Source of the DNA: a virus | Virus record (IMG/VR): IMGVR_UViG_3300017963_000623 | Location: 1-29,397 of that record | DNA length: 29,397 nt | Reading direction: 5' to 3' (one strand) | Notes under the pieces: model-generated | The model's input: only the letters and a program-made list of their open reading frames with translations | What the model was told of the DNA's origin: nothing | Databases searched by the model: none | Shown here: positions 1-29,397 of the stretch, piece after piece | Layout: every line of letters starts with the position of its first letter | Position numbering within the stretch: position 1 is the first letter of the stretch | Program-made: the position numbers and the translations under genes

Positions 1-675
1 AACAATTGTCAATTCATAAACTGCTCGTTTCGCAATCACGACCTGTATTCCATCAACCTGCAAGGAAACACAGGGTTTTGCAAAATATACAACTGCTGGT
101 GGTTCGACGGAGCCCGAGTTGTACACTCTCAAAGTTTGGGTGGCACTGTCGTAATCGAAAACTCTTTGATTGGAGAAAATGCTGGTGCGATTGACGCACA
201 AGGCACTGTTCTTCTCAAAGGGAATGAATGGAACGGCTCAAATTTTGACAAGCTGAGCCCCACCGGGTATTTGAACATGGGGCCTGCAGCCATAATCATC
301 AAAGAGGGGACACGTCTGGTAGCTTTGGGGAATAGTTTTGGTTTGATTCAGCAAAATTGCATTACGGCTGAACAACCCAATGGGATTTCTGTTTTTGGCA
401 ACCGTGTACAATTGTCCGGTGGAACCTTCATGAAGACGCGGCAGCTCTTTTCGGAAAATAGTGTTGTAATGTCGAACAACCTGTTCTGGGCACGATTTGC
501 GGCTACCTCGAATGTTTGGGATATATCAGGAGGATTTCCAGTCAACAATTGCATTTTGACAGAAAATGAATGGCGAGTGCAAGAGAATCAAGGCGCATCT
601 CTCCTTTTTGACGACTCTCTTTTGGATGCAAACAACAAGAATGTGGTCTCTGGAAACGTGTACAGGTCCGTGTAG
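1..675 (+). CDS. Tail spike/appendage protein, right-handed beta-helix C-terminal part (5' end outside window)
   Basis: The frame is open from the first base to a TAG at 675, so only the last 224 residues are visible. The sequence is rich in short Asn/Gly/Cys-containing strands (FINCSF, IYNCWWF, VVIENSLIGENAG), as in pectate-lyase-like parallel beta-helices. It aligns along its full length with the C-terminal half of the gene at 8952-10205. Shared landmarks are TGYLNMG, a TxxKTRxxF strand, a [GF/GY]P[VI]NN[CS] turn and the ending DDSLLDxxNxNVV. The likely role is host-surface polysaccharide binding or cleavage as part of a virion appendage. Catalytic residues cannot be assigned. The N-terminal attachment region lies upstream of the window. 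Confidence 0.8.
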   Translation, partial: NNCQFINCSFRNHDLYSINLQGNTGFCKIYNCWWFDGARVVHSQSLGGTVVIENSLIGENAGAIDAQGTVLLKGNEWNGSNFDKLSPTGYLNMGPAAIIIKEGTRLVALGNSFGLIQQNCITAEQPNGISVFGNRVQLSGGTFMKTRQLFSENSVVMSNNLFWARFAATSNVWDISGGFPVNNCILTENEWRVQENQGASLLFDDSLLDANNKNVVSGNVYRSV

Positions 676-680
676 ATAAC

Positions 681-706
681 ACAATTCACAGCACGCGTGA
701 AATTGT
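681..706 (+). promoter_or_regulatory. Possible hairpin between appendage genes
   Basis: ACAATT at 681-686 can pair with AATTGT at 701-706, and CAC at 687-689 with GTG at 697-699, leaving one bulged A and a seven-base loop. It sits between the stop at 675 and the start at 728. No run of T follows, so it is not a standard intrinsic terminator. It may stabilise mRNA or attenuate transcription. Confidence 0.3.
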
Positions 707-727
707 CCGATAAAAAGGTAAAAAACA

Positions 728-1189
728 ATGCCAATCGTTACCGTTCCCTTGCGATCTTTTGATCTAAAAGCTGTTCGAAGATGGAGTTGGGACAACTACA
801 CTATTTTTGAAAATGAAATGGCAAGTGCCCCCGGGAAAGTCTTTACAATAAGCGATCCAGAAGAAATTGCGAGCTATTTACGAAACAAGGTTTTTGAACC
901 GGGGTTTGGATTCAATTCACGTGTGGTTTACGATCCTACGTACGGAAGTCAAATTGAAATTTATATTGCCAACGATGATGGGTCAATCGAAGCTTTACCG
1001 GGGGAGGTTCGAGTAGGCGTCATCAGTGATGAGCAACACGGAGAGCTCACGGCCACATATTTAGGAAGCGCTATGCACACCATTGTTGACGCGTTCACCG
1101 ATGGGTTCATGGACTTTCCCTACAGGGAGCTGATTTATGGCCTAGAACCAGGCTACGGCGAGATGTACGGCGCCTCAATGCAGACATAA
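728..1189 (+). CDS. Small appendage protein with degenerate GFMS-type linker module
   Basis: A 153-residue protein. Its N-terminal half (residues about 15-75) resembles those of the proteins at 1692 and 2567. The middle carries a version of the cluster's repeated module: NDDGSI, then VGVISDEQHG, then GFM without the following S-x-x-D-K. It ends with MYGAS, matching the short connector (MYRT) that joins the module to a jelly roll in the 2567 protein. Here the protein stops instead, and the jelly-roll domain is encoded by the next gene, so the pair looks like a split form of its neighbours. The start follows an A-rich tract with a weak AAGGT. It is probably a structural subunit with no enzymatic residues seen. 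Confidence 0.75.
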   Translation: MPIVTVPLRSFDLKAVRRWSWDNYTIFENEMASAPGKVFTISDPEEIASYLRNKVFEPGFGFNSRVVYDPTYGSQIEIYIANDDGSIEALPGEVRVGVISDEQHGELTATYLGSAMHTIVDAFTDGFMDFPYRELIYGLEPGYGEMYGASMQT

Positions 1190-1197
1190 AGGAGAGC

Positions 1198-1668
1198 ATG
1201 ATGCCAGGCGAGATTTTCTACCCAGTAAAGACAGGCTTTAGCATCAACAAATTTCCCTTCAGGACGACTTTCAAGAACGAGTTGTACCTACCCAAAGTGT
1301 GGGAGAGCTCGCCCGGTGCTCGCAACACCGAGCAAAGTCAATTTGACGGGTACATCAAAACAAGCGCAAAAGGCGTTTGGAAAGTGTATTTCAACGCGCA
1401 GATCTCGACGTGGTCTGGCAACGCGATGAACATCCTGATCGATTTTTCAGAAAACTCCCCGATTGGCTCACCTGTACCGGAGTTGGTGATCAAAACAAAT
1501 TTACGATCAGGCTACGGCACATGGCAGTCTGTTTATGGATCTTACGTTCGACAGATGGCTACCCTTACATCTGTTTACCCTAGGATCTGCGTGCTGGGCT
1601 CTTTCCAAGAGCAAATAGCACTAGGACCCATCAACTTCGGGATGACTCTGTTGAAGCGTCTGCAATAA
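1198..1668 (+). CDS. Jelly-roll (C1q/TNF-like) appendage domain protein
   Basis: A 156-residue protein lacking a recognisable attachment module. The central segment (around residues 50-65, ending GVWKVYFNAQIS) resembles the strand seen in C1q/TNF-like trimeric jelly rolls and in the C-terminal domains of the 1692 (GLWQIEF), 2567 (GMYKITF) and 10462 (GLYLVGL) proteins. A strong AGGAG at 1190-1194 precedes two consecutive ATG codons. The second, at 1201, has the more usual spacing. The gene starts 9 bases after its partner's stop. Such domains typically trimerise and bind glycans or proteins, and receptor binding here is inferred from context. It may have arisen by splitting of an ancestral longer gene. 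Confidence 0.72.
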   Translation: MMPGEIFYPVKTGFSINKFPFRTTFKNELYLPKVWESSPGARNTEQSQFDGYIKTSAKGVWKVYFNAQISTWSGNAMNILIDFSENSPIGSPVPELVIKTNLRSGYGTWQSVYGSYVRQMATLTSVYPRICVLGSFQEQIALGPINFGMTLLKRLQ

Positions 1669-1691
1669 TAACGGGGCAAAGGGAAAACGTC

Positions 1692-2549
1692 ATGGCATAC
1701 GTTCGAGTTTCATACGCACGCAATACCTCGCTGACCGAGCTCAACCGCGCGATGAATCAGAATGCTCTTTACATCGCCGAGGCGATAGCATTCCAAACTG
1801 TGCGCGAAGACAACTTAGTCAAAGTGTTAGAAACTGACATTGCTGGGACTCTCGATAGCAAGTTTTTAGCTGGAGACGGGTTTGAAAATAATATTAGCCT
1901 AGGCGGGCCGTACGGCGCCGTATTAATCCAGACCGTACTGACTCCAGGTGATACAATAGATGCAAGCCCTGGCAATCTGAAAGTTGGAGTTTTGAACGAT
2001 GAAAACCATGGCAATAGAGCAGGAGGTGATCTCCATCCGTTAGCCACACCTCAATCTGCGGGTTTTATGTCTACACAAGACAAGACTGTTGCCGATCTAA
2101 TCATCATAGCTTACGGCTTTATTTACCGCACTGTGCAGGTTTCGGTCACTCCGCCGGTAGCTCCCGCAACGCAAATTTTGTTGTTCGACACAGCAGGAGA
2201 ATCCCAAAATACAACTTTGATCCCAGCTTCGGGAATAATACGAATGTTTCAGAAAGGATTGTGGCAAATAGAATTCAATATGACGGCAGAAAAGACAACA
2301 GGGACCTCTGATGAGTTGTACATATCTTTTGTAAAAAAACCCGCAGGAGCCCCCCCAGTAACGTTGCCTCAGGTTCGGCTGGTCAAGTATTTTGATCGGT
2401 TCTTGCCTCTCACCACTCTGCACTTTTCCGCCACACTGATGGAGGAATTTGACAACGGTGATGAGGTTTGGGTCGAAATAAGCTCCCGCAGTGGAGGTGC
2501 GTTCTTTTTCGAATCTGGCAACCTGTCTGCACAAAAGATAGGCGACTAA
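1692..2549 (+). CDS. Appendage protein: GFMS linker module plus C1q-like jelly roll
   Basis: A 285-residue protein with three parts: an N-terminal helical segment (residues about 10-50); the linker module around residues 95-140 (VGVLNDENHG, GGDLHPLAT, GFMSTQDK); and a C-terminal jelly roll (residues about 155-285) containing GLWQIEF and the near-terminal VWVEISSRSG. The GFMS-x-x-D-K module is a familiar element of phage tail and fibre proteins. The jelly roll is C1q/TNF-like by pattern only. Closest relative in the window is the next gene, with the same domain order. Likely a trimeric receptor-binding subunit. The start follows AAAGGGAAAAC. Confidence 0.78.
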   Translation: MAYVRVSYARNTSLTELNRAMNQNALYIAEAIAFQTVREDNLVKVLETDIAGTLDSKFLAGDGFENNISLGGPYGAVLIQTVLTPGDTIDASPGNLKVGVLNDENHGNRAGGDLHPLATPQSAGFMSTQDKTVADLIIIAYGFIYRTVQVSVTPPVAPATQILLFDTAGESQNTTLIPASGIIRMFQKGLWQIEFNMTAEKTTGTSDELYISFVKKPAGAPPVTLPQVRLVKYFDRFLPLTTLHFSATLMEEFDNGDEVWVEISSRSGGAFFFESGNLSAQKIGD

Positions 2550-2566
2550 GAAAAAAGGAGACCACA

Positions 2567-3439
2567 ATGCCTTTCCGCATGAAGTATTACACGCCTGTGT
2601 CAACCGATCTGCTATCGATAAATGACGCGTTTTATCGCAACCAAAAAAACGCTGGTGACTTCATAGATGTTGTATTTGCCGAAGCTGAAAATTTAGTTAG
2701 GGTGAACTCAAACGATCCTGTTTCATCATACCTACAACACAAGCTCCTTGGCGGACCGGGTTTGGTTGCATCAAACGAATTTTTTATAGTGACTTGGAAG
2801 CGCCGACTGGATGTCGTAAACAATGATGGGTCGATTGTGGTCGGCGCCGATTCTTTGGCCCTAGGCACGATCAACAACACCCAACACGGGCAACGAAGTG
2901 CAGGCGAACTACATCCTTTGGCAACGTTTAGCACGCCCGGATTTATGTCCGCCGAAGCAAAGGCATTGATCGAAGAGATCCCTCCTTCTTTTGGTAGTAT
3001 GTATAGAACCACACCTCTTGGAATCGATTGCTTGTTGCCTCAACCTGAGGGGTACAAATTGACGTTTGAGTCTGTTACGCCTGGCAGGGATATGGTATAC
3101 GATCCTGCAAACGGCACAATGACAGTTACACGCGAAGGTATGTACAAGATCACATTTAGCGGAGAATTTGAAAACGCCGTTCTTTCGGGGGTCGCTACAA
3201 AAATGTATTTTGCCTTTTACTATTCAACCCCACCAAGCGGTACGCGGATAAACATCCCCAATTGTGGGGTGTTCAAAAACATAACCTATACTTCTCCAAG
3301 TCGAGAAGAAACACTAACACAATCAATCATTACCCGGCTTCCAGCAAACGCCAGCGTTTGGGTAGAAATTGCATGTAGCCGCGCCCAACCGCTGCGTCAA
3401 AACGCTTCGAACTTGTCGTTGGTTAGGTTGGCGGCGTAA
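2567..3439 (+). CDS. Appendage protein: GFMS linker module plus C1q-like jelly roll (paralogue)
   Basis: A 290-residue protein. The ATG at 2567 was chosen over an in-frame upstream ATG at 2468 because AAGGAG at 2555-2560 precedes it, the upstream start lies inside the previous gene, and homology with the 1692 protein begins here. Domain order is N-terminal helix, NNDGSI, GTINNTQHG, GELHPLAT, GFMSAEAK, connector MYRT, then a C-terminal jelly roll containing GMYKITF and VWVEIACSRA. It is a diverged tandem paralogue of the preceding gene. Receptor binding is inferred from the domain order and the cluster, not from any visible catalytic site. Confidence 0.8.
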   Translation: MPFRMKYYTPVSTDLLSINDAFYRNQKNAGDFIDVVFAEAENLVRVNSNDPVSSYLQHKLLGGPGLVASNEFFIVTWKRRLDVVNNDGSIVVGADSLALGTINNTQHGQRSAGELHPLATFSTPGFMSAEAKALIEEIPPSFGSMYRTTPLGIDCLLPQPEGYKLTFESVTPGRDMVYDPANGTMTVTREGMYKITFSGEFENAVLSGVATKMYFAFYYSTPPSGTRINIPNCGVFKNITYTSPSREETLTQSIITRLPANASVWVEIACSRAQPLRQNASNLSLVRLAA

Positions 3440-3484
3440 AAACAAGTTTTCAGGGTTCGCTTCAAAAATCTCCGAGAGGTCATC

Positions 3485-5668
3485 ATGGCGTTAGCCCCAA
3501 GATTGAAAAAAGTAAACAAAATAGATATCCAGCAAGTCTTGGATAGGATGTACAAGAAATTGCAATCCGCCTTGGCGGTGATTTTTGCTGGAGATCTTAC
3601 CGGCGACGCAACATCCCAAACGGTAGTGGGTATCCAAGGACGTTCTGTGGCATCCGACCCGCCAGGGGATGGCGACATGTACACTTGGAACAACTTGTCG
3701 TCACAGTGGGAACCGACTCCGCTGGCATTTTCAGGAGACCTCACTGGAGATTCGTCCTCGCAAACGGTAGTGGGTATCCAAACTAGGACTGTATCAGCAG
3801 CAGCCCCCGCAGACAGAGACGTTTTGATCTGGGATGATTTTGCATCCCAATGGGTACCCGGAGATTTGCCGTTCGCGGTGGTGGACACCGTTGCAGAGCT
3901 TGCCGCGTACGACACTTCGGGGTTGGAAAACAGCGTGACGTTTTGGGTACGTTCTGTCCGCGATGAATGGATTTTGGAAAAAGATACCACACAACCCTTT
4001 TTTCCGGACAACATCACCATTTGCAATGCCACGCCTACGGGCAAATGGAGAAGGCGGCTGCTACCAAACCCATACTGGACCTATCAGTTTTCCTCTCCTC
4101 GCGATTGGTACATCGACATCGTAAACGGCGACGACGAAAACGACGGAACAACATTTGGGACGGCGCTTGAAACGTGGGCTGAGTTCCGCCGCCGAGCGCA
4201 GCAATCCTTTTTGCCCATTCAGTCCGCAACCGTGTACATCGGGGAACGTGGCCTTTTCTCGAGCGATCAAATCGAAGGGCAGTTCAACCTCGATGAGCAG
4301 GCAGACTTGAACATTACGGGTTTGCCGGAGCTCGTCGATCAAGGCACTGTGCAAAACTTCACCCGAAACCCTGCCGCGGGTGATGAGGGCACACTAACTG
4401 CTACAGCAGCCCAATTTTGGGGGTACGGCTACTTTTTCCGTTTTACGTCCGGCCCTCTAACCGGATACACCTTCTATCTGCATGCATCTCTTGGAGGCAA
4501 CAGCTACGCATGCTCAAGAATCTTGCGCTACTTTAGTGGAGCTACATACATCCCAGCTGGAGTCAATCCAAATCCAGGCGACACTTTCGATGTTTTCGAA
4601 CAACCAGCTTGCTACCTTGGCGCGCTGGCTATCTCCGCTCCGGCTGCGCGCACAACAAACGATCTAAACTTTATATTCCGATCGGTGTCGCTAAACTCTA
4701 GCATAGCTGTTCCTATAGTAACTGGCAACGCCGCTTATGTAGACACCACATTACTCGCTGAGTTTGAAGCTGGCGGAAATTCTTGGATGATCAATGTGTA
4801 CGTCTCAGGATTCTTTTATGCTTCAGGGTATTTCAAGTTTTCAGGGGGCGTGCTTGAGCTAAACAATGGTAGTGTCTTTTACACGAGAAGCATTGCGAAT
4901 TTTGCAGACGATCCGGTGCAAAACTGGAACGGCCTTGAAGTTCAGGATGGGGCATTAGTTAACATTGAAGACTGGTATGTAATCCGGAACATCTACAACG
5001 CCCGAGGTTGGACAGTGGGCGGAAAGATGAAGTTTGATGGGGGTTCTCTTTCGGGCGTCATCGGTACCGGTTCTGCAATCATGCTCCGCCCCGGAGCGCA
5101 GGTATACCTCGATCGAGACTTTCAGTGGCCGCTTACCATCACTGTTCCCACCCCGGGGCAGGAAATCCAAATCCTTGGCGGAACCGCCGAATACCGCAGC
5201 TGGACCGAAATACCTTGGAACGACTCCCACAGGATGATTGTGGTGTCCGATGCTGTGGAAGGCAAATCCACGACGTTGACGGGAGGATACACATACGAAA
5301 CTATCAAAGTCGGCTACCTTGGAGCCGGTCCGGTTGCGCCCAATCTGACGCAATTTCTGCTGCCTAACTTTACGTTGAGCTTGACAGACATCTTGGAGCA
5401 CACAGTCCAAAACAATACCACACTGAGAAAACTCAGAGTAAGAGCCGCAGTGGCACCCGTCGGTGAAAACAACACGTTCGAGGTGCTCGTCAATGGTGCT
5501 CCTCTTGTTCCAGCATGGATTCTAACATTGAATGCTGGCGCGTTTACAGCGCAAGACACCACATCAAATTACCAAGTGCTTGCTGGTGATACCGTAAGCG
5601 TTCGAGCTACGTCACCGGGAGCAGGCACATCCGCAGCAGATGTGGTCTGTGAACTGGAAGCTGCATAG
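3485..5668 (+). CDS. Large tail-spike-like protein with duplicated TVVG modules and beta-helix core
   Basis: A 727-residue protein and the largest appendage gene. Residues about 9-25 carry the cluster's N-terminal motif (KIDIQQVLDRM). Two tandem copies of a fibre linker follow (DLTGDxxSQTVVGIQ then a W-x-P-containing end, residues about 36-125). Next comes a DWYIDIVNGDDENDGTTFGTA segment (about residue 206), the usual opening of pectate-lyase-like or DUF1565-like beta-helices. The middle is Gly/Asn-rich strand repeats. The last 90 residues (LRVRAAV, FEVLVNG, VSVRATS) look like a jelly roll. The domain order suggests a spike that binds or degrades a surface polymer. AGAGG precedes the start. 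The catalytic site is not identifiable. Confidence 0.82.
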   Translation: MALAPRLKKVNKIDIQQVLDRMYKKLQSALAVIFAGDLTGDATSQTVVGIQGRSVASDPPGDGDMYTWNNLSSQWEPTPLAFSGDLTGDSSSQTVVGIQTRTVSAAAPADRDVLIWDDFASQWVPGDLPFAVVDTVAELAAYDTSGLENSVTFWVRSVRDEWILEKDTTQPFFPDNITICNATPTGKWRRRLLPNPYWTYQFSSPRDWYIDIVNGDDENDGTTFGTALETWAEFRRRAQQSFLPIQSATVYIGERGLFSSDQIEGQFNLDEQADLNITGLPELVDQGTVQNFTRNPAAGDEGTLTATAAQFWGYGYFFRFTSGPLTGYTFYLHASLGGNSYACSRILRYFSGATYIPAGVNPNPGDTFDVFEQPACYLGALAISAPAARTTNDLNFIFRSVSLNSSIAVPIVTGNAAYVDTTLLAEFEAGGNSWMINVYVSGFFYASGYFKFSGGVLELNNGSVFYTRSIANFADDPVQNWNGLEVQDGALVNIEDWYVIRNIYNARGWTVGGKMKFDGGSLSGVIGTGSAIMLRPGAQVYLDRDFQWPLTITVPTPGQEIQILGGTAEYRSWTEIPWNDSHRMIVVSDAVEGKSTTLTGGYTYETIKVGYLGAGPVAPNLTQFLLPNFTLSLTDILEHTVQNNTTLRKLRVRAAVAPVGENNTFEVLVNGAPLVPAWILTLNAGAFTAQDTTSNYQVLAGDTVSVRATSPGAGTSAADVVCELEAA
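3617..3781 (+). repeat. Exact 21-bp direct repeat marking duplicated fibre module
   Basis: The same 21 bases occur at 3617-3637 and 3761-3781, encoding the SQTVVGIQ core of the two linker modules in the surrounding spike gene. The 144-bp spacing is a multiple of three, so the duplication adds one complete module in frame. Flanking bases are diverged, so the duplication is not very recent. Confidence 0.85.
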
Positions 5669-5678
5669 GAGACGAAAC

Positions 5679-6098
5679 ATGAAAAACCCGAAACTTGTGG
5701 TCCCTCCTCGAACCGTATGCTGTGTTTACGTATTCACCGCAAACGGCGTAACCTATAAAACGATCTTACACAACGAGGTCGTAGCAAAGCGCATCGCCGA
5801 AGGGCATCTACGCGATGCTATGGCAATCCCTGAAAAAATTGTGGCTTTGCGTCAAGATGCCTCCTTAGAAGAAACATTCAACTTTGAAAGCTTGACGTTG
5901 GCTATGGGCGCGCACTTACCCGGGGATGCATCTCAAAATGCAATCAATCTAAGAGCGCGTGTACTACACCATACAGACCCCGGAGCAGAGCACCCCGCTT
6001 GGGTGGCGAAGCTTACCGAAGGCGCCCAGATCTTTTTGAAAAGATCCTCCTTATGGCCTGGTGTGCAACAGCAACTAGAGCAGCTGCTTGCGCAGTAG
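5679..6098 (+). CDS. Hypothetical protein in the appendage cluster
   Basis: A 139-residue protein. The ATG at 5679 is preceded by AGGAGA and lies 10 bases after the spike's stop. An in-frame upstream ATG inside the spike gene lacks such a site. No signal peptide or membrane segment is visible. The N-terminus has beta-strand character (VVPPRTVCCVYVF), and the C-terminus is helical with a QQQLEQLLAQ end. It lacks the N-terminal motif and linker modules of its neighbours, so it may be an accessory or assembly factor for the preceding spike, but no family was recognised. Translational coupling with the spike is likely from the spacing. Confidence 0.7.
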   Translation: MKNPKLVVPPRTVCCVYVFTANGVTYKTILHNEVVAKRIAEGHLRDAMAIPEKIVALRQDASLEETFNFESLTLAMGAHLPGDASQNAINLRARVLHHTDPGAEHPAWVAKLTEGAQIFLKRSSLWPGVQQQLEQLLAQ

Positions 6099-6116
6099 AC
6101 TCCCCCTGGAGGCCCT

Positions 6117-7367
6117 ATGATACGCGCAGCTCAACTCATAAAAACTGGCAGGATTAGCATCCAGCAAGCGTTAGATCGCTTGCGTAAGAACACGAGCACC
6201 GCCATAGATGCTGTCGCCGTCGAGCTAGGCAAGGCTAAGGTCAGCGTCAACGACACCACTCTGGATTACCTGTTGTCCAAACTCGTAGGTGGCACCAATA
6301 TCAATCTGGTTGAGCTCAACGATGGGGGAAATGAGCAAATCCGGATCGACGCAACTGGCGCCGCAGCTGACGTGTGGGTGAAAGCTACCGGGGCTGATAC
6401 CACTGCGGATTACCTAGACAACAAAGTAGTCCCCGGAGACGGACTTATTCGAACCATCGCGAACCCTGGGTTGAACGAACAATACCAGCTTGACGTGGTG
6501 GCCAACGCTGACGGAAGCATTCAGGTCAATGCCAACGATATCCAGGTGGGAGTGTTGGCAACAGATGGGCAGCACGGAAGCCGGGGTGGGGGAGCCCTGC
6601 ACACAGGAGCTACGGGCGCCGTAAATGGCTTTATGAGCGCTTCCGACAAGCTCAAGCTAGACGGAATCGTTCCTGCCAATTTGGTTCCTACAAGTCGCAA
6701 TCTGACCGCTGGTGACGGCCTGACCGGGGGCGGAGACCTTACCGCAGATCGCACCTTCGACGTGGTCGCCAACGCTGACGGAAGCATTCAGGTCAACGCC
6801 AACGATGTCCAGGTGGGTGTTTTGGCAACCGATGGGCAGCATGGCAACCGGGGTGGGGGAGCCCTGCATGCGGTTGCTACACAAGCGGTAGCGGGGTTTA
6901 TGAGTGCTTCAGACAAGACCACTTTAGATGGCCTGGTTGTTGGGGGTTCTGGCATCACAGCGGAAGGGGGCCTCTACATCACAGCAATCAACGACACCGG
7001 TGAAGTAAGCGTCAAGGGAAAAGTTGTTCGTGCTTCCACAGCAGTAGACCACGCGGTATCTCTAGCGAACCTAGGCGAACTTGACCCGATGGGTGTAATC
7101 TATGATGCCGGAGTGGCGATCAGCGGCAGTATGCGGGTGGTAATCGCCGGATGGGCGGACGTTCTCGTCGATGCGGGATCCACAATCCAACGCGAATACT
7201 GGGTGGGTGCACCCCCCTCTCCAGGTGGTACCATAGGACGCGCAAGCGTGACCACAATCCCATCACCTCCAACCGCAACCACACACTTCCAGGAAATCGG
7301 ACACTGCTTTGAAACCAAAGCCAACACTGGAAATACCCTGGCACGGTGTGTCTTGCATTTCAACTAA
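6117..7367 (+). CDS. Tail fibre-like protein with two GFMS modules
   Basis: A 416-residue protein. The N-terminal motif RISIQQALDRL is at residues about 12-22. The DTTxDYLxxK element occurs twice (around residues 43 and 96), and two nearly identical linker modules follow (VVANADGSIQVNAND, VGVLATDGQHG, GGALH, GFMSASDK), separated by a GDGLTGGGDLTADRTF segment. The C-terminal 130 residues form a distinct domain (VVIAGWADVLVDAG, then an ending HFQEIGHCFETKANTG), typical of fibre tips sharing a capping or trimerising fold. It has no beta-helix. GGAGG precedes the ATG. Likely a fibre or adaptor of the adsorption apparatus. Confidence 0.8.
   Translation: MIRAAQLIKTGRISIQQALDRLRKNTSTAIDAVAVELGKAKVSVNDTTLDYLLSKLVGGTNINLVELNDGGNEQIRIDATGAAADVWVKATGADTTADYLDNKVVPGDGLIRTIANPGLNEQYQLDVVANADGSIQVNANDIQVGVLATDGQHGSRGGGALHTGATGAVNGFMSASDKLKLDGIVPANLVPTSRNLTAGDGLTGGGDLTADRTFDVVANADGSIQVNANDVQVGVLATDGQHGNRGGGALHAVATQAVAGFMSASDKTTLDGLVVGGSGITAEGGLYITAINDTGEVSVKGKVVRASTAVDHAVSLANLGELDPMGVIYDAGVAISGSMRVVIAGWADVLVDAGSTIQREYWVGAPPSPGGTIGRASVTTIPSPPTATTHFQEIGHCFETKANTGNTLARCVLHFN
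6492..6868 (+). repeat. Two 110-bp near-identical direct repeats within the fibre gene
   Basis: Bases 6492-6601 and 6759-6868 match at almost every position, with only scattered changes, many of them at third positions. They encode the two NADGSI/DGQHG linker modules. The 267-bp period is a multiple of three, so gain or loss by homologous recombination would preserve the frame. Confidence 0.9.
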
Positions 7368-7376
7368 GGTGCAAAA

Positions 7377-8933
7377 ATGACAATTCGAAGACAAAACATA
7401 GGGCAATTCAACCGGCTGGGTGTACAACAAGCGTTGGATCGTTTGAGCACCTCGGTAGCAGATAACACCGAAATCATCGAGTACGCCGACGAAGCTGAAC
7501 GCAACAGTGCTGTGTTGTCTCCGGACATGATCGGAAGTCTAGCGCACCAACTAGACAACGGCACATTCTGGCTGTTGCGCAACAATTCTCCTGTGGAATG
7601 GGTACCTCTTGGCAACAACGTGTTTCCTGTGAAGGGCACTGGTGATGACCAGATGGTCTACGTCCGGACCACCGGGGATGACACCACAGGCGACGGACGC
7701 ACCATCGCCACCGCCTACCGCACTGTTCGGCGCGCTCTTCAAGACCTCCCCCTTCTGATTTGGGGGGTCCGGTACGTGATCGATTGTACCGATATAGGTC
7801 AGGAACTCCATGCCGACCCTACCGAATTGCCCATGGTGATCTCACCCGACCCACAATTTTTTGATCCGTCCCCAGCAGTCCCAGGTTTTTTGATTCGTGC
7901 ACCTGTCACTCTTCAGGCAACGCCGACACTTGTGGACACAATCGATGTAGGAGAGCTTACGGGGCAGACACAAGAAGCGTTGACGGGGCTGCGCACTCTG
8001 CAAACCAGCAAAAACTACGCCTTGGATGAGCAAAAAGGAAGGATTGTTCGGGATGCCAACGGGGTGCTGGGAGTCATAGCATCCAACACCGCAGGCCCCA
8101 ACAGCGACATCGAGGTTACGCAGGACGGTGCATTCACCGCGCCGGTAGAAATTCTAGCGCCTTCAGCTGAGATCAGAAATTCCGATGTTGGTGGAAGCAA
8201 TGCGTTTGAATTGCGCAACTCTGTTTGCCGGGTGCAGTTCAACGGAATCAAGTTTTCCACTGCGAACCCATCATCTTTTCGCTATGGATTACTAATGGAC
8301 AACCCGCTCTACACCGTTGGATGTACCATGTGCCAACTGGACGGAGTCAGCGGATTTATTGGATCATCTCAACCATCATTTTCAACATGCCAAGTAACAA
8401 AGCGATTTGGCTTCACAGGGCTTGCAGGGAGCCTATTCAATTGCTTGATCAATGATACTACCATATCGCTTCGAAATGGCGGAGTATCCACCGATGTGAA
8501 TTTCTGGTTCGAGAACATAATAGACGGTTGTTCTACAGTGGGCGGAAGCACTGGGATCGAAGAAACCAATCGGGTTGCTATTTCTATGGATAAAATCATC
8601 GTGCGTAACGGCACCGCCGATGGCATCTTCGTGGGCCCACTGACAAGCATGCGCCTGCGAAGAACCCGCTGTGACAACAATGCGGGAGACGGTGTGGAGG
8701 TGCAAGGCGCCAACCGAATCACATTGCTCAACGTGTCCGGCACAGGGAATACAGGACTTGGGCTCAGAGTCACGGATGCCGCGCAAGCAAATCTGCAAGG
8801 GACTGTTGACATAACAGGAGTAGGTGGAGACTACAAGGTTGGAGGAAATGCTATAGGCACATGGGGTGCTTTCTCTGGAGACGAAAACGACCTCGGAGCA
8901 GGCACCTCACAGCTGTGCAGAATGTTTGTATGA
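7377..8933 (+). CDS. Tail-spike-like beta-helix protein
   Basis: A 518-residue protein. The N-terminal motif RLGVQQALDRL is at residues about 13-23, followed by a small strand-rich domain ending in PVEWVPLG. A beta-helix opening around residue 98 (VYVRTTGDDTTGDGRTIATAYRT) matches in style that of the 3485 protein. The rest is a long series of short strands with Asn/Cys turns (NSVCRVQFNGIKF, CQLDGVSGF, NRITLLNVSGTGNTGLGLRV), typical of right-handed parallel beta-helices. The probable role is binding or depolymerisation of cell-surface polysaccharide. The start lies 9 bases after the previous stop, following AAGGTG. No catalytic triad can be named from sequence alone. Confidence 0.82.
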   Translation: MTIRRQNIGQFNRLGVQQALDRLSTSVADNTEIIEYADEAERNSAVLSPDMIGSLAHQLDNGTFWLLRNNSPVEWVPLGNNVFPVKGTGDDQMVYVRTTGDDTTGDGRTIATAYRTVRRALQDLPLLIWGVRYVIDCTDIGQELHADPTELPMVISPDPQFFDPSPAVPGFLIRAPVTLQATPTLVDTIDVGELTGQTQEALTGLRTLQTSKNYALDEQKGRIVRDANGVLGVIASNTAGPNSDIEVTQDGAFTAPVEILAPSAEIRNSDVGGSNAFELRNSVCRVQFNGIKFSTANPSSFRYGLLMDNPLYTVGCTMCQLDGVSGFIGSSQPSFSTCQVTKRFGFTGLAGSLFNCLINDTTISLRNGGVSTDVNFWFENIIDGCSTVGGSTGIEETNRVAISMDKIIVRNGTADGIFVGPLTSMRLRRTRCDNNAGDGVEVQGANRITLLNVSGTGNTGLGLRVTDAAQANLQGTVDITGVGGDYKVGGNAIGTWGAFSGDENDLGAGTSQLCRMFV

Positions 8934-8951
8934 TCCCGATGTGAGGCGGCT

Positions 8952-10205
8952 ATGCAATTTGGGTCAATTGGAGGCATCAAAAGGTACCTAAACAACCTTG
9001 GATTCTCTCCGGGGGGTGACCTAGCTGGAACAGCCACAGAACAGATCGTAGCGGGCCTTCAAGGCCACCCGCTTGCACCTGACATTCCCATGCCAGGCGA
9101 CGCGATCATGTGGAATGGTAGTACCTATGCGCCTTCTACCATTCCGCACGAGCCTTCCATTTACAACGTAAAAACCTATGGTGCAAAGGGTGATGGAGTA
9201 TCTAACGACTCACCAGCCATCCAAACAGCGATGGATACTCTCACAGCAAATTGGAGAACAGGTACGTCTTGGGCCAGGCTATACTTCCCACCGGGGGTAT
9301 ACAGGCTTTATGAGCCCGTAGAATTCAACGGAGACACCTACGCATTTTTGAAGCTTGAAATAGTAGGCAGCGGTAAGAGTAACACAATCCTCCATCAAAA
9401 ATACTATTCAACCAAAGATTTACTACACTTCAACAATGTAGGGACTGCCTACATCGCATGCCTAACAATTAGAGATCTACAATTTGGTCCCTGTGTGCAA
9501 GCTCTAAAAATCGATAACTTTACTTATTCTAACGTGATTGATTGTTCTTTCAAATCAAATGGATGGGACAAGGCGCACAACTCGGTGATGCTCACCGGAA
9601 ACACATCAGGAGTATTCTTCAAAGGATGTTGGTGGTACCACCAAAGAGGAAACAATCTGCGTGTTGAAAACGGCGGCGTTACCATGGCGGAGTGCCTATT
9701 TGGGGAAGACTCGGGAGCAATTTGGGTAAGGGGAGGAGTGAATTTTATCGGGTGTGCATGGGGGGGCCGCAACTATGACAGGATAAACTCCACTGGCTAC
9801 ATGAACATGGGGAGAGCATCCGTGATTGTCGAAGGGGGATCTAACATGCTCTGCATGGGGTGCACACTGGGCACAATAAAAGACGTGTTCTGCACCGCAG
9901 ACATGCCGAGCGCACTAAATATAATTGGTTGCTCTGCAGCTCTTTATGGGGGGACACTAATCAAAACACGTAGGATATTTGGGAATCATTCGGTGTGCCT
10001 TGCGAACAACCATTACATTTGGGCACGCGAAGGAGAATGTGCGCTGTGGACAACAGCAGACGGCTACCCTATCAACAACAGCCATTGTGTTGGCAACACC
10101 CTCCGAGTAAGCGACAGTGATAACGCTTCTATGACAGTTGATGATTCCTTGCTGGACCCAGCAAATCGCAATGTTGTTGAAAACAATATCATAAGGAGCC
10201 TATGA
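8952..10205 (+). CDS. Pectate-lyase-3-like tail spike
   Basis: A 417-residue protein. After a short N-terminus comes one TVVG-type module (GGDLAGTATEQIVAGLQG, then MWNGSTYAP). Around residue 75 begins the classic phage spike signature NVKTYGAKGDGVSNDSPAIQ, then LYFPPGVYRL, which is the entry to the Pectate_lyase_3/GH28-like beta-helix found in many tail spikes and depolymerases. Strand repeats continue to the end, DDSLLDPANRNVV. The C-terminal half is paralogous to the partial gene at 1-675. The likely function is a polysaccharide lyase or hydrolase, or a binding spike. Its stop overlaps the ATGATG start of the next gene, so the two are probably translationally coupled. Confidence 0.87.
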   Translation: MQFGSIGGIKRYLNNLGFSPGGDLAGTATEQIVAGLQGHPLAPDIPMPGDAIMWNGSTYAPSTIPHEPSIYNVKTYGAKGDGVSNDSPAIQTAMDTLTANWRTGTSWARLYFPPGVYRLYEPVEFNGDTYAFLKLEIVGSGKSNTILHQKYYSTKDLLHFNNVGTAYIACLTIRDLQFGPCVQALKIDNFTYSNVIDCSFKSNGWDKAHNSVMLTGNTSGVFFKGCWWYHQRGNNLRVENGGVTMAECLFGEDSGAIWVRGGVNFIGCAWGGRNYDRINSTGYMNMGRASVIVEGGSNMLCMGCTLGTIKDVFCTADMPSALNIIGCSAALYGGTLIKTRRIFGNHSVCLANNHYIWAREGECALWTTADGYPINNSHCVGNTLRVSDSDNASMTVDDSLLDPANRNVVENNIIRSL

Positions 10206-10402
10206 TGGGTAGTGTCAACATAAAGCATGCGCTGGACATCCGAAGAAACTTGCAAGGGATAGCACCGCCTACATCCGGGGAGCACAAATTGGGAGACATC
10301 GTGTGGAACTCCCAACCGTCCCCAGGAGGCTACGCGGGTTGGATCTGCGTTGTTGCAGGCACACCTGGGACATGGAAAGGTTTTGGTCTTATAGCCTTAT
10401 AG
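10202..10402 (+). CDS. Small fibre-module protein
   Basis: A 66-residue protein (65 if the second ATG, at 10205, is used). AAGGAG at 10193-10198 is better spaced for the second ATG. The N-terminus SVNIKHALDIRRNL resembles the cluster's attachment motif. The rest (GDIVWNSQPSPGGYAGWICV, then AGTPGTWKGFG) is a well-known compact module found at the end of many phage fibre and spike proteins. Here it stands alone, linked by overlap to the preceding spike, so it may cap or chaperone that spike or act as a detachable adaptor. Confidence 0.75.
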   Translation: MMGSVNIKHALDIRRNLQGIAPPTSGEHKLGDIVWNSQPSPGGYAGWICVVAGTPGTWKGFGLIAL

Positions 10403-10414
10403 ATTTTGCCGAAC

Positions 10415-10449
10415 GGATGCCTTCGCATCCAAACAGCATCCTTTGATGC
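10415..10449 (+). promoter_or_regulatory. Two adjacent hairpins upstream of a jelly-roll gene
   Basis: GGATGC at 10415-10420 pairs with GCATCC at 10425-10430 around CTTC. GCATC at 10436-10440 pairs with GATGC at 10445-10449 around CTTT. The arms are mutually complementary, so alternative pairings are possible. The second hairpin ends just before the GGAGAG of the 10462 gene. No T-run follows, so a terminator is unlikely. A translational control element or processing site is plausible. Confidence 0.4.
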
Positions 10450-10461
10450 AGGAGAGAAACC

Positions 10462-10992
10462 ATGGCGATCAAACCATCATTAGCAAAAAACAGTCAACTG
10501 GCAATCCAGCAAGCTCTGCGTCTGGCAGGAGGTAGCGGGGTAGTTGCACCATCCGCCTATGGGGAGATTTACTGGAACACACCAGCCGTGCCATTTGCTC
10601 AAGCGGTCACACAAGCACCGCCCGGGCCCCCCGACCCATACCTCGCGTTCAACGCTGCTGGGCCATCCAACGGAGTCACCGTCAACCCAGTAGCAGGTAG
10701 TTTGACGGTCACAAATGGTGGGTTGTACCTCGTTGGGCTGAATTTCTCGCATTACAACAGTTTCAACACCGGCCTGGTTGTGGCTGAAATTCTTGCTACC
10801 GGAGTGCCAGTGCCCAATTTGGCGCAATTGCATCCCGTGATAGGTGTGGGCGAAAGCCAAAGCGGGCATTTGTCATTGTCTGGGTTACTAGAATGCGAAG
10901 CTGGAACAGTCATCACCGCGCAGGTTTACGGGATCAACTCAGGTAACAACTTGAGTATTGCTTTCTCCAACATGTGGGTAGCTTTGCAATAA
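10462..10992 (+). CDS. Jelly-roll appendage protein with N-terminal attachment motif
   Basis: A 176-residue protein. Residues about 9-20 carry the attachment motif (SQLAIQQALRL). A short GEIYWN element echoes the GDIVWN of the preceding small protein. The remaining 120 residues form a compact strand-rich domain (GSLTVTNGGLYLVGLNF, then VITAQVYGINSG) resembling C1q/TNF-like jelly rolls. GGAGAG lies just upstream of the start. It is a minimal attachment-plus-effector appendage and probably binds a receptor as a trimer. No enzymatic residues are seen. Confidence 0.77.
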   Translation: MAIKPSLAKNSQLAIQQALRLAGGSGVVAPSAYGEIYWNTPAVPFAQAVTQAPPGPPDPYLAFNAAGPSNGVTVNPVAGSLTVTNGGLYLVGLNFSHYNSFNTGLVVAEILATGVPVPNLAQLHPVIGVGESQSGHLSLSGLLECEAGTVITAQVYGINSGNNLSIAFSNMWVALQ

Positions 10993-11029
10993 ACTGGTGC
11001 TACTAATCCATAAAGAAAGATTCTAAGCT

Positions 11030-12391
11030 ATGCCATTCAATCCAGTACCACTCCTTTCATCCGACTTGTCGCTGCGACAAAGTTGGTACAAGCTACAAAA
11101 GCAAATAGATGCAGCGATCGCTGCTTTGGACACGGGCTCCGGCCTCGGTGCTACACTCTACGTGTCACCTGTAGGCGACGACGCCACCGCCCAAAGAGGC
11201 TCCATAGTGCTCAAATACCAGACCTTACAAGCAGCCGTAGACGCCGCCCAGACCGGCGATGCGATTGTTGTAGGGCCAGGTACATACACAGAAGACATCG
11301 TTTTGCGAGACGATGTAGACAACATAAGCATAATCGGCGCTGGGCCGTCCAGCACGATTTTGCAGAATGCTACCGCTGCCCCTACCGTCCAATGGACCGG
11401 AGCTACAGGAATACAACGCCTACAAATCGCCAATCTACAAATCGTAAACACCGGTGCAGACGCTTGCTTACTACTAGACGGAACCGCTGTAACCGACTTG
11501 TTCGAAGGAGGTCTGTGCCTGCTACAAGATGTGATCTTTCTGGGCGCTGGGTTATGCCTAGACGCCATCCGGGCGACCTCGATCACGCTCACAGATTGTG
11601 CTGCAAATGACCTTATACGCGCATCCAACGTGAGCAACCTCAACCTTATAACGTGCAGCGTGGAAGAGCTCACCCTAGACTATGATGCAGCACAGCCAGA
11701 ACCCAACATAGGGCTAGCTCCCTGCCGGCTCAATAGTTGCCGCCTAGCCGGACCTATGAACGTAAACAACCTTTGCCAAGTCGAAGCAACCGACACTGTA
11801 TGTCGAGATATACTCACCAATTTGGTCGACGAGGCCACACCGCGCAACGGTTACGTGCTGTGCAAAAACAGCTACATCTACGGAAATATTGGGGTCAACT
11901 TCGACTGGCAAAACGTTGCTGCAGATACCGTTGCGGCTGATTTTGATGGTAGTCATACTTACGGGGCATTTCTTGCTGATGGTACGGCCTCAATAAACCG
12001 AGGCGTGGTCTCCCTACGCAGCGGCGTGCTTGGAGACGCACCAGGAAACACCATAATTGGAGCAAACAACGTACTGATCGATATCACCGGGAGTACGTTC
12101 AACCAGTCTTTGCTTGGGGGTGCCGCGGCCGTTGCCAGAGATCGACATATCCTTCCGGTTGGCACCATCCAACCTTTCACGGGGGCGCCAGGCCCCACCC
12201 AACCTTTCACACCGCCATTTCCAACCACAAATTACATTGTGACTGTCGAACCCTCCCCCGCAGCTCCCGATGTGACTTGGATGGTCTTTGCCAAGACTAC
12301 ATTTGATGTGGACTTGCAAGGCTTTGCTGTGGGTGCACCACTACCGGGCCCCACACCAGCAGGCATTATGCTTCTCTATCAAAACACGTAA
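11030..12391 (+). CDS. Beta-helix appendage protein (DUF1565/pectinesterase-like)
   Basis: A 453-residue protein. The N-terminus SDLSLRQSWYKLQKQI is amphipathic and may be a diverged attachment helix. From residue 43, LYVSPVGDDA, YQTLQAAVDAAQTGDAIVVGPGTYTE and ISIIGAGPSSTIL follow the opening pattern of DUF1565/pectin-lyase-like beta-helices. Strand repeats run to about residue 370. After a Pro-rich hinge (TGAPGPTQPFTPPF) a terminal small beta-sandwich follows. The likely role is surface polymer recognition. It is the last gene of the appendage cluster, and only 6 bases separate its stop from the holin-like gene. The Shine-Dalgarno site is weak (AAAGAAAG). Confidence 0.82.
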   Translation: MPFNPVPLLSSDLSLRQSWYKLQKQIDAAIAALDTGSGLGATLYVSPVGDDATAQRGSIVLKYQTLQAAVDAAQTGDAIVVGPGTYTEDIVLRDDVDNISIIGAGPSSTILQNATAAPTVQWTGATGIQRLQIANLQIVNTGADACLLLDGTAVTDLFEGGLCLLQDVIFLGAGLCLDAIRATSITLTDCAANDLIRASNVSNLNLITCSVEELTLDYDAAQPEPNIGLAPCRLNSCRLAGPMNVNNLCQVEATDTVCRDILTNLVDEATPRNGYVLCKNSYIYGNIGVNFDWQNVAADTVAADFDGSHTYGAFLADGTASINRGVVSLRSGVLGDAPGNTIIGANNVLIDITGSTFNQSLLGGAAAVARDRHILPVGTIQPFTGAPGPTQPFTPPFPTTNYIVTVEPSPAAPDVTWMVFAKTTFDVDLQGFAVGAPLPGPTPAGIMLLYQNT

Positions 12392-12397
12392 AAAGCC

Positions 12398-12745
12398 ATG
12401 AATGAATTGGGGGTCCCTTGGGAAACTGTCGCAATCGTAGTGGCCTTGGTAGCAGGTATCAAAAGGCACGCGCCAAGCGTAAAGGGCTGGAAAACCATTG
12501 TGTTAGCAGCGGTCGCATCCATTCTTTTGTGCTACGATTACGCCATACCAAAATGGCTTCTCCCGATTCAGACCGGCCTAAAGGTCCTAGCGATGGCGAT
12601 CGGGGGGCACGCGTACCTGCGCCGCATGACCGGCCGCGTGTTCCCCGACCGTCCATCTACGTCCAAATCCCAAATCCAAGAAACCCCTCCAAAATCTTCC
12701 GAAAGAGAAACACCCAATCCCAACGACACGCCAGAAACCACGTAG
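12398..12745 (+). CDS. Holin-like small membrane protein
   Basis: A 115-residue protein with two or three hydrophobic segments (residues about 9-21, 32-49 and a weaker one at 53-71), followed by a hydrophilic Pro/Ser/Thr/Glu-rich tail from residue 80. Small size, multiple membrane spans, a charged C-terminus and position ahead of cell-wall hydrolases fit a phage holin, which would form pores in the inner membrane to release lytic enzymes. No specific holin family was recognised, so this remains a contextual call. There is no good Shine-Dalgarno site, and translation may be coupled to the gene ending 6 bases earlier. Confidence 0.62.
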   Translation: MNELGVPWETVAIVVALVAGIKRHAPSVKGWKTIVLAAVASILLCYDYAIPKWLLPIQTGLKVLAMAIGGHAYLRRMTGRVFPDRPSTSKSQIQETPPKSSERETPNPNDTPETT

Positions 12746-12753
12746 GTTTGATC

Positions 12754-13365
12754 ATGCCCGAAAAAACCGACACTGAGCGCATTGTTGCAATCCAAAAGAA
12801 AATGGACTACCAACAAAAGCAGCTGAACCAACTCGAACAAGATCAAGGAGGCACACTGGCAGCAATCGCCAACGCCGAGCTCGAGGTTCAGCAGCTCAGG
12901 GTAGATTTTCTCGCACTTGCCGATCGTGTGGGATTACCTCCACAGGGCAATAGCAAGGGCAGTGGGATTGCCGGCGACCTTGCACTGCTCCAAGCTTCAG
13001 CTGTGAGCACCCAAAAAGAATTACACGCCCTCACCGAACGTGTCGGTGAAGCACCCTCCGAGCGGTCCAGCGGCACCGGTATGTCTCGAGCAATCCATCG
13101 CCTGGAAGCTACCATCGGGGTGGCCCCCAACGAGGCCACAGGACATGAAGGATCCGGCATCGCAAAAACAGTGGTGGAGCTTTACCGGCTGGCTAAGGAA
13201 TCGCAAGAAATGCAGGCCAAGGAAGCCGCCAAACCCCTGGAGTTTGAGCGCAAGATTCGAACCGTGGCGGCTATTCTATCCGTAATCGTGTTCGTCGGGA
13301 CGATATCAGCCGCCATAGGTGCAGCTCTTGTGTGGTACCTCAAGCATTCACTAGGTGCAACATGA
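12754..13365 (+). CDS. Coiled-coil protein with C-terminal membrane anchor
   Basis: A 203-residue protein starting at the ATG at 12754. A longer in-frame start overlaps the holin-like gene completely and is unlikely. Residues 1-60 and roughly 90-165 are heptad-rich helices with many Gln, Leu and Glu. A hydrophobic segment at about 172-195 (AAILSVIVFVGTISAAIGAALVW) is followed by a short basic tail. A long coiled coil plus one C-terminal span resembles XhlA-like or accessory lysis proteins, and may pair with the preceding holin-like protein. The stop overlaps the next start as ATGA. Function unproven. Confidence 0.7.
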   Translation: MPEKTDTERIVAIQKKMDYQQKQLNQLEQDQGGTLAAIANAELEVQQLRVDFLALADRVGLPPQGNSKGSGIAGDLALLQASAVSTQKELHALTERVGEAPSERSSGTGMSRAIHRLEATIGVAPNEATGHEGSGIAKTVVELYRLAKESQEMQAKEAAKPLEFERKIRTVAAILSVIVFVGTISAAIGAALVWYLKHSLGAT

Positions 13366-14113
13366 CACGATACCTCGAACCAGAATACAACCCTGAGCTA
13401 TCAATAGAGCAACACGACCGAGTTTTTCAATATCTCGGTCCAGACTCTTACGCAATCAAGGTTTCCAAATACGACCAAGACACGAGCAAGACACGAGCAA
13501 CCTATCCTTCAGTGTGGGGAAGACACACAACTTCGACATGATAGGCATCATCGATGAGTACTTCAGAGGTGCCCCGGTCAAGGTTAGCTATGCGCCCAAA
13601 AGTGCACTATGTAGAAAAACGCATGCTTCTATAAAAAAATTTGGCAACGCAGATGATTTTATAGACGTTGTTGTTACGCCTGACGCGCATAGCCATTGGC
13701 AAGAATCCCAGCTGAATTATAGCTTGCTTTACATTTTCTACATCTTGCTGGAAAACGCAACTGCTTGGATGAGGGAGCACAAGGAAAGGCCAGTAAACAC
13801 GCAAATCCTGCTGCCTAACGTGCTAGATATAGACCCTCGACTAAAAGCTCTTGGTTTATACTTAGACAGCGCAAGCTATCTTTTAGGTAGTCCCTGGCTA
13901 GGGGCACCGCACCCGTACACTGTGGTTACAATCGACGGGCTTGTAGACCTCATCAAGCAATATACCAAAAAAGCTGAAAAATCCGACGCTCAAAGCAAAC
14001 AAGCGCTTACAATGTACGTGTGCGCCACCAAAGAAGACGAGGTGTTCGAACCTCCTTTGGTGGGCCAAAACATCCTAGAAACGTTTGACGGCTTGTATGG
14101 ATTTACAAAATGA
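13362..14113 (+). pseudogene. Hypothetical gene interrupted by an 11-bp tandem duplication (frameshift)
   Basis: Translation from the ATG at 13362 (overlapping the previous stop as ATGA) runs 59 codons to a TGA at 13539-13541. A second frame continues to 14113 and overlaps the next start as ATGA. Removing one copy of the 11-bp duplication at 13477-13498 joins the two frames exactly into a 246-residue protein, reading through TSNLSFSVGKTHNF at the junction. The intact protein has no signal peptide or clear motif. It has a hydrophobic patch (LNYSLLYIFYILLENATAW) near residue 125. No family was recognised. It may be a true null allele, a phase-variable gene, or an assembly error. Confidence 0.75.
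13477..13498 (+). repeat. 11-bp perfect tandem duplication causing frameshift
   Basis: AAGACACGAGC occurs twice head to tail, at 13477-13487 and 13488-13498. Because 11 is not a multiple of three, it shifts the reading frame of the surrounding gene. Both outer gene ends retain tight ATGA coupling with their neighbours. Confidence 0.95.
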
Positions 14114-14559
14114 ACCTAAACCAACACTACCAACGCATCTTCCCCTATGCAATTGCATGCGCTCTAGCCGGTTGGGCCATAGGCATTCTTGGGTCATGCC
14201 TGACCGGCTGCTCATGTCGGGATACCATCCCCCACGTCGTCCAGGCGCAGTCTTTGGTGGATGACGCACAAGCCGCGCTGGACCAAGCACAGCTTGCTGT
14301 GCTCACCGCAAATCTCCCCCCAGAGACGGCAGAGAGGGCACGTCAGGCCATCCGACAAGCCCATGATGGGTTGCGGGTTGCCTCCACTGCATTAGCCGCT
14401 TCAGTGGGCGCCTGCGAGGCGCAGCACGTCCCTGAGATCTTCCAAGTCTTCTTAGACGCCTGGAAAGTTATCCGTACAATCGTTCCGGTTATGGGTACAT
14501 GTCAGGAGCCATGCGTAGGCATAAAGGACCCTATTGTCTACACTTTAGCCCAAGAGTAA
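14110..14559 (+). CDS. Putative lipoprotein or membrane-anchored helical protein
   Basis: A 149-residue protein. The N-terminus has a hydrophobic stretch (residues about 11-32, AIACALAGWAIGILGSCLTGC) ending in LTGC, a plausible lipobox, so it may be exported and lipidated. The rest is Ala/Gln-rich helix (residues about 45-105). Six cysteines are present, some near the C-terminus (CQEPC). Position among membrane and cell-wall genes suggests an envelope role such as a spanin-like or o-spanin-type lipoprotein, but it is longer than Rz1 proteins and not Pro-rich, so the spanin idea is weak. The start overlaps the preceding stop. Confidence 0.68.
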   Translation: MNLNQHYQRIFPYAIACALAGWAIGILGSCLTGCSCRDTIPHVVQAQSLVDDAQAALDQAQLAVLTANLPPETAERARQAIRQAHDGLRVASTALAASVGACEAQHVPEIFQVFLDAWKVIRTIVPVMGTCQEPCVGIKDPIVYTLAQE

Positions 14560-14562
14560 ACC

Positions 14563-14874
14563 ATGCTATACGACGCGACCACAGTAAATCTACAAAATCT
14601 CATATCTGGACACAAGGACGCGGTGATCTACTTTTCTGCTTCCTGGTGTACCCCCTGCAAACATTTTGGGCCTGTGGTTGAGAAGGTGGCAAGAAAAATG
14701 CCACATTTGCCGTTCTTCAAGGTAAATATCGAAGATGCGCCGATGGCCAATGAGCTCGGCGTCAAAGCAGTGCCCACAATCGTTGTGATCCGAAAAGCGT
14801 CGGTGGTTTTTCAGAAAGCCGGCGTTCTCACAGAAGATGCATTAGTTAGCGCAATCAACATCACATCGCGATAG
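14563..14874 (+). CDS. Thioredoxin
   Basis: A 103-residue protein of normal thioredoxin length. The redox motif WCTPC is at residues 28-32 (Cys29 and Cys32), and a cis-proline motif KAVPT is near residue 71. The core strand DAVIYFSASW precedes the active site as in the family. The protein would reduce disulfides in the cytosol, since no signal peptide is seen. It lies 3 bases after the lipoprotein gene and ahead of a cysteine protease, and several neighbours are Cys-rich. A role in keeping them reduced or in redox folding is inferred. In some phages thioredoxin is instead a replication processivity factor, for which there is no evidence here. Confidence 0.93.
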   Translation: MLYDATTVNLQNLISGHKDAVIYFSASWCTPCKHFGPVVEKVARKMPHLPFFKVNIEDAPMANELGVKAVPTIVVIRKASVVFQKAGVLTEDALVSAINITSR

Positions 14875-14881
14875 GTACCCA

Positions 14882-15697
14882 ATGGCCGCAAAGCTGCTTG
14901 GATGGATCAAAGACACGCCAGACCCGAAAGACCGCCATAGCACGCAATGGCTGGCGCAAATGCAAGATTTGCGCAAAGGGCGCACCAGTGCCAGCTTGCG
15001 TCACGTGCGCGGTCCGAGATTTTGGCAAGTAGGTCAATCTTGTGTGGGCTACGCGCTCAAACGAGCGATCTACATGTCCCATCGAATGCACGGTGTGCCT
15101 CTACCACGTCCAGCAAGCGCGACGTTTATCTACACCGCAGCTCGCCGTCAAGAAGCCCCCTACACCCGACCCCTTCCACCGTTGATAGATCGAGGTTGTC
15201 ACCCAACGTTAGCTTTGCGCGGAATCCACTCGGTGGGTTTCGTTCAAGCGCTAGACTGGCCTGAAACATGGCAAAGCCTAACAGATCAGCCCACACCAAT
15301 GGTCGTCCGAAAAGCCTACGACCAACACGGATCCAATTTCCGGTGGATTCGCATAGTGGAAACACATCAGGCGCGGGTGACTGCAGTGGCCGAATGCTTG
15401 CGCAAGGGGTGGCCTGTGATTTTTGGTATTTGGTGCGATGAGGCATACACCCAGCACAAATCGGAAGCCCCCATCGATGCCATCGACGATGGCGACATCA
15501 TTGGAGGGCACATGCAAACCGTGCTGGAAATCGATAATCATGGCAACCTCATCGTTGACAACTGGTGGGATGAGTGGGGGTACGACAACGGAATTGGAAA
15601 AATATCTCCGGGTTTGTTTGGATCCTATCTGGTCGATGACGTATTTGCTATAATGTCAGTGCCCACATACACACCAATCGCATTGAGGCAGAAGTAA
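14882..15697 (+). CDS. Papain-like (C1 family) cysteine protease
   Basis: A 271-residue protein. The catalytic Cys54 lies in QVGQSCVGYAL, the position of the papain Q-x(n)-C-x-x-(W/F)-A region. His210 lies in GGHMQTV, and Asn227 in NWWDEWGYDNG, which mirrors the papain N-S-W-G-x-x-W-G-x-x-G motif. There is no signal peptide or evident propeptide. Phage-encoded C1 peptidases are sometimes virion-associated or lysis-related. Substrate here is unknown. The gene sits between thioredoxin and a lipoprotein with gaps of 7 and 2 bases, so it is co-expressed with them. Confidence 0.85.
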   Translation: MAAKLLGWIKDTPDPKDRHSTQWLAQMQDLRKGRTSASLRHVRGPRFWQVGQSCVGYALKRAIYMSHRMHGVPLPRPASATFIYTAARRQEAPYTRPLPPLIDRGCHPTLALRGIHSVGFVQALDWPETWQSLTDQPTPMVVRKAYDQHGSNFRWIRIVETHQARVTAVAECLRKGWPVIFGIWCDEAYTQHKSEAPIDAIDDGDIIGGHMQTVLEIDNHGNLIVDNWWDEWGYDNGIGKISPGLFGSYLVDDVFAIMSVPTYTPIALRQK

Positions 15698-15699
15698 AC

Positions 15700-15954
15700 A
15701 TGAAGCGCGCAATTATCGCATTTTGCGTTTTACTATTATCTGGCTGTCCAGAACCACAACCACCCCCAACCCTCAAAGACTGCGCGGGAGTATGCGCACA
15801 TCTGCAATCGATGGGGTGCGAGCTCGGCAAGCCAACGCAAAAGGGCGCCTCATGCGAAGAAGTTTGCAAAAACTCAGACCTAAATGGGTTTCCATGGCCG
15901 ATTGGGTGCATCAGCGGAGCCGCAAATTGCGCCACGGCCGAAGTTTGCCAATAA
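15700..15954 (+). CDS. Small Cys-rich lipoprotein
   Basis: An 84-residue protein. The N-terminus MKRAIIAFCVLLLSGC is a textbook lipoprotein signal with lipobox LSGC (Cys16). The mature part has a Pro-rich spacer and then eight cysteines in a spaced pattern (CAGVCAHLQSMGC, then CEEVC, CISG, C, C), suggesting a disulfide-stabilised domain exported to the periplasmic side of an envelope. This type occurs in uncultured phages and in deltaproteobacterial genomes. Function is unknown. It could serve in superinfection exclusion, as known phage lipoproteins do, but that is speculation. Confidence 0.8.
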   Translation: MKRAIIAFCVLLLSGCPEPQPPPTLKDCAGVCAHLQSMGCELGKPTQKGASCEEVCKNSDLNGFPWPIGCISGAANCATAEVCQ

Positions 15955-15964
15955 GGAGCAAAAC

Positions 15965-16492
15965 ATGTACCCACAGCATTTTTACGGCTACGGATTCCTA
16001 GGACGCAGCGTCCAAGAGATCGATGCTGATATCGCCATCGTCCAAGCAAGAATTGCCGATATCGACGGGCAGATCAGCACGATCAATCAGCAAATGGACA
16101 TCACGCAGCAAACGATGGCCGAAGTCTACAACAACCCCAATTACACCCCCGAAGAGCAAGCAGGAGCAGTTGCCGGGCTGCAAGCTACTATGCAAGAGCT
16201 CATACGGCAAAAAGATTTACTGCAAAAGGATCGTAAAGGGCTGCAAGAAATACTTGGACACTTGCAAAGAGAACGCGCGCAGGCAGTCCAAACACGCCCT
16301 CCAACCACCACGCCTCCAACCACCACGCCTCCAACCACCACGCCTCCAACCACCACGCCTCCAACCACCACCCCGGTGGGAACCACCGTAGGCGTCGACG
16401 AGGAAACGAACATTCTGGCTTGGGTAGGAATTGGGCTGCTTGCAGCTGGTGCAGTCGTGGCTCTTTGGCCCAAAGGACGCAAACGCCGATAA
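15965..16492 (+). CDS. Coiled-coil protein with PPTTT repeat stalk and C-terminal membrane anchor
   Basis: A 175-residue protein starting at 15965, preceded by AAGGAG. The upstream in-frame ATG lies inside the lipoprotein gene. Residues about 15-110 form a Gln/Ile-rich coiled coil (IDADIAIVQARIADIDGQI). Five PPTTT repeats (about residues 112-136) make an extended Pro/Thr stalk. A membrane segment WVGIGLLAAGAVVALW follows, and then a basic tail KGRKRR. No export signal is seen and no LPXTG motif, so it is probably a tail-anchored inner-membrane or virion-membrane protein with its coiled coil in the cytoplasm. Function unknown. Confidence 0.75.
   Translation: MYPQHFYGYGFLGRSVQEIDADIAIVQARIADIDGQISTINQQMDITQQTMAEVYNNPNYTPEEQAGAVAGLQATMQELIRQKDLLQKDRKGLQEILGHLQRERAQAVQTRPPTTTPPTTTPPTTTPPTTTPPTTTPVGTTVGVDEETNILAWVGIGLLAAGAVVALWPKGRKRR
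16298..16372 (+). repeat. 15-bp x 5 tandem repeat (PPTTT)
   Basis: Five head-to-tail copies of CCTCCAACCACCACG, the last differing at its final base, encode (PPTTT)5. The period is a multiple of three, so slippage would change stalk length without breaking the frame. Confidence 0.95.
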
Positions 16493-16496
16493 GTCG

Positions 16497-16511
16497 TGCT
16501 ATCATCACAGC
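16497..16511 (+). promoter_or_regulatory. Extended -10 promoter, leaderless start
   Basis: TGC TATCAT (16497-16505) is followed by exactly six bases and the ATG at 16512. No Shine-Dalgarno sequence lies between. The spacing puts the expected transcription start at or next to the ATG. Confidence 0.55.
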
Positions 16512-17255
16512 ATGATCACATTTGACACGCCGATCGAAGTCATCCAAACACCCCTCACAGATTCCAAATCCCGACAAAAAGTCCTTGTGGCTAATGCCCT
16601 CCGTTGCATAGGCATCTCAGCAAGCAACAAAAAGACCTATGCAGCTTTCGAGGAGCTGTTGGGCAAGCCCTACCCAAACACCAAATGGCCGTTGAACGTA
16701 CCCTTTCGATGCTGGAAGGAAGACGGCAAATGGCAAACACAAGGCGTTTCGACGTGCGGGCTGGTTGCCGAGGGGATCGCCCGTATGTCTGGCGTGGACA
16801 ACCCGTGTCTTTGGCAACCATACTGGCCGGCCCAGAAATACCAATCGGTGACCAGAACCATCGCTTGGGCGACCAAAATCGGAGCATGGCATCTTGCCAA
16901 GAACCAATCCAAGCTGGACCCCAAACCTCTACCCGGAGACTATGTGATCATCGGCTGCCGGTCGGCCGGCGAGACGTATGGGGGCATTGAGCATGCGTTC
17001 ACCGTCGTTGCCTGGGAGGATGACGTGATGGTATCGGTGGACGGCGGGCAAGTCGACGAATCAGGTCTGCAATGCATCAAACTGCGCCGGCGAAAATGGG
17101 AGATGTCGCACGGGAAGGTTTGGGTGCCCAACGCCGACCCCCGAGACGGGTACTCCACTCGCCGGGTGCTTGGGTGGGTTTGGCAGACATGCGAGCTTGT
17201 CCCATATCGATCCTATTGCCACGCCCCACAAGGATGGGAATCGGTGAAAGTTTAG
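16512..17255 (+). CDS. NlpC/P60- or CHAP-like cysteine hydrolase (putative endolysin)
   Basis: A 247-residue protein. The ATG at 16512 was chosen because of the -10 box six bases upstream. Cys82 in QGVSTCGLVAEGI resembles the NlpC/P60 catalytic Cys motif (D-C-S-G-L-V), and His161 lies in GGIEHAFTVV, followed by strand VMVSVDGGQ with a possible third residue. GDYVIIG before the His is also typical of this fold. The aspartate before the Cys is replaced by Thr, which is unusual. It would cleave peptidoglycan peptide bonds. No signal peptide is present, so release would require a holin. A second, C-terminal Trp-rich segment (RRVLGWVWQTCE) may bind the wall. Confidence 0.72.
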   Translation: MITFDTPIEVIQTPLTDSKSRQKVLVANALRCIGISASNKKTYAAFEELLGKPYPNTKWPLNVPFRCWKEDGKWQTQGVSTCGLVAEGIARMSGVDNPCLWQPYWPAQKYQSVTRTIAWATKIGAWHLAKNQSKLDPKPLPGDYVIIGCRSAGETYGGIEHAFTVVAWEDDVMVSVDGGQVDESGLQCIKLRRRKWEMSHGKVWVPNADPRDGYSTRRVLGWVWQTCELVPYRSYCHAPQGWESVKV

Positions 17256-17264
17256 GAGGTACAA

Positions 17265-17594
17265 ATGAATGGAAAAATCACAATCCGCACTGATGCGAGC
17301 ACAGAGGCCATAATCAGAGACTTGCAGCGCCGCACAGGATCGAGTGCCACAGACATTATCACCATCCTACTGTGGTACGCCCACAAGAAGGTATTTCCAA
17401 ACAATTCGGCAAGCTATATAACTGAAGATCTGGCGTTTGGGTTATGCTTGCGCCCGCTACCAGAAGACCTATATGATCGATTTCAAATCGACGCGGCGTC
17501 TAATAGCGAGCATGATCGAGTGATGGCATTTTTCGATAAGCTTAAAACAGAACGTGTATCTTCAGAAAGCGGGGTACCAAATGCCGAAGGATAA
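17265..17594 (+). CDS. Ribbon-helix-helix-like small protein
   Basis: A 109-residue protein preceded by a strong AGGAGG that overlaps the hydrolase stop. The first 42 residues (KITIRTDASTEAIIRDL, then SSATDIITILLWYAHKKV) fit a strand-helix-helix pattern of MetJ/Arc-type DNA binders. The C-terminal half is unrecognised. Its gene overlaps the next small ribbon-helix-helix gene by 14 bases, so the pair is co-translated and may form a heteromeric regulator. Role as a transcription regulator is inferred. Target operators are unknown. Confidence 0.62.
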   Translation: MNGKITIRTDASTEAIIRDLQRRTGSSATDIITILLWYAHKKVFPNNSASYITEDLAFGLCLRPLPEDLYDRFQIDAASNSEHDRVMAFFDKLKTERVSSESGVPNAEG

Positions 17595-17775
17595 CCGCAC
17601 AACCACCGTCACAATCAGACTTACCCGCAATGGCCGAAAGTGCCTCGAGGCACTTTCAGCCATCAGCAACCTCAGCATATCTGAGTTTATCAGGCAATGC
17701 ATCGCGCAAGGCGACGAAACCCTCAACAAGACTACCCCCAATTCGGATCCATGTGCGGATCCCGGTGTGCTATGA
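17581..17775 (+). CDS. Second ribbon-helix-helix-like small protein
   Basis: A 64-residue protein starting at 17581, with AGAAAGCGGGG upstream, inside the preceding gene. Residues 6-48 (TTTVTIRLTRNGRKCLEAL, then SNLSISEFIRQCI) give the strand, turn and two helices of a ribbon-helix-helix DNA-binding domain, with the usual S-x-S-E-F-I start of helix 2. The tail is hydrophilic. Its stop (TGA at 17773-17775) falls inside the extended -10 box of the next gene, so this protein could autoregulate or couple the two. Confidence 0.72.
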   Translation: MPKDNRTTTVTIRLTRNGRKCLEALSAISNLSISEFIRQCIAQGDETLNKTTPNSDPCADPGVL

Positions 17776-17782
17776 TCCCCAC
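17768..17782 (+). promoter_or_regulatory. Extended -10 promoter, leaderless start
   Basis: TGC TATGAT (17768-17776) is followed by six bases (CCCCAC) and the ATG at 17783. TATGAT is one change from the TATAAT consensus. No Shine-Dalgarno sequence is present. Confidence 0.6.
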
Positions 17783-18940
17783 ATGGATCTTTTCTACTGG
17801 GGTGGCCCCGTCACACCGAAGCAAGCTCGAGAGATCACATGGCAAACACCCACCAAGGTGTTGACGAGGGGAGCCAACGGCTCAAGCGCCAATTTCCAGA
17901 TCTACAAACAGTTTGAGGCCCCGCTTGGGTACGCCTGGCCGACGATGGCGGAGACCGCCGGCATCGATCCCACCCAGCTCGGCAGTCTTGGCATCGGTGG
18001 CTTCTCCGCGTTTCACGGATTTGCCAATGCGTTTCTCAAAAATCCCCAAGACCGCGCGAGGGTAAGCTACGTGCACCTTGCCGATGCATGCTTCCAGGGG
18101 GGCACAGCTACGGAGCCCAAGCAGGGGTTTCTCGAATACGCCCGGGAAGCAGTTAACCCAGAAAGCGGAAAGCTCCTAGTGGCCACCACCAACGGACCCT
18201 ACGGGCAAACCATCCGATACTGGGGACCGTCCCCCAGCACAGGCCAACGCACCGAGTATTTTCTCACCTCGGGTGCGCTGTGCCTCCAACACGTTTGGGA
18301 CGCAGTGGGGGGCACAGAATGGACGCCGGTGGTTCCCCCTGGTGTCGCCCCACCGACATTTGCCAAAGCCAAGGGTAATTTCCTGTGGTTCCACTACGAA
18401 GACCCACCAGGGCAAGATCCCCACGGGTACCACGTGCTAAAGATTGCCACGCCCTACATGAGCTTCTACGGTGCTCCATGGATGGCTGCAAGGACCTATC
18501 CCGGCGAAGAAAAGGCGCATGGGGGCCTCAGCGGACCCATGGTGGCACTTTTGACCGGGGCTGCAGCCCTCGGAGCCTACAGCCTTTGGAAATGGAAATT
18601 TGCGCCAAAGCAACGCTATACACGCAGCACACCAAATCCATATCCGTGGCTGACATTGCGAGAGGTCGAACGATGGGAACCGCTCGCCGCAGAGCTTGGA
18701 GTGTCCCAGGTCGCCAGAAGTCCCAGAGGGTTTCTGACAGCCTATCGACGATCGGGGGTTCCTGGTAGTCTATCAGAGACATGGGTGCAAAAGCGAGAAG
18801 CCTTCGTGGCCAGACATCTTGCGCAGGTGCAGCAACGCGGAGAACCGCTTTTCCAAGATGGCCTTCCCACCCGTAGGCACTTAGCTCTCATCATGTGGGC
18901 CTACAGCCCAGCAAAATCAAGACTTACTCGGACACCTTGA
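17783..18940 (+). CDS. Membrane-anchored protein with hydrolase-like GFSAFHG motif
   Basis: A 385-residue protein. The ATG at 17783 fits the promoter six bases upstream and discards an upstream in-frame start that overlaps the regulator gene. The central region has LGIGGFSAFHGFANAF (about residue 75) followed by VHLADACFQGG, reminiscent of an alpha/beta-hydrolase nucleophile elbow (G-x-S) and a following acidic residue. Assignment of the catalytic His is uncertain. A membrane segment at about 254-273 (GPMVALLTGAAALGAYSLW) is followed by a soluble tail of about 110 residues with GVSQVARSPRGFLTAYR and RRHLALIMWAYSP. I recall similar tails from environmental phage proteins but cannot name a family. 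The 3' end overlaps the convergent gene by 17 bases. Confidence 0.7.
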   Translation: MDLFYWGGPVTPKQAREITWQTPTKVLTRGANGSSANFQIYKQFEAPLGYAWPTMAETAGIDPTQLGSLGIGGFSAFHGFANAFLKNPQDRARVSYVHLADACFQGGTATEPKQGFLEYAREAVNPESGKLLVATTNGPYGQTIRYWGPSPSTGQRTEYFLTSGALCLQHVWDAVGGTEWTPVVPPGVAPPTFAKAKGNFLWFHYEDPPGQDPHGYHVLKIATPYMSFYGAPWMAARTYPGEEKAHGGLSGPMVALLTGAAALGAYSLWKWKFAPKQRYTRSTPNPYPWLTLREVERWEPLAAELGVSQVARSPRGFLTAYRRSGVPGSLSETWVQKREAFVARHLAQVQQRGEPLFQDGLPTRRHLALIMWAYSPAKSRLTRTP

Positions 18941-19211
18941 CCGGCAAATCCGACAAGGTATCAAGTGCCGAAAGCTCCACCTCGAGCTCTTTCAGAGCAG
19001 CCTCCAACTTGTCGATCGCTGCAAACAGCTCGTCCAACCCGCTATTCCGTGCGTTGACCACATCAGTAGCAAGAAATTCCACCGAGGTCATCTTTTCGAG
19101 AACACTCATTCCTGCGTCAAACACAGTTTGCAATGTTGCGCGGTATTGTAACTCACAATACGGGCACGTTTCATCATTTTCGGCTGTTTCTTCGTGAGAT
19201 GCACAAAGCAT
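18924..19211 (-). CDS. Small helical protein with CPYC motif
   Basis: A 95-residue protein on the minus strand, preceded by AAAGGA. The N-terminus has CPYC (residues 16-19), a thioredoxin-like or metal-binding pair, but with only one pair and a short length neither role is certain. Residues about 30-90 are a long amphipathic helix (LDELFAAIDKLEAALKELEVEL), probably a coiled coil. The gene lies 12 bases downstream of the 354-residue protein and is likely co-transcribed with it. Its end overlaps the plus-strand membrane protein gene by 17 bases. Confidence 0.68.
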   Translation of the reverse strand: MLCASHEETAENDETCPYCELQYRATLQTVFDAGMSVLEKMTSVEFLATDVVNARNSGLDELFAAIDKLEAALKELEVELSALDTLSDLPVKVSE

Positions 19212-19223
19212 TGGGTATTTCCT

Positions 19224-20288
19224 TTATGCGGAGGCCAATCGAATCACCGCGCTGTAGGTCGAAACCCCAAATCCTTGATCGGACAGAATACGCCGCTCGG
19301 CCGTCGTAAACGGCTTGCCATTTGCGGGGTAAGCGATTACGTGTCCATCGCCAATCGATTTCACGGCTTCTCCACGGTATCTGATTCTGACCCTGCGACC
19401 GATCATGTGGGTAATGCGATCGGCCAAACGATCAGCGCGATAGGCGTCTGGTTTTGCCGTGGTATCTCCAAAATCGTACTCACGAAGGACCCTTCCCCAA
19501 TCAACAAACTCGCTTGCCACAACAGGACTTATTTTCTGCAGCGTTCCGCGCCCGGCCAAAACTGCCACAACACTCTTCAGCGATTCCGCAAAGGAGTGTC
19601 GTGCCACCCAATCTCTGGACAAGTACATTTCACCCCCCATTGCTTGCCCGTTGTCCCAATCAATTTCGTACTTCACGAAATTGACAGTGTCTCCTGGCAT
19701 GCTCAACACCCATTCTTTGAGCACTGCGTCGGCTTTCCTGTAGAGATCAGTTTCCTCGGATACACGCTGAACAACTCTGATTTCTGGAACTAAATGTGGA
19801 GGTCCTTCCACTCGATGCAGTGTTATCTTCAAGGGTGTGTTCTTGCGCTTCTCTGGTTTGTCCGTAGGGTTTTTACCAGGGAAATACTCTGATTGAGGCT
19901 TTCTGCAATGTTTGGATTTTGGGTTGGTGTACGCACAATAGCGTGACCAAGCGACCGCCCAAGCCCGTGACGGGGGCATCCCAGGTTGATTTTCGACGGT
20001 TTCTTGGTAGTACCGTTCTACCTTTGGAGGAATACCTTTGGGGTTATCTACTGAGTACACAATGGCACTACGCGAAATCACAGCAAACGCACGCGACACC
20101 TCATCACAGGTTCCCATTGTGACAGGAAACCCCTCAAGCAAAAGAGCATAACCGCCCACTGCCTTCGCCGGTGGATACTCCCCAGCCGCAAGAGCACGGC
20201 CATCCTTGGCTTTGCCCACGCACACAGTACCTGCTTTAAGTACTGTGCTTACCTTATCGTAGGTTTTGCTTTCGCTTTTTGTCAGCAT
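19224..20288 (-). CDS. Hypothetical phage protein with W-x-x-Y-C / H-C motif
   Basis: A 354-residue protein on the minus strand. GGTGGA lies close upstream of the ATG. A TAGTAT box lies 14 bases upstream of the ATG. Near residue 108 is AWAVAWSRYCAYTNPKSKHC followed by EYFPG. I recall this W/Y/C-containing motif from other uncultured phage proteins, where it might bind metal, but I cannot name the family. The middle has strand-rich segments (VNFVKYEIDWDNG, GGEMYLSRDWVARHS), and the C-terminus (RRVRIRYRGEAVKSIGDGHVIAYPANG) ends in a helix. No membrane segment is seen. It may be structural or involved in DNA metabolism. Function not assigned. Confidence 0.65.
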   Translation of the reverse strand: MLTKSESKTYDKVSTVLKAGTVCVGKAKDGRALAAGEYPPAKAVGGYALLLEGFPVTMGTCDEVSRAFAVISRSAIVYSVDNPKGIPPKVERYYQETVENQPGMPPSRAWAVAWSRYCAYTNPKSKHCRKPQSEYFPGKNPTDKPEKRKNTPLKITLHRVEGPPHLVPEIRVVQRVSEETDLYRKADAVLKEWVLSMPGDTVNFVKYEIDWDNGQAMGGEMYLSRDWVARHSFAESLKSVVAVLAGRGTLQKISPVVASEFVDWGRVLREYDFGDTTAKPDAYRADRLADRITHMIGRRVRIRYRGEAVKSIGDGHVIAYPANGKPFTTAERRILSDQGFGVSTYSAVIRLASA

Positions 20289-20338
20289 GATCCACCCACA
20301 CCATACTACGCAATCACCCGACGCACCAAAAATCTAAG

Positions 20339-20830
20339 TCAATCGTCAGAAAGCGCATTGAGCACACCAGCCGCACCAAGCAACCACGACAGCATGCCAA
20401 CAAACGTCAAAAGACCGTGTTGCGCCTTGTAAGAGACACAAGGAGGCACGGGATCATAAGCAGGATCAGAAAAAACACGACGATCACACCCAGCCCCCGC
20501 GCCGAGCTCTGGCACCTGCCAAATCGGCACACCTTCGCGAACACGTTGCAGCACCACAACGCGCAAATCAGCAGGCAGCGAAGCATACACGTTGGCCACG
20601 CAAAGCATACTCGACCACTGAACTTCCCCTGCGCGTGCTCCCGGAGAAAGCGCTTGACCGGCCGTTTCGATCGCAAGCACAAGCTCCACAGCTTCCGCGT
20701 ACGCTTCGGGCCAGATGATGTGTTGGAGATTCAGTTCGCGCGCAAAGAGATACCTGAGCGCACACGATTCATAGGTTTGATATGTCGCAAGCAGGGTTTG
20801 GCGGGGTGGGAGCAGTTCACCGTTAGACAT
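20339..20830 (-). CDS. Hypothetical protein with C-terminal membrane segment
   Basis: A 163-residue protein on the minus strand. The N-terminal 100 residues are helical (LLATYQTYESCALRYLFAREL, AYAEAVELVLAIETAGQAL), and the rest includes WQVPELGAG and a C-terminal hydrophobic segment (LLTFVGMLSWLLGAAGVLNAL). The C-terminal anchor resembles those of the plus-strand anchored proteins at 15965, 17783 and 21426. The start has a TGA TATGAT box exactly six bases upstream on its own strand, suggesting a leaderless message, and the TGA of that box is also the stop codon of the upstream gene. Function unknown. Confidence 0.66.
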   Translation of the reverse strand: MSNGELLPPRQTLLATYQTYESCALRYLFARELNLQHIIWPEAYAEAVELVLAIETAGQALSPGARAGEVQWSSMLCVANVYASLPADLRVVVLQRVREGVPIWQVPELGAGAGCDRRVFSDPAYDPVPPCVSYKAQHGLLTFVGMLSWLLGAAGVLNALSDD

Positions 20831-20836
20831 ACGGTG

Positions 20837-20845
20837 ATCATATCA
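20837..20845 (-). promoter_or_regulatory. Extended -10 promoter, leaderless start (minus strand)
   Basis: On the minus strand, TGA TATGAT is followed by six bases (CACCGT) and the ATG at 20830. The same spacing and composition are seen at five plus-strand genes. Alternatively the gene is simply translated by coupling with the gene ending at 20843. Confidence 0.45.
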
Positions 20846-21355
20846 TCGATAGCCCCCACTTCGCACGGTCTTAGCACGCCCTCCATCATCATCGTCCCCA
20901 TCATCTTCGAGCTCTTCTGATTCTTCCCCATCATCTTCGAGCTCTTCTGATTCTTCCCCATCATCTTCGAGCTCTTCTGCTTCTTCGTATTCTGAAGACT
21001 CCTCATCGAAATCTTCTGTCTCTTCATCCCCGTCATCGTCTGCACCGTCTTCCCCAAACACGTAAGCACGCCCAAATTGGCGTGCTTTATCCATGGCATC
21101 TTCCTCAAACCGTTCACTTTCGTCTTCGAAATCCGCATCAGGAGGAAGAACCCCCAAATATCCCGGCGACTCGTACGCCGGGATCATCCCCTGCTTACCC
21201 CCGTCTATAAGGGGCCACACTTCGCCATTTTTGAAACGCCCATAAAGCAGAACATCCGCCGGATATACCCTAATCCTCCTTGCCTTGCGAGAATTCGGGT
21301 CAGCGTATACCGCGATCGTCCCAACCGGTGCAACCACTATTTCGACTACTGACAT
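20843..21355 (-). CDS. Acidic repeat-tailed protein
   Basis: A 170-residue protein. The ATG at 21355 is preceded by GGAGG on the minus strand and is preferred over a longer upstream frame that covers the divergent gene. Residues 1-60 are a compact strand-rich domain (VVEIVVAPVGTIAVYA, RRIRVYPADVLLYGRF, LIDGG), possibly SH3-like or a beta barrel. From residue about 100 onward the sequence is almost entirely Asp/Glu with a tandem repeat (EESEELEDDG). The tail is a highly acidic, probably disordered segment that could mimic DNA or bind basic proteins. It ends in a short Arg/Lys stretch. No known family was recognised. Confidence 0.74.
   Translation of the reverse strand: MSVVEIVVAPVGTIAVYADPNSRKARRIRVYPADVLLYGRFKNGEVWPLIDGGKQGMIPAYESPGYLGVLPPDADFEDESERFEEDAMDKARQFGRAYVFGEDGADDDGDEETEDFDEESSEYEEAEELEDDGEESEELEDDGEESEELEDDGDDDDGGRAKTVRSGGYR
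20901..20979 (-). repeat. 30-bp tandem repeat encoding acidic tail
   Basis: Two full 30-bp units at 20901-20930 and 20931-20960, plus a partial third to 20979, are identical and read as repeats of GEESEELEDD on the minus strand. The period is a multiple of three. Confidence 0.92.
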
Positions 21356-21402
21356 TTTCGTGCCTCCTTCCACGGTGATAACGCTATATGCGGATCTGCA
21401 CA

Positions 21403-21414
21403 ACCATATATGGT
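21403..21414. promoter_or_regulatory. 12-bp perfect palindrome in divergent promoter region
   Basis: ACCATATATGGT is a perfect inverted repeat between the divergent starts at 21355 (-) and 21426 (+). Its last base is the first base of the TAGAAT -10 box of the 21426 gene, so a protein bound here could block that promoter. It could also be chance in an AT-rich stretch. Confidence 0.4.
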
Positions 21415-21425
21415 AGAATACCACC
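21411..21425 (+). promoter_or_regulatory. Extended -10 promoter, leaderless start
   Basis: TGG TAGAAT (21411-21419) is followed by six bases (ACCACC) and the ATG at 21426. No ribosome binding site is seen. Confidence 0.55.
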
Positions 21426-22040
21426 ATGGAAGCGATGCAAAGTGGATGCAGTGGCGCCAGATTGGAGATCGGAGAAGGAGGACTCCTGCACGCTGACGGT
21501 GTGCTGCTCCCCACTACCCGATGGCCAACCAGGGTAGACGGTTGGCGAAGCTTGATCTCAGAAAAGGCACACAAGTACCAAATTCCACAAGCGTTGGTCG
21601 CGTCCATCATGGCCGCAGAGTCTGCCGGCCGACCGGAAGCGGTGAGCTACGCGGGGGCCCTGGGGCTGATGCAGGTGATGCCCGGGACGGCAAACTATCT
21701 GGCAGGGCGCCGGATGACTCGAGAGGAAGTGCTCGATCCCTCCACCAACGTCGACCTTGGTGCCAAGTACCTGGCCGAGCTTATGGAGCGGTACTCAGGC
21801 AATCTGGTCAAGGTTCCAGCTGGCTACAACGCCGGCAGTGCGCGATGCACCCGCAACCCATCCGACCGATGGGGCCTCGTCCAAAACCGCGGCTACGTCG
21901 AAAAGGTCCTGCGCTTGTACAACCAAGCCATCCTGAACGGATACGCCACCACCCCCACCAGAGCCAACAACACAACTGGATGGCTGCTGCTGCTCACCGG
22001 AGCCGGCGTGCTGAGCTGGGCCGTGCTCCGGAGGTTGTGA
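21426..22040 (+). CDS. Membrane-anchored lytic transglycosylase (SLT domain)
   Basis: A 204-residue protein. The SLT/lysozyme-like signature is complete: catalytic Glu65 in MAAESAGRP, GLMQVMP at 80-86, and AGYNAG at 132-137. The enzyme would cleave the MurNAc-GlcNAc bond in peptidoglycan to form a 1,6-anhydro product. The N-terminal 35 residues are unremarkable, and there is no secretion signal. A C-terminal membrane segment (residues about 185-201) with Arg-Arg after it anchors the enzyme. This order (soluble domain, then tail anchor) is unusual for an endolysin and fits a virion-entry enzyme or one attached to a membrane. Its promoter is divergent from the acidic protein gene. Confidence 0.9.
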   Translation: MEAMQSGCSGARLEIGEGGLLHADGVLLPTTRWPTRVDGWRSLISEKAHKYQIPQALVASIMAAESAGRPEAVSYAGALGLMQVMPGTANYLAGRRMTREEVLDPSTNVDLGAKYLAELMERYSGNLVKVPAGYNAGSARCTRNPSDRWGLVQNRGYVEKVLRLYNQAILNGYATTPTRANNTTGWLLLLTGAGVLSWAVLRRL

Positions 22041-22066
22041 TTTTTGGAGGTTGCCCACAAACATTA

Positions 22067-22078
22067 TAGGATGCCCCC
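22067..22078 (+). promoter_or_regulatory. Possible -10 box, leaderless start
   Basis: TAGGAT (22067-22072) is followed by six bases (GCCCCC) and the ATG at 22079. Spacing matches the other leaderless starts, but the TGn extension is missing and TAGGAT is a poorer match. Confidence 0.35.
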
Positions 22079-22699
22079 ATGAGCGCAACCAACAGATCAA
22101 ACGTACGCATCCCACAAGATTTCTACACCACGCCAGCAAGCGCAGTGCACGCGATCCTAAATCGCTTGCCGTCTGCGCTGGTCTCCATGGACCATAGAGT
22201 ACTTGAGCCTGCCGCTGGAGACGGCGCAATCCTCCGAGTCCTCCTCGATCGAGGACACCAAAAACACAAACTCGAAGCTGTAGAATCTTGGCGCGACCGC
22301 GCCAAGTGCTGCGAGGAGCTTGGAGTGAATACCCATTGCGGAGACTTTTTGAGCGACGAATACGCTCCATGCGCAGAACCCAAACTGATCATCACAAATC
22401 CGCCTTACTCGCTAGCCGGAGAATTCGTCAAAAAATGTCTAGCCATCGCCGCGCGCACCGATGCCTTGGTGTGCCTGCTCCTAAGATTGCGCTTTCTCGA
22501 GAGCAAAAAACGCGCGAGGCTCCTTGCGCGAAATCCCCCAGATGTCTACGTGCTTGTGCCTAGACCATCTTTCACGAGCGACGGCAAAACCGATGCAAGC
22601 GCTTATGCGTGGTTCGTCTGGGGCGTCTCAAACGGGAACCACTGGTACCGCCTAGATACTCCTAGCCCTACCGTAGCCTCCCACTGGGCCCCTGCATAA
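22079..22699 (+). CDS. N6-adenine DNA methyltransferase-like protein
   Basis: A 206-residue protein. Motif I appears as LEPAAGDGAIL (residues 42-52, the S-adenosylmethionine-binding loop), and the catalytic NPPY motif is at 107-110. This arrangement matches small gamma-class adenine methyltransferases, which transfer a methyl group to adenine N6. Length is at the short end and no target-recognition domain is seen, so it could be an orphan with short or relaxed specificity, or one that needs a partner. No restriction enzyme lies nearby, which fits protection of phage DNA from host restriction. Function beyond the fold is inferred. Confidence 0.82.
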   Translation: MSATNRSNVRIPQDFYTTPASAVHAILNRLPSALVSMDHRVLEPAAGDGAILRVLLDRGHQKHKLEAVESWRDRAKCCEELGVNTHCGDFLSDEYAPCAEPKLIITNPPYSLAGEFVKKCLAIAARTDALVCLLLRLRFLESKKRARLLARNPPDVYVLVPRPSFTSDGKTDASAYAWFVWGVSNGNHWYRLDTPSPTVASHWAPA

Positions 22700-22839
22700 A
22701 GTAGCGCCTCACGACATAGATGTCACGGTTTCGCCTCCTGTAGCCACCTAGCAAAACCTAGAATTCCACATACATAGCCTATAGGCGTATTCTTTGCATA
22801 TATTATTGTGCCTATCGTTCAGGCAAAAGGAGAAAGCAA
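22700..22839 (+). promoter_or_regulatory. Intergenic control region upstream of SNF2 helicase
   Basis: A 140-bp AT-richer gap. A 10-bp perfect palindrome GCCTATAGGC lies at 22777-22786, and TATTAT at 22801-22806 could serve as a -10 box. No convincing -35 is present. AGGAG at 22829-22833 precedes the ATG at 22840. Palindrome and -10 are close enough for an operator role, but this is unproven. Confidence 0.4.
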
Positions 22840-24924
22840 ATGGCACCCGTAGTCCAGTTTAAAAAAGGTATTTTTTATGCAAACACCAGCTACGACCAAA
22901 AGAAAGCCCGCGAAGCTCTCAAGGCCGCGGGATTTCGCTTTTGCTGGGGCGTCAGCTCCGGAAAATGCTGGGCGAAGTGCCCAGCTTGTAGGGCGGGGCT
23001 CCCCGCCTACAGCTGGCATACCCGCGATCTGAGCATCGCGGGGCGCTTCTACGCCAACATGGACGCCAACGCCAAAGCAGCGGTAGACCAAAGCAAAGCT
23101 GCAGAAGCGGCAAGCAGGGCCACAGATGTGGCCGTGCCCACCAATTTCAACGTGGATTGCCCCGACGGGCGCGAATACCTGCCGTACCAAAAGGCGGGGA
23201 TCGAGTGGATCGTCAAACGACAGTCTACCCTCTTGGGAGACGAAATGGGCCTCGGGAAGACGATCCAAGTACTCGGTGCGATCAACGCCGACCCCCAAAT
23301 TCGAAAGGTGCTGGTGGTCTGCCCCGCCACCCTTCGCCGGAATTGGGTGGCAGAAGCCACCCGATGGATCACCAAACCTCTGCAGGCCGGAATCGTTCAG
23401 CAGGCGGGGGACTTGCCCGCACACGAAAAAGGCAAGGTTCTGATCGTTGTGACCAACTTCGAAAGACTCACGGGAAAACGAGGGGAAGCTCTCCTCGGAG
23501 AGCTCAAAAACCACCAGTGGGACATGCTCATCATCGACGAAGCGCACAAAGTAAAGAACCCAAAGGCGCAGCGAACCCTTGCGGTCATCGGAAACCGCCA
23601 GGGCGCCGGCGGACTGGCCGAAAAGGCGTTCAAAAAAGTCTATTTGACCGGCACCCCAATCGCCAACAAGCCCGTGGAGCTCTGGGGGCTGATCTCCAGT
23701 TTGGACCCCCAAACCTGGCGAAATTTTATGTACTACGCCAAAAGGTACTGTGCGGCTGAGCAAGTTTGGGCCGGCCGTAAGATGGTTTGGGATTTCAGCG
23801 GTGCCCAAAATCTCGAGGAGTTGCAGCGTAGACTCCGCACCGAGAACGGTGGTCTCATGATTCGCAGGCTCAAGAAAGACGTGCTAACCGAGCTCCCGGC
23901 CAAGCGCCGGGTGCTCACGGTGCTTGAGCCCAACGGGGCATCGGGCGTCATCGCAAAAGAGCAAGCCGCGTGGGAAAAGGTCCAAGAGCAAGTCGATTTG
24001 GCCCGCGCGGCACTTTTGATCGCCCAAGAGCAGGCCGACAAGGCGGCCTACGAAGAAGCAGTCAAGAACCTCCAAGCCTGCACCCGGGTGGCTTTCGAGG
24101 AAATCGCCGCGGCCCGAAGGGACACCGCCGTTGCAAAGATCCCCCACGCGGTTGAGCACCTGCGCGACATGCTCGAGGATAACCAAGAAAAAGTCGTGGT
24201 GTTCGCCCACCACCACGCGGTGGTGGACGGCATCATGGAAGGATTGGCAGAGTTCGGGCCCGTCAGGCTCACCGGCAAAGACTCAGACCAGGCCAAAAAC
24301 GACGCCGTCAAGCAGTTCCAAGAAAATCCCACGTGCAGGGTCTTCGTGGGCAACATCCTGGCGGCCGGGGTGGGGATCACCCTAACAGCTTCCAGCAACG
24401 TCGTTTTTGCCGAACTGGACTATGTGCCCGCAAACATGAGCCAGGCTGAGGATCGATGCCACCGCATAGGTCAAAAAGACTCCGTCTTGGTCCAGCATTT
24501 GGTGCTGGACGGGTCCCTTGATCAGCGTATGGCCGCCACGCTGATCAAAAAGCAGGCAATCTGTGATGGCGCTCTGGACGCCCAGCTCGGAAACGATCCC
24601 ATCTACCTCGACGACAGCGAGACGGGCCCGGGGCGCAGACCACCTCAGTACACCAAAGACACGCACGACGCCGCACTCGAGGCCATCCGCACCATTGCGG
24701 GGTACTGCGACGGCGCCGCCTCCCGAGACAATGCCGGGTTCTCGAAATTCTGGACCAAGCCCGGCAAATGGCTGGCAGCCAAAAGCGAACTGACAGATCG
24801 GCAGGTAGCGCTCGTCATCCGGATCGCCGGGTATCATCACAGGCAGCTCACCGACGACCAGCTGGCCAAACTGGGCATCACCAGACCCACAAGCAAAGCC
24901 CGCAAGGTCAGCAAAACTAAGTAA
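22840..24924 (+). CDS. SNF2-family DNA helicase/translocase
   Basis: A 694-residue protein with the SNF2 (SF2) motif series: GDEMGLGKT at 133-141 (Walker A), LVVCPATLRRNW (Ia), DEAH at 233-236 (Walker B), LTGTP at 269-273 (III), VVVFAHHHA (IV region), GVGITLTASS near 511 (V) and QAEDRCHRIGQ near 535-545 (VI). The N-terminal 100 residues hold a small domain with Cys43, Cys47 and Cys50 that may bind zinc. After the helicase core a C-terminal segment (DGAASRDNAGF, then LTDRQVALVIRIAGYHHRQL) is shared in pattern with phage replication proteins. It would use ATP to move on duplex DNA, for example in replication, recombination or fork remodelling. AGGAG precedes the start. Confidence 0.92.
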   Translation: MAPVVQFKKGIFYANTSYDQKKAREALKAAGFRFCWGVSSGKCWAKCPACRAGLPAYSWHTRDLSIAGRFYANMDANAKAAVDQSKAAEAASRATDVAVPTNFNVDCPDGREYLPYQKAGIEWIVKRQSTLLGDEMGLGKTIQVLGAINADPQIRKVLVVCPATLRRNWVAEATRWITKPLQAGIVQQAGDLPAHEKGKVLIVVTNFERLTGKRGEALLGELKNHQWDMLIIDEAHKVKNPKAQRTLAVIGNRQGAGGLAEKAFKKVYLTGTPIANKPVELWGLISSLDPQTWRNFMYYAKRYCAAEQVWAGRKMVWDFSGAQNLEELQRRLRTENGGLMIRRLKKDVLTELPAKRRVLTVLEPNGASGVIAKEQAAWEKVQEQVDLARAALLIAQEQADKAAYEEAVKNLQACTRVAFEEIAAARRDTAVAKIPHAVEHLRDMLEDNQEKVVVFAHHHAVVDGIMEGLAEFGPVRLTGKDSDQAKNDAVKQFQENPTCRVFVGNILAAGVGITLTASSNVVFAELDYVPANMSQAEDRCHRIGQKDSVLVQHLVLDGSLDQRMAATLIKKQAICDGALDAQLGNDPIYLDDSETGPGRRPPQYTKDTHDAALEAIRTIAGYCDGAASRDNAGFSKFWTKPGKWLAAKSELTDRQVALVIRIAGYHHRQLTDDQLAKLGITRPTSKARKVSKTK

Positions 24925-24949
24925 TCCGACCCCACCTTACCCCCAAATC

Positions 24950-24964
24950 TGGTACAATATACCA
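24950..24964 (+). promoter_or_regulatory. Extended -10 promoter, leaderless start
   Basis: TGG TACAAT (24950-24958) is followed by six bases (ATACCA) and the ATG at 24965. TACAAT is one change from consensus. There is no Shine-Dalgarno site. The clamp gene downstream is probably in the same transcript. Confidence 0.6.
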
Positions 24965-26794
24965 ATGGCACCACCAAAACTCCAAGCGATCAAAGGCGGC
25001 AAACCAGAAGCCGCACCATTCGACCTAAACAAGCTCGATCTAAACGAGCAAGCCGCAAGTATCCGAAGAGTACTCCGATCCGTCAACCCTGGGATCCGCG
25101 TCACGCGGGAACGCGGCACCGCTGCAGGATGGGTCGATGTGCAACGACCCACCTACGAGAAACCACCAATCACCGATTTGCAATGGAAACAGCTCGAAAA
25201 GCTCGAAGTCGCAGACCGTTGGGGGAATCTCAAAACGATCAGCCCAGAAGATCGGAAATACTTGCTGCAAAAATGGCTGGCAGATCCAGAGCTGGCAACG
25301 CTTGTCATGGGCACAAAAACGCCCCAAGCAAAACCCAAAACCCCCACCTGGGAAGAGGTCTTCCGAGATCATAGGCACCTGCTCAGGCAAGACATCAAAC
25401 ACCGGTTCATTACAGCTGCACGTGAACAGATCCAAAAAGCGCCCAAATTCAGTTATGCCGCCATACCGCTAACATGGTTTCCTGCAGACGTAGGCGAGCT
25501 GCACAAGTCCAACGGGATATCCCATCTTATCAAGATAGGCATTTTGGCGGAAGTAAATGGAAACAAGCTTCAATTTACAGACCTTGGCCGCAAGTTTCTA
25601 GGTCAACCCATAAGTGCCGCAACCAAACCAAAAAACCCGAACGAGGCCATCCAACAAGCAGCCATCGCCGCGATTCCCGAATATCACGCTTGGATCAACG
25701 AAACGACTGGGATCGAGTGGGCGGGGTACAACCCAGATCCAAAAGATCCACAGTATCGGATTTTTGGATCTGCGGTCGAGACGTTATTTTTCACCAGAGT
25801 CAACGGCGGAAGCGCATCGATCAAGATCAAGTGGCGCTACGTTGCGGGCAAACCCGGTGAAAGCTGGGCCAACACCTACGAAGTAAGTCGCAACTTCGGA
25901 ATCCCTGGGTTTCAAGCAAATGTGCAGGATACCACCGACTATGTCAAAACCATCCAGCAAGCAGTATCTCCCGAAAAACTGCTCCCCCGCGAGGAAATGG
26001 AACGCTTCGGGATTCAAATCCAAAACATCGCCCTGACAAGAAAGCAAATCCCAACGGATTTAAACGAACGCGCCGCGATGATCCGCCGCGTGGCCAGCTC
26101 AGTCGCGCCTGGAATCAGCGTCACCCGAGGTAAGGGCACCGCTTCAGAGTATCTACGCATGAGCGAGCGCAAAAAGGGCAGCATCACGCCATCACAATGG
26201 CAACAGCTGGAAAATCTCGGGCTGGCGCTCAAAGCTGGGACCTTCGCCACACTGAGCTACGAAAATCAGGGTAACCGCATCGCAAACTACCTGGTGGACC
26301 CCCAGCTGGCACCCATAGCCATGGGAGAAAAACCAAAAACACCGCCCCCCAAGCCGGCACCACCACCCCCCAAGCCAGCACCACCACCCCCCAAGCCGGC
26401 AAAACCCAAGCGCATGTACGCCGCAGAAGTCCCCAAGACAACGCGTGTCCCACCACCACCAACTCCCTCAGTGGCAAAGGTGTACATCACCGATCCCGAC
26501 GTACTCTTCCATCTGGGCCTGATCGAAGGCGAATCGTGGAAAGCCAAACAAGCCAAACCCAACGATTCGCCATTTGGGGTGCACATGAACCGGTTTGCCT
26601 TTGAGGCCCTCCAGCGCACCGGCGAGGCCCAGCAAGGCAAAACGATCGCTGAGGTGATGCCCAGAGGGGGCGTGATCAAAGGCACCCGGGGTACCTGGTA
26701 CGCAATCGCATCAGACGGCGAAGTGCTCATGATGCGGCAATTCTCAACCCCAGAAAAACGACAACTGGCCCGAGGCATCCTACGGGTAGGATAA
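24965..26794 (+). CDS. Large protein with internally duplicated domain, Pro-rich linker and C-terminal domain
   Basis: A 609-residue protein. Two related segments (residues about 24-116 and 364-454) share DLNExAAxIRRV, then SVxPGIxVTRxxGTA, QWxQLExL and DPxLAxxxMG. Between them lies a Trp/Tyr-containing domain (residues about 240-310, EYHAWINETTGIEWAG, then ASIKIKWRYVAG). Residues about 460-475 form a KPAPPPP tandem repeat linker, and a C-terminal domain follows (VFHMN-like helix: GVHMNRFAFEALQR, ending ASDGEVLMMRQF). No catalytic motif was recognised. It is only 9 bases upstream of the clamp gene, so a replication- or repair-associated role is inferred. The duplicated domain may bind DNA or protein. 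Family unknown. Confidence 0.72.
   Translation: MAPPKLQAIKGGKPEAAPFDLNKLDLNEQAASIRRVLRSVNPGIRVTRERGTAAGWVDVQRPTYEKPPITDLQWKQLEKLEVADRWGNLKTISPEDRKYLLQKWLADPELATLVMGTKTPQAKPKTPTWEEVFRDHRHLLRQDIKHRFITAAREQIQKAPKFSYAAIPLTWFPADVGELHKSNGISHLIKIGILAEVNGNKLQFTDLGRKFLGQPISAATKPKNPNEAIQQAAIAAIPEYHAWINETTGIEWAGYNPDPKDPQYRIFGSAVETLFFTRVNGGSASIKIKWRYVAGKPGESWANTYEVSRNFGIPGFQANVQDTTDYVKTIQQAVSPEKLLPREEMERFGIQIQNIALTRKQIPTDLNERAAMIRRVASSVAPGISVTRGKGTASEYLRMSERKKGSITPSQWQQLENLGLALKAGTFATLSYENQGNRIANYLVDPQLAPIAMGEKPKTPPPKPAPPPPKPAPPPPKPAKPKRMYAAEVPKTTRVPPPPTPSVAKVYITDPDVLFHLGLIEGESWKAKQAKPNDSPFGVHMNRFAFEALQRTGEAQQGKTIAEVMPRGGVIKGTRGTWYAIASDGEVLMMRQFSTPEKRQLARGILRVG
26345..26401 (+). repeat. 21-bp Pro-rich tandem repeat
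   Basis: The period-21 unit encodes KPAPPPP at 26351-26371 and 26372-26392 with a partial third copy. A single base differs between the full units. It forms a stiff linker before the C-terminal domain of the surrounding protein. Confidence 0.88.
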
Positions 26795-26803
26795 GAGGAC
26801 AAG

Positions 26804-29397
26804 ATGTTGGTAGTAGACACAAATTCGCTAATTGCAGCCATAGACATATTAGCTAAGATCAAAGAAAAAACATACGCACGCGACGAAGTCTTCATATCAA
26901 CCGTAGACGGCGAGCTGGTGCTCACCAAATACATGAGGCAATTCGACAAAACGCATAGAGTAGAAGCCAAAGTATTGACCATCAGCAAAGACCACATTAC
27001 TCCTAAGGACGAACCCATATCAATCGAGAGCAAAGAGCTGCAAACCGTCAAAAAGGTGCTGGCGAAAACCCAAGAAGCCCAAGTATACTGGAAAGCCCCA
27101 AAAGCCAAAATAGGGCTCACATTTACAAGCGGGCAGGCAACCTACGAAATCAAAGACGCCAAGCTCGGAGGCACACCCAAAGACCTACCAAGGTCAACCG
27201 AAGCTGTAGTATACCCAAACACCACATTCAACGCGCTTTTTGCGGCAACAGCTCCCATTATGTCGCGTGACACCATGCGCGAAACCCTAAACGCGGTCCT
27301 ACTAGACGTAACCACACAAGACCTTAGTTTGGTCGCCACAGATGGACATAGACTGGTGGCTGCTACAACCAAAGCAACCAAAGCAGCCAAAGGACTAGGA
27401 AAGACCCAAATACTAATCCCAGCGTTGATAGTCGATAGCATCTTATATTGCGCCAAGCATAAAAAAGTAGGCAAAACCTCAATTGCAACCAATCCAGATG
27501 CAGCAACCTTCACCGTGGAGGTAGCCGGGGCCCAAATACGCTTTGACGTGCTTCTGGGCAACATGAACTTTCCCGATCACGCCAGCTTCCTGGCGCCTAG
27601 AGACTACGGCTGGACCACAGAAATCAACCTCACAACTGACCTACCCAAAGTCGAAAGAGTCATCAAACTTGCAGGTGTGATGGATGCTACCAGCTCCGTC
27701 GACATCACAGGAGACAATAGGGGGATTGTGCAGTTCTTCATCGACGATGAGGGGCAAAGCGCTATAGCCGCAGAGGTGGACGGCCTACGAATTGGGTACA
27801 ACCTGGCAAGCGCACCAAAAAGAGGGAAATTTTGGTATAGATCAGTGGGGATCAACGCAAAATACCTAAAGGCCGCGATCGACATGTTCGTCAAGATCCA
27901 AGACTCCCCCCAGGCCATCGAACTAGAGTTTAGAGACTACCTCGAATACGTCGCAATACGCGACACAATCGCAAACGTACGTGTGTCTACAGTTGTTATG
28001 CCAGCATCTACAGAAGGTTCAAAGGACTCGAAAGAAGACGACCCTCACTCATTTTTGAGTAAGCGTGGCCCACATTCGGGTGACACTTCGCCGGCGCCCG
28101 CAGAAATCTGGCAAGACGCTGTCAAGTTTATCGCACAGTTTACATACGCCAAATCGACTATGGCAGTATTGGCAAACATCAAAATTGACTCGCACGAAAA
28201 CATGGTGCTACTCGAAGGTAGCGATATGTACATGGAGGGGCGCACAACGATCCCAGTAGGCGCACCTGGCAACATATCCGCCCTTGTCGACGCCAAAGCC
28301 TTGAAAAAAGTGCTATCGATCTTTGATAGTGATTCTGTAATCCGCCTATCGCGACAAGAAGTTACAGGCTATGACTACCAATACCAAATAAACGTTTATG
28401 AACAACACACAGGCTTCAATGTGTCCCTAAACGGGCATTACACAGGAGACTGGCCGGGCATCCCTCAACCAAACCTCGACGACGTGACGATGACCATCTC
28501 GAGTGCAGCCTTGTCGGCTCTGGCGGCAACAACAGAGCCCTTCATTTCGACAGACACCACCAGAGTAATCCTCAACAGCGCCTACATCGAAACAGAAAAC
28601 TCCCCTCAATCAACCACGGTTCGCGTATCAGCAACCGATGGCCACCGTCTGACCGTCGCCGAAGCAGAGGCACCCCCAGGAAGCACCAACAGCACAAGCC
28701 TCATGCCTCGAGAGGCGTTCCGGCTGCTACCCTCCCTCACAAGCAAGCTTACCGGCGACGTGCGGCCAATCAGATATGGGGGCAAAAAACCCAATAAATG
28801 GTTTTACATGCCAAAAACAAGCAGCAATCAGATCGAAAGATGGATCATCTACAAAGAAGTAGACGCACAGTTTCCAAACATTGAAGATTTTGTAACCGGC
28901 ACAAGCAGCACCGGAAAACCCGATAGCATTTGGACTTGTCGCACGGAAGATCTGAAAAAAGCTTGTGCGGCCCTTGTTGCCGCAAAAGCAGAGGGCATGA
29001 TGCTTACTGACAACGAGGGCAAAATGCGTGTGGCCTCATCAGACGAGGCGATAGTGCAACAAATACCTGTTAAGTACCTTGGAAACCCACCCCACATCGG
29101 GCTAGCCCCCAAATATACGCTGGATCTATGCAACGTCATCACAGACGAGCAAGTCACATTTGCTCAATCAACACTACTAAACCCGCTAAGAACCTATGCA
29201 AATCATGGTGAGTACGTCCGCTTGTGTGGAATTTTGATGCCGATGCGATCCGGGCTAACCGAACTAAAGCCATACGGTAAACCGCTCCCCAATCAAAAAC
29301 CCATGCCCATACCAAACCAAGCACCCATGGAAGCCATCTCCAAGGCCCCCAAGGCCCCCAAGGCCCCCAAGGCCCCCAAGGCCCCCAAGGCCCCCAA
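26804..29397 (+). CDS. dnaN: Tandem fused beta sliding clamp (two DnaN-like clamps in one chain; 3' end outside window)
   Basis: One frame without stops runs from the ATG at 26804 (AGAGGA upstream) to the window end, giving at least 864 residues. Residues 1-402 form a complete clamp: domain 1 to about 136, domain 2 with ATDGHRL at 178-184 and a GNMNFPD turn near 256, domain 3 ending VVMPAS near 399. A hydrophilic linker spans about 403-434. Residues 435-817 form a second clamp with ATDGHRL at 610-616, DAQFPNIEDF near 690 and the ending MPMR at 812-815. A Pro/Lys-rich tail follows. Known clamps are homodimers of one three-domain unit of about 370 residues that encircle DNA and tether polymerase, so this chain alone could close a ring. 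Both cleft signatures remain. Confidence 0.88.
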   Translation, partial: MLVVDTNSLIAAIDILAKIKEKTYARDEVFISTVDGELVLTKYMRQFDKTHRVEAKVLTISKDHITPKDEPISIESKELQTVKKVLAKTQEAQVYWKAPKAKIGLTFTSGQATYEIKDAKLGGTPKDLPRSTEAVVYPNTTFNALFAATAPIMSRDTMRETLNAVLLDVTTQDLSLVATDGHRLVAATTKATKAAKGLGKTQILIPALIVDSILYCAKHKKVGKTSIATNPDAATFTVEVAGAQIRFDVLLGNMNFPDHASFLAPRDYGWTTEINLTTDLPKVERVIKLAGVMDATSSVDITGDNRGIVQFFIDDEGQSAIAAEVDGLRIGYNLASAPKRGKFWYRSVGINAKYLKAAIDMFVKIQDSPQAIELEFRDYLEYVAIRDTIANVRVSTVVMPASTEGSKDSKEDDPHSFLSKRGPHSGDTSPAPAEIWQDAVKFIAQFTYAKSTMAVLANIKIDSHENMVLLEGSDMYMEGRTTIPVGAPGNISALVDAKALKKVLSIFDSDSVIRLSRQEVTGYDYQYQINVYEQHTGFNVSLNGHYTGDWPGIPQPNLDDVTMTISSAALSALAATTEPFISTDTTRVILNSAYIETENSPQSTTVRVSATDGHRLTVAEAEAPPGSTNSTSLMPREAFRLLPSLTSKLTGDVRPIRYGGKKPNKWFYMPKTSSNQIERWIIYKEVDAQFPNIEDFVTGTSSTGKPDSIWTCRTEDLKKACAALVAAKAEGMMLTDNEGKMRVASSDEAIVQQIPVKYLGNPPHIGLAPKYTLDLCNVITDEQVTFAQSTLLNPLRTYANHGEYVRLCGILMPMRSGLTELKPYGKPLPNQKPMPIPNQAPMEAISKAPKAPKAPKAPKAPKAP
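29342..29397 (+). repeat. 9-bp tandem repeat (KAP) at clamp C-terminus, running off the window
   Basis: AAGGCCCCC repeats perfectly for just over six units to the last base, encoding Lys-Ala-Pro. The true number of copies is unknown because the window ends inside the array. Confidence 0.95.

Follow-up and report, generated by a model that had tools for sequence, protein, structure and literature searches.

Known bacterial beta clamps assemble as homodimers of a single unit. Because their subunits are identical, it has been hard to test whether different partners occupy both clefts of the ring at the same time, as on a tool belt, or whether the clefts are used one at a time. In E. coli, growth under the conditions tested is possible with beta rings that have only one functional cleft (PMC3022782). 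Crenarchaeal PCNA heterotrimers, which are encoded by three separate genes, provide another kind of asymmetric clamp (mentioned in PMC8357120). An engineered single-chain yeast PCNA with linkers of 11 residues closes normally (PMC2824762), and VP1, a virion protein of the virus HCIV-1, is predicted to contain two PCNA domains (PMC4958249).

The window, the whole stretch of DNA analysed here, is the entire viral record IMGVR_UViG_3300017963_000623, a linear fragment of 29,397 bases. Unlike the bacterial beta clamp (DnaN), the clamp encoded at its 3′ end consists of two diverged units, 15% identical to each other (alignment A1), in one chain with two different clefts, and each half shares with E. 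coli beta (2pol) the three-domain fold over its whole length as well as the cleft motif. Clamp subunits are joined end to end through a flexible linker, as in the engineered yeast PCNA; that protein is man-made and holds three copies, identical save for two point mutations in the first, whereas the window's chain is natural and holds two diverged DnaN-type units. The ring proposed below would have two differing clefts, as the E. coli beta heterodimers have, but those are assembled from two separate mutant gene products, whereas the asymmetry here lies in one gene. It would share with the crenarchaeal heterotrimers a ring of non-identical subunits, although these are of the PCNA type and come from three genes, whereas the window's are of the DnaN type and come from one. 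The window's protein and HCIV-1 VP1 have in common that two sliding-clamp domains are predicted in one viral protein, but VP1 is a virion protein of the PCNA type in a virus with no recognised DNA polymerase, whereas the window's units are of the DnaN type and keep their clefts. The window's protein is a variant of the beta clamp, found on a single contig.

We estimate at roughly two in three the probability that two diverged DnaN-type units here form, as one chain, the processivity clamp of a tailed phage, a pseudo-heterodimeric beta clamp. In the material searched here, the route from a homo-oligomer to an asymmetric ring of one chain is represented for PCNA solely by engineered proteins, by separate genes and by a virion protein. 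If the window's protein is indeed a closed monomeric ring, bacterial-type clamps can go from a homo-oligomer to an asymmetric ring of one chain, and in such a natural ring with differing clefts each cleft could be altered alone in one gene.

Two clamp units in one open reading frame

The open reading frame of the fused double clamp (26804–29397) lies, like all features of the window described here, on the plus strand. It runs from an ATG at 26804 for at least 864 codons (26804–29395) with no stop up to the contig end, and a putative ribosome-binding site, AGAGGA (26794–26799), is read 4 bases upstream of the ATG. The contig terminates within a 9-bp tandem repeat (29340–29397, 6.4 copies), and since the frame is still open at 29397 inside this repeat, the record stops before the gene does. 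The double-clamp protein is at least 864 residues long, and its C-terminal end lies beyond the contig. The last visible part is a Lys/Pro/Ala-rich tail (29255–29397), encoded partly by the array of 9-bp units, and further domains may lie beyond it.

One translated chain carries two complete three-domain DnaN-type clamps, as judged from the sequence and the predicted structure. The whole chain passes the curated Pfam cut-offs for PF00712 (33.8 bits, cut-off 24.4), PF02767 (63.1 bits, cut-off 27) and PF02768 (28.6 bits, cut-off 27), and both TIGR00663 (E 1.8e-34) and phrog_947 (1.8e-49) align to two stretches of it. The whole chain reaches 119.3 bits against TIGR00663, below the cut-off of 137.65 for the dnaN equivalog, that is the chromosomal-type DnaN, and with two units in one frame it departs from the single-unit, homodimeric clamp that this family describes. 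With the window excluded to guard against circularity, 82 other clamp domains were used to build a profile. It gives the N-terminal half 75.3 bits (2.2e-25) and the C-terminal half 162.3 bits (7.6e-52), and its filters reject all of 1,000 shuffled halves. The weakest part by sequence is domain I of unit 1, which is the most divergent, and the match of the window-free profile begins at position 75.

The structure of residues 1–819 was predicted by AlphaFold in two runs, one guided by an alignment of 20 clamps to the first half and the other by an alignment of 40 clamps to the second, because MAFFT placed single clamps on one half only. In the first-half run, residues 1–403 have pLDDT values of mostly 65–93 except for a loop at 327–344, and the model of residues 1–404 matches solved beta clamps end to end, with a Z score of 33.7 and an rmsd of 3.3 over 360 residues for 1vpk and a Z score of 32.8 for E. 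coli beta 2pol. In the second-half run, residues 426–817 have pLDDT values of mostly 71–97, about 90, and the model of residues 426–816 matches 7ybd with a Z score of 38.8 and an rmsd of 2.0. In each run the half without an alignment has low confidence, and the models carry no information on ring closure. The first three-domain unit thus delimited comprises residues 1–402 (26804–28009) and the second residues 426–817 (28079–29254). Between them, a linker of about 22 residues (residues 403–425; 28010–28078) has pLDDT values below 50 in both models (404–424 low) and is predicted to be disordered. Cut-offs, fold and cleft residues together place the chain in the beta-clamp superfamily (Pfam PF00712, PF02767, PF02768; phrog_947).

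An initial annotation, made from the sequence alone, had proposed a single continuous frame with two DnaN-type clamps, and TIGR00663, phrog_947, the window-free profile and AlphaFold all bear this out over the 864 open codons; fold prediction for each half, which it had suggested, returned a clamp both times. Its division into two units also stands, but the second clamp begins near residues 426–431, slightly before the residue 435 given there. It was right about the continuity of the frame, but the chain that it read through lacks a 3′ stop too and so does not extend to the protein end.

Clefts, subunit interface and the proposed ring

The cleft motif ATDGHRL is present in both units, at residues 178–184 (27335–27355) in unit 1 and at residues 610–616 (28631–28651) in unit 2. 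The tail of the cleft is the canonical MPMR in unit 2 (residues 812–815; 29237–29248), whereas unit 1 has MPAS (residues 399–402; 27998–28009), with Ala and Ser in place of Met364 and Arg365 of E. coli beta. In E. coli numbering, unit 2 has 13 of the 13 consensus residues of the cleft and unit 1 has 11, the missing ones being Met364 and Arg365. The sequence therefore indicates that both peptide-binding clefts are kept and that they are not identical. All the residues named in the initial annotation are found, including, besides the two cleft motifs, the FP turns at 256–257 and 690–691 and the MP endings at 399–400 (VVMPAS) and 812–813 (LMPMR), and its view of two non-identical clefts agrees with the consensus counts.

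The subunit interface appears to have changed far more. Nine charged residues were taken to represent the inter-subunit contacts of E. coli beta; the Salmonella clamp has all nine. None of the nine occurs in either unit of the window's clamp, whereas 74 background clamps have between 1 and 8 of them, although the alignment at the edges is uncertain and the sequences are very divergent. The E. coli ring owes much of its stability to electrostatic contacts (PMC4041429). So the clefts have been kept while the interface appears to have been rebuilt or weakened. Since a covalent link would tolerate a rebuilt or weakened interface, the loss of interface charges is compatible with a single chain, but it could also mean that the interface is simply weakened.

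Units 1 and 2 would pair head to tail within the chain to form a six-domain ring around DNA, a pseudo-heterodimer in which covalent linkage would offset the loss of interface charges in both units, and such a closure of the chain is likely. The ring would have one tethered seam, between domain III of unit 1 and domain I of unit 2, spanned by the linker, and one free seam, between domain III of unit 2 and domain I of unit 1. When delta, a subunit of the E. coli loader, docks on one protomer, it contacts the cleft together with domain III, and the seam that this domain III forms is loosened (structure 1jql). By analogy, docking of the loader at the canonical tail of unit 2 would open the free, untethered seam because MPMR lies on unit 2, and opening at the tethered seam would be disfavoured by the altered tail of unit 1. 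Unit 2 would then serve the loader and the polymerase, and the site on unit 1 would be weakened or specialised. This mechanism predicts that a change in the cleft of unit 2 would abolish loading and that a change in the cleft of unit 1 would not. A fuller version, which we hold tentatively, makes the protein an obligate one-chain beta clamp of natural origin, with a tethered and a free seam, whose canonical cleft serves loader and polymerase and whose altered cleft serves another partner, and derives it from phages with two adjacent clamp genes.

The chain might instead fail to close on itself; its partner could then be another such chain or the host clamp, as in a two-chain assembly with swapped halves. 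Clamp units as a rule pair strongly (PMC4041429), and with the interface charges absent from both halves, their natural pairing surface is uncertain. But the linker of about 22 residues holds the two halves close, and the engineered single-chain PCNA forms a closed ring (PMC2824762), so that pairing between chains is unlikely.

Relatives, gene neighbourhood and integrity of the fusion

The clamp gene adjoins a region with a helicase and lies away from the recognisable tail genes. The helicase is of the SNF2 type (22840–24924; phrog_62, PF00176) and is followed by a gene for a 609-residue protein with no family assigned (24965–26794), whose stop codon touches the AGAGGA of the clamp gene. Searches with this neighbour found no family and no phage match; it shows an internal duplication (IRRV..SV.PGI.VTR..GTA) and Pro/Lys repeats.

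A role outside processivity, for instance as a virion protein or within a larger multidomain protein carried along with the phage DNA, would recall the two PCNA domains predicted in VP1 of HCIV-1 (PMC4958249). Among the best 50 viral matches of the second-half model, the only chain of more than 600 residues is an uncharacterised protein of this virus, Haloarcula californiae icosahedral virus 1 (an 804-residue model), but the match to the window, whose units are of the DnaN type, is weak (TMt 0.35). Such a role would also fit with a double-clamp frame that is unclosed at its 3′ end, and with a full clamp found inside a 2,825-codon frame of another viral contig. A purely structural role, however, would not require that both clefts be kept together with their TDGHR core, and the gene stands beside a helicase and not among tail genes. 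Taken together, this role is also improbable.

Relatives were collected as 401 loci, taken from phage records or found by scanning viral contigs and bacterial genomes. They contain 248 distinct proteins with a full-length clamp, and only the window's has two clamps. The initial annotation knew of no described natural fused beta clamp, and the solved structures, 50,697 phage records and open-licence papers searched here contained none. The double-clamp protein has no match in 2.9 million viral contigs, megablast against phages gave no near relative, and a DNA word from the linker had no match, all in collections outside which records near the window's genome may fall. No double clamp was found in 61 Bacteroidota genomes, and plasmids gave single DnaN matches only. 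In the Thermus phages MN1 and phiLo, the genes next to the helicase were considered as candidates for a second double clamp and rejected, as they had no match to the window's.

Tandem but unfused clamp genes occur in two other viral records. In L086, a Hymenobacter metallilatus prophage (the same as L173), the genes lie at 3433–4659 and 4674–5819, 11 bases apart, and their products are 33% identical. In L083 they lie at 1159–2232 and 2234–3361, and the first lacks the cleft motif and tail, yet matches phrog_947 over its whole length. L086 and L083 show that neighbouring clamp genes are maintained in phages, and the fusion could plausibly have arisen from such a pair. Both pairs lie upstream of a gene for a helicase-methyltransferase fusion, directly in L083 and with one small gene between in L086; the window's clamp lies downstream of its SNF2-type helicase, which is only about 20% identical to these helicase-methyltransferases. 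When 80 loci of the helicase-methyltransferase family were scanned, a clamp match was found in the flanks of only 5. In the family tree the two halves have branches of 3.5 and 2.7 and are grouped with a support of only 63/71, neither being placed, and the tree is compatible with both a fusion of two sources and an internal duplication.

The existence of unfused tandem pairs also raises the question of whether the fused chain is cut in the linker to give a heterodimer of two clamps, such as the phages with tandem genes could make. The linker is predicted to be disordered and would be accessible; cleavage is unneeded, however, in phages with separate clamp genes, and we consider a polyprotein of this kind quite improbable. 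The sequence gives no sign of separate translation of the second half either: domain I of the second unit begins without a start codon, and no in-frame ATG, GTG or TTG with a ribosome-binding site is present in codons 394–468. The flanks of the junction have no exact repeat longer than 11 bases, and the codon usage of the two halves correlates at 0.66, against 0.49–0.88 for other gene pairs in the window. An assembly or sequencing error that joined two neighbouring clamp genes is very unlikely as the source of the fusion, which is known from one contig only and which a small frame-keeping error in tandem genes like those of other phages could mimic, because the linker is in frame within 864 codons without a stop, no credible start codon stands where the second half begins, no such repeat surrounds the junction and codon usage is similar on both sides.

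Other clamp-like arrangements were seen among the relatives. The 2,825-codon frame mentioned above (L263/L320, 2533–11007) has its full clamp at about residues 1575–1970. A 762-codon frame of Hymenobacter metallilatus (L319, 2298–4583, minus strand) encodes a clamp-like stretch that lacks domain I and continues into a long C-terminal region of unrelated sequence. Short clamps of about 233–254 residues are found in L267 (4929–5630), L298 (1799–2560), L301 (4860–5558), L317 and L318; they comprise the middle domain but no more than the end of the third, and the region of the cleft motif is kept. For the two short clamps tested, the best match is a PHROG labelled RusA-like resolvase, a label that is probably wrong.
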